DNA of 64,000 nucleotides. It comes from Verrucomicrobiia bacterium. Lineage in GTDB: Bacteria > Verrucomicrobiota > Verrucomicrobiia > Limisphaerales > DSYF01. Both the position numbers and the translations under genes were made by a program. Each line of letters starts with the position of its first letter. Position 1 is the first letter of the stretch. Location of the stretch: contig DASTWL010000034.1 in NCBI GenBank assembly GCA_035765895.1, forward strand, positions 62,001 to 126,000, given 5' to 3'. Positions 1-64,000 of this stretch are shown here, one piece after another. The notes under the pieces were generated by a model. The model searched no databases. It had not been told where the DNA came from and saw only the letters and a list, made by a program, of their open reading frames with translations.

Positions 1-894
1 GGACGACGGCACGATGGCGACGATCTGCTTGCCGGCATTTTCCGGCCGCTTGGCCACTTCGAGCGCCGCCCAAATCGCCGCGCCGCTGGAAATGCCGACC
101 GGGATGCCGTCGAGCTGGTTCACTTCCTTGGAGATCGGGCCGGAGTCTTCCTCGTTCACCTTGATGATTTCATCAATGATCTTGGTGTTCAGCACCACCG
201 GCACAAAGCCCGCGCCCAACCCCTGCAACTTGTGCGGTCCCGGCGCGCCGCCCGAGAGCACCGCCGACTTCGCGGGCTCCACGGCGATCACCTTGAAGCT
301 CGGTTTCCGGGCCTTGATGACTTCGCCAACGCCCGTGATGGTGCCGCCCGTGCCCACGCCGGAAATCAAAATGTCCACCTTGCCGTCGGTGTCCTTCCAA
401 ATCTCCTCCGCGGTCGTCTGGCGATGAATTTCCGGGTTGGCTGGATTGGCGAACTGCTGCGGGATGATGCTGTTCGGAATCTGCGCATGCAGTTCCTCGG
501 CCTTGGCGATGGCGCCCTTCATGCCTTTCGCGCCTTCGGTCAACACGAGCCGTGCGCCGAGAATCTTCAGCAGCTTGCGACGTTCGAGCGACATCGTCTC
601 GGGCATGGTGAGGATGAGTTTCAGTCCACGTGCGGCGGCCACAAACGCCAAGGCGATGCCGGTGTTGCCGCTGGTGGGCTCAATCAACACCGCCCCGGGC
701 TTGATTTTGCCTTCCCGTAACGCGGTATCAATCATGGACACTCCGATGCGGTCCTTGACGCTGGAAAGCGGGTTGAAGAATTCGAGCTTCAGGAGCACGT
801 CGGCCACGGCGCCGTGTTTCTTGGCGGTGCGATTGAGGCGGACGAGCGGGGTGTTGCCGATGGTTTCCGTGATGTCATTGTAGATGCGTGCCAT
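1..894 (-). CDS. cysK: Cysteine synthase A (O-acetylserine sulfhydrylase), C-terminus cut by window edge
   Basis: PLP-dependent fold-type II enzyme that makes L-cysteine from O-acetylserine and sulfide in the cytoplasm. The reading frame is open from the ATG at 894 to base 1, giving 298 residues. This is about 10-15 short of the usual 310, so only the extreme C-terminus is missing. Visible motifs are NTPLVRL near residue 14, the PLP-lysine segment [11 protein letters not shown] (Lys about 47), the substrate loop TSGNTG, the phosphate-binding GVGTGGT, and GISSGAA near the end. It is transcribed leftward and is separated from the upstream aminotransferase by a terminator-like hairpin, so it is probably its own unit. 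CBS-like paralogues share this fold, but the length and motif set fit CysK. Confidence 0.95.
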
Positions 895-955
895 AGATGC
901 TCTTTCGTTGTAGTGTTTGATTAACGACCCAAAACGTCGTCGTTTGGTTCAAAAC

Positions 956-983
956 AAAAGTTGAAGCTTTCGCCTCAACTTTT
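956..983 (-). terminator. Terminator-like hairpin after the aminotransferase gene
   Basis: Perfect 9-bp stem (AAAAGTTGA with TCAACTTTT) closed by an inner GC-GAAA-GC loop when read on the minus strand, and followed by further T residues. It lies between the stop of the aminotransferase (1038) and the start of cysK (894), so it should end the leftward aminotransferase transcript. The stem is symmetrical, so weak action on the other strand is possible. Confidence 0.6.
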
Positions 984-1037
984 CCGTTCCGCCATCATCC
1001 CCGGAAATCGAAGACTGTCAAACGGGATTTTCGGCCG

Positions 1038-2216
1038 TCACTTGCTCAGCTTCCCCGTAAACCGCTTCAGCCGCACCATCGCTTCCTTGATGTTGTCCAG
1101 GCTGGTCGCATAGGCGCAACGGATGAAGCCTTCACCGCAATCGCCGAAGGCGGTGCCGGGGACGGCCGCCACCTTTTCCTCGTGCAGGAGCTTCAACGCA
1201 AAGTCCTTCGACTTGAGCCCGAACTTTGCCACGCTTGGAAACGCGTAGAACGCGCCAAGCGGTCGATGGCATTCGAGCCCCATGTCGGCGAAGGCGGACG
1301 CGATAAAATTTCGCCGCCGGCGATACTCGTCCGTCATGGTCGCCACATCCTTCGTGCGGGCGAGCGCTTCGACGGCGGCCTTCTGGGCGAGCGACGAGGC
1401 GCAGAGCATCGTGTATTGATGCACCTTCATCATCGCTTCGATCAATTCCGCCGGCCCCGCGGCGTAACCGAGCCGGTAGCCCGTCATGGCCCACGCCTTT
1501 GAAAAGCCGTGCAGGAAAATCGTGCGGTCCTTCATGCCGGGCAAACTCACGATGCTGACGTGCGGTGTGTCGTAAGTCAGTTCGGCGTAGATTTCGTCCG
1601 TAATGACAATGAGGTCGCGTTCACGCGCAAATGCCGCGATGTCCTCCAAGTCCTGCCGGCTCATGATCGCGCCGGTCGGGTTGTTGGGGAAATTCAGCAT
1701 CAACAGCTTGGTCTTCGGCGTGCATTTCGCCTCCAACATCGCACGTGTCAGGCGGAAACCGTTCTCGGCACTCGTCTCCACCGCGAGTGGTGTGCCGCCC
1801 GCAAAGAGAATCGTCGCACGATACGAGACATAGCACGGCTCGTGGTAAAGCACTTCGTCGCCCGGATTGATGAGTGCGCGCAAGGCGAGATCGAGCGCCT
1901 CGCTGACACCGACCGTGACGAGGACTTCGTTGTCCGGGTTGTATTCCGCGCCGAAGTGCTTCGCGACGTATTTGGACAGCGCCCGGCGCAGTTCGATGTA
2001 GCCGAGGTTGCTGGAGTAATGCGTCGCGCCGCGTTCGAGCGCGAAGACGGTGGCTTCCCGGACATGCCAGGGCGTGTCGAAGTCGGGCTCGCCAATGCCC
2101 AGGCTGATCACGTCCTTCATCGTCGTGACGATGTCGAAGAAGTCGCGGATGCCGGAGCGCGGGATGTCGCGCACCACGGTGTTGATGCGATTACGGAGCG
2201 ACACTGAGGCGTTCAT
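1038..2216 (-). CDS. PLP-dependent aminotransferase, class I/II
   Basis: Fold-type I aminotransferase of 392 residues, the normal length for the family. Key features are NNPTG near residues 178-182, the DEIY motif near 207-210, the Schiff-base lysine in HGFSKAW (Lys about 240) and the downstream Arg in GYRLGY. It probably transfers the amino group of an aromatic or aliphatic amino acid to 2-oxoglutarate; the substrate cannot be read from the sequence. The start overlaps the end of the Lrp/AsnC-type gene by 26 bp. That suggests co-transcription, and an Lrp-family protein beside an aminotransferase commonly senses the same amino acid. Confidence 0.93.
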   Translation of the reverse strand: MNASVSLRNRINTVVRDIPRSGIRDFFDIVTTMKDVISLGIGEPDFDTPWHVREATVFALERGATHYSSNLGYIELRRALSKYVAKHFGAEYNPDNEVLVTVGVSEALDLALRALINPGDEVLYHEPCYVSYRATILFAGGTPLAVETSAENGFRLTRAMLEAKCTPKTKLLMLNFPNNPTGAIMSRQDLEDIAAFARERDLIVITDEIYAELTYDTPHVSIVSLPGMKDRTIFLHGFSKAWAMTGYRLGYAAGPAELIEAMMKVHQYTMLCASSLAQKAAVEALARTKDVATMTDEYRRRRNFIASAFADMGLECHRPLGAFYAFPSVAKFGLKSKDFALKLLHEEKVAAVPGTAFGDCGEGFIRCAYATSLDNIKEAMVRLKRFTGKLSK

Positions 2217-2670
2217 CGGAGGTTTCCTGATGCATGAGCACGCCGAGCCGCTTGTAGGTCTTCAGCATGAAATGGGTGGAGGTGGACAGCACGCCTTCGA
2301 GCGGCGACAGCTTCTCGCTCACGAACGCCGCGACCTGGCGCAGGTTCTTGCCCTCGACGAACAACAACAAATCGTAGGCGCCGCTCATGAGATACGCAGA
2401 ACGCACCTCGGGGAACTTGCTGATGCGGTCCGCGATGGTGTTAAACCCGCCTTCGCGCTGGGGCGTAACCCTCACTTCGATGACGGCGGTGACGGTGTCG
2501 AGGTCGAGCTTGTCCTCGTCGAGGATGGCCTGATAACCGCGAATGACACCCTGCTTCTCGTAGGCGGCGATGCGGGCGTTCACTTCGGCGGCGGGGAGGT
2601 TCAACATCCGCGCGATGTTCTCGCGCGATTCGAGCGCATTGGCTCCGAGAATTTTCAGCAGTTCATCCAT
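2191..2670 (-). CDS. Lrp/AsnC family transcriptional regulator
   Basis: Protein of 159 residues with an N-terminal winged helix (MDELLKILGANALESRENIA, then an AAYEKQGVIRGY wing) and a C-terminal RAM/AsnC ligand-binding domain (ISKFPEVRSAYLMSGAYDLL). The ATG at 2670 is chosen over an in-frame TTG at 2682 because a GAGGA Shine-Dalgarno sequence lies 6 nt upstream of the ATG. The gene overlaps the aminotransferase start, so the two form an operon. By family analogy it binds DNA as a dimer or octamer and responds to an amino acid, probably controlling the downstream aminotransferase. Confidence 0.9.
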   Translation of the reverse strand: MDELLKILGANALESRENIARMLNLPAAEVNARIAAYEKQGVIRGYQAILDEDKLDLDTVTAVIEVRVTPQREGGFNTIADRISKFPEVRSAYLMSGAYDLLLFVEGKNLRQVAAFVSEKLSPLEGVLSTSTHFMLKTYKRLGVLMHQETSDERLSVAP

Positions 2671-3300
2671 AAAAGTCCTCAAGTGAGGGCGGCGAAACTA
2701 ACGAGCGGGCGCGAACTTGGCGAGAAAGAACAGAGCAGCTTCGACGCGAATTAGCACGAATTCAAATGCGCTGAGCCGGACAGCGTGGGCGCGATTCGGA
2801 GTTCCCCTCCTTGGAGGGGTTAGGGGTGGGTTTGGCCACCGAGGTGCGTGCCGCACGAGCAAACGTTCATGCAGGAAGAATGGGATTTGCAGGATGCCTG
2901 CGAAGCCAAACCAAAAGCCCCAGCGGGGCGAAATGTGAATAGCCCGGGGCGAGGCCGCGAAGCGGACGCTGCCCCGGGTTTGCGTCCCCAAAAAAATTCC
3001 CTCCCCGCTCCATGTCCTTCGCTCGAGGGAGCGGGACTTGAGCTGCTTGGGATGCGGCGAAATGAATTTGCCAGCGGCAAAGGCCCGCAGGGCCGAACGA
3101 GCGGCGCGAGTGAGTCACTAGGTGTCCGCAGGCCGGATGAGGGTTGTCGGGCAAAGACACTTTAGTTGGGAGGGGAGAGGGTCAGGGTGAGGTGAGGGCG
3201 GCTTTAACAAATACCCACGCTTGCGCTGAACTCCGTTCTCCTTAATCTGCGGGCGCTAGATCAAACCAGAGACGACCAGAACATCATTTAACTAAAATTA
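2671..3300. repeat. Intergenic mosaic; left arm of a composite inverted repeat
   Basis: About 600 bp without a convincing gene; the short reading frames here have repeat-derived composition. It contains CCCCTCC-TT-GGAGGGG at 2804-2819, a segment at 2901-2948, a second GC hairpin near 3003-3038 and a block at 3169-3193. Each has an inverted counterpart in the same mirrored order at 8232-8476. The 3169-3193 block is an exact reverse complement of 8232-8256 (25/25), and 2801-2832 matches 8445-8476 at 30 of 32 positions. These look like members of a dispersed palindromic intergenic repeat family. The last part (3194-3300) is AT-richer, with a -10-like TAAAAT at 3293-3298. Confidence 0.75.
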
Positions 3301-3306
3301 TTTTGC

Positions 3307-3534
3307 GCAGCTTCGGCTGCTGTCCGCATCGAAACCTAGGAAATTTCGCAACAGAGGACAGCGATCGTCGGGCGCCCCATTGGGGCGCACTGGCATCGCT
3401 CCTCTGTGGGCCCTCCTAGGTGCCTGATGCGGGGCGTGTTAGTGTCGCCCCCTTCTATTTCAGGCACCGGAGTTCCCACGGAGGACAGTTCCGTCAGACA
3501 GCACTGATTCGCGCGCGAGCGAATCCCTGTCTGC
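3307..3534 (+). ncRNA. Candidate structured RNA or leader upstream of the methyltransferase genes
   Basis: This 228-bp stretch is almost entirely self-complementary. Stems are: GCAGC-TTCG-GCTGC at 3307-3320; a long arm of ACAGAGG (3351-3357) with CCTCTGT (3401-3407), AGCGAT (3360-3365) with ATCGCT (3395-3400) and GCGCCCC-ATT-GGGGCGC (3372-3388); GGTGCCTGA (3419-3427) with TCAGGCACC (3460-3468) enclosing GGGGCG/CGCCCC; ACGGA/TCCGT at 3478-3494; and CAGACAG (3495-3501) with CTGTCTG (3527-3533) stacked on GATTCGC/GCGAATC. CCTAGG at 3335 could alternatively pair with 3415-3420, so two states are possible. A -10-like TAAAAT ends 9 nt before the first stem. No known family was recognised. The plus orientation follows the TTCG loop and the downstream gene. 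Confidence 0.55.
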
Positions 3535-4206
3535 ATGGCGAGTTCCATCGTTTCCAAGCAAAGAGTCTCCGACCACGGCGAGGTGTTGACCGGCACACGC
3601 GAGGTCAACGCCATGCTTGATTTGGTCAAGCAGGAGACGGAACGGATTGAATCCCGGTTTCTCGAACCCGCCTGCGGCAACGGCAATTTTCTCGCGGAGA
3701 TTTTGGAGCGGAAGTTGCGCGTCGTTGAAGCCCGCTACGCCAGAAGCCAGTTGGACTACGAGCGCAAGGCGGTGCTGGCCGTTACCTCCATCTACGGCAT
3801 AGACATTCTGGAGGACAACGTCATCCAATGTCGCGCCCGGCTTTTCGCCATCTTCGACGGGCGATACACCGCACGTTTCAAGAAGTCGGCCAGGGATGAA
3901 TGTCGCGACGCGGTCAAATACATCCTTGAGCGGAACATTATTCACGGCGACGCACTGTCGCTGAGGATGGTTGGCCCGGCGAATTACCCGATCATCTTTT
4001 CCGAGTGGTCTGCGCCCTTCGACAACAGCCTGCTCAAGCGGCGGGACTACACGTTCTCTGAATTGCTTCAGGACGCTGAAGGTAAGCAGCCGAACCTGTT
4101 CATCACCGAAGAATACTCTGACTTGGGCCACCGGGCTTTCATCCCCAAGGAACTGACCAGCTACCCGCCCATCCACTTCCTCAAGGTGCGTGAACATGAG
4201 AAATAG
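3535..4206 (+). CDS. DNA methyltransferase-like subunit M (first of two), no NPPY motif
   Basis: Protein of 223 residues resembling the small restriction subunit M proteins that begin with a DHGEV motif. It has a clear SAM-binding motif I (EPACGNGNF, residues 44-52) and an acidic motif II region (YGIDILEDN near 86-94). Where NPPY/DPPY would be expected it reads IIFSEWS, so it probably does not methylate alone and may pair with the next protein. The start is placed at the ATG at 3535, which fits homologue N-termini. There is no Shine-Dalgarno sequence: the bases before the ATG form the last hairpin of the folded leader, so initiation may be controlled or leader-dependent. It overlaps the next gene by 11 bp. 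Confidence 0.8.
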   Translation: MASSIVSKQRVSDHGEVLTGTREVNAMLDLVKQETERIESRFLEPACGNGNFLAEILERKLRVVEARYARSQLDYERKAVLAVTSIYGIDILEDNVIQCRARLFAIFDGRYTARFKKSARDECRDAVKYILERNIIHGDALSLRMVGPANYPIIFSEWSAPFDNSLLKRRDYTFSELLQDAEGKQPNLFITEEYSDLGHRAFIPKELTSYPPIHFLKVREHEK

Positions 4207-5695
4207 CGGCTACAATCCCGATGTCCTGAGTTGCCTCGCGAACTTAAGCAGCGACGAAGTTTTTACACCGCCACAACTGGCCAATGACATCTTGGACCAG
4301 CTTCCGCCGGAACTTTGGTGCGACAAAAATACTCGCTTTCTGGATCCGTTTTGCAAATCAGGCGTGTTCCTGCGTGAGATCACCAAGCGGCTGCTCGTGG
4401 GATTGGAGAAGCAGATTCCGGATCAACAAAAGCGGCTCAATCACATTCTCCAGAATCAAGTTTTCGGCATCGCCATTACAGAATTGACCGCGCTGCTGTC
4501 CCGCCGCTCGGTCTACTGCTCCAAGACTGCAAACGGGAAGTATTCCGTTTGCGATTCGTTTGATGACAAGGCGGGCAACATCCGGTTCAAGCCCGGGGAA
4601 CACACTTGGAATAACGGTCGTTGTGATTATTGCGGCGCCAGCAAAGACGCCTACGACCGCGGCGGTGAACTCGAAGTCCACGCTTACGAATTTATCCACA
4701 CCGAAAAGCCGGAGAAGATTTTTGATATGAAATTTGATGTCGTGATTGGCAACCCGCCATACCAGTTAAGCGATGAAGGAGCAGGGGCAAGCGCGTCCCC
4801 AATTTACCATCTGTTTGTAGAGCAGGCGAAAAAACTTAATCCGCGTTTTTTGTCGATGATTATCCCGGCTCGCTGGTATGCCGGCGGCAAAGGCTTGGAC
4901 GACTTTCGAGCAGCAATGCTCGCGGATAGACGAATTTCACGCTTGGTTGATTATCCAGTAGCATCTGATGTCTTTCCTGGGGTCAAACTAAATGGTGGAG
5001 TGTGCTATTTCCTATGGGAGCGCGACTGGGCTGGTGATTGCCAGATCACGACGAGGATGAGTGGGGCCGAGGATTCCATGGTGAGAAGCTTGGGGCAATT
5101 CGACATTTTCGTCCGCTTTAACAAGGGCATATCCATCCTTCAAAAGGTTTTAGCGAAAAATTATGCCAGTCTTAGCGAGCAGGTCTTGTCCAGAAAGCCA
5201 TTTGGGCTGGATACACAGCAGCGGCCATCCAGCAAAGGTGATGTAACGCTCTATGCAAACAAGAGCGTTGGAAAAATTGACAAAGCTGCCATTCCTCAAT
5301 CCAAGGAAATAATCGGGAAATGGAAGGTTCTGCTCTCAATGGCCTACGGCGAAGGCGGGGAAGCACGCGAATATCCCAGGATGATCATTGGCCGTCCAAT
5401 CGTTGCGGCTCCCCCAAGCGCTTGCACTGAAACATACATAGTTGCCGGAGCGTATAGCTCGAGAATCGAAGCAGAAAACTTGGCCAGCTTTCTGAGAACG
5501 AAGTTCGTGCGCTTGCTGATCGCTCTTCGGAAGAATACTCAGCACATTACAAAAGACCGTTTCGCCTTCGTGCCTTCGCTCCCCATGACGAAGGAATGGA
5601 CGGACAAAACTCTCTGGGCGCATTTCGGACTTGCGGAAGAGGAGGTTGCCTTCATTGAGTCCATCGTTCGTCCAATGGAGGTGGACGATGAATAA
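4196..5695 (+). CDS. Eco57I-like N6-adenine DNA methyltransferase subunit (NPPYQL type)
   Basis: Protein of 499 residues. The catalytic motif IV NPPYQ is at residues 186-190, preceded by FDVVIG, as in Eco57I-type adenine methyltransferases. The motif I position reads DPFCKSG (50-56) in place of a normal DPxxGxG, while the preceding small subunit has an intact motif I, so the pair may act as one split enzyme. An insertion with C108, C119 and CDYC at 143-146 looks like a zinc-binding knuckle. The rest (SMIIPARWYAGGKGL, VKLNGGVCYFLW) is typical of the target-recognition part of this family. The ATG at 4196 is preferred over the GTG at 4190 because AAGG lies 9 nt upstream. It overlaps the next gene by 8 bp. 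Confidence 0.85.
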   Translation: MRNSGYNPDVLSCLANLSSDEVFTPPQLANDILDQLPPELWCDKNTRFLDPFCKSGVFLREITKRLLVGLEKQIPDQQKRLNHILQNQVFGIAITELTALLSRRSVYCSKTANGKYSVCDSFDDKAGNIRFKPGEHTWNNGRCDYCGASKDAYDRGGELEVHAYEFIHTEKPEKIFDMKFDVVIGNPPYQLSDEGAGASASPIYHLFVEQAKKLNPRFLSMIIPARWYAGGKGLDDFRAAMLADRRISRLVDYPVASDVFPGVKLNGGVCYFLWERDWAGDCQITTRMSGAEDSMVRSLGQFDIFVRFNKGISILQKVLAKNYASLSEQVLSRKPFGLDTQQRPSSKGDVTLYANKSVGKIDKAAIPQSKEIIGKWKVLLSMAYGEGGEAREYPRMIIGRPIVAAPPSACTETYIVAGAYSSRIEAENLASFLRTKFVRLLIALRKNTQHITKDRFAFVPSLPMTKEWTDKTLWAHFGLAEEEVAFIESIVRPMEVDDE

Positions 5696-8201
5696 TGAGT
5701 TTTTTCCACCGCGTCCCACATCGCGCCCCACCATCTACGCCTACGAGGACAGCAATCCTGAACTCAAGGGATTGTTAAAGGTCGGTTACACCACCAAGAC
5801 AGCGCAAGAACGTGTCGCTGCTCAATACCCCACACTCCGGCCCGGAAGATTGCCGTATCGGATTCTGGTCGAGGAGCCGGCGATGCGTGGGGACGGCACC
5901 GTGTTCATGGACCATGACGTCCACCGCTATCTGCGGATGACAGGAATCAGGAACGAGGGCGGCGAGTGGTTCAAATGCACGCCGGCAGAGGTTGTAGCCG
6001 CCATCGTTGCCGTGCGGAACGGCATGTTGGATGGCGAGAATCGCAGCCTCGATTTCCAGATGCGGCCAGAGCAAGCCGATGCAGTTGAGAAAACCGCTGC
6101 CTTTTTCAAGCGCTCCAAAAAGGAAGACCCGAAAAAGACGCCGCACTTCCTCTGGAACGCGAAAATGCGGTTCGGCAAAACCTTCGCCGCGTATCAGCTC
6201 GCCAGGAAGATGGGCTGGCGCAGAATCCTCGTGCTGACCTTCAAGCCAGCCGTGCAAAGCGCCTGGGAGGAGGACTTGAAGTGCCACGTTGATTTCAAAG
6301 GCTGGCAATTCATTTCGCCGGGCGGTTTGTCATACGAAGACGCCGACAGGAAAAAGCCGTTCGTCTGCTTCGGCTCGTTCCAGGATTACCTCGGCAGAAA
6401 CCCCAGCACCGGTGGCATCAAAACCAAGAACGAGTGGGTCCACGCGACGCATTGGGACTGCATCATCCTCGACGAGTATCACTACGGTGCCTGGCGGGAG
6501 AGCGCCAAAGATTTGTTCGAGGCGGAAGATGCGCGGGAACTGGAGTTCGCCGAGAGCAAGGACATGGAGAGGTTTGATGAGGCTGAGATGCCCATCACCA
6601 CGAACGCCTACCTGTATCTTTCCGGCACTCCGTTCCGCGCCATCGCGTCCGGTGAATTCATTGAGGAGCAGATCTTCAACTGGACGTATTCGGACGAGCA
6701 GCGCGCCAAGCTGAATTGGAAGGGTGCGGACAATCCCTATGCCGCGCTGCCGCGCATGGTGCTGTTGACCTACCAATTGCCGGATGCGATTCGGGAGATC
6801 GCGTTGCAAGGCGAGTTCAACGAGTTCGACTTGAATGTCTTCTTCTCCGCCGAGGGCCTTGGAGGCGAAGCGAAGTTCAAATTCGCGAATGAAGTTCAGA
6901 AGTGGTTGGACCTGATTCGCGGCGCGTTCATGGCAACGACCGTGGATAATCTGAAGCTTGGCGCGCAAAAGCCGCCGATGCCTTTTTCCGACGCGCGCCT
7001 GCTGAACATCCTGTCACACACGCTCTGGTTCCTGCCGAGCGTCGCTTCGTGCCATGCGATGCGCAATCTGCTCACGAAACGGCAAAACAAATTTTACCAC
7101 GATTACAAAGTCGTCGTTGCCGCCGGCAGCGCGGCGGGAATTGGCGTTGACGCACTTCCGCCGGTGCTGGAGGCGATGGATGAGCCGCTGAACTCAAAGA
7201 CCATAACGCTCTCGTGCGGCAAGTTGACGACGGGTGTAACCGTCCGACCGTGGACGGGAATCCTGATGCTGCGCAACTCGTCCAGCCCCGAGACATATTT
7301 CCAGGCCGCGTTCCGCGTTCAGTCGCCGTGGACGGTCAAGAATTCCGACGGCCAGTCGCCCAACGAGGAACAAATCATCAAAGAGGAATGTTACGTCTTC
7401 GACTTTGCGCCGGATCGAGCGTTGCGCCAAATCGCTGATTACGGTTGCCGGTTGAACGTGAACGAATCCAACCCGGAAAAGAAGGTTGAGGAGTTCATCC
7501 GGTTTCTGCCGGTGCTCGCCTACGACGGCAGTTCCATGAAGCAGATAGACGCGGCGGGCATCCTGGACATGGCCATGAGCGGCACGACAGCGACGCTGCT
7601 CGCGCGCCGGTGGGAAAGTGCATTACTGGTGAACGTTGATAACGAAACGCTCCAACGCTTGATGAGCAACAAGGCCGCGATGGATGCGCTCATGAGCATC
7701 GAGGGGTTCCGCGCGTTGAATCAGGACATCGAGACCATCATCAACAAGTCAGAGGCAGTGAAAAAAGCCCGGCGTGAAGCGAATGACGAAGAGTTGACGC
7801 CGAAGCAGAAAAAGGAACTGACGGAGGCGGAGAAAGAATACAAGAGCAAGCGGAAGCAGATTCAGGAAAAACTCATCAAGTTCGCCACGCGCGTGCCGGT
7901 GTTTATGTATTTGACCGATTACCGTGAGCGATGCCTGAAAGATGTTATCACGCAGCTTGAGCCCGGCTTGTTCAAGAAGGTGACGGCGCTGTCGATCAAA
8001 GATTTTGAATTGCTGGTCAGTCTCGGTGTGTTCAATAGCGCGCTGATGAACGACGCCGTTTACAAATTTAAGCGATACGAAGATGCGAGCCTGAGCTACA
8101 CGGGAATCAACAAGCATGGCGAAAACGATGTCGGCCTCTTCGATACCGTAATTACCGCCAAGGAATTTGGGGCCGCTGTTGTCAATCAGTCTGCGGTTTA
8201 A
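5688..8201 (+). CDS. GIY-YIG-like nuclease fused to SF2 helicase (restriction-type)
   Basis: Protein of 837 residues. The N-terminal 100 or so residues look like a T5orf172/MUG113-type GIY-YIG domain: TIYAY (15-19), KVGYT (31-35), a following Arg (42), and GGEWF (91-95) supplying the usual Glu. The rest is a superfamily 2 translocase: QMRPEQADAV Q-motif-like segment, Walker A variant AKMRFGKTF (158-166), DEYH box (262-265), SGTPFR motif III, and a C-terminal RecA-like lobe with SCGKLTTGVTV and FRVQSPW. A lysine-rich coiled-coil stretch follows near 690-740. The start is the ATG at 5688 with GGAGG 6 nt upstream. Overlap with both methyltransferase genes implies one restriction-modification operon in which this is the cleaving subunit. 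This role is inferred. Confidence 0.82.
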   Translation: MNNEFFPPRPTSRPTIYAYEDSNPELKGLLKVGYTTKTAQERVAAQYPTLRPGRLPYRILVEEPAMRGDGTVFMDHDVHRYLRMTGIRNEGGEWFKCTPAEVVAAIVAVRNGMLDGENRSLDFQMRPEQADAVEKTAAFFKRSKKEDPKKTPHFLWNAKMRFGKTFAAYQLARKMGWRRILVLTFKPAVQSAWEEDLKCHVDFKGWQFISPGGLSYEDADRKKPFVCFGSFQDYLGRNPSTGGIKTKNEWVHATHWDCIILDEYHYGAWRESAKDLFEAEDARELEFAESKDMERFDEAEMPITTNAYLYLSGTPFRAIASGEFIEEQIFNWTYSDEQRAKLNWKGADNPYAALPRMVLLTYQLPDAIREIALQGEFNEFDLNVFFSAEGLGGEAKFKFANEVQKWLDLIRGAFMATTVDNLKLGAQKPPMPFSDARLLNILSHTLWFLPSVASCHAMRNLLTKRQNKFYHDYKVVVAAGSAAGIGVDALPPVLEAMDEPLNSKTITLSCGKLTTGVTVRPWTGILMLRNSSSPETYFQAAFRVQSPWTVKNSDGQSPNEEQIIKEECYVFDFAPDRALRQIADYGCRLNVNESNPEKKVEEFIRFLPVLAYDGSSMKQIDAAGILDMAMSGTTATLLARRWESALLVNVDNETLQRLMSNKAAMDALMSIEGFRALNQDIETIINKSEAVKKARREANDEELTPKQKKELTEAEKEYKSKRKQIQEKLIKFATRVPVFMYLTDYRERCLKDVITQLEPGLFKKVTALSIKDFELLVSLGVFNSALMNDAVYKFKRYEDASLSYTGINKHGENDVGLFDTVITAKEFGAAVVNQSAV

Positions 8202-8517
8202 ATGTTCTCTCATCCGATTCTCCCGTTGGGAACCTCACCCTGACCCTCTCCCCTCCATCCGATGGAGCGGAGAGGGAATATTTTTGGGGGACATTGAATC
8301 CTGGAGCTGCGCTCGGTCCGTGCCGGACGGGCAACTTCGCTTACCCCGGGCTATTCACATTTCGCCCCGTCGGGGCTTCAGTTTGGATTCGCGGAAATTC
8401 GCGCAATTCGTGTCGCACTTCGGTGCCTCTGCGTCTCTGTGGCTAACCCACCCCCAGCCCCTCCAAGGAGGGGAACTCGTGTTGTCGCCCCGCACCTCTC
8501 ACTCACGCCAGCTTCAA
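8202..8517. repeat. Right arm of the composite inverted repeat
   Basis: About 316 bp with no gene. Blocks at 8232-8256, 8262-8290, 8342-8392 and 8445-8476 are reverse complements of left-flank blocks at 3169-3193, about 2990-3020, 2901-2948 and 2801-2832, in mirrored order. The arms are diverged: the left one is about 390 bp with extra sequence, the right about 245 bp. The arms enclose the three-gene methyltransferase/helicase island and its leader. Whether they are ends of one element or two members of a common dispersed repeat cannot be decided from this window alone. Confidence 0.75.
8244..8285 (+). terminator. Strong repeat-derived hairpin, possible terminator of the island operon
   Basis: CCCTCTCC (8244-8251) pairs with GGAGAGGG (8269-8276), and CTCCAT (8253-8258) with ATGGAG (8262-8267) around a CCG loop. 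The result is a 14-bp stem with one C-C mismatch, followed by ATATTTTT. It begins 43 bp after the stop of the helicase gene, so it can end the rightward transcript. It is also part of the dispersed repeat arm. Confidence 0.5.
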
Positions 8518-10599
8518 TCACACAAACAGGATCTTCGTCGTCGTGGCGCTGTCGTCCCAACCGCGCGTCGGCTCGGGCGTCAGGGAGCTGATGTCCTTGA
8601 TCGAGAGTTGACGGCCGCGCGTCTTCGGGCCTTTGACCTCGATCTCGTTCGGGTCGCAGGTCTGCTGGTTGATCTTCTGGTGCGGGGCCGGCTTGTAGCG
8701 GATGTAGAGAATCTTCGGCGTGTCGGGCGCGAAATACAGGATGCGCGATTTCTCCGGAATGCACGCATAGGCCTTGTTCAGAATCGTGCCGCCGAAGGTG
8801 AAGCGCTTCAGGTAGCTTGCCTGCCGGTCGGTATAGGCGCAGGTAAAGACACGATCGCGATCCGGCAAGCCGGAGTAGAACAGCTCGGGGCCAACGAACA
8901 GCTTCTCCGGCAGTTCGGTGACCTTGTAGGTTCCGTCCTTGAACACGAGCAGCACCTTGTCGAACTTGGTGCACTCCAGCTTGAACTCGTCGCCGTTCAC
9001 CTTGTAGCCCACGTAGCCGCTCTGGCGGTCGTAGCTGACCTTGAACGCCTTCGCCGCCACGGCCTTCACGTCCACCGCCTCGTGCCGGGCGGACTTGGTG
9101 GTGAGCCGCGGATAAAGCGGACCGTATTTTTCGAGCAGCACCTCCAGATGGCCGATGGTGTATTTCACCACGTTCTTGAGATGCTTTTGTGTCTCGGCCA
9201 GGTCGGCCTTGGTCGCTTCGAGCTCCTCGCGGTGCTTGTTGATATCGAACAGCGAAATGCGCCGGATGCGCACCTGTAACAGGCGGTCCACGTCGGGATC
9301 GGTCAAGTCCCGCACCATCTGCCGCCGGAACGGCTTGAAACCCTCGTAAACCGCGGCCACGACGGCCTCGTTCGTCTTGCACTTCTCGATGAGCTTGTAG
9401 ATGCGCTCCTCGATGAAGATGCGTTCCAGCGTGCGGAAATGGAGTTCGTCTTCGAGCTGCTTTTGTCTGAGCTCCAGTTCGCGCCGGAGAATCTCCACCA
9501 ACTGCGCCGTATTCGCCTCCAGCACCTCGCTCACGGTCATTTCGACCGGGCGGTTGTCCCGGATGACGACGATGCGGCTGGCGATGGTGACTTCGCAGCC
9601 GGTGAAGGCGTAAAGCGCATCGGTGAGTTGCTCGGCGCTCACGCCGCTGGGCGCCTTGACCTCGATCTCCACCTCCTCGGAGGTGAAATCGTTGATGGAC
9701 TTGATCTTGATCTTGCCCTTGCGTGCCGCGTCCTCGATGGAGGCGATCAGCGACTCGGTCGTCGTGGTCGGCGGGATTTCCTTGATGACGACGGTGGATT
9801 CGTCCTTCTCCTTGATCTTGGCGCGCACCTTCACGCTGCCTTTGCCATCCTGATAATCCCTCGCATCCATCAGGCCGCCGGTGGCAAAATCCGGCAGGCA
9901 CTTGAACGGCTGCTTCTTCAGGATGTTGATCTGCGCCTGGAGCAGTTCGGGAAAATTGTGCGGCAGAATCCGCGACGACATGCCGACCGCGATGCCTTCC
10001 GTGCCGAGCATCAGCGTCAGGGGCAGCTTGGACGGAAACGCCACCGGCTCCTTGTTGCGCCCGTCGTAGCTGGGCACGAACTCCGTGATCTCGTCGTTGA
10101 ACAGCTCCGTGCGCGCCAGCTCGGTCAGCCGGCATTCGATGTAACGCGGCGCGGCCGCGGGATCGCCGGTGTAAATGTTGCCGAAATTCCCCTGCCCCTC
10201 GATCAGGTAACGCTTGTTCGTGAGCACCACCAGCGCATCGCCAATGGACGCGTCGCCGTGCGGATGGAACTTCATCGTGTCGCCGACGACGTTTGCCACC
10301 TTGGTGAACCGGCCGTCATCCGTGCGATGCAACGCCCAAAGAATGCGGCGTTGAACGGGCTTCAAGCCATCCGCCAGCGCCGGGATGGCACGGTCGCGGA
10401 TGACGTAGGAGGCGTATTCGAGGAAGCCCTTGTCCACGCGCCGGTGCAGCGGCAGTTCGATTTTGTCGGGCGCAAACGGCCGGTGCACGACCGCGGGGGC
10501 CTCCTCAGCCACCACGTGGTCGCCGTTGCCGTTGGTCTGCGGGCTGCCGGGGATCGGCAACTCGGGCTGGCTGGAATTTTTTTTCTTTGCTGCGCTCAT
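8518..10599 (-). CDS. parC: Type IIA DNA topoisomerase subunit A (topoisomerase IV ParC-like)
   Basis: Protein of 693 residues that cuts and religates DNA through a covalent tyrosine. The N-terminal breakage-reunion domain has LADGLKPVQRR (76-86), TMKFHPHGD (108-116), GQGNFGN (135-141) and the active tyrosine in PRYIECRL (Tyr153). A coiled tower/exit-gate region with DPDVDRLLQVRIRRISLF follows near 430-450, then a shortened beta-propeller-like C-terminus. No classical GyrA-box was seen and the protein is shorter than GyrA, so ParC is favoured. About 40 low-complexity residues precede the conserved core. ATG 10599 is chosen over the adjacent TTG. No ParE/GyrB gene lies beside it. Confidence 0.85.
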   Translation of the reverse strand: MSAAKKKNSSQPELPIPGSPQTNGNGDHVVAEEAPAVVHRPFAPDKIELPLHRRVDKGFLEYASYVIRDRAIPALADGLKPVQRRILWALHRTDDGRFTKVANVVGDTMKFHPHGDASIGDALVVLTNKRYLIEGQGNFGNIYTGDPAAAPRYIECRLTELARTELFNDEITEFVPSYDGRNKEPVAFPSKLPLTLMLGTEGIAVGMSSRILPHNFPELLQAQINILKKQPFKCLPDFATGGLMDARDYQDGKGSVKVRAKIKEKDESTVVIKEIPPTTTTESLIASIEDAARKGKIKIKSINDFTSEEVEIEVKAPSGVSAEQLTDALYAFTGCEVTIASRIVVIRDNRPVEMTVSEVLEANTAQLVEILRRELELRQKQLEDELHFRTLERIFIEERIYKLIEKCKTNEAVVAAVYEGFKPFRRQMVRDLTDPDVDRLLQVRIRRISLFDINKHREELEATKADLAETQKHLKNVVKYTIGHLEVLLEKYGPLYPRLTTKSARHEAVDVKAVAAKAFKVSYDRQSGYVGYKVNGDEFKLECTKFDKVLLVFKDGTYKVTELPEKLFVGPELFYSGLPDRDRVFTCAYTDRQASYLKRFTFGGTILNKAYACIPEKSRILYFAPDTPKILYIRYKPAPHQKINQQTCDPNEIEVKGPKTRGRQLSIKDISSLTPEPTRGWDDSATTTKILFV

Positions 10600-10828
10600 C
10601 AAGAATGCGCCGCATTACACAAAACTGCCGCGGACGACGCAAGGCACCGATGGGAGGAATTATTTGTCCGTCGGCCGCGCGGTGCGCCACCCGCGGGCGC
10701 CAAGTCGCACCAGCCATGAAGCTTGCAGCGTTTTTCGTTTACCGCATTTGAAGCAAACACTAGTTTCCACCGTCATCATTCACCGCATGCACGAAGGCTC
10801 GCAACCCATCCGGCTTCGCACACTCCTG
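10600..10828. other. Divergent intergenic region between topoisomerase and DUF1080 genes
   Basis: 229 bp separating two divergent genes, so both promoters should lie here. No gene, clear sigma-70 pair or terminator could be named with confidence. A possible upstream ATG for the DUF1080 gene at 10787 is in frame but would put 14 polar residues ahead of a good lipoprotein signal, so it is not used. Confidence 0.4.
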
Positions 10829-12169
10829 ATGAAAACACCCGCCCTGTCCGTCACGCTGCTCCTGGCCAGTTCCCTCGCCGTCCTCACCGGCTGCCGGACG
10901 TCCGGCCCGTCGGCGAGCGTCGCCAACACGCCGCCGCCCGGGTTCACCGCGCTTTTCAACGGCACCAATCTCGACGGCTGGTGGGGCGCCGACACGGAGG
11001 ATCCGCGCGGTTACCTGGACCTGCCGCCGGCGGCGTTTCAAAAAAAGCACGACGCCAGTCTGGAAAACATCCGCCAGCACTGGTCCGTGCAACACGGCGA
11101 GCTCGTGAACGACGGTCACGGCCTGTTTTTGACCTCGGACCAATTCTACGGCAATTTTGAACTGCTGGTGGACTACCAGACGGTGCCGCTCGCCGACAGT
11201 GGCATTTACCTGCGCGGCTGCCCGCAGGTGCAAATCTGGGATTACACCGAACAGGCGAAGTTCAAGCTCGGGGCGGACAAGGGTTCCGGCGCGCTCTGGA
11301 ACAATTCGCCCGGCGCGCCCGGCAAGGATCCGCTCGTCAAGGCGGACAAGCCGTTCGGCCAGTGGAATCATTTCCGCATCATGATGGTCGGCTCGCGAGT
11401 CTGGGTCTGGCTGAACGGCAAACAAACGGTCGCCGGCGCCACGATGGAAAATTACTACAACCGCAAGCGCCCCGTGCCGCCGCGCGGACCGATTCAACTG
11501 CAAACCCACGGCGGGGAAATCCGCTGGCGCAACGTGTTCATCCGCAACATCGGCAGTGACGAAGCCAACCGCCGGCTGCGCGGCGCCGATCCGGCCGGGT
11601 TCCAATCTGTGTTCGACGGCACGGATTTCGCCGGCTGGCAGGGGCCGGTTGACAATTACGAGGTCAAGGATGGCGCCCTCCAGTGCCGCGCCGGCAAGGG
11701 CGGCACGATCTACACCACGGCGGAGTTCACCAACTTCGTGGCACGGCTGGAATTCAAGCTGCCGCCCGGCGGCAACAACGGCCTGGCCATTCGCTATCCC
11801 GGCCAGGGCGACACCGCCTACGACGGCATGTGCGAGTGTCAGGTGCTCGATGATCATTACGAAAAGGCCACCGGACAGACCATTGATCCGCGACAGGCGC
11901 ATGGCTCGGCCTACGGCATGGTCGCGGCGGAACGGGGCTATCAACACCCCATCGGCGACTGGAATTACGAGGAGGTCACCGTCAACGGCCCGACCCTCAA
12001 GGTGGAGCTGAACGGCACCGTGATTCTCAACGCAGACTTGTCCAAGGTCACCGAGTTCATGCACAACAGTCCGCATCCCGGGAAGGATCGCCCGAGCGGC
12101 CACTTCGGTTTTGCCGGCCACAACGACCCCGTGATGTTCCGGAACATTTCCATCGAACCGCTCCCGTAA
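10829..12169 (+). CDS. Lipoprotein with two DUF1080 (3-keto-disaccharide hydrolase-like) domains
   Basis: Protein of 446 residues with a lipoprotein signal ending in LTGC (Cys about 22), so probably outer-membrane or periplasm anchored. Two DUF1080 lectin-like beta-sandwich domains follow in tandem: about 36-210 (FTALFNGTNLDGWWG to IRWRNVFIRNIG) and about 225-445 (FQSVFDGTDFAGWQG to VMFRNISIEPL). DUF1080 proteins are now linked to hydrolysis of 3-keto-glycosides. A duplicated version may bind and cut a disaccharide-like product or only bind glycans. The start at 10829 gives a typical MKTPALSVTLLLASS signal. The Gfo/Idh/MocA gene begins 13 bp later, so the two likely act on the same sugar derivative. 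Confidence 0.85.
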   Translation: MKTPALSVTLLLASSLAVLTGCRTSGPSASVANTPPPGFTALFNGTNLDGWWGADTEDPRGYLDLPPAAFQKKHDASLENIRQHWSVQHGELVNDGHGLFLTSDQFYGNFELLVDYQTVPLADSGIYLRGCPQVQIWDYTEQAKFKLGADKGSGALWNNSPGAPGKDPLVKADKPFGQWNHFRIMMVGSRVWVWLNGKQTVAGATMENYYNRKRPVPPRGPIQLQTHGGEIRWRNVFIRNIGSDEANRRLRGADPAGFQSVFDGTDFAGWQGPVDNYEVKDGALQCRAGKGGTIYTTAEFTNFVARLEFKLPPGGNNGLAIRYPGQGDTAYDGMCECQVLDDHYEKATGQTIDPRQAHGSAYGMVAAERGYQHPIGDWNYEEVTVNGPTLKVELNGTVILNADLSKVTEFMHNSPHPGKDRPSGHFGFAGHNDPVMFRNISIEPLP

Positions 12170-12182
12170 AGCTGCTCCCAAC

Positions 12183-13514
12183 ATGAACAAAACCACCCCT
12201 CTCTCGCGTCGTTCCTTCCTCAAAACCGCCGGCCTCGCCGCCCTGGCCGCGCCGTTCGTCACCAGTTGCCTGATGCGCCGGTCCGTCAGCGGCACCGTGC
12301 GCCACGCGAGCTTTGGCGCAGGCGGAATGGCGTGGGCGGACCTGACGGAAATCGCCAAATGCCCGAACGTCGAAATCGTGGCGGTGTGCGACGTGGACCT
12401 CGACCGCACGGCGAACGCGCGCAAGCAGTTTCCCAAAGCGCGGATTTACCAGGACTGGCGCGAACTGCTCGACCGGGAGGCCCGGAACATCGATTCCGTG
12501 AACGTTTCCACGCCCGACCACATGCACGCGCCCATCGCCGTCAGCGCGATGCAGCTCGGCAAGCATGTTTACGGGCAGAAACCGCTGGCCCATGAGCTTT
12601 ACGAAGTGCGGCGCATGACGGAAATCGCCCGACGCGAACGCGTCGTCACGCAGATGGGCATTCAGATTCATTCCTCGTCGTATTACCGCACCGCGGTGCG
12701 GCTGTTGCGCAGCGGTGTGATCGGCAAGGTCAAGGAGGTCCATTCCTGGTGCCCGAAATCGTGGGGCGACTTTGCTCCCCGGCCCGACCGCGAGGACCCG
12801 GTGCCAGCGAACTTCGCATGGGATTTGTGGCTGGGCGTCTGTGCGGCACGGCCGTTCATTGGCGACCAGTATTATCATCCGTCCAACTGGCGCAAACGGC
12901 TGGACTTCGGCACCGGCACGCTCGGCGACATGGGCTGCCACATCTTCGACCCGGTGTTTGAAGGACTCGGCCTCGCCGCGCCCATTTCCGTCCGCTCGGA
13001 AGGCCCGGCGCCGAACGAATGGAACTGGGCGCTGAACGGCAAGGTGGTTTACACTTTTGCCGGCACACCCCACACCGCCACGGACACGCTGCACGTCACG
13101 TGGTATGACGGCACGTCGAAGCTGCCGGCCGAAGTCGTCGCCCTGCTCGAAGGCGACGAAGCCCCGCATACCGGCTCGATTTTCATCGGCACCGAAGGCG
13201 TGATGGCGCTGCCGCATTACAGCCGGCCGCTGCTCTATCCGGATGCCAAATATGCGACCTATCCGTTTCCCGAAATCGGCGAGAACAATCACTGGGGCCA
13301 GTTCGTGGAAGCCTGCCGCGGAAACGGCAAAACCACGGCGGATTTCACCTATGCCGGCCCGCTCACGGAAGCCATCCTGCTGGGCTGCGTCGCCTCGCGA
13401 TTCCCGCAAACCACCATCGAATGGAATGCGCGGGCGTTGAAATTCTCGCTCGCGGAAGCCAATCACTTCATCCGCCGCGAATACCGGAAAGGTTGGGCGA
13501 TCAAGGGGCTGTAG
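12183..13514 (+). CDS. Tat-exported Gfo/Idh/MocA family oxidoreductase
   Basis: Protein of 443 residues with a twin-arginine signal (SRRSFLKTAGLAALAAP). A VTSC stretch after the signal could also make it a Tat lipoprotein. The Rossmann part covers about residues 38-170: EIVAVCDVDLDR is the cofactor-discriminating strand and QKPLAHEL is the conserved catalytic Lys-Pro region typical of the family. The rest is the alpha/beta substrate-binding domain with GTLGDMGCHIFD near 250. These periplasmic members oxidise or reduce sugar hydroxyls, often at C3. It is 13 bp downstream of the double-DUF1080 lipoprotein and surely co-transcribed. Its 3' end overlaps a convergent small gene by 52 bp. Confidence 0.9.
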   Translation: MNKTTPLSRRSFLKTAGLAALAAPFVTSCLMRRSVSGTVRHASFGAGGMAWADLTEIAKCPNVEIVAVCDVDLDRTANARKQFPKARIYQDWRELLDREARNIDSVNVSTPDHMHAPIAVSAMQLGKHVYGQKPLAHELYEVRRMTEIARRERVVTQMGIQIHSSSYYRTAVRLLRSGVIGKVKEVHSWCPKSWGDFAPRPDREDPVPANFAWDLWLGVCAARPFIGDQYYHPSNWRKRLDFGTGTLGDMGCHIFDPVFEGLGLAAPISVRSEGPAPNEWNWALNGKVVYTFAGTPHTATDTLHVTWYDGTSKLPAEVVALLEGDEAPHTGSIFIGTEGVMALPHYSRPLLYPDAKYATYPFPEIGENNHWGQFVEACRGNGKTTADFTYAGPLTEAILLGCVASRFPQTTIEWNARALKFSLAEANHFIRREYRKGWAIKGL

Positions 13515-13948
13515 TAAGGCACTGCGAACTCGCAAATGCTGAACCGTGATGGCCAACCCAATCGGGTTGCTGCACACCGTTGATTCAGCAACTTCTCATC
13601 TTCTGCAAGAGTGAACCACAGCACTCGGAAGTCAGAAAAAAAATCAGACAGAATTGATAAGAGGAGAACAAGCATAATAAGCCCAAAGATTACCAAGGAA
13701 GAATGAAGGTATGAACGTATTTGACACTTGAACTGTTGTTTTCGGACCTTTGCTTCCTCAGTCAGTCGTTGGGAAGTCTCAGCGCGGTCGGTCTCAATGA
13801 GTTCTGAAACGCGAAGGCGAATATATAACGCGCGAGCTGATTCGCTTTCCCCACCGGTTTCGGCTACTGCTCGCGCCCAAAGACCCGGGCGGAGATACTT
13901 GCGCTGCAACTCCTCTGCAACAAGCTCGTAATAACGCTGGTTATTCAT
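13463..13948 (-). CDS. Small single-pass membrane protein of unknown function
   Basis: Protein of 161 residues. The N-terminal 60 residues (MNNQRYYELVAEELQRKYL, then GLWARAVAETGGESESAR and ALYIRLRV) resemble a short alpha-helical segment found at the N-terminus of many bacterial unknown membrane proteins. One hydrophobic helix follows near residues 84-107 (SLVIFGLIMLVLLLSIL). The last 40 residues lie over the 3' end of the convergent oxidoreductase gene and may not be conserved. Codon use and base composition are more AT-rich than the surroundings, suggesting transfer. Function unknown. Confidence 0.6.
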   Translation of the reverse strand: MNNQRYYELVAEELQRKYLRPGLWARAVAETGGESESARALYIRLRVSELIETDRAETSQRLTEEAKVRKQQFKCQIRSYLHSSLVIFGLIMLVLLLSILSDFFSDFRVLWFTLAEDEKLLNQRCAATRLGWPSRFSICEFAVPYYSPLIAQPFRYSRRMK

Positions 13949-13975
13949 AACGGAGTCATATCTCCGATGATTTGG

Positions 13976-14233
13976 TTAGCCGTCGCGCCGGAAGTAAAAC
14001 GTTCCGATCATCGACATAATTCCACCGGGGTCTGATGGATCAGTGCATCGCATGAACGAAACGTGGTAACCGTTCGCATTTGCAAACTCAACCGCGTCGC
14101 TGAATGCTCCAATTATCCCCAATGCGACCACACGACTCTTGCCTTCCCGCAGTGCAGCGATGACATTCTTTAGGGTAGTCACCGCATAACTGGTGTTATC
14201 CGGGGGTGGACATTTGATTGTTACATAGTTCAT
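13976..14233 (-). CDS. Small protein of unknown function
   Basis: Protein of 85 residues (MNYVTIKCPPPDNTSYAVTT to GTFYFRRDG) with no recognised domain, no signal peptide and no membrane segment. It lies 27 bp upstream of the small membrane protein gene on the same strand and shares its AT-richer composition, so the two probably form a unit. The sequence has normal protein-like composition (TTLKNVIAALREGKSRVVAL) and a plausible alpha/beta pattern. No function can be offered. Confidence 0.5.
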   Translation of the reverse strand: MNYVTIKCPPPDNTSYAVTTLKNVIAALREGKSRVVALGIIGAFSDAVEFANANGYHVSFMRCTDPSDPGGIMSMIGTFYFRRDG

Positions 14234-14414
14234 TCAAATCCCCTCTCTGGTGCGATACTGTTGGCACGCTACGCTTGCCCATCTCCCTCCGCAATCGGGA
14301 TTTCATTCGCTTCTAACCTCCTACGCAGAAACCAGATGCGGCAATGGGCTCATATTGTCAACCCCACCCTCGCTCAGATCTCACGAATCCGATCGGTCGC
14401 TTCCACCTGATGCC

Positions 14415-16589
14415 TCACCCCTTCCGCATGGCGTTCAGGATCCGCCCGGGCGTCATCGGCAGTTGCAACAGCCGGGCGCCGGTGGCGTCGAAAATCCCGT
14501 TGGCCACCAGCGCGCCCATCAAAATGATGGCGGGCTCGCCGCCGCCCTGGGGTGAAAGCTCGTTGTGCTCCACCAGCACGGTTTCGATCTGCGGCACCCA
14601 GGAGAAACGCGGGAGTTCGTAGGTGTCGAAATTTGTGTCCAAGACCTTGCCGCCCTTGAACCGGATCTCCTCGGTGAGGCAGTAACCCAGGCCCATCGTG
14701 ATGCAGCCCTCCATCTGAATGCGGGCGCCTTCGGGGTTGACCACAATGCCCATGTCCTGCGCGCACACCACGCGCTTCACCCGGACCTTGCCGGTCTTCG
14801 GATCCACGGCGACTTCAGCGATGGCAGCCACATAGGTGCCGGCGTCAATGCCGCACGCCACCCCGAAGCCACGCTGGCTGGGCGCCTTGGCCGGCTGCCA
14901 GCCGAAACGGTCGGCAGCCGCCTTCAGCACCCGGATCATCCGTTCGTCGCGCAGATTTTGCAGCCGGAATTCAACCGGATCGAGCCCGGCGCCGGCGGCC
15001 ATCATGTCGATGTGACTTTCACGGGCGAAAGTGTTGGTGTTGTTGCCGGGCGCGCGCCAGGCGCCCGTGCCAAACGGATGCGAACCTTCCGGCCCGCGCC
15101 AGCCCCCGCCGTGCGCGGCGGTGCGGTGGTCAGGCACCGTGTAGAACTGCTGCGCCCCGCGTTCGCCGGCGTAATACTCGGCGTAATCCCAGAAGGCCAT
15201 CCGGCCGGCTCGATCAATGCCCGACGCAATCTTCACGATCGCCGCCGGGCGGAAGGTGTCGTGGAAAAACTCCTCCTCGCGGTCCCACATGACCTGCACG
15301 GGACGGCCCGTGAGCTTCGCCAGCCGCGCCGCCTGGACGGCCTGCAGGTTGAAGGTCTTGCCGCCAAAACCGCCGCCAACATACGGCGTGATGACGCGGA
15401 CCTTGTCACTCGGAAAACCAATGGCCCGCGCAATTTCGCCATGGGCGCCAAACGGATTCTGGGTCGAAGCCCAGACGGTGATTCGGTCGCCTTCGAGGTG
15501 GGCGAGCGCCGTGTGGGTTTCCATGGCGGCGTGCGCGACGTAGCTGTTCAAATACGTGGCGGCAAATTGCTTCGCCGCGCGCTGGCGGCCCGCGTCCAGA
15601 TCGCCGCCTTGGGCCACGACCTGCGCCGGCGGCGCGACGCTCAACAGATGATCGAATATGTTTTTGTCATCCACGTTGGACGCAGGCGGGTCGAATTCCG
15701 CCTGCACCTTCAGCATCGCCTGTTCGGCCACGTCGGGCAGCGGGTGCAGCACCGCGACAAAATCACCTTCGTGGATGACTTTGACTCCGGGAACACCTTC
15801 CGCCGCCGTCGTGGCCACGCTCTTCAACGTGGCGCCATGGGCAACGGGCTTCAGCACTTTGGCGTAAAGCATGTCCGGCACGCGAATGTCGCCGGTGTAA
15901 TGCGCGCGGCCGGTGACCTTGTCGCGGGCATCCCGGCGCAGTTGCGGTTTGCCCATGACCGTGAATTGGGAAAAGTCCTTCAGACCGGGCTTCACGGTCA
16001 CCTGCCGCGCGATCTTTTGACCCTTGGCCAGTTCGCCATACGTCACACGACGGCTTTTATCCTGCGGATCAAAAATCGCGCCGTCCTTGGCAATCAACTG
16101 CGTCCGGGGCACGCCGAGTTTCCCAGCCGCGAGGTCGAGCAACACCGCACGCGCTTCGGCGCCCGCCGCACGCAATGCCGGCCCAAAGAACCGGGTCGTC
16201 ATGGAACCAAACGTGCCCATGTCCCACGGGCAGAGTTCGGTGTCGCCCATGACGATGTCCACCGTGTCCAACGGAGCGTCCAGTTCCTCGGCCAGCATCT
16301 GGGGCAGCGAAGTGATTGGGCCCTGGCCCATTTCGATCTTGCCAGTGTAGGCCGTCACGCGCCCGTCTTCGGCGATCCGCAGAAACGCGTTGAAGTCGGC
16401 AGGATAGCCGGGGCGACGACCCCGCCCACCCCCGCCCTCCTCCTGCGCCACCGCGAGGTCCGCCAGCACCACGAAAATAACGATGCCGCCGCCGAGGCGT
16501 TTGATGAAATCCCGCCGCGTCTGCGGAAACATCTCGGCGAGATCGTGGATGTCCTTGAAATTCCGGGCCAGGAAATCGGTGGAGTTCAT
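14415..16589 (-). CDS. Molybdopterin-binding aldehyde/xanthine oxidase-type large subunit (IorB/CoxL-like)
   Basis: Protein of 724 residues. It starts with a cytoplasmic lead and a Tat-like signal (QTRRDFIKRLGGGIVIFVVL), then a glycine-rich linker and two molybdopterin-binding regions. Visible pieces include KIEMGQGPITSLPQMLAEEL near 84, YVAHAAMETHTALA, the GGGFGGKTF cofactor loop, GAWRAPG, and GEPAIILMGALVANG at the end, where IorB-type enzymes carry the catalytic Glu (GGGEPA). It likely hydroxylates an N-heterocycle or aldehyde in the periplasm. An AGGAGG ribosome site lies 8 nt before the ATG, inside the end of the 2Fe-2S gene. No FAD subunit is present, consistent with the isoquinoline-oxidoreductase type. 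Confidence 0.88.
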   Translation of the reverse strand: MNSTDFLARNFKDIHDLAEMFPQTRRDFIKRLGGGIVIFVVLADLAVAQEEGGGGRGRRPGYPADFNAFLRIAEDGRVTAYTGKIEMGQGPITSLPQMLAEELDAPLDTVDIVMGDTELCPWDMGTFGSMTTRFFGPALRAAGAEARAVLLDLAAGKLGVPRTQLIAKDGAIFDPQDKSRRVTYGELAKGQKIARQVTVKPGLKDFSQFTVMGKPQLRRDARDKVTGRAHYTGDIRVPDMLYAKVLKPVAHGATLKSVATTAAEGVPGVKVIHEGDFVAVLHPLPDVAEQAMLKVQAEFDPPASNVDDKNIFDHLLSVAPPAQVVAQGGDLDAGRQRAAKQFAATYLNSYVAHAAMETHTALAHLEGDRITVWASTQNPFGAHGEIARAIGFPSDKVRVITPYVGGGFGGKTFNLQAVQAARLAKLTGRPVQVMWDREEEFFHDTFRPAAIVKIASGIDRAGRMAFWDYAEYYAGERGAQQFYTVPDHRTAAHGGGWRGPEGSHPFGTGAWRAPGNNTNTFARESHIDMMAAGAGLDPVEFRLQNLRDERMIRVLKAAADRFGWQPAKAPSQRGFGVACGIDAGTYVAAIAEVAVDPKTGKVRVKRVVCAQDMGIVVNPEGARIQMEGCITMGLGYCLTEEIRFKGGKVLDTNFDTYELPRFSWVPQIETVLVEHNELSPQGGGEPAIILMGALVANGIFDATGARLLQLPMTPGRILNAMRKG

Positions 16590-16590
16590 T

Positions 16591-17067
16591 TCACTTGCCT
16601 CCTTTCATTTCCGCCGCCGCCGCTTGAATGGCGTCGATGATGCGCGTGTGGGCTCCGCAACGACACAAGCTGTTGTCCATGCCGCGGACGATTTCCTTGC
16701 GCGTGGGCGACGGGTTGCGGTTCAGGAGGCTGACCGCGTGGAGCACCTGGCCCGGAATGCAGAAGCCGCATTGCAGCGCGTCGTGGGCGATGAAGGCCTG
16801 CTGCACCGGATGCAGTTCGCCGTCCTGTTCAAGCCCTTCGATGGTGACGACCTCACGTCCCTGGACCGAGCCGACGGGGATCAGGCAGGAACGCACGGCC
16901 ACCTTGTCGAGCAATACCGTGCAACAGCCGCAGTGGCCTTCGCCGCAACCATACTTTGGACCGGTCAGCCCCAAATCCGTCCGGAGCACCCATAACAGCA
17001 GACGATTGCGGTCGGTCTGTAATTGGACCGGACGGTGGTTCAGCTTGAAAGAGACGGTGTCACTCAC
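16591..17067 (-). CDS. 2Fe-2S small subunit of the molybdenum hydroxylase (IorA/CoxS-like)
   Basis: Protein of 158 residues. The plant-ferredoxin-type cluster is held by C41, C46, C49 and C61 (CGEGHCGCC then RSC); the second cluster by CGFC near 116 and CRCG near 150. It passes electrons from the molybdenum site of the adjacent large subunit to an acceptor, possibly a cytochrome since no FAD subunit is encoded here. The start is a GTG at 17067 with AGGAGG 5 nt upstream. It abuts the large-subunit gene, so the pair is one operon and is probably exported together on the partner's Tat signal. Confidence 0.92.
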   Translation of the reverse strand: MSDTVSFKLNHRPVQLQTDRNRLLLWVLRTDLGLTGPKYGCGEGHCGCCTVLLDKVAVRSCLIPVGSVQGREVVTIEGLEQDGELHPVQQAFIAHDALQCGFCIPGQVLHAVSLLNRNPSPTRKEIVRGMDNSLCRCGAHTRIIDAIQAAAAEMKGGK

Positions 17068-17234
17068 ATGGTCCTCCTGTGGGAATGCGTCGGGCGCCTG
17101 GCAGGCGGAGCCGACGTGTGTTCATGCCATTTGTTTTCGACCCGAACCGGCCCGGTTGCAAGTGCGGAATGGAACCCGCCGGCATCGGATCCGCCGTGTC
17201 CCCCGCCGCGGCGGGCCAGGAGAAGATGGCCGGC

Positions 17235-18791
17235 TTACCGTTCCAGCACCCGGTAAAACTTCTGCGGCGCGGCGTTCAGGGTGTCCTCAAACACAATCGA
17301 GCCGTTGGTCACCGTCAGCGTGTTGGTGAGGGCAAACCAGTCCGTCAGGTTCGTGCTGGCGAAGACGGTGAATGTGGCAAGGTCGTTGGTGGTAAGCAGC
17401 GCACCGCCGTCGGCATCGTCGAAACGGAGTTGAATCCGGTTGCCGGGCAACAGCACCGGCTGGCCCAGCCGCTCCGGCACCAGCACCCGCAACAGCGTGT
17501 TGCTGCTTTGCACGTTGGTGAAGCCGTCGCTCACGTAAACCGAGTAAAGGCCGCCGTTCGACCGGAGGACATTCGTGAGCGCCAGGGTTTCGCCCGTGCC
17601 ACCGGGCGCATTCGTGCCGTCTTTCTGCCATTGATAGCTCAACGGCGGCTTGCCCACCGCCGTCACGGACAGGCTCACATTGGTCGGGCCGACGACCGTC
17701 TGGTTCTGCGGCTGCGCGGTCAACGCCAGCGGCACGCGGTAGATGTGCAGGTTCGCGCCCGAGGCAAAGCCCAGCGTCGGGCTGAGAAAGCGGATGCGGT
17801 TCATCAAATACGTGTTCGCATAGCCGGCGGGAAACCACGTCGCGCCACCGTTCGTCGTGCGGATGAAGCTCGACGTGTAGCCAATGCTGTTCGCGCCGCC
17901 CATCCAGCCTTCGTCTTCGCTGACGAAACCAATCGCCTGCAAATAAAACGACGCCGGACTGCCGATGGCCGACAACGGCACGCCGTTGGAAACCCAGGTC
18001 GCGCCGCCATCGGTGGTCTTGTAGTAAATCACGGTGTTGTAGGCACCGTTCTGCTGGAGCGAAACATAGCCGACATTCGTGGACGGCCAGGACATCTTCC
18101 AGAAGTAACAATTTGAAACCGTCGTGGTCACCTGCACCTGCCACGTGGCACCGCCGTCCGTGGTGCGCGCTATCCGGCCATGATAGGGCGGCGACGCGTA
18201 GGCGTTCGTGTCCATGCCCACCACCCAGCCCGTGTTGGTGTCGCGGAAGTAAATGTCCATGATGCCGTTCATCACGTTCGACGCCGTAAGGTTTTGGAGG
18301 GACCAGTTGGTGCCGCCGTCGTGGCTCTGGATGACGTAGGCCGGACCGCGCACGCGGCCGGCGCCGTAGATGTTTTGCGAATCCAGCACGAAGAACGAGC
18401 ACAGCCCCTTCATGCCCGCCTCGGCAAAGCCGGGCACGTTGGACCACGTCACGCCACCATCGTAGCTGCGATACAGGATGTTCGTGTTGGTCACGTTCGC
18501 GTCGTAGGAGCCGACCCCAAGGTTGCCCGCGAACCCGACCTGCGGCGTGGCAAAGCCAATCGAACGGAAGTGCGTGCCCGGCAGCGTCAGGTTGGTCGTC
18601 CACGTGACGCCGCCGTTGGTGGTGCGGTAGATGTTGTTGTTCTGCGTCGCCCAACCATGCAACACGTCGCTGAAATAAATGTCGTCGTGGCGAACGTTGC
18701 TCGGGCCGGGTGAATTGGGCAGTTGCGTCCACACGGGCGTTTGCGCGCCGACCGAGGCCGCCAGGCACCACCAGAGCAGGCACGACTTCAT
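17235..18791 (-). CDS. Secreted BNR/Ycf48-like repeat protein with Ig-like domain
   Basis: Protein of 518 residues with a short signal (MKSCLLWWCLAASVGAQ). Residues 20-350 hold repeated bladed motifs of the type TTNGGVTW/TTDGGATW, the Asp-box-like pattern of BNR/sortilin/Ycf48 propellers. Residues about 355-440 are an Ig-like domain (QPQNQTVVGPTNVSLSVTAV to SYQWQKDGTN). The last 70 residues form the FASTNLTDWFALTN to FYRVLER segment that also ends other secreted proteins in this window. The ATG at 18791 is used because it opens the signal peptide; longer frames run into the isomerase gene. It sits 25 bp downstream of that gene and may share its transcript. The ligand is unknown. Confidence 0.82.
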   Translation of the reverse strand: MKSCLLWWCLAASVGAQTPVWTQLPNSPGPSNVRHDDIYFSDVLHGWATQNNNIYRTTNGGVTWTTNLTLPGTHFRSIGFATPQVGFAGNLGVGSYDANVTNTNILYRSYDGGVTWSNVPGFAEAGMKGLCSFFVLDSQNIYGAGRVRGPAYVIQSHDGGTNWSLQNLTASNVMNGIMDIYFRDTNTGWVVGMDTNAYASPPYHGRIARTTDGGATWQVQVTTTVSNCYFWKMSWPSTNVGYVSLQQNGAYNTVIYYKTTDGGATWVSNGVPLSAIGSPASFYLQAIGFVSEDEGWMGGANSIGYTSSFIRTTNGGATWFPAGYANTYLMNRIRFLSPTLGFASGANLHIYRVPLALTAQPQNQTVVGPTNVSLSVTAVGKPPLSYQWQKDGTNAPGGTGETLALTNVLRSNGGLYSVYVSDGFTNVQSSNTLLRVLVPERLGQPVLLPGNRIQLRFDDADGGALLTTNDLATFTVFASTNLTDWFALTNTLTVTNGSIVFEDTLNAAPQKFYRVLER

Positions 18792-18816
18792 AAGCGGAGG
18801 GCAGCGGGGACGCCGC

Positions 18817-19794
18817 TCAGGCAAACGCCTTCCGCAGCATGGCGATGCTCTTGGGCACGGCAACGTCCGGATCTTGTTTGCCTTCCATTTCGAGCGAGAC
18901 GAAACCGGTGTAGCCGGCGTCCGCCAGAATTTTGGCAACACGCCGGTAATCGATGTTCAGCGTATACCATTCGCCGCCGCCGGGATACGTCTTCACCTGA
19001 ACGTAAACCGCCTTCGGAGCGATTTGCGCAAGCTTGTCGTAGGCCGCGTCCTTGTAGGGCGGGAACAAAAAATTGCCGGTGTCCATCAACGCGCCCAGCC
19101 ACGGTGAATTGATGCGGTTCAAAATGCGCAACAGCCCCTCGGGCGTCCGCGCCAGCCCCCAGTGATTTTCCAGCGCCAAAGTCACGCCGCAGGCTTCCGC
19201 CTTGGCCAGACAGCGTGTAATCCCGTCAATCGCCCACTTGAAACCGTCCTCTTCCGTGTAGCCCGGCAGCACGGGTTCGACGCCGTGGTGCGCCATCAGG
19301 TCGTCAAAATCCTTGGAGGTGCCCCACGTGCCGGTGTTGATGCGCAGGCACGGGCAGCCGAGTTCGTAGGCGATTTCGATGCACTTCTCGGTGTGCGCGA
19401 CGTTGGCCGCGCGCACGTCCGCCTCGGGCTTGAGAAACGTCTGGTGCGTGGACAGGCAGCAAATGCCCAGCCCATGATGAAAGGCGTGCTGTTTCAACTT
19501 GCGCAAATACGCGCGCCCGGCGTCGTCCAGCGGCGCCTTTTCCTCCAGGTCCATCTGACGGTGCAAAATGTCCACGGCGCTGACGCCCAAGGCCGCCGCC
19601 TTGTCCATCACGGTTTCGATGGGCACTTTCTGCGGGCTGAAGTGCCAGTAGGAATAGGTCGCGACGCCGAGCTTGATTTGCGGTTTGCGCGCCGGCGCGG
19701 CGGCCAGGACCGGCAGAGGAACGCTGCCCGCCGTCAGGGCGGCGCCGCCCAGCAGGCCGGCGGTGTTCAAGAAATGGCGACGATTCAGTTTCAT
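18817..19794 (-). CDS. Tat-exported sugar phosphate isomerase/epimerase-like TIM barrel
   Basis: Protein of 325 residues with a Tat signal (LNRRHFLNTAGLLGGAAL) and a xylose-isomerase-like TIM barrel (AP endonuclease family 2). Metal-site-like residues appear in VTLALENHWG (Glu), GALMDTGNF (Asp), YVQVKTYPGG (His/Lys position) and FVSLEMEGKQDP (Glu). Family members act as epimerases, isomerases or 3-keto-sugar lyase/hydratase-like enzymes, and periplasmic versions often accompany DUF1080 and Gfo/Idh/MocA proteins, which are also present in this window. It is followed after 25 bp by the BNR/Ig gene. Confidence 0.87.
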   Translation of the reverse strand: MKLNRRHFLNTAGLLGGAALTAGSVPLPVLAAAPARKPQIKLGVATYSYWHFSPQKVPIETVMDKAAALGVSAVDILHRQMDLEEKAPLDDAGRAYLRKLKQHAFHHGLGICCLSTHQTFLKPEADVRAANVAHTEKCIEIAYELGCPCLRINTGTWGTSKDFDDLMAHHGVEPVLPGYTEEDGFKWAIDGITRCLAKAEACGVTLALENHWGLARTPEGLLRILNRINSPWLGALMDTGNFLFPPYKDAAYDKLAQIAPKAVYVQVKTYPGGGEWYTLNIDYRRVAKILADAGYTGFVSLEMEGKQDPDVAVPKSIAMLRKAFA

Positions 19795-19837
19795 GATTTG
19801 GTGCTTCAGGGTTGGGGTTGGTTTTAGGCGTCACGCT

Positions 19838-20326
19838 TCAGGTCGAATACAGGCTCGCCTCGGCGTTCTTGATCAGCGTCAGGGCCTTGTCCGGCTTGTC
19901 CGCCGCGAGCAGGGCCTGCCGCAATTTGGGATTGTTCAACAGGCGGCTGATGCGCGCCAGAATGGCCAGATGCTCCGTGACCGTTGGCGCCACGAGCAGG
20001 AAGAACAACTGCGCCGGCTTGCCGTCAATCGCCCCGTAGGCAATGCCCTTCGGGTGCCGGCCGAAAATAATGACCGGCCGGTCCACCAAGCCGACCAGCG
20101 CATTGCGCGCATGCGGCAGCGCCACGCCGTCGCCCACGCCGGTGCTGTGCAATTGCTCGCGTTCATGCAGGGCGCGCAGCAGCGTGTCCCGCATGGCGGG
20201 CTGTTCCTCGATGTTCGGAATGAGGTTCACCAGCTCGCGCAGAACGCCTTCCCGGTCGCGGCTGGTCAGCGCGAGCTTGATGGTGGCAGGCGAAAGCAAT
20301 TCGCCCAAGGTGCTGGAATTCGGCAT
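19838..20326 (-). CDS. ptsN: PTS EIIA domain protein (PtsN/fructose type)
   Basis: Stand-alone EIIA of 162 residues. The phosphorylated histidine lies in GVALPHAR (His about 72), and the C-terminal VAPTVTEHLAILARISRLL helix is typical of EIIA-Ntr. It probably takes phosphate from an NPr-like protein and acts as a regulator, not as a sugar transporter, since no EIIB/EIIC is nearby. It lies 51 bp downstream of hypE and in the same direction, so read-through from the hyp operon is possible. Confidence 0.88.
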   Translation of the reverse strand: MPNSSTLGELLSPATIKLALTSRDREGVLRELVNLIPNIEEQPAMRDTLLRALHEREQLHSTGVGDGVALPHARNALVGLVDRPVIIFGRHPKGIAYGAIDGKPAQLFFLLVAPTVTEHLAILARISRLLNNPKLRQALLAADKPDKALTLIKNAEASLYST

Positions 20327-20377
20327 GCCGCCGATGGTAGGCGCGCCGGGAACAAGTTGAAGAAAAATGTGCCGGAT

Positions 20378-21532
20378 TCAGCAAATGCGCGGCAGCTGCT
20401 CACCGCTGGGCATGTCGAGAATCCGGCTGGCTCCAATCGCGCTGCGCAGGGTGACGAGGGGCGCCGCAGCCTCCATCACCCGGCCAATCAGTGTTGCGCC
20501 GGCGCTCACGGGATGCGTGCGGAGCACGGCCAGCGCCCGCAGCGCAGCTTCAGCCGGAACGAACAGCACGAAGCGCCCTTCATTGGCCACGTGCAACGGA
20601 TCGAGCCCGAGCAGTTCACACGCCGCATGCACGTCCTCACGCACCGGGATGGCGGTCTGCTCGACGGCAATTTTCACCCGCGCCGACGTGGCAATTTCGT
20701 TGAGCGCGCTCGCGAGGCCGCCCCGCGTCAGATCGCGCAGGCAATGAACCTTGATTCCCGCCCGGAGCAGCGCCAGCACCGGCTCATGCACCGGCGCGGC
20801 ATCGCTTTCGATGGCGCTCTCAAATTGGAGCCCCTCACGCACTGCCATGATGGCCATGCCGTGCCGCCCCAAATCCCCGCTTACCACCACGGCATCGCCG
20901 GGTTGCACCGCCGTCGGGCCAATGACATCGGCGGTTTCGATTACGCCGAGGCCGGTGGTGTTGATGAACAGTCCGTCGCCCTTGCCTTTGTCCACAACCT
21001 TGGTGTCGCCGGTGACGATTTGCACGCCGCAGCGCCGGGCCGCATCCCGCATGGAACACACCACGCGCCCGAGCGTTTCCAGCGCCAGCCCCTCTTCCAG
21101 GATGAATCCGCAGCTCAAATACAACGGCCGCGCACCGCTCATGGCGAGGTCGTTCACCGTGCCATGCACCGCCAGCGAGCCGACGTCGCCGCCCGGAAAG
21201 AAAATGGGACGCACCACGTAGGAGTCGGTGGTCATGGCCAGCCGGCCCGGCGGCACGCTGAACTGCGCCGAATCATGGCGCGTATCGAGGAGGGGATTGC
21301 CAAACGCCGGGCCGAAGACGCGGTCGAGCAGTTGATGCATCAACTTGCCGCCGCCGCCGTGCGCCATGAGCACGTGGGAATACTGCGTGATTGGCAGCGG
21401 ACAACTGGCGTTGAGCGCCGGCGACGCACCGGCCCGCTCCACCGGCAGGGGATCGTCACCGCGGGCAGCCGCCGGAGGGTTGATGCCGTGTTTGTTTTGC
21501 ATGGCTTGCGTGAGGGTTGACCGGGTTGCCAT
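20378..21532 (-). CDS. hypE: Hydrogenase maturation protein HypE (carbamoyl dehydratase)
   Basis: Protein of 384 residues of the AIR-synthase-related ATPase family. HypE receives a carbamoyl group on its C-terminal cysteine from HypF and dehydrates it to the cyanide ligand of NiFe hydrogenase. The sequence shows [13 protein letters not shown] near the N-terminus, the ATP-binding [23 protein letters not shown] segment, and the diagnostic C-terminal tail PRIC with the acceptor Cys at the last residue. The ATG at 21532 overlaps the hypD stop as TGATG, implying coupled translation; an in-frame ATG at 21502 is the alternative. About 50 poorly conserved residues precede the core. Confidence 0.95.
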
Positions 21533-22629
21533 CAAACCAAAGCCGGCGTTCGCCGATACCGGTAATACGCCGCGCAGGCGCCTTCGCCCGAAACCATCGT
21601 CGCGCCCAACGGATGTTCGGGCGTGCATCGGCCGCCAAAGGCCGGACACTCGTGCGGTTTCTTCAAGCCCTGCAACACCAGCCCGGCCAGACAGTCCGCC
21701 GGTTCCGCCACCGCGCGGTCCGCCACGCCGAACTTCCGCTCCGCGTCAAACGCCGCATAGGCCTCTGCCAGCCCCAGACCGCTGCGCGGGATTTCGCCCA
21801 CGCCCCGCCATTTGCGCGGCACCACCCGGAACACCCGGCGGATCAGCTGCTGCGCCGGCTGGTTGCCCTCGCGACGCACGGCGCGCGCATATTGATTCTC
21901 CACCTCAGCCCGGCCGGACTCCAGTTGGCGCACCGTCATCAGGATGCCCTGCAAAATGTCCAGCGGCTCAAAGCCTGTCACCACGATGGGCACCCGGAAC
22001 CGCGCGGCGAGCGGCGGATATTCCGTGCAGCCCATCACGGCGCAAACGTGTCCCGCTGCAAGGAACGCCTGCACCCGGCAATGCGGCGACGCCATCAACG
22101 CCTCGATCGCCGGCGGCACCAGCACGTGCGAAACCAGCAGGGAAAAATTCTTCAAACCCTGCTGCGCGGCTTGAAAAACCGCCATCGCCGTCGCGGGAGC
22201 GGTGGTTTCAAACCCAACGCCAAAGAAGACAACTTCCCGGCCGGGATGGGCCGCCGCGAGCTTCACGGCGTCCAGCGGCGAATAGACCATCCGCACATCG
22301 CCGCCGGCCGCCTTCACGGACAACAAATCCGTCACGCTGCCGGGCACGCGAAGCATGTCCCCAAACGAGGTGAAAATCACTTCCGGCCGCGCCGCGATTT
22401 CGAGCGCCTTGTCGATGACTTCCAGCGGTGTGACGCACACCGGACAGCCCGGCCCGTGGATGAGCGTGATGCGCGACGGCAGCAGTTCATCGATGCCGAA
22501 CTTCACAATCGCATGCGTCTGCCCGCCGCAAACTTCCATGATGGTCCACGGCCGCGTGGTGGCGCGGTGAATCTCCCGCGCCAGCTGTTGCGCCAGCTCG
22601 CCATCCCGGTATTCGTCCAGATACTTCAC
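21532..22629 (-). CDS. hypD: Hydrogenase maturation protein HypD
   Basis: Protein of 365 residues that holds the Fe(CN)2CO unit with HypC during assembly of the NiFe site. Conserved elements are VCGGQTHA (Cys about 34), [11 protein letters not shown] (Cys 62 and 65), [10 protein letters not shown], and the C-terminal 4Fe-4S cysteines (for example in [17 protein letters not shown]). Its ATG overlaps the hypC stop by 4 bp (ATGA), and its own stop overlaps the hypE ATG, so the three genes are tightly coupled. Full length for the family. Confidence 0.96.
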
Positions 22630-22943
22630 GACTCAGGAGAAGGCGGCGGCCTCGTTGCTGAGCGGCTGCCCGGCGCGGGCGGAGGCTCGTCCCGCCGTTC
22701 ACCCGCCAGCTCGTCGAGTTCGCCCATTTGTTTTAGATAGCTGAAAACCTTCTGCGCCTCGGCCTCGTCCACTTTGCTCAACGCAAAACCGACATGCACA
22801 ATCACGTAATCGCCCACCTGCACTTCCGGCACGTAAGCCAGCGACGCCTCCTTCACGATGCCGCCAAAGTTGACGCGGCCGAGGCGCGTGATCGGATCAT
22901 CTCCGGTGATGCTTTCGACTTTGCCTGGAATCGCGAGGCACAT
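22626..22943 (-). CDS. hypC: Hydrogenase maturation chaperone HypC with extended tail
   Basis: Protein of 105 residues starting MCLAIPGK, the diagnostic HypC N-terminus whose Cys2 carries the iron fragment and contacts the hydrogenase large subunit. The core runs to about residue 75 ([21 protein letters not shown]). A further 30-residue Arg/Pro-rich tail ([20 protein letters not shown]) is longer than in most HypC proteins. The start at 22943 is fixed by the MCLA motif. It begins 7 bp after the hypF stop and overlaps hypD. Confidence 0.95.
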
Positions 22944-22950
22944 GAGCACC

Positions 22951-25479
22951 TCAGGCGGGTTGCGCCACGGTTTGCCCCGGGACGCGATCGTGTTCTTCGG
23001 ACCAGCCCCGGCCGGCCAAAGACTCGGAGGACGTCGCGGCCGCCGCGACGCTGCGATTGACATGTTCCAGCGCCGTCATCCGCCGCCGCAACAACTCACG
23101 GCGCGCCGCCACAACCTGCCCCAGCGCAATGCCGCCGTCATTGGTCGGGATGCGTTGGTGCCAATACGGCCGGAAGCCGGCCGCGCGCAACCGGCTCACG
23201 GCGCGTTCTGTCAGATACCGGTTTTGAAAACAGCCGCCGCTCAGCGCGACGCGCTCGCACCCGATCCGTCGCGCCACCGTGACAATGACCTCGGCCAATG
23301 CATGGTGAAATTTTGCCGCCACCGTTTCCACGGACACACCCTGCGCCACGTCGCTCAAAACACCGCAAATCAGCTCGGCCCAGTCCAGCGTCAAGCCGGC
23401 GGCGCCGCCGGAAATCCGCCAGCCATACGCCGCGTCCGTGGCGGCACGCCCGGCCGCAAACTCCAGTTCCATTGCGGCCTGCCCCTCGAAGCCCAGCTTT
23501 TGCCGCACGCCCGTCAGCGCCGCCACCGCATCGAACAGCCGCCCCACGCTGCAACACAACGGCGTGTTCACCCCGCGTGCCAGCATCGTTCGCAGTGCGG
23601 TGAGTTCCGGACGCGAAAACGCCTCCGGCACCGGCAAATCCAGGCGATGAAAAACGTCGTCGCCGAACAATTCATGCAACAGCCCCAGCGCGGCGCGGCG
23701 CGGCTCCCTCACGGCGGCATCGCCGCCGGGCAACGGAAACGGACGCAGGCTGGCTACCCGCGTAACTTCCCGTTCTGTGACGTGGAAAAATTCCCCGCCC
23801 CAAATCGCGCCATCCGTGCCGCAGCCCGTGCCGTCCCACGCCACGCCCAGCGCCGGCAACGCGACTTCGTTCTCGGCGAGGCACGCCAGCACATGCGCGA
23901 CGTGATGCTGCACTTGCAGCAGGGCGGGAGCCGGCTTCGGCGCGGTTCCAGCCACGGCCGGTCGCGCCGCACCGGCCATTTCCGCCGCGAATTGGGTGGA
24001 GAGATAATCGGGATGCAAATCTGCCACGACGACTTCCGGCGTGGTTTCGTAAAGGCGCGGCAGATCCGCCACCGCCCGCCGGAACGCCTGGTGCGCCGGC
24101 TCGGTGGCCAGATCGCCGAGATGCTGGCTCACGAACACCTGGCTGCCCACGGCCAAGGCAACGGTGTTCTTGAGATGCCCGCCCACCGCGAGCACGCTTT
24201 CACGGGCGTCCGCCGCGCTGCGCAGTTGCACCGGCAGCGGCGCGTAGCCGCGGGCGCGCCGCAGGACCATTTCGCGTCCCGCCACCACCTGCACGATCGA
24301 GTCATCGATCGGCCGGACAATCGGGCGGTTGTGAACAAGCAACACGTCGGCAATGCCATGCAATCGCGTGAGCGCGGCAAATTCGTCCGCGCAGATCGGC
24401 TCGTCGCTCACGTTGCCGCTGGTGGCGATGACGGGAAAACCCAGCTCCGCCAGGAGCAAATGGTGCAGCGGATTTGCCGGCAACATGACGCCGAGATTCG
24501 GGTTGCCGGGCGCCACGGCGTCGCAGATCGCCGCTGCCGCCGGGTGTCGGCGGCGCAGCAGCACGATGGGCGCTTCCGGCGAAGTCAGCAGGCGTTCCTC
24601 CACGGGCGAGACCTCGCAAACCTCCCGCACGCTGGCAAGGGTGGGAAACAGCAGGGCGAACGGCTTTTCCTCGCGTCGCTTGCGTTCGCGCAGCCGTTGC
24701 ACGACGGCGGCCTTGCGGGCATCGGCAAAAAGGTGGAACCCGCCCAGGCCCTTCACGGCGACGATCTGGCCGCAGCGGATGACGTGCGCGGCCAGCGACA
24801 GAGCGTCATGATCGCGCGCCAGCCAGCGGGGCGGTTCGGATGGTGAGCCAGTGCCGGTGCCGGGCCACAGTTCGAGCCGCGGTCCGCACACCGGACACGC
24901 GTTGGGCTGCGCGTGAAACCGCCGATCGCGCGGATTGTCGTATTCCGCCTGGCACGCCGGGCACAGCCCGAACCGTTTCATCGTGGTGTTCGCGCGATCA
25001 TACGGCAGGGCTTCAATGATGCTGAAGCGCGGTCCGCAGTGCGTGCAGTTGGTGAACGGATAGCGATAGCGGCGGTTGGCCGGGTCAAACAACTCCCGCA
25101 AACAATCCGGGCAGGTGGCAATGTCCGGCAGCACCAGCGCCGTTTTGCCACCGCCCTGTTCGCTGTCACGAATCGTGAAACCGACGTGGCCCGCGGCATC
25201 GAGCCACGCGCTTTCGCAACTCAGGATGAAGCTGCGCGGCGGCTTGTCCGTTTCGAGGCGCCGCCGGAAGTGCTCCAGCTGCGGTCGCGAACCTTCCACC
25301 TCGATCACAACGCCCTGCGGCGAGTTGTTGACCCAGCCGGTCAACCCCAGCTCCTCCGCCAGGCGGTGGACGAACGGGCGAAAACCGACGCCTTGCACCG
25401 CGCCGTGCAAGATGAGCCGCAGGCGCGTCACGGGCGTCGCTGGTCTGGCTTCCCGCGTTGTCATCTTCAGCCCCATCAT
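22951..25479 (-). CDS. hypF: Carbamoyltransferase HypF
   Basis: Protein of 842 residues that converts carbamoyl phosphate and ATP to carbamoyladenylate and loads HypE. Domains in order: acylphosphatase (HGAVQGVGFRPFVHRLAEE, residues 25-43), two zinc knuckles (C123/C126 with C145/C148, and C173/C176 with C195/C198), a YrdC-like domain (about 205-395) and a Kae1-like carbamoyltransferase domain with HHVAHVLACLAENEV and ALSGGCFQNRYLTERA. This is slightly longer than usual because of a variable C-terminal tail. It heads the leftward hypFCDE operon and is divergent from hypA. The exact start among the closely spaced ATG codons at 25479, 25476 and 25464 is uncertain. Confidence 0.95.
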   Translation of the reverse strand: MMGLKMTTREARPATPVTRLRLILHGAVQGVGFRPFVHRLAEELGLTGWVNNSPQGVVIEVEGSRPQLEHFRRRLETDKPPRSFILSCESAWLDAAGHVGFTIRDSEQGGGKTALVLPDIATCPDCLRELFDPANRRYRYPFTNCTHCGPRFSIIEALPYDRANTTMKRFGLCPACQAEYDNPRDRRFHAQPNACPVCGPRLELWPGTGTGSPSEPPRWLARDHDALSLAAHVIRCGQIVAVKGLGGFHLFADARKAAVVQRLRERKRREEKPFALLFPTLASVREVCEVSPVEERLLTSPEAPIVLLRRRHPAAAAICDAVAPGNPNLGVMLPANPLHHLLLAELGFPVIATSGNVSDEPICADEFAALTRLHGIADVLLVHNRPIVRPIDDSIVQVVAGREMVLRRARGYAPLPVQLRSAADARESVLAVGGHLKNTVALAVGSQVFVSQHLGDLATEPAHQAFRRAVADLPRLYETTPEVVVADLHPDYLSTQFAAEMAGAARPAVAGTAPKPAPALLQVQHHVAHVLACLAENEVALPALGVAWDGTGCGTDGAIWGGEFFHVTEREVTRVASLRPFPLPGGDAAVREPRRAALGLLHELFGDDVFHRLDLPVPEAFSRPELTALRTMLARGVNTPLCCSVGRLFDAVAALTGVRQKLGFEGQAAMELEFAAGRAATDAAYGWRISGGAAGLTLDWAELICGVLSDVAQGVSVETVAAKFHHALAEVIVTVARRIGCERVALSGGCFQNRYLTERAVSRLRAAGFRPYWHQRIPTNDGGIALGQVVAARRELLRRRMTALEHVNRSVAAAATSSESLAGRGWSEEHDRVPGQTVAQPA

Positions 25480-25588
25480 CGCGCCCCGCCGTCTCCAGGC
25501 TCAACACAGGTTGCCAATCTTTGCGCAGGAATTGCCAAGGGAAGTGGGGCGTCCACTGGCGCGCCGTGCCAGAGTGGCGGCACAAGTC
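25480..25588. promoter_or_regulatory. Divergent hypF/hypA promoter region
   Basis: 109 bp between the divergent hypF and hypA starts, so both promoters must be close. On the minus strand, bases 25538-25522 read TTGGCAATTCCTGCGCA, in which GG and GC are spaced 10 nt apart as in sigma-54 -24/-12 elements, but the -12 half is poor. An inverted repeat GTGCC/GGCAC lies at about 25565-25582. Neither is strong enough to name a regulator. Confidence 0.3.
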
Positions 25589-25930
25589 ATGCACGAGGTT
25601 TCCATCATGACGGAAGCGGTGCGGCTGGCCGTGGCCGCCGCCCAGGCTGCCGGCGCCCGCCAAATCACCGGCCTGCGCCTGCGCGTCGGAACCTTGAGCG
25701 GCGCCGCGCCCGAGGCACTGACCTTCGCATGGGACATTGTGCGGCGCGACACGCTGGCAGAGCGCGCCCAACTGGAGATCGAAACCATTCCCGCCACCGG
25801 CTGGTGTGCGACCTGCCGCGCGGAATTCGCGGCGGCCGATTTTTTGGGCGAATGCCCGCGTTGCCACGAACCCGGCGGCCAACTGCAACACGGCCGCGAA
25901 TTGGAAATCGCCGCCGTGGATTTCATCTGA
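25589..25930 (+). CDS. hypA: Hydrogenase nickel insertion protein HypA
   Basis: Protein of 113 residues. It starts MHEVSIM, with the nickel-binding His2 and Glu3, and has a zinc site of C73, C76, C89 and C92 (CATC and CPRC). HypA brings Ni to the hydrogenase large subunit together with HypB. The start at 25589 is fixed by the MHE motif. hypB begins 17 bp downstream on the same strand, so the two form the divergent half of the hyp cluster. Confidence 0.95.
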   Translation: MHEVSIMTEAVRLAVAAAQAAGARQITGLRLRVGTLSGAAPEALTFAWDIVRRDTLAERAQLEIETIPATGWCATCRAEFAAADFLGECPRCHEPGGQLQHGRELEIAAVDFI

Positions 25931-25947
25931 CAAACCAAACCAGGATT

Positions 25948-26748
25948 ATGTGCAAAGAATGCGGATGCGGACTGGGCGGTGGCGGCCGGCAAACCGGCAA
26001 CCACACGCACGCACACCATCATCACGACCACGACCAGGCGCGCAACCACGCTGGTCATGATCACCCGTCCGGGCCGTGGAGCCTGACGTTGAACCAGTCG
26101 CTCATGGAAAAGAACGACCGGCTGGCGGCCCGGAACCGCGAACTGTTTCGGGCCAAAGGCTTGCTCGTGTTGAACGTGGTTTCGTCACCCGGCTCGGGCA
26201 AGACCACATTCATCCGCGAAACCGCCGTGCGCCTGGCCAAATCGTTGCGAGTGGGCGTCATTGTAGGCGACCTCGCGACCGACAACGACGCCGCGCGGCT
26301 GCGAACCGCGGGCATTCCGGTGGTGCAAATCACCACCGGCACGGTTTGCCATCTCGACGCCGACATGGTCTTTCAGGCCGCGGCCCGGCTTACCTTGGAT
26401 TCGCTCGATGTGCTGGTGATCGAAAACGTGGGGAATCTCGTCTGCCCGGCGGATTACGATCTCGGCGAGCAATTGCGCGTGGTGCTGCTCTCAACCACCG
26501 AGGGCGAGGACAAACCGCTCAAGTATCCGCCCCTGTTTCACTCGGCCCACGTGGCCATCGTGACCAAGAGCGATCTGGCCGCCGCCGCCGGCTTCGATCG
26601 CGAACTGGCGCTGACCAACCTCAAACGGGTGAGCCATCACGCCACACGGTTTGAACTGTCCGCCAAAACCGGCCAGGGCATGGATACGTGGCTGGCGTTT
26701 TTGACGGAGCAGCGGGCGCGGACGAATCCGGCGCCCGCTGCGCGGTAG
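25948..26748 (+). CDS. hypB: Hydrogenase nickel incorporation GTPase HypB, His-rich
   Basis: Protein of 266 residues. It opens with MCKECGCG (the high-affinity CxxCGC-type nickel site), followed by a His-rich stretch at about 19-39 that can store nickel. The GTPase core has the P-loop PGSGKT (81-86), GDLATDNDA switch region, ENVGNLVCPADYDLGE with metal-site residues, and TKSDL for guanine recognition. HypB hydrolyses GTP during Ni transfer with HypA. It is convergent with the metallophosphoesterase gene, 21 bp away. Confidence 0.96.
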   Translation: MCKECGCGLGGGGRQTGNHTHAHHHHDHDQARNHAGHDHPSGPWSLTLNQSLMEKNDRLAARNRELFRAKGLLVLNVVSSPGSGKTTFIRETAVRLAKSLRVGVIVGDLATDNDAARLRTAGIPVVQITTGTVCHLDADMVFQAAARLTLDSLDVLVIENVGNLVCPADYDLGEQLRVVLLSTTEGEDKPLKYPPLFHSAHVAIVTKSDLAAAAGFDRELALTNLKRVSHHATRFELSAKTGQGMDTWLAFLTEQRARTNPAPAAR

Positions 26749-26769
26749 CGGAGGCTGGTCAATGGTCGC

Positions 26770-27999
26770 TCAAGGCAGAGTAATCGCTTGAAGCAGGCGC
26801 GTCGGGCCGAATTGGTCGTCAAACCCGTAAACCTTCACCTGCACCTTGCCACTGGCGTGGATCTTCACGGTGGCCCATGCGTAGTCGCGATCGGTGCCGG
26901 GGTTGATGGTGGCATCCGTGGGCACCGCCTCGAAGGGCGAGCCGCCCGAGCCAACGAGAATTTGCCAGGCCTTGCCCCCGGTCGAAGCCCGCGGCTGCAT
27001 TGCATTGAAGATGTGCTCGTGGCCGCAAAAGTAGGTGGCACCGTATTGTTCGATCAAATCCCAGAACGCGTTGCGCGCCGCTTCATCGTTGTCCAGCCCG
27101 GCGGGTTTGCCCGGCAACGGCAATCCCGGCGCCGGCGGCACGTCCGCGCCAAAGTAGTAGGTGTAGGCGGGCTTGTGGCCGAACACGAAAAAGTGCCGTG
27201 CGCCGCGGGCCTTGGCCGTCGCGAGATCCACCGCCAGCCATTGCACCGGCGCGTGGGCGTCGTGCCCGACCGGATCGGTGTTGATCACCACGAAGTGGCA
27301 GCCACGGAAATCAAAACTGTAGGACAACTGGCTTTGGTCCGTCGCGTAAGCGTCGAGCGGCGCGTTGTTGGTGACATTCACCGCCGCGGGCAGCTCTCCG
27401 AAGAGGGTCTCGAAGCGGTTCGTATCGAGAATCAAATCGCCCAGGTTGGCACGCCAGGCATCTTCGTTCACCAGCTGCGCGAGTTTGCCCGTGCCACCGC
27501 CCGGCAGCGGCGCCTTCTTCCATTGCATTTCGTGGTTGCCGGGAACCGGCACAACGTAGGTGCCCTGCTCCATCAAAGTCGCCACCATGCCGCGCCAAAA
27601 AGCATATTGGCGGTAAAACTTCAGCAGGTCCGAATTCACCACGTCGCTGACGTTTGTTCCCTTGGTCGGGCCGGCGTTGCCGTAGCCCATGATCATGTCG
27701 CCATTGAAGAAGAGCAGGTCGGACTTTTGCGTGTGAATCGAGTCCATGATGCGCGACCACGCCTTGGTGCTCTGCAACCAAATCGCATCCTGGCCGGAAA
27801 GCGGCAGCTGCGTCGGGTCCGGACTTTCGGGATCCTGCCGGGAATCTCCGACCGTGGAAAACGACAGCACGACCGGATCGCGATCGCGGTCACGGTCGTG
27901 GTTCTCATGATGATCGTCCGCCCGGGCCGAGCCCCAGAGCGAGCCCGCCACGGCCGTAATCGTCAGGGCCGACAGGAGATGATTGAACTTGGTATGCAT
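26770..27999 (-). CDS. Secreted metallophosphoesterase
   Basis: Protein of 409 residues with a signal peptide (MHTKFNHLLSALTITAVAGS). A strikingly acidic, His-rich segment near 27-42 (DDHHENHDRDRDRDP) directly follows the cleavage region. The calcineurin-like site is recognisable as STVGDSRQD (GDxR), FFNGDMIMG (GDxxxxG), GNHEMQW (GNHE), and a late GHEHIFNA (GHxH). It should bind two metals and cleave phosphoesters outside the cytoplasm; the substrate is unknown. The ATG at 27999 is chosen because it opens the signal peptide. It is divergent from the LolC-like gene. Confidence 0.88.
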   Translation of the reverse strand: MHTKFNHLLSALTITAVAGSLWGSARADDHHENHDRDRDRDPVVLSFSTVGDSRQDPESPDPTQLPLSGQDAIWLQSTKAWSRIMDSIHTQKSDLLFFNGDMIMGYGNAGPTKGTNVSDVVNSDLLKFYRQYAFWRGMVATLMEQGTYVVPVPGNHEMQWKKAPLPGGGTGKLAQLVNEDAWRANLGDLILDTNRFETLFGELPAAVNVTNNAPLDAYATDQSQLSYSFDFRGCHFVVINTDPVGHDAHAPVQWLAVDLATAKARGARHFFVFGHKPAYTYYFGADVPPAPGLPLPGKPAGLDNDEAARNAFWDLIEQYGATYFCGHEHIFNAMQPRASTGGKAWQILVGSGGSPFEAVPTDATINPGTDRDYAWATVKIHASGKVQVKVYGFDDQFGPTRLLQAITLP

Positions 28000-28165
28000 G
28001 TGAATTGTTGCTGCTGGATTGTTTTGGTTTCGCCGTCTCAGCGGCGGCGGAGATGACCTTGACGGCGGCGCGTCACAGTCGGATGGCGGCCAGGTGACAC
28101 TTTCGCAGCAGTCGGGGCGGGCGTTCGTTGACACGCTGCGGGCGCCTGTTTAGCTTGCGCGTCCC

Positions 28166-29440
28166 ATGTCGCGACTGCCTTTCGAACTGCTGCTGGCCCT
28201 GCGTTATCTGCGGCCCAAACGCACGTTCGTTTCGGTCATCACGCTCATCTCCGTGCTCGGCGTCACCCTGGGCGTGGCGGTGCTGATCATCGTCATCAGC
28301 GTGATGACCGGATTTGATCACCAGTTGCGCGACAAAATCCTGGGTTTCAACGCCCACCTCCGCATCACGGCCCGCGATTCGTCCCTGACAAACTACCCTG
28401 CGATGATGGCGCAGGTGCAGACCGCCCCACATGTGCGTGGCGTGTCGCCGTTCGTGGCCTGCCGGGTGTTGATCCGCACGCATCCGCCGGACGGCAGCCA
28501 GCCGCTGAGCGACGCGCCGTGGATTCGCGGAATCGATCCCGAGGCCGAAGCCCGCGTCAGCGACCTGCTGACGAATGTGTTCGAGGGCAGCACGAATCTC
28601 GACGGCCGCGGCATTCTGGTCGGCCGCCAGTTTGCCGAAGGCATGCAGCTCATGGTCGGGGATCGTGTGACGATTTATTCGCCCGAGGACCTCGAAAAGA
28701 TGGAAGCGGCCCGCAAGAAGGGCGAGGACGTGGCCAGCCTGCCGGACGATTATGAGGTGCGCGGCATCTTCGACATGGGCTATTACGAATACAACGCCAA
28801 CTTCGTGCTCACGTCGCTGGAGAACGCCCAGAACCTGGCCGGTCTCGGCGACAGCGTGCACGGGCTGCTGGTTGAACTGGATGATCCCGATCTTGCGGGG
28901 GTGGTGCGGCAGGAGTTGCGGCCACAGTTCGGACCCAACTACCGCATTTCCTTGTGGACGGAGGAAAACTCCGCCCTGTTGGACGCCATCGCCGTCGAAA
29001 AGAACGTCATGTTCTACATTTTGTTCTTCATCATGATTGTGGCGGCGTTGTGCATCCTGAGCGCGCTCATCACGTTCGTCGTCCAGAAAACCCGCGAAAT
29101 CGGCATGCTGAAGGCCATTGGGGCGACGAACTGGCAGATCTCCGGCATCTTCCTCGCCCAAAGCGCGGTCGTGGGCGTCATGGGCGTCGTCGCCGGTTAC
29201 GGACTGGGCATGCTGGCCGTGCACTACCGGAACGAGTTTCTCCACTTCATGCGGCGGGCCACCGGCTGGGAATTGTTCCCGGCATCCATCTACGGTTTTG
29301 GCGATTTGCCGGCGCTTGTGGTGCCGCATGACGTGATGCTGATTTGCTCCAGTGCGCTGGTGATCTGCCTGCTCGGCGGCGTCATTCCCGCCTGGCAGGC
29401 CGGCCGGCTCAAACCCGTGGAGGCGCTGCGCCATGAGTAA
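28166..29440 (+). CDS. LolC/E-type ABC transporter permease
   Basis: Membrane protein of 424 residues of the LolC/LolE/MacB-like type. It starts LPFELLLALRYLRPKRTFVS, then TM1 (VITLISVLGVTLGVAVLIIV), a large periplasmic domain of about 220 residues, and three TM helices in the last 170 residues (FFIMIVAALCILSALIT, SAVVGVMGVVAGYGLGML, LICSSALVICLLGGVIPA). With the downstream ATPase it probably releases lipoproteins from the inner membrane to the Lol carrier. A single permease gene implies a homodimer, or a partner elsewhere. Confidence 0.88.
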   Translation: MSRLPFELLLALRYLRPKRTFVSVITLISVLGVTLGVAVLIIVISVMTGFDHQLRDKILGFNAHLRITARDSSLTNYPAMMAQVQTAPHVRGVSPFVACRVLIRTHPPDGSQPLSDAPWIRGIDPEAEARVSDLLTNVFEGSTNLDGRGILVGRQFAEGMQLMVGDRVTIYSPEDLEKMEAARKKGEDVASLPDDYEVRGIFDMGYYEYNANFVLTSLENAQNLAGLGDSVHGLLVELDDPDLAGVVRQELRPQFGPNYRISLWTEENSALLDAIAVEKNVMFYILFFIMIVAALCILSALITFVVQKTREIGMLKAIGATNWQISGIFLAQSAVVGVMGVVAGYGLGMLAVHYRNEFLHFMRRATGWELFPASIYGFGDLPALVVPHDVMLICSSALVICLLGGVIPAWQAGRLKPVEALRHE

Positions 29441-29467
29441 GGTGGAAACCAGACAAGGAGGCCGCGC

Positions 29468-30151
29468 ATGAGCGACGGCTCACTCCTCATTGAAGCGCGC
29501 GGCCTGTCCAAGACCTACGAACTGGGCCGGCGCTCGCTGGAAGTGCTGCGCGGCGTGGACCTCGCGGTGCGCCGCGGCGAATTCCTCGCGCTGCGCGGCG
29601 CCTCGGGGGCGGGCAAGAGCACGCTGCTGCATCTGCTCGGCGGACTGGACGTGCCCAATGCAGGCGACATCCAGTTCGACGGACGCAAGCTGACGTCCCT
29701 CTCGGCCGGCGCCATGGCCGCGTTTCGCAATCGCAGCGTGGGCTTCATCTTCCAGTCCTACCACCTGCTGCCGGAACTCGACGCGCTGGAGAACGTCTGC
29801 CTGCCCGCGCGCATGGCCCGGCGCCGCGTGGCGGACTGCGTGCCGCGCGCCCGCGTGCTGCTGGAGCGGGTCGGCCTGAAGGAACGCGCCGATCACAAGC
29901 CCTACGAACTCTCCGGCGGCGAACAACAGCGCGTGGCGATTGCGCGCGCATTGATCAATGAACCCGCGCTGATCCTGGCCGACGAACCGACGGGCAATCT
30001 CGATTCGCACACGGGCGAAGGCATCATTGACCTGCTGTGTGAAATCCAGCGCGAACGCCAGGCCACGCTCATCATCGCCACGCACGACGCGCAGGTCGCC
30101 GCCCGCGCGCCGCGGGTGATTCAACTCGTGGACGGACGGATCGCATCATGA
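29468..30151 (+). CDS. lolD: ABC transporter ATP-binding protein (LolD-like)
   Basis: ATPase of 227 residues with Walker [10 protein letters not shown] (44-52), Q-loop [12 protein letters not shown], signature [15 protein letters not shown], Walker [14 protein letters not shown] and H-loop IATHD. The [16 protein letters not shown] pattern is typical of the LolD/MacB subgroup. AGGAGG lies 6 nt before the ATG. It is 27 bp downstream of the permease gene and overlaps the methyltransferase start by 4 bp (ATGA). Confidence 0.92.
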
Positions 30152-30732
30152 ACGCGTGGGAAGAACGTTATCAAAGCGGCGACCGGCACTGGGACAAGGG
30201 GGAACCGGCGCCCGGCCTGGTGGATTTTCTCCGCGACCATCCGGAATTGCCGCGCGGCGCGGTGGCGGTGCCCGGTTGCGGCCTGGGCCACGACGTGCGC
30301 GCCTGGACGGCCGGCGGTTTTGCGGCGCACGGATTCGACATCGCGCCCACCGCCATTCAGCTCGCCCGGGAAGCGCAGCCGCAGGCGGGCGATCCCGGGT
30401 CGGACATCGCGCCCACCTTCACGCTCGCCAATTTTCTCCACGACCCGCCGCCGATGCCGTTCGACTATTTGTTCGAGCACACGTTGTTTTGTGCGATTGA
30501 GCCGGCGGAACGGGACAATTACGTCACCGCCGCGCTGCGCTGGCTGAAACCCGGCGGCACCTACATCGCCATCAATTACATTTTATGCGATGGCGAGCCC
30601 CCGTTTCCCGTGGATCGCGAAGAACTTTGGCGGCGTTTTCAACCGCACTTTCATTTGATTGACCAATGGATTCCACGGTCGTATCCCAATCGCACCGGGC
30701 GCGAGCTGATGAGCTGGTGGCGCCGGAAATGA
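30148..30732 (+). CDS. TPMT-family SAM-dependent methyltransferase
   Basis: Protein of 194 residues. It begins WEERYQSGDRHWDKGEPAPGL, the signature start of thiopurine S-methyltransferase-like proteins, and continues with SAM motif I AVPGCGLGHDV (about 40-50) and DIAPTAIQLA. Bacterial members methylate small thiol, halide or metalloid nucleophiles; the actual substrate is unknown. It overlaps lolD by 4 bp and is followed after 6 bp by the nucleotidyltransferase, so it is transcribed with the exporter genes, although a functional link is not obvious. Confidence 0.87.
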   Translation: MNAWEERYQSGDRHWDKGEPAPGLVDFLRDHPELPRGAVAVPGCGLGHDVRAWTAGGFAAHGFDIAPTAIQLAREAQPQAGDPGSDIAPTFTLANFLHDPPPMPFDYLFEHTLFCAIEPAERDNYVTAALRWLKPGGTYIAINYILCDGEPPFPVDREELWRRFQPHFHLIDQWIPRSYPNRTGRELMSWWRRK

Positions 30733-30738
30733 TTTAAC

Positions 30739-31623
30739 ATGACAAAACCCACACTCGTTCTTCTCGCCGCCGGCATGGGCAGCCGTTACGGCGGACTCAA
30801 ACAGGTTGACCCCGTCGGCCCGTCGGGGGAAACGTTGCTGGACTATTCCATTTATGACGCGCTGCGCGCCGGCTTCGGCAAAGTGGTGTTCATCATCCGG
30901 CACGACATCGAGGCGCAGTTCCGCGACGTCGTGGGCAAACGCTTCGAGGGCCGCGTGCCGGTGGACTACGCGTTCCAGGAATTGAACGACCTGCCCGCTG
31001 GTTTCAAAGTGCCGGAAGGGCGCACCAAGCCGTGGGGCACCACCCACGCCATCCTCGCCGCAGAGAACGTCGTGCGCGAACCGTTCGCCGTGCTGAACGC
31101 GGACGATTTCTACGGGCGCGAATCCTTCGCCACGCTGGCGCGGCATCTCACGTCGGGCGCGCTGGACCTCGCCATGGTCGGCTTCCAGCTCAAGAACACG
31201 CTGTCCGATCACGGCACGGTGGCGCGCGGCATTTGCGGCGTGGGGCCCGATGGCTATCTGACGAGCGTGGAGGAATTCACCAAGATCGAGAAAACGCCGA
31301 CGGGCGCCCGCGAAGGCAACCGCACATTCACCGGCGACGAACTGGTTTCGATGAACTTCTGGGGCTTTCAGCCCGGCGTCTTCCCCGATTTGCGGGAGCG
31401 CTTCACGGTGTTCCTCCAACAGAGTGGCCAGGAATTGAAGTCCGAATGCTACATTCCCGCGACGGTGAACGAGCTGATGAAGGCCGGCAAGGCGCGCGTG
31501 AAGATGTTGAGCAGCCGCGATCCGTGGTTCGGCGTCACCTACAAGGAAGACAAGCCGCGCGTGGTCGAGAGCATCGCCAAACTGGTGCAGCGCGGTGATT
31601 ATCCGGCCCGGCTGTGGTCATGA
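30739..31623 (+). CDS. Sugar-1-phosphate-type nucleotidyltransferase
   Basis: Protein of 294 residues with a Rossmann-like NTP-transferase fold. LLAAGMGSRYGGLKQ (8-22) is the nucleotide-binding loop, FAVLNADDFYG the metal-binding Asp motif, and KPWGTTHAILAAENVV the sugar-binding part. It probably activates a sugar or other phosphate with a nucleotide; the exact product cannot be read. It is the last gene of the lolC-lolD-methyltransferase cluster, 6 bp after the methyltransferase. Confidence 0.85.
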   Translation: MTKPTLVLLAAGMGSRYGGLKQVDPVGPSGETLLDYSIYDALRAGFGKVVFIIRHDIEAQFRDVVGKRFEGRVPVDYAFQELNDLPAGFKVPEGRTKPWGTTHAILAAENVVREPFAVLNADDFYGRESFATLARHLTSGALDLAMVGFQLKNTLSDHGTVARGICGVGPDGYLTSVEEFTKIEKTPTGAREGNRTFTGDELVSMNFWGFQPGVFPDLRERFTVFLQQSGQELKSECYIPATVNELMKAGKARVKMLSSRDPWFGVTYKEDKPRVVESIAKLVQRGDYPARLWS

Positions 31624-31699
31624 TTGAACCAAACTTGGACTTGTCCGCTCTGAATAAAGACGGACAATGGCGCATCCAATTGACCCCAACTTTAAAACT

Positions 31700-33073
31700 A
31701 TGAACAAGCAACAACCCCTGAATACTCCCGCCACGCGCCGGGAGTTCCTCAAGAAAACGGCCCTCGCCGGTGCCGCCGTAGCTGCCACTCCGCTGCTTCA
31801 CACGCCGGTTTACGGCCAGTCACAGGCCCCTTCGGCCAACGTGCTCGGCGCGAATGACCGCATCACCGTCGGCTACATCGGTGTCGGCGGCCAGGGCTTC
31901 AACGCGCACGTCAAAATCATGAAGGCCAATCTGGCCGCCAACAACATCGCGCAGGCGGCCGTCTGCGACGTCTGGCCCAAGCGCGTGGACCGCGCGAAGG
32001 AGGAAATCGGTGGGGATTGCAAGGGGTATGGCGATTACCGGAAATTGCTCGAACAAAAAGACCTCGATGCGGTCGTCATCGCCACGCACGACCCGATCCA
32101 TGCGTCAGCCTCCATCGCCGCGCTGGAAGCGGGCAAGCATGTCTATGTCGAAAAGCCGTTGACCCGCTACCTGGACGAGGCGTTCAAGGTGCACGAAGTC
32201 GTCAAGAAGACGGGCAAAAAATTGCAGGTTGGCTCGCAGGGTTGCTCCGCCGCCGGCTGGCACAAGGCCGCGGAACTGATCCAGGCCGGCCGCATCGGGC
32301 CGCTCGTCTGGGCGCAGGGTTACTACTGCCGCAACAACCCGAAGGGCGAATGGAATTACCCGATCGATACGGACGCCAACGGCAACAATGTCAACTGGGA
32401 CGCCTGGCTGGGCGAGGTGAAGGACCGGGTGCCGTTCACGCCGGACCACTATTTCCGCTGGCGCAAGTTCTATCCCTACTGCGCCGGTTTGCTGGGCGAC
32501 CTCGTTCCGCACCGCTTGTTCCCGCTGGTGCTGGCCACCGGCAAACCTGAATTCCCCAAGCGCGTCGCCTGCATCGGCACCAAGGTGGTTTATCCGGACA
32601 AAAACACCGACGGCGCGCTCGAACGCCAGGTGCCGGAACACTCGGAAATCCTGGCGGAATTCCCCAGCGGCTACAGCCTGGTCATTGTGACGAGCACCAT
32701 TGCCTCGCGCAGCCCGGGCTTCGTCATTTACGGTCATCACGCCTCGCTGGAAATCGGCACCTCGGGCGAGCGCATCTCGCTCATGCCGGAAAAGGAATTT
32801 GGCGACGAAGTCGATCCGGACTCGTTCGAGGGGCTCCAGCCGATTGAAGACATCGGCGTGCACCACAAGAACTGGTTCGACAGCATCCGCCACGACAAGG
32901 AACCGAACGCGAACATCGACCTCGCCCTCAAGGTGCAGACGGTCATTTCGCTGGCCGAAATGTCCGACCGGCTCGGCGCCGCGTGCTTGTATGACGAGAA
33001 AACGCGCAAGATCACGACCGCCGGCGGCCAGGAAATCAAGGCCATCACCTACGGCACCCTGGAACAATCATAA
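31700..33073 (+). CDS. Tat-exported Gfo/Idh/MocA family oxidoreductase
   Basis: Protein of 457 residues with a Tat signal (ATRREFLKKTALAGAAVAAT). The Rossmann part has ITVGYIGVGGQGFNAH for dinucleotide binding and the catalytic-region motif VYVEKPLTRY. The second domain contains RWRKFYPYCAGLLGDLVPHR. It is distinct from the member at 12.2 kb. ATG 31700 is preferred over the upstream ATG at 31667, which would add 11 residues ahead of the Tat signal. The gene stands alone and ends in a clear intrinsic terminator. It probably redox-modifies a sugar in the periplasm. Confidence 0.9.
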   Translation: MNKQQPLNTPATRREFLKKTALAGAAVAATPLLHTPVYGQSQAPSANVLGANDRITVGYIGVGGQGFNAHVKIMKANLAANNIAQAAVCDVWPKRVDRAKEEIGGDCKGYGDYRKLLEQKDLDAVVIATHDPIHASASIAALEAGKHVYVEKPLTRYLDEAFKVHEVVKKTGKKLQVGSQGCSAAGWHKAAELIQAGRIGPLVWAQGYYCRNNPKGEWNYPIDTDANGNNVNWDAWLGEVKDRVPFTPDHYFRWRKFYPYCAGLLGDLVPHRLFPLVLATGKPEFPKRVACIGTKVVYPDKNTDGALERQVPEHSEILAEFPSGYSLVIVTSTIASRSPGFVIYGHHASLEIGTSGERISLMPEKEFGDEVDPDSFEGLQPIEDIGVHHKNWFDSIRHDKEPNANIDLALKVQTVISLAEMSDRLGAACLYDEKTRKITTAGGQEIKAITYGTLEQS

Positions 33074-33090
33074 ACAGCCCGGGCTTTCGG

Positions 33091-33128
33091 CGCCGGCGGG
33101 AGCGAACCACTCCCCCGGCGTTTTTTAT
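33091..33128 (+). terminator. Intrinsic terminator of the Gfo/Idh/MocA gene
   Basis: CGCCGG-c-GGGAG pairs with CTCCCCCGGCG, an 11-bp stem with one bulged C and a 7-nt loop, followed directly by TTTTTTATTT at 33121. It lies 18 bp after the stop codon. Confidence 0.85.
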
Positions 33129-33175
33129 TTGTCGCGCCTTGACCGCCGGCAACTGCCATTTTGAGAATCAGCCGC

Positions 33176-34129
33176 ATGGAAACCGTCACCCTCGCCCGCA
33201 ACACCATGAAAACCCGCTTCGAGCGGGTGTTGACGGGCGGCAGCCCCGTGTCGCTCCGGGCCGCGGGCGAGGAGGCGTTGAGCGAGGTCGAGCGCATTGA
33301 AAACCAGCTCAGTCTGTTCAAGCCGGGCAGCGAGATTGCGCAAGTCAACGCGCAGGCGGCCGAACAGCCCGTGCGCGTTTCGCCCGAGGTCTTTTACCTG
33401 CTCCAGCACGCAGCACGGCTGACGCGCGAAACGGAGGGCGCATTTGACATCACGCTCGCGCCGTTGCTGCGCTGCTGGGGTTTGCTCGGCCGGCGCGACG
33501 GCAACCTGCCCGCTCCCGAAGCACTGACCGCCGCCCGCGCCATGTGTGGCATGGATCTGGTGGAACTGCGGCCGGCGAATCGCACCGTCCGGTTTGTGCG
33601 TCCCGGCGTCATGCTGGACCTTGGCGCCATCGGTAAAGGCTATGCGATTGACCGCGCAGTGGAGGTGTTGCGTGAAACGGGCGTTAACAACGCGTTAATT
33701 CACGGCGGAACAAGCACCGTTTACGCTCTGGGGCACCCTCCGGAAGCCGGGCATTGGCGCATCGCCATCGGTGATCCACTCGCCACCGCCACGGATTATC
33801 CGTCCGAAATCGCGCTGCGGGATGAGTCGCTTTCCGTCTCCGCCGTCTCTGCCAAATGCTTCACCGCCAACGGCCGCGTGCTGGGCCATATCATTGATCC
33901 GCGCACAGGCGAACCTGCCACACGCGCGTGGTTGACCGCCGTGGTGTTGCCGTCGGCCACCGAGACCGACGCGCTTTCCACCGCCCTGCTGGTCCGCGGG
34001 GCGGACGGATTTGCCGCCGTGACGTCACTCCGAAACGACATGCGGGCGCTGTTGGTGCCCCATACGCCGGACCGCCCGGGCCCGGCGTTGTTGCATGGCT
34101 TTGAACCGATTTCCCACCGGACTGTCTGA
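33176..34129 (+). CDS. apbE: FAD:protein FMN transferase (ApbE)
   Basis: Protein of 317 residues that attaches FMN to a Thr/Ser of flavoproteins such as NqrB/C or RnfD/G. Motifs include the FAD-binding DLGAIGKGYAID, ALIHGGTSTVYALG, HIIDPRTGEPA and the late metal site TETDALSTALL. The start at ATG 33176 is chosen over a TTG at 33161. It lacks the usual lipoprotein signal, so it may be cytoplasmic or use another export route. No target flavoprotein gene lies next to it. Confidence 0.92.
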   Translation: METVTLARNTMKTRFERVLTGGSPVSLRAAGEEALSEVERIENQLSLFKPGSEIAQVNAQAAEQPVRVSPEVFYLLQHAARLTRETEGAFDITLAPLLRCWGLLGRRDGNLPAPEALTAARAMCGMDLVELRPANRTVRFVRPGVMLDLGAIGKGYAIDRAVEVLRETGVNNALIHGGTSTVYALGHPPEAGHWRIAIGDPLATATDYPSEIALRDESLSVSAVSAKCFTANGRVLGHIIDPRTGEPATRAWLTAVVLPSATETDALSTALLVRGADGFAAVTSLRNDMRALLVPHTPDRPGPALLHGFEPISHRTV

Positions 34130-34182
34130 AAATGCGATGGCCGGTTGATAACCGGGCCGTCTGACCTTAGTTTCCTGCGGCC

Positions 34183-35091
34183 ATGAGTCTTTACGATCGA
34201 GATTATATGCGCGAGACGCCGAGCTATCGGCGCGTGTCGCCGGCGGCGCCGTGGTCGCCCACGGTGGCCCTGCTCGTGGCTTTGGGTGTCATTTTCGCCA
34301 TTCAAACCATCGTTGGCGTGCTGGCGGGGATTCCGTTGGCCTACATGCTGGGCCTGTCTTCCGCGGGCCGTGGGCTCTACCCACTCGACCCGCTGACCCG
34401 GCATTTCGCCTTGAGCCTCGCCGGCATTGAAAGCGGCCAGGTCTGGCAGTTGCTCACGTTCCAATTCCTGCACGGCGGCCTCTTCCACATCGCGCTCAAC
34501 GGCATCACACTTTACTCGTTTGGCCGGTTCATGGAGCAGGCCATCGGCCGCGGTCGCTTTCTGGCGCTCTATTTCATCGGCGGCACGCTGGGCGGCGTGT
34601 TTCAAATCGCCACCGCCTACCTGCTGCACCAATCGCCTTACATTCCTGTGGTGGGCGCTTCCGCGGGCATTGCCGGCCTGCTGGGCGCGTTCACCATCAT
34701 GTATCCGCACCATCCGATTGTGCTTTTCCCCATCCCCTTTCGCATCGCCGCGCGCACGCTGCTGTGGGTTGCCCTGGGAATTTCCCTGATCGGCACCATC
34801 CTGCCCTTCGGCGGCATCGCCCACGCCGCGCACCTCGGCGGTCTCGTGGCGGGGATTGGTTACGTCTTCCTGTTGCGCCGCCCGCGCCGTGCGCGTTCGA
34901 CCTACACCAGCAGCGCCGCGCCGCCGTTCATTTCCAGTTCGGCCGCGCCGCCGCGCCTCACGGAATCCGCAGACTTCATCGCCCGTGAAGTGGATCCCAT
35001 TCTCGACAAAATCGCCACGCAGGGCATTCACAGCCTCACCGATCGCGAGCGAAAAATTCTCGAAGCCGCGCGCAGCAAGATGCGACACTGA
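34183..35091 (+). CDS. Rhomboid family intramembrane serine protease with C-terminal DUF6576-like tail
   Basis: Protein of 302 residues with six or so TM helices. The catalytic Ser is in VVGASAGIAGL (Ser about 160) and the His in HAAHLGGLVAGI (His about 217); FLHGGLFHIALNG (about 96-108) is the conserved loop. It should cleave single-pass membrane proteins. The C-terminal soluble tail ends DPILDKIATQGIHSLTDRE with ARSKM, the short helical tail common on bacterial rhomboids (DUF6576-like). Confidence 0.93.
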   Translation: MSLYDRDYMRETPSYRRVSPAAPWSPTVALLVALGVIFAIQTIVGVLAGIPLAYMLGLSSAGRGLYPLDPLTRHFALSLAGIESGQVWQLLTFQFLHGGLFHIALNGITLYSFGRFMEQAIGRGRFLALYFIGGTLGGVFQIATAYLLHQSPYIPVVGASAGIAGLLGAFTIMYPHHPIVLFPIPFRIAARTLLWVALGISLIGTILPFGGIAHAAHLGGLVAGIGYVFLLRRPRRARSTYTSSAAPPFISSSAAPPRLTESADFIAREVDPILDKIATQGIHSLTDRERKILEAARSKMRH

Positions 35092-35295
35092 GCCACGCGT
35101 CACGCGGAGTCTGCAGCCGCAACAGACAGCCCCGCATTCACCCCGGCCCACGAACATTTTTTGCGACAGCCTTCGGTCAATTCGCAAAAAAATTGGAACG
35201 CCGCACTTCATCCAATTTCGCCCGCCTGAGAAAAATCATTGGCGCGCCGCGTGCTCTTTCATCCGCACGGCGACCCCGCCGTTTGTCCCTGTCGT
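35092..35295. other. Intergenic spacer with a T6/A6 palindrome
   Basis: About 200 bp without a gene. TTTTTTGCGA (35157-35166) and TCGCAAAAAA (35182-35191) form a perfect 10-bp inverted repeat around 15 nt. Neither strand has a T-tract after the stem, so it does not fit an intrinsic terminator. It may be a protein-binding palindrome or a small repeat. Confidence 0.4.
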
Positions 35296-35766
35296 ATGAA
35301 AGAAACATCGCTGCTCAACAAGGTGCTCTGGCATCAAGCCCTCGGCTTTCTGACGATCATCTTCATCTCCTGGCTCGTGGAATTCACCGGCCTGCGCGCG
35401 CTGGTCTTCGGCACCCACCCCTACCTGGCCGATTATCGCGAGTCCGCCTTTGAAATGCTCTTCGTTCTCGTGGTCTGGCTGTTCGTGGCCAACTCCACGC
35501 GGCGCATTCTCCGCCACATCCGCTACCTGCAAGGCTTCATGCGCGTCTGCGCGTGGTGCCGCCACATCCACTACAAAGGCGACTGGATCCGGCTGGAGGA
35601 ATTCATGCAGCAGGGCTTTGACACGCCAACCACGCACGGCATCTGCCCCGGCTGCCTGCGGAAGCAAAAGGAAGCCATTCAACGCGCCAAACGCAGTGCG
35701 GCGCTGGCCGCTGCCGCGCAAGCCACCCCCGCCCCGGCGCCGAACGCCCCCACAACGCCCGGCTAA
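35296..35766 (+). CDS. Two-TM membrane protein with PAS-kinase-type zinc-ribbon-like tail
   Basis: Protein of 156 residues. Two hydrophobic helices (QALGFLTIIFISWLVEF and MLFVLVVWLFVANST) are followed by CAWCRHIHYKGDWIRLEEFM and THGICPGCLRKQ. That Cys pattern with W and HGICPxC is the short motif usually found near PAS or response-regulator modules, here free-standing behind a membrane anchor. The last 30 residues are Ala/Pro-rich. The start at 35296 opens the membrane segment. It may sense or couple to a kinase, but no partner is adjacent. Confidence 0.7.
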   Translation: MKETSLLNKVLWHQALGFLTIIFISWLVEFTGLRALVFGTHPYLADYRESAFEMLFVLVVWLFVANSTRRILRHIRYLQGFMRVCAWCRHIHYKGDWIRLEEFMQQGFDTPTTHGICPGCLRKQKEAIQRAKRSAALAAAAQATPAPAPNAPTTPG

Positions 35767-35812
35767 CCGATTTGGCATTTAACCGGAGCGGCTGTTTCCG
35801 TAGTCTTCCCGC

Positions 35813-37147
35813 ATGATTACGCGTTATTCGCGCCCCGAAATGCGGGCCATCTGGACCGACGAAAACAAGCTCAAACTCTGGCTTCAGATCGAACTGCTCG
35901 CCAGTGAGGCGCTCGTGAAGGAAGGCGTCGTGCCCGCCAAGGATTTCAAGAAAATCAAGGCCGGTTGCGACAAATGGTTCGCCGACCTGCCCGGTCTCGT
36001 CGCCCGCCAGCGCGAACTGGAGAAGACGCTCAATCACGACGTCATCGGCTTCACCACGGCCGTCGCCGAAGCCATCAATGACCAGGCGAGCCGCTGGTTC
36101 CATTTCGGCCTCACGAGCAGCGACGTGGGCGATACCTGTTACGCCGTGCAGATGATGCAGAGCGCCGACCTGCTCATCGCCGACGTGAAGAAGCTGCTGC
36201 CTGTCATCAAACGCCGCGCGAACGAACACAAGTTCACCCCCTGCATCGGTCGCAGCCACGGCATCCAGGCCGAACCAACCACGTTCGGCCTCAAGCTCGC
36301 GTTGATGCACGATGAATTCACCCGCGCCCTCCGCCGGCTCGAAGCCGTGCGCGACGTCGTGGCTGTCGGGAAGATTTCCGGTGCGGTCGGCACCAGCGCG
36401 CATCTCTCGCCGCGCGTGGAGGCTTACGTCTGCAAGAGGCTCGGCATTTCGCCCGCGCCCATCGCCACGCAAGTCGTGCAGCGCGACATCCACGCCGAAT
36501 TCCAGACCACGATGGCGCTCGTCGGCGCGAGCATTGAACGTTGGGCGGTGGAGTTCCGTCATCTGCAACGCACCGAAGTGCTGGAAGCCGAGGAGCCGTT
36601 CACCAAGGGACAGAAAGGCAGCAGCGCCATGCCGCACAAGCGCAATCCCATCACGTGGGAACGCCTCACCGGCCTCGCGCGCGTGTTGCGCGGCAACGCC
36701 GTCGCCGCGCTGGAAAACGTCGCCCTCTGGCACGAGCGCGACATCAGCCACAGCAGCGTCGAGCGCATCATCTTTCCCGACAGTTGCACGCTGCTCGATT
36801 ACATGTTCGGCCTGCTCACGCGTCTGATGGACGGCATCGTCGTTTATCCGGCGAACATGAAGAAGAACCTCGGCCTCTCGCTCGGCATGTGGAACAGCCA
36901 GACCGTGCTGCTCGCGCTCATCCGCAAGGGCCTGACCCGCGAAGCCGCCTACAAACTGGTCCAGGACAACGCCATGAAAACCTGGGAAGTGAAGCACGCC
37001 GGCCGCGATGACGCGGACTTCCTCGAAGTCCTCAAAGCCGACCCTGACGTGGCGAAGCATTTCAAGAAGGGCGAACTCGAAGCCCTTTGCTCGCTGGAGT
37101 TCCATTTCAAGGAAGTGAACAACCGGTTTAAGAAGTTGGGGTTATGA
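35813..37147 (+). CDS. purB: Adenylosuccinate lyase
   Basis: Protein of 444 residues of the fumarase/aspartase superfamily. It cleaves adenylosuccinate and SAICAR in purine synthesis. The superfamily signature GSSAMPHKRNP is at about 265-276, with GRSHGIQAEPTTFG (about 144-157) and the N-terminal YSRPEMRAIW typical of PurB. Full length. Its stop overlaps the tcmP start by 4 bp (ATGA), an unusual coupling of a housekeeping enzyme to an accessory cassette. Confidence 0.96.
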   Translation: MITRYSRPEMRAIWTDENKLKLWLQIELLASEALVKEGVVPAKDFKKIKAGCDKWFADLPGLVARQRELEKTLNHDVIGFTTAVAEAINDQASRWFHFGLTSSDVGDTCYAVQMMQSADLLIADVKKLLPVIKRRANEHKFTPCIGRSHGIQAEPTTFGLKLALMHDEFTRALRRLEAVRDVVAVGKISGAVGTSAHLSPRVEAYVCKRLGISPAPIATQVVQRDIHAEFQTTMALVGASIERWAVEFRHLQRTEVLEAEEPFTKGQKGSSAMPHKRNPITWERLTGLARVLRGNAVAALENVALWHERDISHSSVERIIFPDSCTLLDYMFGLLTRLMDGIVVYPANMKKNLGLSLGMWNSQTVLLALIRKGLTREAAYKLVQDNAMKTWEVKHAGRDDADFLEVLKADPDVAKHFKKGELEALCSLEFHFKEVNNRFKKLGL

Positions 37148-37959
37148 AATTCGACACGATTGGCTACTGGTCGGAAATCAAATTGGAAATCATCCGCGAA
37201 TACGCGCAGGCGTATTCGCAGATTTTGACCAGGAATCGGCTACACCACGTCTATATCGATGCTTTTGCGGGAGCGGGGGTGCATCTGTCGAAGTCAAAGG
37301 GCGAATTCGTGCCAGGGAGCCCGCTGAATGCATTGTCCATTGATCCGCCGTTCAAGGATTTTCATTTGATAGACATGGACAATGTAAAGGCGGAGCAGCT
37401 ACATCAGCTAACCGCTGGCCAAAGTAATGCGCACATTTACGAAGGTGACTGCAACGAAATCCTCCTCAAGAAGGTCTTTCCTCAGGTTCAATACGCCCAA
37501 TATCGGCGGGGCTTGTGCCTTCTGGATCCCTACGGTCTCCACCTCGATTGGCGGGTAATTGAAGCAGCGGCGCAAATGGGATCGGTTGAAATCTTTCTCA
37601 ACTTCCCGGTGGCCGATATGAACCGCAATGTTTTATGGCGAGACGCAACGGGGGTTAATCCAGAACAGGCGGAGCGGATGACGGCATTCTGGGGTGACGA
37701 ATCCTGGAAGAAGGCCGCATACGACACGTCAGGCAACTTGTTCGGGTGGGAGGAAAAGCAGTCAAACGACGATGTCGCCAAGGCGTTTCGGGAACGCCTG
37801 AAGAAGGTTGCGGGTTTTCATCACGTTCCCGAACCTGTTCCAATGAGGAACACAAAAGGTGCTATTGTTTACTACTTGTTCTTCGCCTCCCCGAAACCAG
37901 TGGCTGCGAAGATTGTCACCGACATATTTGACAAATATAAAGACAGAGGGGTGATCTGA
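37144..37959 (+). CDS. tcmP: Three-Cys-motif partner protein TcmP
   Basis: Protein of 271 residues of the TcmP family, found as the neighbour of three-Cys-motif proteins. The N-terminal half has YIDAFAGAG (38-45), FHLIDMDN and LLDPYGL, a Rossmann-like layout reminiscent of methyltransferases or nucleotide-binding enzymes, but no established activity. It overlaps purB by 4 bp and the next gene's ATG as TGATG, so it is translated in a chain with both. Composition is more AT-rich than purB, suggesting later acquisition. Function unknown; a role in mobile or defence contexts is only a guess. Confidence 0.88.
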   Translation: MKFDTIGYWSEIKLEIIREYAQAYSQILTRNRLHHVYIDAFAGAGVHLSKSKGEFVPGSPLNALSIDPPFKDFHLIDMDNVKAEQLHQLTAGQSNAHIYEGDCNEILLKKVFPQVQYAQYRRGLCLLDPYGLHLDWRVIEAAAQMGSVEIFLNFPVADMNRNVLWRDATGVNPEQAERMTAFWGDESWKKAAYDTSGNLFGWEEKQSNDDVAKAFRERLKKVAGFHHVPEPVPMRNTKGAIVYYLFFASPKPVAAKIVTDIFDKYKDRGVI

Positions 37960-38759
37960 TGGCTCTTGGATCAAAAATCGAGTGGACCGACGCGACATGG
38001 AATCCGATTCGCGGCTGCACCAAAATCAGCCCCGGCTGCCTGCATTGCTACGCGGAGACTTTCGCCGAACGCTGGCGCGGGATTCCGGGGCATCCGTTCG
38101 AACACGGCTTTGATCTGCGCATCGTCCCGGAAAAACTCGGGGATCCGCTGCGCTGGGGCACGCCCCGGATGATTTTCGTGAACTCCATGAGCGATCTGTT
38201 TCACGATGGCGTTCCCGACGAATACATCATCAAGGTGGCCCGCGTCATGGTGGCGGCGAACTGGCACACCTACCAAATCCTGACCAAGCGCGCCGACCGG
38301 ATGGCGGCTTTGCTGAAAGGCAAACTGCGTTTTGCCGCCGAACAATCGCACGTCTGGTGGGGCGTCAGCGTCGAAAACAGGAAACACGGCCTGCCGCGCA
38401 TTGACCGGCTGCGTTCCGCGCCAGCCAGGGTGCGCTTCCTTTCCATCGAGCCGCTGCTGGAGGATTTGGGTGCATTTAATCTCGACGGCATCTCGTGGAC
38501 CATTGTCGGCGGCGAAAGCGGTCCGGGTGCCCGCCCGATGGAAGCAGATTGGGTCCACAATATTCGCCGACAGTGCAAACGTGCAAAAGTTGCCTTCTTC
38601 TTCAAACAATGGGGCGGGGTTCGCAAATCTGAAACCGGTCGCAAACTGGATGGCCGGACTTACGACGCGTTCCCGCCACGCACCACCGTCGAAGCGCCCT
38701 CGCTGGAAAGCCGACGCTCAGTTTGGCAGAGGTTGGAAACAGAGTTGACCGTCGCCTAA
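37959..38759 (+). CDS. Three-Cys-motif DUF5131 (phage Gp37/Gp68 family) protein
   Basis: Protein of 266 residues beginning SKIEWTDATWNPIRGCTKIS and PGCLHCYAE. The cysteines C20, C27 and C30 give a CX6CX2C cluster, similar to radical-SAM proteins but not identical to their CX3CX2C. Further family landmarks are IFVNSMSDLFH, YQILTKRADRM, WWGVSVEN, RFLSIEPLLED and WTIVGGESGPGARPM. It may bind an Fe-S cluster; activity is unknown. It is coupled to tcmP (TGATG) and is the last gene of the purB-tcmP-DUF5131 run. Homologues occur in phages and mobile elements. Confidence 0.9.
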   Translation: MALGSKIEWTDATWNPIRGCTKISPGCLHCYAETFAERWRGIPGHPFEHGFDLRIVPEKLGDPLRWGTPRMIFVNSMSDLFHDGVPDEYIIKVARVMVAANWHTYQILTKRADRMAALLKGKLRFAAEQSHVWWGVSVENRKHGLPRIDRLRSAPARVRFLSIEPLLEDLGAFNLDGISWTIVGGESGPGARPMEADWVHNIRRQCKRAKVAFFFKQWGGVRKSETGRKLDGRTYDAFPPRTTVEAPSLESRRSVWQRLETELTVA

Positions 38760-38764
38760 CCACC

Positions 38765-39781
38765 TCACGGCTTCGTCGCCAATATCAGCGGAGAAACGGC
38801 GGGCACCTCCAGCAGACGCGGATTTTTGAAGCCGGCTTCGCGGAGCCAGCCGCCGATTTCCTTGAAGCTGAATGTGTCGCCGGCCCTGGTGTTCACCAGC
38901 ATGTTGACGGCGAACAGCAAACCCACCGGCGGCCCGGTGCGGTCGTGGTTGACCACGAATTCCATGATGGCAATCGTGCCGCCGGACGACAGTGAATTGA
39001 AAACTTTTTTCAGCAATCGCCGGCTGCGCTCGGCGCCTTCGCTGTGGAGAATGTGGCCCAACGTGGCGACATGATGGCCGTTGCCATAATTCACTTTCAG
39101 CAGATCGCCGGGAATCTTGGTCAGCCGCCTGCCCACGCCGTGCCGCTGGGCGACGCGTTCGGTGACCTTGAGCACATCCGGCCAGTCCACGGCGCTCATG
39201 CGGACATGCTTGGATTGTTTGGCCAAGGCGATGCCCCAGACGCCCGAACCGGCGGCGATGTCGAGCACGTTCACCGGGCCTTTGGTTTGCGGGACTTTCA
39301 AGTGTTGCCCCAGAGCACTGGCAGCGGCAAAGCTCAACGGGAAGAGTGATTCGACGAATTGCGCGAAGAATTTGACGCCGTCCGCTTCGCTGTTCACTGC
39401 CATGGCCGGCTTGCCGGTGCGGACGACTGTGTCGAGCTGGAGCCATTTGGGAATGAGCTGCTCCGTCATGTGGCGGAAAAATTCGCCATAGTAGGGCGCC
39501 TTGGTGGAAACGAGAAACGCGGCGCTTTCCGGCGTGAGCGCGTAACGGCTGCCTTTGCGGGTGAGAAATTGCAGGCCCACGAGGGCGTTGAGGATGGCGA
39601 CCATGCCGCGCTCGGACACGCGGGCTTTTTTGGCGAGTTCGGCTGCGGTTTTAGGGGATTTGTCGAGCGCATCGAACACACCGTGCTCGATGGCGGCTTT
39701 GATGATGACCGTGGGCGCGTAACCCCAGGCCATCTGCATGATTCGTTCGGGAGTGGGCTGCTTGGAGGACTTCATGGTCAT
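38765..39781 (-). CDS. SAM-dependent O-methyltransferase-like protein (plant COMT/AcoMT type fold)
   Basis: Protein of 338 residues. The N-terminal winged-helix dimerisation domain (IEHGVFDALDKSPKTAAELA to LTPESAAFLV) precedes a class I SAM domain with VLDIAAGSGVWGIALAKQ (motif I) and AVDWPDVL (motif II). HILHSEGAERSRRLLKKVF follows, where this family carries a catalytic His. It probably methylates an oxygen of a small secondary metabolite; the substrate is unknown. Two close starts (39781 and 39775) are possible and neither has a clear ribosome site. Confidence 0.82.
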   Translation of the reverse strand: MTMKSSKQPTPERIMQMAWGYAPTVIIKAAIEHGVFDALDKSPKTAAELAKKARVSERGMVAILNALVGLQFLTRKGSRYALTPESAAFLVSTKAPYYGEFFRHMTEQLIPKWLQLDTVVRTGKPAMAVNSEADGVKFFAQFVESLFPLSFAAASALGQHLKVPQTKGPVNVLDIAAGSGVWGIALAKQSKHVRMSAVDWPDVLKVTERVAQRHGVGRRLTKIPGDLLKVNYGNGHHVATLGHILHSEGAERSRRLLKKVFNSLSSGGTIAIMEFVVNHDRTGPPVGLLFAVNMLVNTRAGDTFSFKEIGGWLREAGFKNPRLLEVPAVSPLILATKP

Positions 39782-40234
39782 TGGATAGCCGGAGAAATGC
39801 ATCAGTTCAATGAAACTTCTGCCAAATCACGGCTGCGGGCAGGGCTGCTTTGACTAATTGCAGATTTGAGTTGTCGCGGGTGCTGTGTATGAACATCACC
39901 CCCGCCCTTGCGGAAGCGTTCTCCCGTAACAGGGTGGCAGCGCCGAGTGCGCCCGTCTTGACGTTCATGCTGGTCACCACCGGCGACTTCGAGATGCGGT
40001 CGCCATTCATTGGGCAGTTCACGGGCGAGGTGAGCGGCACGTTGAAAGGCAAACCCAAGCTGGCTGCCTGCTGGGAAACTGCCTTGTCCCGGCGGCCGGA
40101 TCTGTGGCGCAAACTGCTCCACGTGTTGGCCGGCACAACGAGCGTGACGTTGGCATATTGCGCCAGTTTTGGCCGCCGCGCATTATGGCGACGGACCAAC
40201 CGTCCCCCCTGCTGAACACCGCCGCCTGAAAGCA
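39782..40234. other. Region with no supportable gene
   Basis: About 450 bp between the methyltransferase and the BI-1 terminator. Overlapping open frames exist on both strands (39850-40215 plus, 39807-40235 minus) but neither shows a recognisable domain, a ribosome site or neighbour-like codon use that would decide between them. It could hold a decayed gene. Confidence 0.35.
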
Positions 40235-40266
40235 AAACAAAAAGCCCGGCGCAGCTACGCCGGGCT
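40235..40266 (-). terminator. Intrinsic terminator of the BI-1 gene
   Basis: On the minus strand AGCCCGGCG pairs with CGCCGGGCT around a 6-nt loop (perfect 9-bp stem), followed by TTTTTGTTTT. It starts 25 bp after the BI-1 stop codon. Confidence 0.9.
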
Positions 40267-40291
40267 TGTGCCTCTTTAATTGGTTCTCAGC

Positions 40292-40990
40292 TCAGCGTCG
40301 CGACATGAACAGGCGCAGGACATACCAGAGCATGAGCGCCACCGAGGCGAACAGCTCCAACGCCGCCGCCACGTAACGATCCTCCGGATAGTGGTGAATG
40401 ACATTGGAGGTGTCGTAAAGAATGGCCGCGCCCGCGAGCGCCACCATGCCGACGGAGAAGTAGGTGCCAAGTTTGAAGCCGAAAATGGCGCCGCCGACAA
40501 TCAGGGCCAGCGCCACAACGCCACCCCACATGAGGATGCCGCGCAGGAACGAGAAATCCTTGCGCGTGTAGAACGCCACCAGCGTCAGCGCGGCAAAGGC
40601 CGCCAGCGTCACGGCCGCAGCGCTCGAAATCGCGCCGGGCGCAAAGGTGTCGGCGACGTAAAGCAAGGGCACGAAAATGATGGCCTCGGCCACCACGTAG
40701 CCGGCCAGCGCCGCGTATTGCAGCGCCTTGGTTTCGGCACGATGCGCGATGCTGCGTGCCAGCCACGAGACCACGACAAAGCCGCCCAGCACCAGCAACC
40801 AGGAGGTGCCCAGCATGGCCTTTGCCATGGGCTCGGCCATCCCGGACTTGAACAGGGCCACTTCAATCAGCGTGAACGCCACAATGGCCGAGAACAGATG
40901 ATTGTAGGTGCGCGAGATGAACCGCCCGCGTGACTGGGCGTCCATTTCCACAACCGGAATCGACGATGAATAATTGCCGTAAGTGCTCAT
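40292..40990 (-). CDS. Bax inhibitor-1/YccA family membrane protein
   Basis: Protein of 232 residues with seven predicted TM helices. Family landmarks are the N-terminal RTYNHLFSAIVAFTLIEVAL, the ARSIAHRAETKALQYAALAGYVVAEA central region and the C-terminal GAAILYDTSNVIHHYPED, YVAAALELFASVALM segment with its acidic residues. BI-1 proteins are pH-sensitive calcium-leak-type or protease-associated membrane proteins. ATG 40990 is chosen over an upstream frame extension. It is monocistronic, with its own terminator. Confidence 0.92.
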   Translation of the reverse strand: MSTYGNYSSSIPVVEMDAQSRGRFISRTYNHLFSAIVAFTLIEVALFKSGMAEPMAKAMLGTSWLLVLGGFVVVSWLARSIAHRAETKALQYAALAGYVVAEAIIFVPLLYVADTFAPGAISSAAAVTLAAFAALTLVAFYTRKDFSFLRGILMWGGVVALALIVGGAIFGFKLGTYFSVGMVALAGAAILYDTSNVIHHYPEDRYVAAALELFASVALMLWYVLRLFMSRR

Positions 40991-41177
40991 AGTTCGTTTG
41001 GTAGCAAACAAGGTGCCGTTGGGCGGGCGCAGAAGCCTAACCCACCGGCTGGGGTGAAGTTAACGATCCAGCCCGGTCTGTCAACGCCGCCGGGACCGCT
41101 GTAATTGCAACACGTATTGATTTGGGACACCGAGGTTGCCCGACGGGTCATCCACCGGCACAATGCCCACGCTCGCC

Positions 41178-43259
41178 ATGAAACGGATTTGCCCGCTCAT
41201 CCTCGCTTTGGCCTTGGCCGTCCGGGCAACGGCCGCCACGAACCTATCCTTGATGGATTTCAACACCCCGTTCAAAGCGGGCAGCGTTCCCACGCAGGAC
41301 GCCACCATCGCGCAAGTCCCGGGCGGCGCATTGCGAATCGCGACGGGCCATCGCGAACCGTGGCCGGGCATCACGCTCGTGGCGCCGGGCGGAACCTGGG
41401 ATCTCAGCGCGCACGCGGCCGTTGATTTGCACCTCTCCAACTCCAGCCCCGGTTCCGTGACTGTCTATTGTCGCGTGGACAACGCGGGCGCCGACGGCGT
41501 GAAGCATTGTGTGACTGGATCGCTGACCTTGGCGGCACACCGGGCCGGAACCCTGACCGTTCCGCTGCAACGCGCCGGCGGCGACACCCTTGAAGGAAAA
41601 CTGTTCGGCATGCGCGGTTACCCCGCCGGCCCGGGCGGCTCCGGCGGCATTGACCCGGCGCGCATCACGCAACTCGTCGTCTTCGTGAATCACCCGACCA
41701 CAAACCACACGTTCGAGCTGGACTCGATCGCCGCCACGGGCACATACGTTCCGCCAACGGCCAGCGTGCTGGATGCCGCACCGTTCTTTCCCTTCATCGA
41801 CACATTCGGCCAATACAAACACCGCGACTGGCCCGGCAAAACCAAGTCGCTGGCGGACCTGACCGCCCGGCGCGAAGCGGAGGCGCAGCAGTTGGAACAA
41901 TTGCCCGGACCGCAAGCTTGGGACCGCTTTGGCGGCGCTGCCGCGGGTCCGCAGTTGACCGCCTCCGGCTTTTTCCGCGTGGAAAAGCGGGCCGGCAAAT
42001 GGTGGCTCGTGGATCCCGACGGGCATCTTTTCTTTTCGCAGGGCATTGACTGCGTCCGCGCCGGCGGCGATTTCACTCCCATTGAAGAGCGGGCGGACTG
42101 GTTTGCGGAATTTTCCGGCGACAATCCCGCGCTGGCGTCATTCTTCGGCAATGCCTATGCGTTGCATGGCCACTATCAAGGTCGCACCGTCCGGTGTTTT
42201 TCTTTCGGCAGCGCCAACCTGCGGCGCAAGTATGGCGCGGATTGGAAAAAGGCCTTTGCCGGGGTTGCCCAACAGCGGCTGCGCAGTTGGGGATTCAACA
42301 CCATCGGCAATTGGTCCGCGCCGGAGATTTGCCTCCAACGCCGCACGCCCTACACCGACAGTCTCGGCTCGCACGGGGTCAAAATGCTCGCGGGCAGCGA
42401 AGGTTACTGGGGCAAGTTCCCCGACGTGTTCGATCCCGGCTTTGCGGGCGCCCTCCGACAAGGCATGGCGGGAAAAACCAGCACAAGCGCGAACGATCCG
42501 TGGTGTCTCGGCTACTTTTCCGACAACGAAATGTCGTGGGGCGATGACACTTCGCTCGCGCTGGCCACGTTGAAATCACCCGCCACGCAGGCGGCCAAGC
42601 AAATTTTCGTCACCGAACTCCGAAACCAATACGGCAAGATTGGCGCACTGAATCGGGCGTGGGGCAGCACCTACGCCTCGTGGGACGCGTTATTGACGAA
42701 CACGGTGGCGCCCAATTCGCAACGCGCACGGGCCGATCTGACGGCATTCTACACCAAAACCGCGGAGACTTATTTTCGCACGGTGCGGGATGTCATCAAA
42801 GCCGTGGCACCGCACCAGCTTTACCTGGGCTGCCGTTTTGCCTGGGTCAACGACCGGGCGGCTCAAGCCGCAGCCCGATACTGCGATGTGGTCAGCTACA
42901 ACTTGTATCGGCGCAGCGTCGCGGACTTCACCTTTCCCGGCGGCGACAAGCCGTTGCTGATCGGCGAATTCCACTTTGGCGCGCTCGACCGCGGGTTGTT
43001 TCACACGGGTCTTGTGCCGGTGGCCAGCCAGGCGGACCGCGCGGCCGCCTATCAAAAATACGTCCTGGGCGCCCTGCATCACCCGCAGTTCGTGGGCACG
43101 CACTGGTTTCAGTGGCAGGACGAACCCACCACGGGCCGGGCCTACGACGAGGAGAACTACCAGATTGGCTTCGTGGACATCGCGGACACGCCCTACCCGG
43201 AAATGGTGGCCGCCAGCCGTCAGGTGGCTGCGGAAATGTATCAACGGCTCCCTCAGTGA
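41178..43259 (+). CDS. Secreted GH50-like (agarase/beta-galactosidase-type) glycoside hydrolase
   Basis: Protein of 693 residues with a signal peptide (MKRICPLILALALAVRATA). Residues 20-200 form a carbohydrate-binding-like beta-sandwich. A TIM-barrel catalytic domain follows from about 270: GKWWLVDPDGHLFFSQGIDC, RLRSWGFNTIGNWSAPEIC, WCLGYFSDNEMSWGDD (probable acid/base Glu in DNE), YLGCRFAWVN, and PLLIGEFHFGALD (probable nucleophile Glu). This pattern fits GH50 beta-agarases and related GH-A enzymes acting on galactose-containing polysaccharides; specificity is inferred. It is convergent with a sugar-transporter-like MFS gene only 13 bp away. Confidence 0.83.
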   Translation: MKRICPLILALALAVRATAATNLSLMDFNTPFKAGSVPTQDATIAQVPGGALRIATGHREPWPGITLVAPGGTWDLSAHAAVDLHLSNSSPGSVTVYCRVDNAGADGVKHCVTGSLTLAAHRAGTLTVPLQRAGGDTLEGKLFGMRGYPAGPGGSGGIDPARITQLVVFVNHPTTNHTFELDSIAATGTYVPPTASVLDAAPFFPFIDTFGQYKHRDWPGKTKSLADLTARREAEAQQLEQLPGPQAWDRFGGAAAGPQLTASGFFRVEKRAGKWWLVDPDGHLFFSQGIDCVRAGGDFTPIEERADWFAEFSGDNPALASFFGNAYALHGHYQGRTVRCFSFGSANLRRKYGADWKKAFAGVAQQRLRSWGFNTIGNWSAPEICLQRRTPYTDSLGSHGVKMLAGSEGYWGKFPDVFDPGFAGALRQGMAGKTSTSANDPWCLGYFSDNEMSWGDDTSLALATLKSPATQAAKQIFVTELRNQYGKIGALNRAWGSTYASWDALLTNTVAPNSQRARADLTAFYTKTAETYFRTVRDVIKAVAPHQLYLGCRFAWVNDRAAQAAARYCDVVSYNLYRRSVADFTFPGGDKPLLIGEFHFGALDRGLFHTGLVPVASQADRAAAYQKYVLGALHHPQFVGTHWFQWQDEPTTGRAYDEENYQIGFVDIADTPYPEMVAASRQVAAEMYQRLPQ

Positions 43260-43272
43260 GGCTGCCCGCAAC

Positions 43273-44562
43273 TCAGTTGCCGGCGGAAGCAGCACCGGAA
43301 GAGGCCGTTTGACTGCTCTGCCGCAGCCCTGAACCAATTCCGCGGTAGGCCACCGCAAAGTAGCCAACCACGAGCGCAATGAGGACGGCCAGCCCGCCCC
43401 AAAAAACAGGCCATCGCGTTGCCACCGGGCCGCCACAGTGCGCGAACCACCAACCGCATCCAAGGTAACCGACCAGGTAGCCCAAGCCATTGTTCATCAA
43501 CGTCAGCAGCGCCTGCGCCCGCGCCCGCCAGCCGGCGGCGACGCGTTCATTGACATAAATCTGCGCGGTGGTGAAGAACAAGGTGTAGGTGCAGCCGTGC
43601 AACGCAATGCCCAGCAACAAAGCCGCCCGGTCATTCCATGCGCACAGCAGGTAACGCAACAAGGCGATGCCCGCACCGGCCAGCAAAATCCATTTCAACC
43701 GAAACCGGGCGAGCAGGAGGCCCAGCGCAAACATCGCCGCAATTTCCGTGGTCTGCCCGAGCGACATCCACGCGGAGACGCGCGCAAAACCCAGATCGCG
43801 CAATTGCGGCGGCGTGTAGGCATAAAAGGCCGCCAGCGGAATGTTCAGCAGCGACGTGGCCAGAAAGACCACGCGATGGTCGCGGTGGGACAGCAAACCC
43901 AGCGCGTCCAGGCCGAGCCGTTCGCGCCAGCTCAATTGTTGCACGGCGACCGGCGGCGCCACCTCCGGCAGCCAGAAGGTAAAACCCGCCAGCAACAACC
44001 AGAGCACTGCTCCGCTGAAACCGGCCAATGGCGAGGCGTCGGCGTTCAACAGGCTGACCAGCCAGCACCCGACCATCCAGCCGATCGTGCCCATGGCCCG
44101 CACCGGTCCGAATTGGTTCCACGGGTTGCGCAACGCCGCCATGACGATGGTGGTTGAAATGCTGGTTGTGGGTGCGGCGCAGAGGGCGTAAAGCTGAATG
44201 AGCGCCAGAACAACCCCGGCATTCCAGCCCCGCGCCACCGCGGCGCTTTCCGCTGCCAGCGCTCCAGCCGTGGCCACCGACAGCCAGCGCAGCACACGCG
44301 TCGGTCCAATGTGACGATCAGCCACCGCGCCAAAAAAAAGCGGCGAAACAAAGGCCGCCAACGCCGACGTGGCAAAGGCGTAAGGCTGGATGTCCTGGTA
44401 GCCGTGACTGTTCAACACCAGGGTCAACGGCACCGTCCACATCGCCAGGCCGGTCCATTGGATGAAGAAAAGCACCCCCAATCGGGCGAATCCCATCGGC
44501 TTGTCACCACGCTGCACGCGCGGAGGGGACACTTCCGGCGCCCGGAATTCAAGCGCGGACAC
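43273..44562 (-). CDS. MFS transporter (LacY/NupG-like)
   Basis: Membrane protein of 429 residues with 12 hydrophobic segments. The first helix region is RLGVLFFIQWTGLAMWTVPL, the loop 2-3 motif is FFGAVADRHIGPTRVL, and RAMGTIGWMVGCWLVSL lies before the central cytoplasmic loop. The overall pattern resembles nucleoside:H+ symporter and LacY-like MFS proteins that carry nucleosides or disaccharides. Substrate unknown, but its place tail-to-tail with a glycosidase would suit a sugar. An ATG at 44494 (MGFARLG) is an alternative start. Confidence 0.87.
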   Translation of the reverse strand: MSALEFRAPEVSPPRVQRGDKPMGFARLGVLFFIQWTGLAMWTVPLTLVLNSHGYQDIQPYAFATSALAAFVSPLFFGAVADRHIGPTRVLRWLSVATAGALAAESAAVARGWNAGVVLALIQLYALCAAPTTSISTTIVMAALRNPWNQFGPVRAMGTIGWMVGCWLVSLLNADASPLAGFSGAVLWLLLAGFTFWLPEVAPPVAVQQLSWRERLGLDALGLLSHRDHRVVFLATSLLNIPLAAFYAYTPPQLRDLGFARVSAWMSLGQTTEIAAMFALGLLLARFRLKWILLAGAGIALLRYLLCAWNDRAALLLGIALHGCTYTLFFTTAQIYVNERVAAGWRARAQALLTLMNNGLGYLVGYLGCGWWFAHCGGPVATRWPVFWGGLAVLIALVVGYFAVAYRGIGSGLRQSSQTASSGAASAGN

Positions 44563-44711
44563 GCAGTGGCAGCGGCGCGGCCGAAACCGCCGGTTCTTTT
44601 CCCCTTGAGCCGGGTCGCAGCTGTTCGCAACCTGCGCCTAAATGCCAGCTCGTGCCGGAAGGAGATGCTTCCCAAGCTGAACAACCGGTTTCCGCCGCGG
44701 GCTTGTCATCC

Positions 44712-45251
44712 ATGAGCAAAATCCAGATTGAACCAGCCCAGGTGAAGCATTTGCCGGCCATCCGCGACCTGGCGGGCGTCATTTGGCGCGCCCATTATCC
44801 GGGCATCATTTCAGCCGCGCAAATCGACTACATGCTGGGCTGGATGTATGCGCTGGAGACGCTGGAAGCCGAAATGCAGACGCTGGGCATTTGCTACGAA
44901 CAACTCCTGGTTGACGGCAAACTGACCGGCTTCGCCGCTTTCGGGCCGACCCGCGAACCACCGACCTTCAAACTGCACAAGCTCTACCTGCATCCGTCCG
45001 CCCACGGTCGCGGGTTGGGCAGCCGCCTGTTGCAACACTGCGAGCACCAGGCATGGAAGCAAGGCGCCCGCCGGTTCGTGCTCGCCGTCAACAAACACAA
45101 CACCCAGGCCATCGAGGCGTATGAACGCAACGGCTTCACCGTCACCGACGCGGTCGTCACCAATATTGGCGCCGGTTTTGTCATGGACGATTTCATCATG
45201 GCCAAAAATCTCGAACCGAAAGGCGCTGGCCGCGGTCAAAACTTTGAATGA
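44712..45251 (+). CDS. GNAT family N-acetyltransferase
   Basis: Protein of 179 residues. The acetyl-CoA pyrophosphate loop is HGRGLGSRLL (about 100-109), followed by RRFVLAVNKHNTQAIEAYERNGF, the common GNAT motif B. It probably acetylates a small amine or a protein N-terminus; substrate unknown. ATG 44712 gives a standard N-terminus (MSKIQIEPAQVKHLPAIRDL). Confidence 0.9.
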   Translation: MSKIQIEPAQVKHLPAIRDLAGVIWRAHYPGIISAAQIDYMLGWMYALETLEAEMQTLGICYEQLLVDGKLTGFAAFGPTREPPTFKLHKLYLHPSAHGRGLGSRLLQHCEHQAWKQGARRFVLAVNKHNTQAIEAYERNGFTVTDAVVTNIGAGFVMDDFIMAKNLEPKGAGRGQNFE

Positions 45252-45371
45252 GTCAATACGCGGACGCATGGTCCCGGGGAAACGCCGGGGCAATTGTCAT
45301 TGAAAATTTTTTCGGTTCTCAATTTGTGTCCGAACGGCAAATGCGATACGTTCCGCGGACCACAGCACATT

Positions 45372-45809
45372 ATGTTTCAGAGTTTCGGAAATTTGTTTGG
45401 TGGAAAGTCGCAGCCGAAGGGCGGACCCGTGTATCGTGAGTATAAGCCGGCCTCGCCGCTCGGCGGCAGCAGTCCGGCCGACCGCAAGCCCACGTATTCA
45501 AAAGTGTTCCGGTGGCGGCTGCCGGATGGCGTGACGAAGGAGCCGATGAGCGTTGAGATCGCGGGCACCTTCAACCACTGGCAGAAGGTTCCGCTGCTGC
45601 ATGACAGCAAAGTGGATTCGTGGCACACCACCATTCATAACATTCCCGGAAATAAGACGCACCACTACATGCTGTTCGTTGATGGTGAACCGACGCAGGA
45701 CAAGACCTGTGACGGCTACGCCGTGCCCCAAGGTGCGCAGGAAGAGCAGTATGCCATCCAGACTGTGCGGGGTCCCCGGGTCTTCATGCTGTTTGCCCAG
45801 ACGAAGTAA
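45372..45809 (+). CDS. Small CBM48/AMPK-type glycogen-binding domain protein
   Basis: Protein of 145 residues. A variable basic N-terminus precedes an E-set glycogen-binding domain: VEIAGTFNHWQKVPLLHD, WHTTIHNIPGNKTHHYMLFV, DGEPTQDKTCDGYAVPQ. The FNHW, K and Y positions are those that bind glucan in AMPK-beta/CBM48 modules. There is no catalytic domain or signal peptide. It may regulate or tether a glycogen enzyme. An in-frame TTG at 45294 would add 26 residues; the ATG at 45372 is preferred. Confidence 0.75.
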   Translation: MFQSFGNLFGGKSQPKGGPVYREYKPASPLGGSSPADRKPTYSKVFRWRLPDGVTKEPMSVEIAGTFNHWQKVPLLHDSKVDSWHTTIHNIPGNKTHHYMLFVDGEPTQDKTCDGYAVPQGAQEEQYAIQTVRGPRVFMLFAQTK

Positions 45810-45877
45810 CAGCCCATGATGCCGCGCCCAGCGGTGGACCGAAGGCCAACTGCAACCTTCCCCTACTGGCGCTGGAA

Positions 45878-46150
45878 TCAATCGCCACGCGGATGCGTTT
45901 TCGCCGCCAGTTTGCGCGGCTTAGGCACCGCGTTGCGGTGTGTCACCTTGACGGTGAGGTTTGGCTTCAAGCCCGCCAGTGCCGGCAGCAGGTGATTGAG
46001 AACTTGCTCCGCCGTCAGGCGAAATTTCCGGCCCCGCGCGCTGATCTTCAGCCAGCCCTGCCGGTCACGACGGTAATGCTCCGTCCACGTCTTCCGCTCA
46101 ACCGGATGCGATAGCTGTCGTTGGTAAGCTGCATGGGCGGATGTTACCAC
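45878..46150 (-). CDS. Small basic protein of unknown function
   Basis: Frame of about 90 residues from a GTG at 46150 (a TTG at 46162 is also possible). The core HPVERKTWTEHYRRDRQGWL, ARGRKFRLTAEQVLNHLLPAL and VKVTHR has a credible helix-strand pattern. It looks like a real small protein, not antisense noise, but no family was recognised. No membrane or signal segment. The stretch between it and the exonuclease gene is only about 150 bp. Confidence 0.45.
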   Translation of the reverse strand: MVTSAHAAYQRQLSHPVERKTWTEHYRRDRQGWLKISARGRKFRLTAEQVLNHLLPALAGLKPNLTVKVTHRNAVPKPRKLAAKTHPRGD

Positions 46151-46306
46151 TCGCGCACCCAAGCGAACCAGTCGATTGAACTTTCACAACTCCTTCACGG
46201 TCCCGTTTCCGCGCGGGGAGCGTCGAGCCGAGGACTGCGAACGGCCAGACCAGAAAGCGGGTCCGGCCGGCAGGATTCCTTGCGGATGATTCGTGCCATT
46301 CACGGC

Positions 46307-47059
46307 TCAACCCAGTTCAATCGTCACCGGGCAGTGGTCCGAGCCCATGACGTGCGGAAGAATGCGGGCCTGTTTCAGGCGTGGCCGCAACTTGGCACTG
46401 ATGAGGAAGTAATCAATGCGCCATCCAACGTTCCGGCTGCGCGCGCCAGCCATCGGGCTCCACCACGAGTAATGTCCCCCGCCCTTTTCGAATTCGCGGA
46501 AGGTGTCCACAAAACCGGCGCGCACCAGAGCGGTAAAGCCGTTGCGTTCCTCGATGGTGAAGCCGTGATTGCGGACGTTCGCCTTCGGATTCGCAAGATC
46601 AATCTCGGTATGCGCCACGTTGAGGTCGCCGCAGAAGATGACCGGCTTGGTGCGCTCCAGTTGCTTGAGGAATTTCAGAAAGGCGACATCCCATTCCTGC
46701 CGATATGGCAGACGTTCAAGCTCGCGCTTGGAGTTCGGTGTGTAAACGTTGACGAGGAAAAACCCCGGAAACTCGGCGGTGATGACGCGGCCCTCGCGGT
46801 CATGGTCCACCGCACCCAAGCCATTGGTGACATTGAGCGGACGGGTCTTGGTAAAAATGGCGGTGCCGCTGTAGCCCTTCTTTTCGGCACAGTTCCAGTA
46901 AGTGGTGTAGTGCGCCGGCCAGAGCTGCTCGACGTCGTCGGGCGTGCACTTGGTTTCCTGGAGGCACAGCACATCGGGACGTTCATCAGCCAGGAATTCG
47001 AGAAAGTTCTTCTTCAACACGGCACGCAAGCCGTTGACATTCCAGGACACCAATTTCAT
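46307..47059 (-). CDS. xthA: Exodeoxyribonuclease III (AP endonuclease)
   Basis: Protein of 250 residues of the Xth family for base-excision repair. Catalytic landmarks: WNVNGLRA (Asn7), LQETK (Glu35), FCGDLNVAH, the WRIDYFL strand, and GSDHCPV near the C-terminus (Asp/His pair). Full length. It is transcribed leftward with no tightly linked neighbour. Confidence 0.95.
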
Positions 47060-47143
47060 GGGCGCAGTCTATCAAAGCGCCGGCGGGACGGGAGTTGATT
47101 CGCGCGCGAAAACTGGTTTTCCTGTGGCAAGGCTCACCTCAAA

Positions 47144-48349
47144 ATGCTGCCCCGCGAAATCCAGATCGAACAAGGTCCCGACCGCACTTGTTACCGGCTG
47201 CCGCTCCGTCCGCTCGGCGGCTTCCGATGGATTGGTCTTTTGCCCATGGCCTTCGCCGTTCTGTTTGCCTGGATGCCGGCCCGCGAAATCTGGCGCGTCC
47301 TGCATCGCGCCGGCAACGGCAGCAGCCCGGGATTCGAATGGTTCTTCGCGCTGTTCCTGTCGCTGTTTGTTTTCGCCGCGCTGATGCCGTTTGCCGTGGG
47401 CGTGTTTGTTCTAGCCGGACGCACGAAGCTGACCGTGACCCGCGACCGCATCCAATCCACCGAAATGGCAGGACCTTTCCGTTGGTCGCGCGCGGTGCGT
47501 TTGGCGGACATTGAACGTTTTGAATTCGCCGCCAGCCGTTCCGAAGACCGGCCGACGGGTCCCGGTTTCTTGAATTACCTGAGTGGGATTGGCGCCCTGC
47601 TCAAAAACGGACGCAAAGCCACCATCGTCTTGGGCTATCCGGCTGAATGGCTTCGCCCCCTGCTGGATGACCTGACCTCCAACTTGAAGTGGCGTGGCGA
47701 CGTCGTGCCCATTGTCGAGGTCGCGCCAATGCCGGCAGGCGCCCCGATCCTCACCGAGGAACGGATGGAACGGCCACGGGACAGCAACATCCAAGTGGAG
47801 GACACCTCGTGGAGCGTGGCCGTGGAAGTGCCTTCACGCGGTTTGTGGAAGGAAAGCTACGGCCTGCTCGCCTTCGGCACTTTTTGGTGTGTCGTCGTCG
47901 GTGTGATTTCCTTCGCATTTCTGGCCGGGCACAACCAAGGCGGGTTTCAGTTGGGCGCCCTGCCCGTTCTGGGCTTGTTTTGGCTCATCGGCCTGGGGCT
48001 GGTTATCGTGGGAATCCATCTCGGCACACGGCGCTGGCGGCTGAGGGCGGACCGATCGCAGTTGCAAATCCAGATCAAATCGGCCTTGCGCGCCCGGGCA
48101 TGGCAATGGCCGGCCGGGAATCTTGAGGATGTGCGGGTGGGCGACAGCGGCACGCGCGTGAATGAACGCATGATCGAGCAACTGCAAGTCATCGCACGGA
48201 GCGGACGCGCCAAAACGGGGTTGCTCTCGGGCCGGTCCCACGAAGAGCTGGCGTGGCTGGCCACCCTGCTGCGGAGCCGGCTTGGATTGGGATCACCGGC
48301 CGAGGATGCCGCGCCGCCCCGCATTGACGCCTCACGCAAGCAACGCTAG
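47144..48349 (+). CDS. Membrane protein of unknown function
   Basis: Protein of 401 residues. Two TM helices near the N-terminus (LLPMAFAVLFAWMP, FFALFLSLFVFAALMPFAVGVFVLA) frame a PH-like beta segment (RTKLTVTRDRIQSTEMAGPF to ADIERFEF). A second TM pair (FWCVVVGVISFAFLAG, LGLFWLIGLGLVIVGI) and another beta-rich part (RRWRLRADRSQLQIQIKSAL) follow. The duplicated TM-pair-plus-beta layout resembles bacterial PH-like membrane proteins, without a clear family match. It is 14 bp upstream of the iscA-like gene and probably co-transcribed. Confidence 0.75.
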   Translation: MLPREIQIEQGPDRTCYRLPLRPLGGFRWIGLLPMAFAVLFAWMPAREIWRVLHRAGNGSSPGFEWFFALFLSLFVFAALMPFAVGVFVLAGRTKLTVTRDRIQSTEMAGPFRWSRAVRLADIERFEFAASRSEDRPTGPGFLNYLSGIGALLKNGRKATIVLGYPAEWLRPLLDDLTSNLKWRGDVVPIVEVAPMPAGAPILTEERMERPRDSNIQVEDTSWSVAVEVPSRGLWKESYGLLAFGTFWCVVVGVISFAFLAGHNQGGFQLGALPVLGLFWLIGLGLVIVGIHLGTRRWRLRADRSQLQIQIKSALRARAWQWPAGNLEDVRVGDSGTRVNERMIEQLQVIARSGRAKTGLLSGRSHEELAWLATLLRSRLGLGSPAEDAAPPRIDASRKQR

Positions 48350-48363
48350 CTTGGCCTCCAGCG

Positions 48364-48750
48364 ATGATTGCAAGCACGATGCAAAAAAGCACGGCGCCGG
48401 CGGGATTCCGGGTCGGCGACGAGCGTTTGATCAAGCTCACGTCCAGCGCCGGCCAGCGGGTCAGCGCGCTTCTCGGCAGGCAGGGCCGGCCCGGCGGCGT
48501 GCTGCGCGTGGCCGTCTTGGGCGGCGGTTGTTCGGGCCTGCAATACAAAATGGATCTCCAGGACGCCCCTGCGAATCGCGATTTTCTCGTTGAATCGGCC
48601 GGTGTCAAAGTTGTCGTCGACCCCAAGAGCGCGCTTTACGTCACCGGGAGCGAACTTGATTACGTTGAATCCCTCACGGAAGGCGGTTTCAAGGTGAAGA
48701 ACCCCAACGCCGCCACCACCTGTTCCTGCGGCGAAAGCTTCAGCGCATGA
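48364..48750 (+). CDS. HesB/IscA family Fe-S cluster assembly protein
   Basis: Protein of 128 residues. A-type carrier cysteines are C56 (GGGCSGLQY) and C120/C122 (CSCG). It transfers Fe-S clusters to target proteins. The ATG at 48364 and the ATG at 48379 are both possible. It overlaps the hscB-like gene by 4 bp (ATGA), a linkage typical of Fe-S assembly operons, although iscS, iscU and hscA are not here. Confidence 0.92.
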   Translation: MIASTMQKSTAPAGFRVGDERLIKLTSSAGQRVSALLGRQGRPGGVLRVAVLGGGCSGLQYKMDLQDAPANRDFLVESAGVKVVVDPKSALYVTGSELDYVESLTEGGFKVKNPNAATTCSCGESFSA

Positions 48751-49361
48751 CGGATTTCTTTGCGGCGTTGGCCGAGCCACGGCGTCCGTGGTCCGACCCC
48801 GAGGCGCTGAAGGAGAAATTTCACCAGCTCTCGGCACAGGTTCATCCCGACCGCGTTCACTCCGCCGAGGAAGCCGACCGGCGGGCCGCAGGCTCGCGCG
48901 CCGCGGAATTGAACGCCGCCTTCCAAACCCTGCGCGAACCAAAGTCGCGTTTGCAACATTTGCTCTGGCTCGAACGTGGCACCAAGCCCGGGGACCTCAA
49001 GACCATTCCCGAAGACATGGTCCAGTTGTTCGCCAGTGTGGGGCGCGTGCTGACGCAAACGAACCGGCTGCTGACCGAGCGAGGCCGCGCTCACTCACCG
49101 CTCGTCAAAGCGCAACTGTTGCAAACGGCGATGCCGCATCTTGAAGCAATTGCCCAACTTCAGTCGGCTGTGCAAACGCGACGCACGACGCTCATGACAG
49201 AGCTGGCGGCCTTGAACCAGTCGTGGGACATGCGCATGACCGAACCGGCGGAACGCGCCAACGCTTTGGCTGAAGTGGAGCGGCTCTACCATCTCTTCGG
49301 TTTCATTGACCGCTGGTCCGGTCAGTTGCAGGAACGCTTGGTGCAACTGACTCTCCCATAG
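48747..49361 (+). CDS. hscB: HscB-like co-chaperone (J domain)
   Basis: Protein of 204 residues. The N-terminal J domain has the HPD motif at 33-35 and the FQTLREPKSRLQHLLWLE helix typical of HscB. The C-terminal helical domain would bind an IscU-type scaffold. It delivers the scaffold to an HscA chaperone. It is coupled to the iscA-like gene; HscA is not in the next positions. Confidence 0.85.
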   Translation: MTDFFAALAEPRRPWSDPEALKEKFHQLSAQVHPDRVHSAEEADRRAAGSRAAELNAAFQTLREPKSRLQHLLWLERGTKPGDLKTIPEDMVQLFASVGRVLTQTNRLLTERGRAHSPLVKAQLLQTAMPHLEAIAQLQSAVQTRRTTLMTELAALNQSWDMRMTEPAERANALAEVERLYHLFGFIDRWSGQLQERLVQLTLP

Positions 49362-49525
49362 GCAACTTAAGCTGCGGCTGCGCTCGGCCGCGCGGACAGG
49401 ATTGTCCATCCGTAGGACAAAAACATCGCCGCCAGCCCATCCCAAGCCGTCAAATCGGGCAGAAAAACGGCCGTTCGCGTGGTAAATCTGGCGCAATTAC
49501 CACTTCCACGATTTGAAATCTTTGA
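49362..49525. other. Spacer upstream of the orphan structured RNA
   Basis: About 160 bp after the hscB stop. It contains no gene. If the downstream RNA is independent, its promoter should be in 49470-49525, where the sequence is locally AT-rich (GATTTGAAATCTTTGAAA), but no clear -35/-10 pair can be named. Confidence 0.35.
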
Positions 49526-49735
49526 AAACCCCGGTTGGTATCGGGTCTGCTTAACGGACGTCCATGACGATGTTCATGACCCAAGTCACTCGGGGTCAGA
49601 CATCCCTTGCCACCTGCGTCTTCCACGCGCGGGTAACGGGGCCTGCGAGATTCCGCTAACAGCGGCCACCGCAAGGTGGACGTTCTTCTTCTAACTGGGT
49701 TTGGTTTCTGACGGGCCGCGCAAGCGGCCCGTCAG
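49526..49735 (+). ncRNA. Candidate orphan structured RNA between hscB and coaE
   Basis: No convincing protein frame, yet strong pairing throughout. A closing stem pairs AAACCCCGGTTGG (49526-49538) with CTAACTGGGTTT (49691-49702) with one bulge and one G-T pair. Inside are GTCTG/CAGAC (49545-49549 with 49597-49601) in competition with TGACCC/GGGTCA (49577-49582 with 49593-49598), CATGA/TCATG, CCGCT-AAC-AGCGG (49653-49665) and CCACC-GCAA-GGTGG (49666-49679). A 12-bp terminator follows directly. The size and closing stem would suit a 6S-like RNA, but 6S sequence landmarks were not recognised, so identity stays open. A long hscB 3' UTR is the alternative. Confidence 0.5.
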
Positions 49736-49741
49736 TTTTTT
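49708..49741 (+). terminator. Very strong intrinsic terminator
   Basis: CTGACGGGCCGC and GCGGCCCGTCAG form a perfect 12-bp stem around a GCAA tetraloop, followed by TTTTTT. It terminates plus-strand transcription 347 bp after the hscB stop and immediately after the folded region at 49526-49702. No T-tract exists on the other strand, so it does not serve coaE. Confidence 0.95.
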
Positions 49742-49750
49742 GTCCAGCCA

Positions 49751-50335
49751 TCAACAGGCCGCCAGCACTCGTTCCCACTGAGCCGCGTAAACCGCCAACG
49801 TGCCTTCCGTCCAAATCACAAACCTGGCCCGGGCCAGCTTTTGTTCCACCGGCCATTGGGCCGCTTCCCGCCGGTCAATTTCGGCGGGCGCCCAACCGCG
49901 GTCCCCCAGCCGCCTGAGTTGGGTGGCTCTGGAGCAAGCCACGCAGACAGTCGTGTCAAAGGCTGCTTCGACGTGCGTTTCAAACAGAAGCGGGATCACC
50001 ACCACGGCCCGGGCCATTCCGTCCGCCCGCCAGCCGTCCAGTTGCGCGGCCCAGGTTTCAGCGATTTTGGGATGCAGAATAGCTTCGAGCCGCTGGCGTG
50101 CTTGCGGGTTGTTGAAGACCAAATCCGCCAGCACTTGCCGCCTTAATTCTCCCGACGAAGTCAGCACGGAAGGGCCGAACGCGGCGGCAATCTCGGCCAA
50201 GGCCGGGCGGCCGGGCTGGGTAAGTTCACGCGCCAAGTCGTCCGTGTCGATCACAGCCACTCCGCGCTGGCGCAGCAGTTCTGCGCCAGTGGATTTGCCC
50301 ATTCCCATCCCGCCGGTGAGTCCGAAGGTTTTCAC
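49751..50335 (-). CDS. coaE: Dephospho-CoA kinase
   Basis: Protein of 194 residues that phosphorylates dephospho-CoA in the last step of CoA synthesis. The P-loop GGMGMGKS is at 8-15, followed by VIDTDDLAREL and the VVVIPLLFET motif typical of CoaE. Normal length. It lies 34 bp downstream of the giant M36 protease gene and may be at the end of its transcript. Confidence 0.94.
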   Translation of the reverse strand: MKTFGLTGGMGMGKSTGAELLRQRGVAVIDTDDLARELTQPGRPALAEIAAAFGPSVLTSSGELRRQVLADLVFNNPQARQRLEAILHPKIAETWAAQLDGWRADGMARAVVVIPLLFETHVEAAFDTTVCVACSRATQLRRLGDRGWAPAEIDRREAAQWPVEQKLARARFVIWTEGTLAVYAAQWERVLAAC

Positions 50336-50369
50336 CCGACGTTTGACCTGGTCCGACCGGAGCCAGCGG

Positions 50370-53300
50370 TCACGGCGTCAGGCGAATCGCCCGATAAAAC
50401 CGCTTCGCGTGACTGGGTGCGCTCGAATCCGTGAACTTGATGATGCCGCTGCCCGGCGCCGCATTGGTGGCGATGGGCGTCCACGTTGCCAGATCCAGCG
50501 AACCCTGCAAAACGTAGGTAACGCCGGCCTGACCGGTGAGGGTCACCTGGAAGTTCTGGCCCGGAGCATCGTAGGCACCACTCAATTGCGCCGGCATCGG
50601 CGTGACAACGGACGTTGTGATCGTGGCCGAGTTATCGGATAGATCAATGTCATCCTGCACGGCCGTAACCGTCACGAAATTCGCGGCATTGCCGCCGACC
50701 GTCTGACGAACCTGCACTTCGAATTGTGCCATGGCACCCGCCGCCAGCGCACCGACGTTGAAACTGACAACCCCAGCGCCGCTCGTGTAGCTGCCTTGCG
50801 AGGTGGAAATCGATTCCACCGTGGCGCCCGCAGGCAGGGTTTCCGTCACGATGACGCCACTGGCGCCGGCCGGTCCGCGATTGGTGACCTGCACCAGATA
50901 ATTGACCGTTTCCTCGGTGAAGATGCTGCCCGGCGTGCTGGTGGCTGCCACGATGCCCAAGTTGGCCAGCGGACTGACCGGCTGGGTGATGGTCAGGTCC
51001 AGCTCCCAGCCGCCATTGATGGCGCCTGCGTCGCCGGTTGAATCATCCACCACATAGAGGGACCAGTTGCCGTTGGGATCGGTCCCGCCAAACGCCGCCA
51101 ACTGGCTGCTCCGAACCCCGGCCGGCGCCGGAGCGGGCATGGCATCGCCGGACTCATAATCAGTCGGCTTGAAATTGCCTGACACCAACGCTGCGGCATT
51201 CGGCAAGGCGGCCGCCGCGTCGTCGTCGAATTGCAAGGCCAGATTGGTCACGCTGTATCCGCCTCCCGCATCCGACATGAGCATCAGCTTCTGTCCCTGC
51301 GGCCCAACCAACATGGCATCCACATCAGACGGGAAGCCGTGCGTGAAACCGTTCAGCTTGACCGTCACCTTGCCCACCAGCCCGGTCACGCCCGCGACGG
51401 TGATCGTCGAGGGATAGGGTGCCGCGATGCCGCGGTCGGGAATGATGATGGGAACCGTGTTGGTGAAGCTCAACCCGCGGGACAAGCCGAAGGTGAAGGT
51501 GAGCGAACCAAGCGGAGCGCCGTTGTCGCTCAAATCCAAAGTCGCCGTCACCTGACCGCCTGGAACATTGGGGGCCGTGAAGGTAAAGTTGCGCGCCGTC
51601 GGCGAGCCGTCGGGCAGCAAGACCCCGTAACTTTGAGCACCGCTCGGCACACCCACGCCGCCGCTGGCCTGCAAGGTCGCCACCAAATCCGTTGTGGGCA
51701 ATTGACCGGTGTTCGCAAGCGTGAAGGCCAGCGTGACCGTTTCGCCCGCATCAATGGCGCCATTGGGTGGATTCTGGCTCTCGGTCACGGCCGTGGCACC
51801 GACAGCCACAATGATCGGCCGCGGATTGACCACCGGAACCACCACGCTCGCCGTGTTGTTGGCGGCGTTGGTGTCGTTCGATTGGGTGTCCACCTGCACG
51901 GAGTTGGTCACCGTGACGGGCGCTTGCGCCACCAAGGTGATGGTGGCCATGGCCGTTTCGTTGGCGACCAGATCCCCAAACGAGCAACTGACCACACCGC
52001 CCGAGAAATTGCACTGTCCCTTCGTGGCGACGGCGCTCTGGAAGGTCATGCCGCCGATCACCGGGAACGATGCCACCGTGCCCAATGCCTTGCCGGGGCC
52101 ATTGTTGGTCACCATGACGGTGTAGGTCAGGTTACTGCCCACCACGCCCGCCGTGGGTTCCACTGCCAGTCCTGCGCCCACGTCCGCCAAAGGCAGATTG
52201 TTCGTGACCGACAACGTCGCCAGGTTATTGGCCGCGTTAAGATCAATTTCACTGCCCGCAACCGAAGCGCTCACCCAGCCGGCGCCCGCAGCCACCGCCC
52301 TAGCCACGAGGGTCACGGTGGCGGAACTGTTGGTGCTGAGCGAACCGAGGCTGCACACAACCTGGTTGCCGTTGGTCGTGCAGACACCCTGGGAGGCGCT
52401 GACCGATTGCAACTGCAGTCCGGCCGACAGCGTATTCGTCACCACAACACCGTTGGCGACGCTCGGCCCCCGATTGGTTACGACAAATGCAAACGTGGCC
52501 GTGTCACCCACCAGTCCGACGCCGGGCGTGACGGCCCCGGCAACGCCGAGATCCGCGAGTTTGTTCACCGGGCTGATCAGCGTCAGCCCCAACCGCCAGC
52601 CGGACATGATGCTGCCCGCGTCACCCGAATTCCGATCCACGACGTAAAGCGACCATGTTCCATTTGGATCCTGATTGGCGAAGGCCGAAAGCAAGCCGCT
52701 GTAAGGAGCGACAGGGGCGGGGGACGGAAACACCACGGCCGAATCATAGCTGGCCGGCTGATACGTTCCCGAAACAATCTGGTCACCCGCAGGCACGGGC
52801 TGGCTGGCGGTGTCGCTGAAGGTGACCGTCGCGTTGTTGACGGAGTAGGTGCCGCCAGCCGCCGCCATCAGCACCACCTTCTGCCCCGTCGGACTGACCA
52901 GCAACACATCCACGTCCGGAGCGAAGCTGTGATTCAGGTTGCTCAAAGTGGCAGTCACCTGGCCAACCGTTCCCGAAACCCCCGAAACGGCGATCGTGGA
53001 AGGATAAGGCGTCGCGGAACCCACATCCGGGATGGTGATGGCGGCCAGGTTCGTGAATTCCAACTGGCGTTGCAGGTTGAAGGTGAACACCACATTGGAC
53101 AGGGTATTTCCGCCGTCGCTGATTTGCAGCGTGGCCGTCACCGTGCCTCCGTTGGTGCCCGCGGAAGTAAAGGTAAAGGTCTTCGCCACTGGCAGCCCGC
53201 CGGGCGTCAACACTCCGTATGCCTGCGGTCCACTGGGGGCGGTTACACCACCGGTCGCCAAAAGCGTGGCCACCACGTTCGTGTTGGGGATGTTGCCGGC

Positions 53301-56300
53301 GTTGCGCAACCGGAAATCCACGCTGACCGTTTCACCCACATCAACCGCCCCGTTGGGAGGGGCAAAGCTCTCAGTCTGCAGGGTCGCACCGGCGGCCACG
53401 ATGCTGACAAATGGCGTGGCAACAAGCGTTGTCGCCACCGCGGTGTTGTCGGCCAGATTGGGATCAGCCTGCGTGCCGTTCACACTCGCCGAAGTTGTCA
53501 TGGTGCCGACCGCCGTGCCGCGGCCCACCAAAGTAAACGTGGCGCTTCCCCCGACCGGCAGGCTGCCCGCACTCCAGACGGCCGTGCTGCCACCAATCAC
53601 GACCGAGCCCTGCGAAACATTGCTGCTGACGAGCGAAAGCGCGGCTGGCAGCGACTGATTGACAACCACCCCGGTCGCCGGATTGGGACCACGATTGGTG
53701 ACGGTCACCAGGTAGGTCACATTGCTGTTCAGCACGATGGGATCGGGCTGATCCACCAAACTGATGGCCAGATCCGCAGCTTCACCAACGCCTGTCGCAA
53801 TGGTCGTCACGTTGTTGGCAAGAGTGGGATCACCCTGATTGCCAGCCACCCGCGCCGTCGCGAAGATGGTTCCCGCGCTCAGAGGCATGGTATTGATGGT
53901 GGCCGTTGCCGTGGCTCCATTGGTCATCGTCCCAATCAGACAGATGACCACGTTGCCATTGATAACCGCGCTGCCTTGCGAGACCGAAGCGCTGGCGATC
54001 AGAACTGAAGCCGGAAGCGAATTCGTAATCACCACGCCACTGGCCGTCGTTGGGCCGTTGTTCAAAACCGTGGCAGTATACGTCAACGCTCCTCCGACCG
54101 TCGTTGGATTCGGAAGCCCGGACAGCGAAACGGCCAAGTCAGCGGTCGGGAGCTGAACCAGGGTGGTGGCCGTGGCAATATTATCCGACGGATCGATTTC
54201 CGGTTCCGTCGAGGAAACGGATGCCGTTGAACTGATGGCTCCAGCCACGTTCGGCTGCACCACCACTGTGACCTTCGCTGTTGCTCCGATGGCCAGATTG
54301 CCAAGGTTGGCGGTCAGCACTCCACCCTCCTGAGTGACCGTTCCCGCACTGGTGGTGGCCGAGACAAAGATCACGCTGTTTGGCAGGTTTTGGCTTACCA
54401 CAACGCTCTTGGCGGTGTTCGGGCCAAAGTTCGTCACATTCAAGGTGTAAACCAGATTGCTGCCAATGGTGATCGGATCGGGTGCATCCTGCATCGACAG
54501 TGCGAGGTTGGCGCCCGGGCATTGACCCCCGCCATCTTCACACTCCACGGGATAGAGAATCAACGACCAGCACTGAATGCTGCCCACATCCTGCGCTCCG
54601 CCATCCACGGCCCGAAGCTGCCAATTCCCGTTGGCGCTGGCTTGGGATTTTCCTTTGAAAACGGCCAACGGCGATTGCGGCTTGAAGACGCCAATGAAGG
54701 GAGGATTGCCGGAGGAGATTGGGGTTGTGGCGTCGTCATCGAATACCGTGCGCAACGAGTCCGAACCGCAGCCGGAGCCAAAATTGTGTCCGCTGCCACC
54801 CGCGTTGGCGGCCAAAACATTGGTGGTGCCGTCAGGGGAAATGAGTTGCAGGGTGAGGTCCGCATCAAAGGTGTGCTGCAGGAACAACGCCACCGCGACT
54901 TTGCCCAGATTGCCGGGGAAATTTGTGACCCAAATGGGCGAGGACGCACCGGCTGGATTGTTGTCCGGAATCGCCACCGGCAGGCTGCTGTCATAACGCA
55001 ACGGGGTGCCCAACACTCCGGTATCGAGCGTAAACTGATTGGTATTGGCGCCGAGATTTGATTTGGCCGCCACGGTGAATTTAACCGGAGTGCCACAGAC
55101 AAAATCCGGAACAACACTGACGCGGAAGGGACCGATGTTTGAAACCGCCGCTCCAATCGGGAAAACCGGGATGGTAACGGTGGGAACAGTGATGTAAACG
55201 CCCGGAGTGGTCGTGGCGAGCGTGAGCGTCACGGATGCACCGATGGTGCCGCTCCCGTTGGTCAGGGTGAGGTAAATCTCATCACACTCGTTCGGATCAA
55301 TCATCCCGTTCTCGTTCCCGCCCCGAACGACTGAACTGACCAATTGCAGACCGGGCGTGCTGAACGACTCAACCACGCCCGTTGTCGTGTCGCTATCCGG
55401 AGAGGTGGCGCCAACTCCGAGACCGCGCTTCGCAAAACCCCGCCAAATTTCACCGATATTCGCCCCCCCGTTGTCAACCTGGTCCGCCAGAATAACGGCA
55501 TCCCGGGCTTCAACATAGGTTGGGCTTGCCGGCGTGAGTTTCATGGCATCCGTGATGAGTTGCAGCATCATCAGGTTTCCATCAGCGCCATACTTATGAA
55601 TCATGTTGGCCCGGACCTCCCAGAGCATCGAGCACCAGATCTCACCTTGATGATGCACCTCGGAGGCTTCCGTGGGATCAAACGGGTAGATGGGACTCCG
55701 TGGCACTCCGGCGTGCGGAATGACCTGGTTGGGGTCAACATCCTTGTATGTAAAAGGATTCTTCGTCATGTCCGTGGTGTAAGGGAAATGCCGGAGACCG
55801 AAGTAATAGTTTTCAGCCAACCCTCCCAGTTGGTAACCGGCATAACCCGCGGCGGCATAGACTGCATCAGGGTCATCTTCCGGACTGCTGAGAAGAGACA
55901 AAGCATAGAAGTCAGACCACCCCTCGCCCATACCATCGCCCTGCAGGTTGCCCAACCCCATGCCGCCGCCCACCAAACGCCAGCTGGTGCCATGGGTTGC
56001 TTCGTGAAAAATCACATCGGAATCCAAGTCGCCATCCCGCTTGGGGGTCGGCCAGCCCCAAACAAACATGGCGATTTCGCCGTTGATGCCGTCCGGCGCC
56101 GGACTGAAGAAGGCGTTGTCCTCCAAACCGATATCCGCACCGGCTTGAACGTGGCCGATAATCTCATCATTACCCAAGCCGCCACGTCCCAAATTGTCAT
56201 GTTGATAATTGCCGTATGCCTCGGTGAACCCAAGCTCGTATAACATGTCATGGTAGACATTCAGCTTGTAAAACATCTGGACCACTGCCGCGTTGGAGTA

Positions 56301-57515
56301 GGTGATGGGGTCCTGCCCCAAATCCAAGGGGAAATCGAACGCGCGATTGGCGTCTCCCTGCGGCCGTCCCACATCCGGAACGCCATCGAGATTCCGGTCC
56401 AAATAGGTATCCGCATTGTTGCCGCGCGTTTCGTTGTCGCCATCGTTGATCCAGCCGTTCGGAGAAGCGACGACGGAAAACGCATTGGTCGTCACCAGCG
56501 TCCGGGAAACCAAAGGCGGCTGGCCTGCATTTGGGGTGGGCCAGCCCGGCGAAAACGGTGACGGGCTGTCGCTGGTGTAAACATTGTAGGACGCGTCGCT
56601 GATGAATCGCGTGAGATTCTTGCGCACCAAAGTCTCCCCGGTGGTGGCGTCCACCAGGACTTGGAAACGTTCCCCCATCACCCGACTGGTCAGGTAGAGT
56701 TCCCAAGCCAGCCGCAGATTGTCGCGATCCATGGGCAGCCAAACCAACCGGGCGTGCGCCTTGCGGTTGCGAACCGCAAAACTGGAGTAGGATCCGCCCG
56801 CTGACGATTCCCCCTGCACAACCGTCTCTCCAGCCCCCAAAGGCTCTCCCATGGCCCCCATTGCATTCGCGATGGCTTCTTCCGCCGATAGTGTGGGCGT
56901 GGCGACGGATCGGGACGCCGTGCTGCGCAGGTTGGGAACAAAGCGGCTGGCCACGCTGACCAACTGGCCCCCCGCCGTAAGGTTGGCAACCAGTTTCGCC
57001 TCAAAAATCGGGACGCCGCCCAACTGTTGCTCCCATACCGTTGTCCGAAGTCCGTTGCCCTTGCCAACCGCGTCGCGGACTTTCTGGGCCGAAGTCAGCT
57101 CGTCCGCCTTGAAACCAAACAAATCAGAATGTTCATCCAAAAAGAGACGAAGGCCGCGGTCGGACTCGCCCAAATACGCATTGGCGCCGGCCACCGCCGA
57201 CACGCCGCCGCCCACACCGTTGGATCCGGTCAAGAAGCCGTCCCGGGAACGAACAAACTTCGGGGAGCCAAGGAGCTTGTCAAAATCCACCTGAACCCCC
57301 GGCACCTGCTGACTGAGGGCGCTGACACTCTGATTGCGCGCCGCAATCAATGCGGGAGCCGCAGGCGCGGTTTTACGGACGTCGATTTCCGCGATCCCGC
57401 TTGAACGCGCCGGGCGCTGAAAAGCCATGGCGGAGTCCACGGCTCCACCCATGATCGACAGAGCGACCAACACGCTCATCGTTGTTGAATTCCTCATCAT
57501 CGGAAACTTTTTCAT
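50370..57515 (-). CDS. Giant secreted fungalysin-type (M36) metalloprotease with P-domains and DUF11 repeats
   Basis: Protein of 2381 residues with a signal peptide (about 1-31). An FTP/PepSY-like propeptide region (about 60-300) precedes the M36-like catalytic domain. Zinc ligands are H504 and H508 in HEATHGTSW, with E531 in GEGWSDF. Beyond about 720 there are three copies of a unit made of an unnamed GETVT-type beta domain and a proprotein-convertase P-domain (about 721-990, 1371-1641, 1908-2171), interspersed with six DUF11-like beta domains. The end is a QGSLDLATWTPIATN to KRFYRAIRL segment. An AGGA ribosome site lies 5 nt before ATG 57515. It probably cleaves extracellular protein while anchored or displayed; no LPxTG or helix anchor was seen. 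Confidence 0.9.
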   Translation of the reverse strand: MKKFPMMRNSTTMSVLVALSIMGGAVDSAMAFQRPARSSGIAEIDVRKTAPAAPALIAARNQSVSALSQQVPGVQVDFDKLLGSPKFVRSRDGFLTGSNGVGGGVSAVAGANAYLGESDRGLRLFLDEHSDLFGFKADELTSAQKVRDAVGKGNGLRTTVWEQQLGGVPIFEAKLVANLTAGGQLVSVASRFVPNLRSTASRSVATPTLSAEEAIANAMGAMGEPLGAGETVVQGESSAGGSYSSFAVRNRKAHARLVWLPMDRDNLRLAWELYLTSRVMGERFQVLVDATTGETLVRKNLTRFISDASYNVYTSDSPSPFSPGWPTPNAGQPPLVSRTLVTTNAFSVVASPNGWINDGDNETRGNNADTYLDRNLDGVPDVGRPQGDANRAFDFPLDLGQDPITYSNAAVVQMFYKLNVYHDMLYELGFTEAYGNYQHDNLGRGGLGNDEIIGHVQAGADIGLEDNAFFSPAPDGINGEIAMFVWGWPTPKRDGDLDSDVIFHEATHGTSWRLVGGGMGLGNLQGDGMGEGWSDFYALSLLSSPEDDPDAVYAAAGYAGYQLGGLAENYYFGLRHFPYTTDMTKNPFTYKDVDPNQVIPHAGVPRSPIYPFDPTEASEVHHQGEIWCSMLWEVRANMIHKYGADGNLMMLQLITDAMKLTPASPTYVEARDAVILADQVDNGGANIGEIWRGFAKRGLGVGATSPDSDTTTGVVESFSTPGLQLVSSVVRGGNENGMIDPNECDEIYLTLTNGSGTIGASVTLTLATTTPGVYITVPTVTIPVFPIGAAVSNIGPFRVSVVPDFVCGTPVKFTVAAKSNLGANTNQFTLDTGVLGTPLRYDSSLPVAIPDNNPAGASSPIWVTNFPGNLGKVAVALFLQHTFDADLTLQLISPDGTTNVLAANAGGSGHNFGSGCGSDSLRTVFDDDATTPISSGNPPFIGVFKPQSPLAVFKGKSQASANGNWQLRAVDGGAQDVGSIQCWSLILYPVECEDGGGQCPGANLALSMQDAPDPITIGSNLVYTLNVTNFGPNTAKSVVVSQNLPNSVIFVSATTSAGTVTQEGGVLTANLGNLAIGATAKVTVVVQPNVAGAISSTASVSSTEPEIDPSDNIATATTLVQLPTADLAVSLSGLPNPTTVGGALTYTATVLNNGPTTASGVVITNSLPASVLIASASVSQGSAVINGNVVICLIGTMTNGATATATINTMPLSAGTIFATARVAGNQGDPTLANNVTTIATGVGEAADLAISLVDQPDPIVLNSNVTYLVTVTNRGPNPATGVVVNQSLPAALSLVSSNVSQGSVVIGGSTAVWSAGSLPVGGSATFTLVGRGTAVGTMTTSASVNGTQADPNLADNTAVATTLVATPFVSIVAAGATLQTESFAPPNGAVDVGETVSVDFRLRNAGNIPNTNVVATLLATGGVTAPSGPQAYGVLTPGGLPVAKTFTFTSAGTNGGTVTATLQISDGGNTLSNVVFTFNLQRQLEFTNLAAITIPDVGSATPYPSTIAVSGVSGTVGQVTATLSNLNHSFAPDVDVLLVSPTGQKVVLMAAAGGTYSVNNATVTFSDTASQPVPAGDQIVSGTYQPASYDSAVVFPSPAPVAPYSGLLSAFANQDPNGTWSLYVVDRNSGDAGSIMSGWRLGLTLISPVNKLADLGVAGAVTPGVGLVGDTATFAFVVTNRGPSVANGVVVTNTLSAGLQLQSVSASQGVCTTNGNQVVCSLGSLSTNSSATVTLVARAVAAGAGWVSASVAGSEIDLNAANNLATLSVTNNLPLADVGAGLAVEPTAGVVGSNLTYTVMVTNNGPGKALGTVASFPVIGGMTFQSAVATKGQCNFSGGVVSCSFGDLVANETAMATITLVAQAPVTVTNSVQVDTQSNDTNAANNTASVVVPVVNPRPIIVAVGATAVTESQNPPNGAIDAGETVTLAFTLANTGQLPTTDLVATLQASGGVGVPSGAQSYGVLLPDGSPTARNFTFTAPNVPGGQVTATLDLSDNGAPLGSLTFTFGLSRGLSFTNTVPIIIPDRGIAAPYPSTITVAGVTGLVGKVTVKLNGFTHGFPSDVDAMLVGPQGQKLMLMSDAGGGYSVTNLALQFDDDAAAALPNAAALVSGNFKPTDYESGDAMPAPAPAGVRSSQLAAFGGTDPNGNWSLYVVDDSTGDAGAINGGWELDLTITQPVSPLANLGIVAATSTPGSIFTEETVNYLVQVTNRGPAGASGVIVTETLPAGATVESISTSQGSYTSGAGVVSFNVGALAAGAMAQFEVQVRQTVGGNAANFVTVTAVQDDIDLSDNSATITTSVVTPMPAQLSGAYDAPGQNFQVTLTGQAGVTYVLQGSLDLATWTPIATNAAPGSGIIKFTDSSAPSHAKRFYRAIRLTP

Positions 57516-57665
57516 GTTGATCCTAAAACCACTGCTGCCTCTTCACTGAATACGCGCAACCGCGACGTCGCGCACTTTGCCCTCAATCCTCAAGGCATTC
57601 CTATTAACCCAAACGCGCCGCCCCGGTTTTCACTTCAGCCCCGCGCGACACCGGGCGGGCTTCAA
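57516..57665. other. Spacer between the two giant genes
   Basis: 150 bp between two genes on the same strand. It holds the ribosome site of the protease gene near 57520 and presumably its promoter. No convincing terminator for the upstream giant gene was identified. Confidence 0.4.
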
Positions 57666-60600
57666 TTACGGACCCACCGGACGCACCCGGAAGAACTGAC
57701 TGCCGCCCGTAATCGGCAAATCCAAAACGGGTGGCGGATTGGTCGCCACTGGCGTCCACGACACGGGCGGGGTCAAGCTGCCGGTGCTTTCCACAACAAT
57801 GCCGGTCGTGCCCGGAGTAATGATGCGAATAACGCTGCCGTTCAATTGAGCCTGTATTTGCGGCGTGACCGTGGTCTTGACTGAGGCCGTGTTGTTGGCC
57901 TTCAACGGGTCGGTTACGGCTGAACTGACGGTTGCAGAGTTCGTGACGGTGCCAGGTTGCGCCGCCCACGTCACCAAGGTCACGGCGGCGGATGCGCCGC
58001 TGTTCAGCGTGCCAAGGTTTGCCCAGACCACGGCACCCGTGTGGCCCGCGGTGCCTTGTGAACCGGTCACGGAAGTGAAACTCAAACCAGTCGACAAGAG
58101 GTTGGTCACAGTGACATTGGTGGCGGCCGCCGGCCCCAGGTTGGTCACGAGAATTTGGTAGGTCAGCGGCCAGCCGGCAACCACAGGGTCTGGCGTGTCC
58201 GTCATGCCCAAGACCAAATCGGCCGTTGGCGCAGTGACGGCCGACACGGAGGTCACCGTGTTGTTCTCGGGATATAGATCGGAGACCCCGCTGGCCGCCA
58301 CAGCCGTGTTGGTGAGGGAGCCGGTTGCGGAAGGAATAACGACCAGCGAGAGCGACGCTGTCGCTCCGTTCGCCAACGAACCAACCGACCAGGTCACCGT
58401 GCCAGATTGATTGGTGACCGTGCCAGTGGCCGTCGTGCCTGACACATATTGCGCTCCCGCCGGCAGCGTATCCGTCACGGAAACCGTGTTGGCCGTCGCC
58501 GGACCATTGTTGGTGACCCACAAGGTGTAGGCAAGTTGGGCGCCGGCGATGGCCGGCTGCGGCGTCGCGGCCATGCCCAAGCTCAAGTCGGACGCGGATG
58601 GGATTGAACTGCCGCGCGTAATGCTGATCCACCAGCCATTTGAGATCACCCCCGCTCCCGGGCTGGTGTCATCAATCACATAAAGCGACCAAACCCCGTT
58701 GGGATTGCTGCCCGCGAAGGCCGACAACGCATTGCTGTAAGCGCCGCCGGGCGCCGGCGCCGGGAACGGCGGCAGCGGTGCATAGGACGTTGGCTTGTAA
58801 ACCCCGGAGCCGAAGGCAGTGCCCAGGGGCAGGCCATTCGTTGCGCCATCGTCGAACTGCAACGTCAGGCCGCTCACACTGTTGAAGCCGCCATCGTTGG
58901 CCATCAACAGGGTTTTCTGGCCGGCCGGCGAAACCAACAATGCGCCGACATCACCCACCGACACGTGGCTGAAGTTCGAGAACGTGATCGACATTTGATT
59001 GATGCCGCCCTCCACGCCGCTGACATTGATCGTCGAAGGATACGGATTGGCGCCAACCGGCGAAGTGCTGGCTCCGCGGTCAGTGATGATGATGGGGCTG
59101 CTGTTGGTGAAACCAAACGTTGCCGTGCCGACGCCGAAGGTGAAGACGCCACGGCCAATCGGTGCACCGTTGTCACTCAAGTCAAACGTGGCGGCAATGG
59201 TCTGGCCGTTTGTCGCGTTCACCACAAAGGTGAACGGCCGCGCGGTCACCGGGGCGCCAACCACCATGGCGCCATAGTTCTGTGATGTCGTAACCGGGGT
59301 GATGCCATTGGTTGCCAGGAGCGTCGCCGTGACATTCTGGGCGTTGGTGCCGGCACTGTTCCGGAATCCAAACAGCACGGTCAATGTTTCGCCCGGATCA
59401 ACCACGCCGTTGTTGGTGGACTCGGAAACCAGGGCCGTTCCCGCCGGGATGATCAGGCTGCCGTCGTCATCCGAAATGGTCAAGGTGGCTGCGCCCGGAC
59501 TGACAATGGAAGCGTCTCCCACCGCATTCGACAGCGTGAGCAAAACGGTGCGGTCCCCCGTAAGAATGGAATCATCCTTGAGGCCGACCGTGAATGTCTT
59601 GGCCGTCTCACCGTTCGTAAAGACCAGGGTCCCACTGGTGGGCGCATAATCTCCGGGGGCATGGGCGCTGCCGTCCCGCGTGCCATAGTCCACGGTGACC
59701 AGGCTGTTCGTGTAGTTGGTGCGGAGCACGGTAATCGTCGCATTGACGCCGCTTTCCACCACCCGATAGGCGGCCGTGGAGAACTGCAAACCGGCGTCGT
59801 TGTCCACGATGGTTGCCGTCAGCGTGCCCGGATTGAGCACCTGCGCGCCGCCCGTCGCATTGAACAGCGAAATGGTGAAGTTGCGATCCGGCTGCGGCAG
59901 CTTGTTGTCGGTGATGGGGACGATGATCGTCTGCTCTGTCTGGCCATTGGTAAACATCAGGGTGCCGCTGGTGGCCACGTAATCCTGGCCGGCGACGGCC
60001 GTGCCGTCCTCCGTGGCGTAGTTGACGGTCACCGCACCGCTGCCCGCATTGGAACAAACCACGGTGACGGCCAGATTCGTGGCGTTCTCGAGGACGGATT
60101 GAACAACATTGGTGAAGCTGATGCCCGGATCATTGTCAACGATGACAACGGAGGCGGGATTGGGCGCCACCAACTGAACGCCTGCACTGGCGTTCGTCAA
60201 CGCGGCGAAGAAGCTCAGGTTGCCAGTAACGCGCGGGTCGCGCTGGATGGCAACGCTGACCGACTTGAACGTCTCGCCGACATTGAAGGTCAGGACGCGG
60301 TTTTCAGCGGTATAATTGGTTCCTGCCACCGCCGTGCCGTCGGCCGTGCGGAAGGTGACCGTCGATACGCTGTTCGAACCATTGAGCCGTTGGACACCGA
60401 GCGAAACCAGCGCATTGGTTTCGTTCACCACGTAGGCCGGGCTCGTAAAACTCATCGCCACATCGTCATCCAAAACCGTCACCGGGACCGATGGCGAACC
60501 GCCCAAGGTTGCCCCGCCCGTCGGGTTCGAAAGCTGGACGGTGAAAGTTTGATCGCCTTGCACCACGTTGTCATTGATCAACGGAACCAAAAAAGTCCGG

Positions 60601-63600
60601 TTGGTCTGACCGTCCGCAAAGCTCAACACGGCATTCGTGCTGACGTAGCGGATGCCGGGAACCGCCGTGCCCGCCAGGGTGTTGATATTCACCGAGACAA
60701 TGCCGCTGAACCCGTTCGAGCGCAGAACCGTGATCATGGCATTCGTCGCAGACTCGCTGAACGCATACGCCGGCGCGCCAAAAACAAACTGGCCCGGCGC
60801 TTGATCCACATCATGAATTGTTAAAACCGCCTGCGAGGGATTCAGCAATACGGTTCCCACCGGCGTGCTCAACTCCAGATTGACCGTCTTGTCACCTTCC
60901 ACCGCCGTGTTCCGCAACACCGGAATCGTAACCGTCCGGCTGGTTTCACCCGCCTGGAACGCTACCGTGTTTGTCGTTGGCAGGTAATTGACCCCGGCCA
61001 CTGCGGTTCCGTTGGTCGTGGTGTTGAAGATGACCGAAGCCGTCCCTTGCGTGCTGCCCTGCCGCAGAATGGTGATGGTTGCCACACCGTCAATCGCATC
61101 CTCGTTGCGAACATAGGTTGCCGCCGAAAACCTGACCGCACTATCCACGTTGACGATGTCCAGGAGGGCGGTGGGCTGCGGTCCCAAAGTTCCCGCCGCA
61201 CCGTCCAGCGACAAGGTGGCCAGCAGGTCTGACGTGATTTGGTAATCCTGAATCACCGGCACGGTAATGGTTGTTTCCACTTCGCCCACCGGGAAGGAAA
61301 CTTGTTGGGTTACGCCCAGATAATTCACACCGGCAACCGCGGTGATGTCGCCCGTCTGAAAATTGACCGTCAAATTGCCGGTCCCGTTGACGCCCGTGCC
61401 TGACGTGCCACCCAGGCGGTGCAATGTGACCACCACATTCGTGCCATTTTCATTTACCACGTAGAGCGGCGCGGTGAATTCCACCTGGCCGGAGCCGGTC
61501 ATGGAACCGCCGAAGAGACGGGCGATATGATTGGCCGTCTGTCCTTGGACTGCGGTGAAGCCGCCCCCCATCACCAAATTGCCGTCGGGCTGCACCACCA
61601 GCGCATCCACGAAGCCGTTCGCGCCCGAGCCGAAGTTGATCGTCGGATCCACGGTGCCATCCGGCATCAACCGCGTGATGCGCCGACGTGTCACCCCGCT
61701 GGCTTGAACAAACTCACCGCCAACCACGATCCGGTTGTCCGCTTGGATCGCAATCGCGTAAACCGAATCATTGGCCCCCACCCCAATCGCAAAACCGCCA
61801 TCAGCCGAGCCATTCAAATTGAGCCGGGCAAGGTGACTGAACGGCTGTCCCGCTACGCTGGTGAACGCGCCACCCAGAACAATTTTGCCGTCCGATTGCA
61901 GCGCCAACGCCCGGACTTCCGCGTTCGCGCCGGCACCGGGATCGAAGGTCGCATCCAGTGAGCCGTCCGGATTCAGCCGGGCAATGCCAGCCCGGGCCAC
62001 CCCGTTCACCGAACTGAAGGCGCCGCCAATGACAACCTTGCCGGCGTTGATGGTATTGGTTGGGTAAACCACAATCGCGTAAACCGGACCATTGACACCC
62101 TCAGCGAGGTCGAATTGCGGATCCACCGTTCCATTGTCGTTCAATCGCACCAAGCCCGGGCTGTTGAAGCCGTTGAACGTCGTGAAGTTGCCGCCCACAT
62201 ACAATTTCCGGGCGCCTCCCACAAAACCCTCGGCGAGTGAGAAAACCGGAGCGTCCGCGCCGGACCCGGGGTCAAACGTCGTGTCCAGCGAGCCATCCGT
62301 GTTCAACCGCGTCAGGTAATTGCGGCTGACATTATTGAAGGTGGTGAACTGGCCACCCACCAGCAGACGGGTGTCGCTTTGGCAAATCACGGAGCGCACC
62401 GGGCCATTGGCGCCACTCAAACCCGCCATGAATACGCTGTCTTCGACGCCATTGGTCAGCACCCGTGCCAGCCGGTTGCGGGGCAGGCCATTGACCGTGG
62501 TGAAGTCCCCGCCCGCGACAATGGAACCGCCGGGTTGGCGGGCCAACGAGAAAACGCTCCCATTGAAACCAATGCCGGCGTCGAAACCGGGGTCCACGCT
62601 GCCCGCCGGCTGGTTGAAGCTTTGCGCATCCACGATACGAACCTGGGTCGTTGAAGGTGAGCCGAGCACCGCCCCTCCGGGCGTGACACCCGACAGGGTG
62701 ATGCCGAAGAAGAATGATGACGGATCGGCCACACCATCGTTCAAAATCGGAACCGTGAAGCTTTGACTGACAACCCCCGGGCCGAACACCAACGTGCCTG
62801 CCGTGCTGGTGTAGTTGGGCAACGGGCCGCTGGACACCGCCGTGCCGTCGGACGTGGCGTAGTTGACACTGATGGTCTGGGCATTGCCGCCAGACCGCAC
62901 CACCGTAATCGTGGCGTAGCCTGCCGTTTCATCCACGTAGTAGGTGCCGAGCGTGAATTGGGGTGCGCCATAAAAATCTTCATTGGCGATGGTCACTGCG
63001 ATGTTGGTGCGCACACCCAGCGCCCCAGGAATCGAAGGATTGGACAGCCGCACGTTGAAGTTGAGGTCCGGCGTAACGATGCCGTCGGGCAAGAGCACGA
63101 CGTCCACCGTCCGCGGGGAAATATCTCCGCTGTCCCAATGCAGTGTGTTGGTCAGCCCCGTGTAATTCACCCCATCCACGGCCGTCCCATTGACCGTCCG
63201 GCACTGCACATCCAGCACCCCCAGATTTCCACCGGTGCGAGAGACCATCACGCGAAGATGACCCGCGTATTCGTTGGTTTGTGCAGCAACCGCAGTAAAG
63301 TTGATGCGTCCCGGCGGAAAATCGTCATCGATGATGCTCAACACAGCGTTGGTCAGCCCCAACGTGGCCCCGCCGGCCGCGCTCTTCAGTGTGAGCAGGA
63401 TCGTCCGGTCGGCACTTTGAATCGTCGAGTCGTTCTTGATGGGAATGAGCACGGTCCGGTTCGTCACGCCTTGGCCAAATGAAATCGTGTTGGTCAGCCC
63501 TGAGTAATTGGCGCTCGTCGCCGTGCCATCCGCCGTGCTGAACACGACCGAAACCGGGCCGGAGCTGCCGTTCGTGCGGGTCAGGGTGATGACCGCATTC

Positions 63601-64000
63601 GTTCCATTTTCGTTCACCGTGTAGGTGGGCGCACTGAAACCAATCACGCCGGGCGAGTTGTCCACATCGTTGATTTGCAAGGAGGCCGTGGTCCTCGCCA
63701 AGGCGTTGCCCAGAGGCACGTTTTCGCCGCCCAGGAAGAAGATGTCCGCTTGCATGGGTGCGTCCAATTGAAGCTGAGCCGTGCGGTCGCCTTGGATGCC
63801 CGGATTGCGCGGGATCGTAACGTAAATGTCATCCGGGTCGGAGAGAATGGTGCTGTTCTGGAGCACGGTCAGCCCCACGTTGTTGGTGCCAAAAATACCA
63901 TCAGCCAAATTACGAGTTCCCATGCCCCAAGTCGTGTCATAGAGCGGATTAACATGGTTGTAAGTGTAGTCGGTGGTGGTCTGAGCCAGCCCGGTGCCGC
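57666..64000 (-). CDS. Giant Calx-beta/delta-60/P-domain surface protein, N-terminus outside the window
   Basis: The frame is open to the window edge; an internal ATG at 63923 is not the true start because in-frame codons (TTDYTYNHVNPLYDTTWG) continue upstream. At least 2,110 residues are visible. In order: three Calx-beta domains, a block of about seven delta-60/DUF5122 repeats (about 62630-61500; for example VGGQFTTFN and LNTDGSLDTTF), six more Calx-beta domains (61480-59450), one GETLT-type domain plus P-domain (about 59450-58620), two DUF11 domains and a C-terminal VVESTGSL to FFRVRPV segment. Calx-beta modules bind calcium and the rest are adhesion-like. It is probably a secreted adhesin or matrix protein. 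Tandem with, and partly homologous to, the M36 protein. Confidence 0.88.
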   Translation of the reverse strand, partial: GTGLAQTTTDYTYNHVNPLYDTTWGMGTRNLADGIFGTNNVGLTVLQNSTILSDPDDIYVTIPRNPGIQGDRTAQLQLDAPMQADIFFLGGENVPLGNALARTTASLQINDVDNSPGVIGFSAPTYTVNENGTNAVITLTRTNGSSGPVSVVFSTADGTATSANYSGLTNTISFGQGVTNRTVLIPIKNDSTIQSADRTILLTLKSAAGGATLGLTNAVLSIIDDDFPPGRINFTAVAAQTNEYAGHLRVMVSRTGGNLGVLDVQCRTVNGTAVDGVNYTGLTNTLHWDSGDISPRTVDVVLLPDGIVTPDLNFNVRLSNPSIPGALGVRTNIAVTIANEDFYGAPQFTLGTYYVDETAGYATITVVRSGGNAQTISVNYATSDGTAVSSGPLPNYTSTAGTLVFGPGVVSQSFTVPILNDGVADPSSFFFGITLSGVTPGGAVLGSPSTTQVRIVDAQSFNQPAGSVDPGFDAGIGFNGSVFSLARQPGGSIVAGGDFTTVNGLPRNRLARVLTNGVEDSVFMAGLSGANGPVRSVICQSDTRLLVGGQFTTFNNVSRNYLTRLNTDGSLDTTFDPGSGADAPVFSLAEGFVGGARKLYVGGNFTTFNGFNSPGLVRLNDNGTVDPQFDLAEGVNGPVYAIVVYPTNTINAGKVVIGGAFSSVNGVARAGIARLNPDGSLDATFDPGAGANAEVRALALQSDGKIVLGGAFTSVAGQPFSHLARLNLNGSADGGFAIGVGANDSVYAIAIQADNRIVVGGEFVQASGVTRRRITRLMPDGTVDPTINFGSGANGFVDALVVQPDGNLVMGGGFTAVQGQTANHIARLFGGSMTGSGQVEFTAPLYVVNENGTNVVVTLHRLGGTSGTGVNGTGNLTVNFQTGDITAVAGVNYLGVTQQVSFPVGEVETTITVPVIQDYQITSDLLATLSLDGAAGTLGPQPTALLDIVNVDSAVRFSAATYVRNEDAIDGVATITILRQGSTQGTASVIFNTTTNGTAVAGVNYLPTTNTVAFQAGETSRTVTIPVLRNTAVEGDKTVNLELSTPVGTVLLNPSQAVLTIHDVDQAPGQFVFGAPAYAFSESATNAMITVLRSNGFSGIVSVNINTLAGTAVPGIRYVSTNAVLSFADGQTNRTFLVPLINDNVVQGDQTFTVQLSNPTGGATLGGSPSVPVTVLDDDVAMSFTSPAYVVNETNALVSLGVQRLNGSNSVSTVTFRTADGTAVAGTNYTAENRVLTFNVGETFKSVSVAIQRDPRVTGNLSFFAALTNASAGVQLVAPNPASVVIVDNDPGISFTNVVQSVLENATNLAVTVVCSNAGSGAVTVNYATEDGTAVAGQDYVATSGTLMFTNGQTEQTIIVPITDNKLPQPDRNFTISLFNATGGAQVLNPGTLTATIVDNDAGLQFSTAAYRVVESGVNATITVLRTNYTNSLVTVDYGTRDGSAHAPGDYAPTSGTLVFTNGETAKTFTVGLKDDSILTGDRTVLLTLSNAVGDASIVSPGAATLTISDDDGSLIIPAGTALVSESTNNGVVDPGETLTVLFGFRNSAGTNAQNVTATLLATNGITPVTTSQNYGAMVVGAPVTARPFTFVVNATNGQTIAATFDLSDNGAPIGRGVFTFGVGTATFGFTNSSPIIITDRGASTSPVGANPYPSTINVSGVEGGINQMSITFSNFSHVSVGDVGALLVSPAGQKTLLMANDGGFNSVSGLTLQFDDGATNGLPLGTAFGSGVYKPTSYAPLPPFPAPAPGGAYSNALSAFAGSNPNGVWSLYVIDDTSPGAGVISNGWWISITRGSSIPSASDLSLGMAATPQPAIAGAQLAYTLWVTNNGPATANTVSVTDTLPAGAQYVSGTTATGTVTNQSGTVTWSVGSLANGATASLSLVVIPSATGSLTNTAVAASGVSDLYPENNTVTSVSAVTAPTADLVLGMTDTPDPVVAGWPLTYQILVTNLGPAAATNVTVTNLLSTGLSFTSVTGSQGTAGHTGAVVWANLGTLNSGASAAVTLVTWAAQPGTVTNSATVSSAVTDPLKANNTASVKTTVTPQIQAQLNGSVIRIITPGTTGIVVESTGSLTPPVSWTPVATNPPPVLDLPITGGSQFFRVRPVGP

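Follow-up and report, generated by a model that had tools for sequence, protein, structure and literature searches.

A kissing-loop RNA family of Verrucomicrobiota, one branch of which precedes many unrelated restriction-modification systems and suggests a shared RNA switch for defence genes

Restriction-modification (R-M) systems are usually seen as controlled singly, each through C proteins, methyltransferases or promoters of its own, and both C-protein control and methyltransferase-operator control depend on DNA-binding proteins that are specific to one R-M system. RNA domains that combine kissing loops with terminator platforms are known from the purine and cobalamin riboswitch classes. 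Among defence genes, a phage protein binds the 5' UTR of the Lactococcus gene abiD1, whose leader yields a short terminated transcript, and a structured RNA lies directly 5' of the defence gene in type III toxin-antitoxin systems and in the case of the AbiF RNAs (PMC12373285).

The locus considered here lies in a 64,000-nucleotide stretch of DNA from a Verrucomicrobiia bacterium (contig DASTWL010000034.1 of assembly GCA_035765895.1, positions 62,001 to 126,000), which as a whole is called the window. A densely folded element separates an R-M operon of three genes (3535-8201, plus strand) from a gene for an AsnC-type regulator (2191-2682, minus strand); it begins at about 3302, and its core finishes at a T tract at about 3461. 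The surrounding features are:

3280-3301, plus strand: AT-rich, partly conserved stretch directly 5' of the RNA, probable promoter region
3535-4206, plus strand: DNA methyltransferase with an MmeI-type domain, the first gene behind the RNA (Pfam PF20473, E 3.8e-7)
4190-5695, plus strand: Eco57I-type DNA methyltransferase (Pfam PF07669, E 2.2e-37)
5688-8201, plus strand: ResIII helicase with a T5orf172 (GIY-YIG-like) domain (Pfam PF04851, PF10544)

The ResIII/T5orf172 protein is the presumed restriction subunit of the operon, and together with the Eco57I-type methyltransferase it matches a type IIG model. In the AT-rich stretch, to which a promoter function can probably be assigned, the AT content reaches 0.75 in the final 10 nt before the RNA, and a motif aAA..cAT is conserved among 101 copies of the class I form described below; blastn matches to the element begin at about 3287. 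A search for -10 and -35 hexamers upstream of the element gave no clear consensus.

The original prediction had proposed that almost all of positions 3307-3534 folds into RNA-like stems. This fold is far beyond chance, with a minimum free energy of -119.3 kcal/mol compared with -86.8 +/- 4.7 kcal/mol for dinucleotide shuffles (z -6.91; 0 of 200 shuffles), and the borders that it gave are correct within a few bases. The UUCG hairpin (3307-3320), the GC tip, the GGTGCCTGA/TCAGGCACC stem and the hairpin before the ATG at 3535 are all present, and we agree that this ATG lacks a Shine-Dalgarno sequence. A covariance model, as it had called for, was built of the core (R1, window positions 3302-3461) from 39 copies, and compensatory changes were found in them. 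R1 matches the window copy with 150 bits (E 3.3e-39), a copy that sits in the seed alignment, and its E-values are rough as they come from a shortened calibration. The conserved fold consists of the following parts:

3302-3461, plus strand: RNA core with P1, P2, P3, P4, P5, kissing loop and terminator-like hairpin (model R1, 161 positions)
3307-3320, plus strand: P1 hairpin GCAGC-UUCG-GCUGC, strongly conserved in sequence
3323-3331, plus strand: 5' strand of P2, TCCGCATCG, with its partner at 3425-3433
3331-3347, plus strand: P3 hairpin GAAA/TTTC (3331-3334/3344-3347), whose loop CCTAGGAAA (3335-3343) is the first kissing loop
3352-3406, plus strand: P4 arm with the base CAGAGGA/TCCTCTG (3352-3358/3400-3406) and the GC-rich tip GCGCCCC/GGGGCGC
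3408-3425, plus strand: P5 hairpin GGGC/GCCT (3408-3411/3422-3425), whose loop CCTCCTAGGT (3412-3421) is the second kissing loop
3425-3433, plus strand: 3' strand of P2, TGATGCGGG, overlapping the terminator-like stem
3431-3460, plus strand: terminator-like hairpin GGGGCG/CGCCCC (3431-3436/3446-3451), then the T tract CTTCTATTT (3452-3460)

The long-range helix P2 thus encloses the three hairpins P3, P4 and P5, and P3 and P5 kiss via their loops. While the stems of the original prediction exist, over the 5' two thirds the minimum-energy fold of the single sequence departs from the conserved one; the covarying helices P2 (3323-3331/3425-3433) and P4 (3352-3358/3400-3406) are missing from the minimum-energy fold of the whole leader.

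The copies that we collected fall into two classes, 102 in class I and 124 in class II, whose borders were partly set by eye and hand. In the MAFFT alignment A1, which was not fitted to any structure, 91.6% of the cells of the named fold are paired and 165 cells carry double changes, whereas sliding the partner by 1-3 columns leaves 15-30. The corresponding counts are 571 for class I and 778 for class II (101 copies each) versus 40-75 and 74-160 for slid partners, in alignments that are model-fitted and hence lean towards the model. P2 is 95-100% paired in the 39 copies, with 19 further pair types, and 99.9% paired in 101 class I copies, in which all seven pairs of the P4 base show double changes (7/7). 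The loops of P3 and P5 can form at least five contiguous Watson-Crick pairs in 97% of the copies of each class, through about 40 different loop combinations per class; after an exchange of loops among the copies, the figures are 16% and 10%. Since this loop pairing lies outside the covariance model, it provides independent evidence for the fold. The pairing of the two CCTAGG sequences, which the original prediction had offered as an alternative structure, is consequently real, but it is the conserved kiss between P3 and P5. As judged by comparative sequence analysis, both the fold and the kiss are those of a real, covarying RNA.

The final bases of P2 are also part of the terminator-like hairpin. 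Its stem shares at least 2 nt with the 3' strand of P2 in 98 of 98 class I copies and in 97% of the 68 scorable class II copies (median overlap 5 nt and 3 nt, respectively), and in both classes T predominates at most positions of the T tract. This overlap, together with the T tract, amounts to the usual anatomy of an attenuator, with a closing stem P2 that appears to be mutually exclusive with a terminator-like platform; the 3-nt overlap found in many copies may be too little for exclusion. A simple terminator scan did not call the window copy because its loop of 9 nt exceeds the limit of 8, and the T tract of this copy is interrupted by C/A. The loop of the hairpin is conserved (AGTARGT), so that the hairpin may do more than terminate. 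In the window (3437-3445) and its homologues, the conserved versions AGTAAGT and AGTAGGT are unusual for a simple terminator, and the loop is a possible binding site. The P4 tip could pair with the terminator (alignment columns 88-97/150-159) as a candidate antiterminator, but both stems are similar in GC composition, and this pairing, perhaps a by-product, was set aside.

The two classes differ in what follows the T tract. Class II RNAs run from there straight to a gene start, at a median distance of 37 nt. Class I leaders continue with a strand CAGGCAC, the complement of GTGCCTG, and in the window copy this continuation, the strand included, comprises three features:

3461-3468, plus strand: CAGGCACC, competitor for GGTGCCTG (3419-3426), which breaks P5 and P2; class I only
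3475-3485, plus strand: CCCACGGAGGA, second competitor, resembling the 5' strand of P4; class I only
3495-3533, plus strand: terminal hairpin CAGACAG..GATTCGC/GCGAATC..CTGTCTG, which stops one base before the ATG

The sequence CCCACGGAGGA pairs with the 3' strand of P4 and the following GGG (TCCTCTGTGGG, 3400-3410), and it varies together with P4 from copy to copy: its longest complementarity is 6.34 with its own partner versus 4.72 when swapped (maximum 4.94 in 50 swaps). When 63 class I leaders were folded past the T tract, single-strand folding predicted a fall of the mean pairing of P2 from 0.49 to 0.04 and of P4 from 0.65 to 0.31, with the competitor stem reaching a predicted 0.88 in the extended leaders. 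The 9-bp stem of the original prediction and the CCTCTGTGGG/CCCACGGAGG stem are part of a later, alternative fold. The arms of the terminal hairpin likewise fit their own partner better than those of other copies (5.88 versus 5.00, maximum 5.26), and in 78 of 92 class I copies no more than one nucleotide (0-1 nt) lies between the hairpin and the start codon. Shine-Dalgarno-like tetramers occur in 47 of 97 class II copies versus 8 of 92 in class I. In class I leaders such as the window copy, where the terminal hairpin abuts the start codon and a Shine-Dalgarno sequence is missing, translation would start by an unusual route.

Already in the first alignment, the last hairpin of most copies was found to meet the start codon of quite different R-M genes. 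The 94 first genes behind class I leaders fall into 19 clusters, and 85 of them are R-M or defence genes from about a dozen unrelated families, counts that ignore relatedness and rest on annotation of cluster representatives carried over within clusters. These 85 genes encode Mod-type N6/N4 methyltransferases (38), PLD/SNF2 helicases, one of them DrmD/HmaA-like (8), IIG/PglX/DrmMI-like proteins (7), several groups of type I methyltransferases or HsdR-like proteins, MmeI-type proteins (5), C5 methyltransferases (5), proteins of the window type (4), Mrr-type proteins (4), ResIII proteins (3), and methylases of the EcoRI and DUF1156/D12 types. RadC proteins (4) come in addition to these 85; the RadC/UPF0758 genes stand behind class I leaders at loci L075, L123, L158 and L241, hinting that RadC belongs with the defence genes in Verrucomicrobiota. 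No IscB-type RuvC/HNH nuclease is present among the operon genes or the class I first genes. Because class assignment was partly done by eye, we retested the gene association by one mechanical rule, the presence of GGCAC in the 34 nt that follow the core: copies with this sequence precede 74 R-M genes and 7 others, copies without it 14 and 107 (Fisher p 4e-32, relatedness ignored). The genes behind class II copies are diverse (LamG, NHL, Sel1, Ig-like, M23), many of them with signal-peptide-like N-termini, and no common theme pointing to a ligand was found among them.

Two homologues of the window's first gene, with 77% and 84% identity, carry the RNA, whereas homologues with 44-61% identity are found without it. 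Inheritance of the RNA along the phylogeny of the first gene was therefore rejected; the leader is exchanged between systems rather than inherited with one. The same RNA also stands before methyltransferases of the window type in a distant family (L135, 1501-1663), where the terminal hairpin is absent, and in an Opitutus relative (L250, 1631-1793), suggesting that this methyltransferase was coupled to the RNA repeatedly. At another locus (L053, G051:C36), two divergent class I leaders lie back to back, 3.2 kb apart (1499-1663, minus strand; 4907-5068, plus strand), one before a C5 methyltransferase and the other before a member of the Mod-type methyltransferase cluster.

The element was detected by blastn in 33 of 196 genomes of the order, mostly beside other genes than in the window, and matches to the covariance model occur in 105 of 320 genomes of the order and in 49 of 388 genomes of a phylum sample, most copies coming from metagenome-assembled genomes. 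Up to 19 copies are present per genome, followed by 14 and 12, with more candidates scored. An exact-pattern scan of 84,980 species genomes yielded at least 120 loci. Among the matches listed, nearly all fit R1 over its full length and nearly all titles are Verrucomicrobiota (Limisphaerales, Opitutaceae, Puniceicoccales, Lentisphaerae/Victivallales), the isolate Geminisphaera colitermitum TAV2 being one carrier; a few are labelled Planctomycetota or other phyla, which may reflect transfer or mis-binning. Antisense R1 matches of 20-36 bits were discarded as the inverted-repeat shadow of the element. The genome of the window itself contains a second, divergent class II copy (L228, G000:C73:7556-7714; 33 bits) before the gene for a probable secreted protein. 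Up to 12 divergent copies occur in a 1.9-Mb genome of a group of related small genomes (G396; L130, L131, L133, L134, L137, L145, L147); P1 is not conserved among divergent copies, so that those of this group may form a separate subclass. A contig from a viral collection (IMGVR_UViG_3300036878_000079; L349, 2648-2807, plus strand) carries a class I leader with a Mod-type methyltransferase gene and is either phage-borne or mis-sorted.

The Rfam search proposed by the original prediction gave the element no match to any family: with Rfam 15, at the gathering score and at permissive E-values, the window copy and divergent copies returned only tRNAs and chance matches, none of them at the element. 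Plasmid blastn gave no match. The motifs of one paper with 224 candidate RNAs are reportedly mostly in Rfam. No account of this RNA was found in a literature search that covered the subscription literature in part; Verrucomicrobia are not mentioned in two surveys (PMC11109978; PMC8632094), and Lentisphaerae are named once, for another motif, in a further paper (PMC2864571). On the sequence evidence, we regard the core as one copy of a previously uncatalogued Verrucomicrobiota RNA family that is positioned just before gene starts.

In our view, the element probably acts in cis as an RNA leader and governs transcription into the R-M operon, as an attenuator with riboswitch-like anatomy; a covarying multi-helix RNA in a 5' leader, one trait of riboswitch-type attenuators, was found here. 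The nascent RNA would fold compactly, with P2 closing the junction of P3, P4 and P5 and the P3-P5 kiss holding it. As the final bases of P2 are the first bases of the terminator-like hairpin upstream of the T tract, the shared nucleotides would let only one of the two structures form. If the domain is stable, perhaps when bound by a small molecule, an ion, a protein or another RNA, P2 would hold and RNA polymerase would read on; otherwise, the terminator-like hairpin would form and a short RNA of about 155 nt would be released. Comparative sequence analysis shows the fold, the kiss, the competition between strands and the link to the genes, whereas we infer termination, a switch and the direction in which it works, a ligand of any kind and an influence on translation. 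In class I read-through RNA, the two further strands would pair with P5/P2 and with P4 and pull the domain apart into a second fold, and translation would probably be kept low or regulated. The view of the original prediction that the RNA may control expression of the operon fits both its position flush with R-M start codons and its internal terminator-like hairpin. The simplest account of the distribution is that the attenuator serves many genes of the phylum and that its extended class I form was adopted as a common leader of many R-M operons. That the RNA is found before so many unrelated genes speaks in favour of a global signal or a general brake and against a metabolite of one pathway. 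We can only tentatively suggest, and hold for doubtful, that the family is a new class of signal-sensing RNA switch across Verrucomicrobiota, through which one intracellular signal turns on unrelated R-M and defence operons and surface proteins together; as an equally tentative part of that proposal, the signal might be, for example, a nucleotide second messenger or a transcription change during phage infection.

Other explanations each account for less of the data than a cis-acting attenuator. The element could serve mainly in translational control or mRNA processing, the folds and the AUG-flush hairpin setting translation or giving a leaderless-like mRNA, and the GC hairpin with its T tract being no real terminator. 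The hairpin touching the start codon, Shine-Dalgarno-like tetramers in just 8 of 92 class I copies, the terminator scan that does not call the window copy and the conserved loop of the terminator-like hairpin would all fit; yet class II has the same core, hairpin and T tract without the terminal hairpin and with ordinary gene spacing, and the T tract is kept in both classes, so that we deem this unlikely. It is improbable that the core is a separate trans-acting small RNA that ends at the T tract, with the gene placement supplying a promoter and the genes being expressed by leaky read-through. The core is complete without the class I extension and finishes in its terminator-like hairpin, and the many copies per genome would suit such an RNA, but the orientation is constant, the gene start is close, and the class I competitor strands beyond the T tract covary with the core, which makes sense only for a read-through RNA acting in cis.

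The same leader stands before R-M genes of many kinds and its border at the start codon is sharp, so that modules have clearly been exchanged, which would suit a mobile or recombinogenic DNA element (an attC-like folded site, MITE or REP) moving defence genes and folding as DNA. We find this very improbable, given that compensatory changes and covariation in the kissing loop are what an RNA with tertiary structure would show, that class I copies differ (median identity 0.73), that R1 detects no second copy flanking the operon within the window and that the element points in the direction of the gene. A dispersed DNA repeat of the MITE/REP kind, whose copies would be nearly identical and lie in either orientation to the genes, was likewise rejected: median identity is 0.73 in class I and 0.61 in the other class, and 108 of 115 class II copies have a gene start on the same strand within 110 nt downstream. 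The original prediction had named a dispersed repeat unlinked to these genes as the outcome that would speak against it; the element is indeed dispersed and not bound to this operon, yet it is bound to gene starts, and its extended form to R-M genes. We give next to no credence to a role as guide, antitoxin or cofactor, in which the RNA would partner the encoded R-M proteins, an idea that draws on the placement directly 5' of defence genes seen in HEARO/IscB, type III toxin-antitoxin and AbiF. The dedicated partner envisaged by the original prediction is not supported, as the same core precedes R-M genes of about a dozen unrelated families, with RadC, helicases and C5 and N6 methyltransferases among the proteins encoded, and dozens of unrelated class II genes, many of them for secreted proteins; first-gene homologues at 44-61% identity, moreover, lack the RNA. 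A HEARO-like nuclease guide is likewise unsupported, with neither a RuvC/HNH link nor an Rfam HEARO match found. Gene content rules out a HEARO/omega RNA, as methyltransferases and a helicase follow, not an IscB-type nuclease, and a type III toxin-antitoxin system was rejected with no tandem repeats of 34-50 nt (the window element holds no tandem array) and no ToxN-like or AbiF-like gene.

The occurrence of one branch before many unrelated restriction and methylation systems suggests that bacterial defence genes have an RNA switch in common. If this is true, host bacteria subject the defence genes that they acquire, of a dozen unrelated families throughout a phylum, to one common control after transcription initiation, and the timing and manner in which R-M systems are switched on become directly testable with one RNA. 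Independently of this, a well-defined kissing-loop RNA family is added that is abundant in a phylum with little-known regulation and present in a cultured termite symbiont, G. colitermitum TAV2.

Compared with known systems, the element resembles the purine and cobalamin riboswitches in being a compact multi-helix domain with a loop-loop contact 5' of genes, in the overlap of its closing stem with a terminator-like hairpin and in being scattered over many genes of a lineage. It differs from them in sequence, junction and conserved bases, has no Rfam match and only a hypothetical ligand, and one of its branches has post-terminator competitor strands and serves R-M genes. With the HEARO/omega RNA of IscB it shares a length of roughly 200 nt and a course that runs to the start of the next gene, but not the RuvC/HNH nuclease, the Rfam match or the fold. 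Like the RNAs of type III toxin-antitoxin systems and AbiF, it is structured and lies directly before a defence gene; unlike them, it has no tandem repeats, is followed by unrelated proteins and shows no sign of an antitoxin. The abiD1 leader may, by analogy, be a useful functional parallel: there, too, a defence gene has an untranslated leader with a premature transcript, and control is perhaps released by a phage factor, as it might be here, although abiD1 is a single gene, whereas the present RNA family is shared by many unrelated R-M types throughout a phylum. As proposed here, the element would set the timing or level of R-M expression just as C proteins and methyltransferase-operator control do, but it would do so as an RNA common to many systems.
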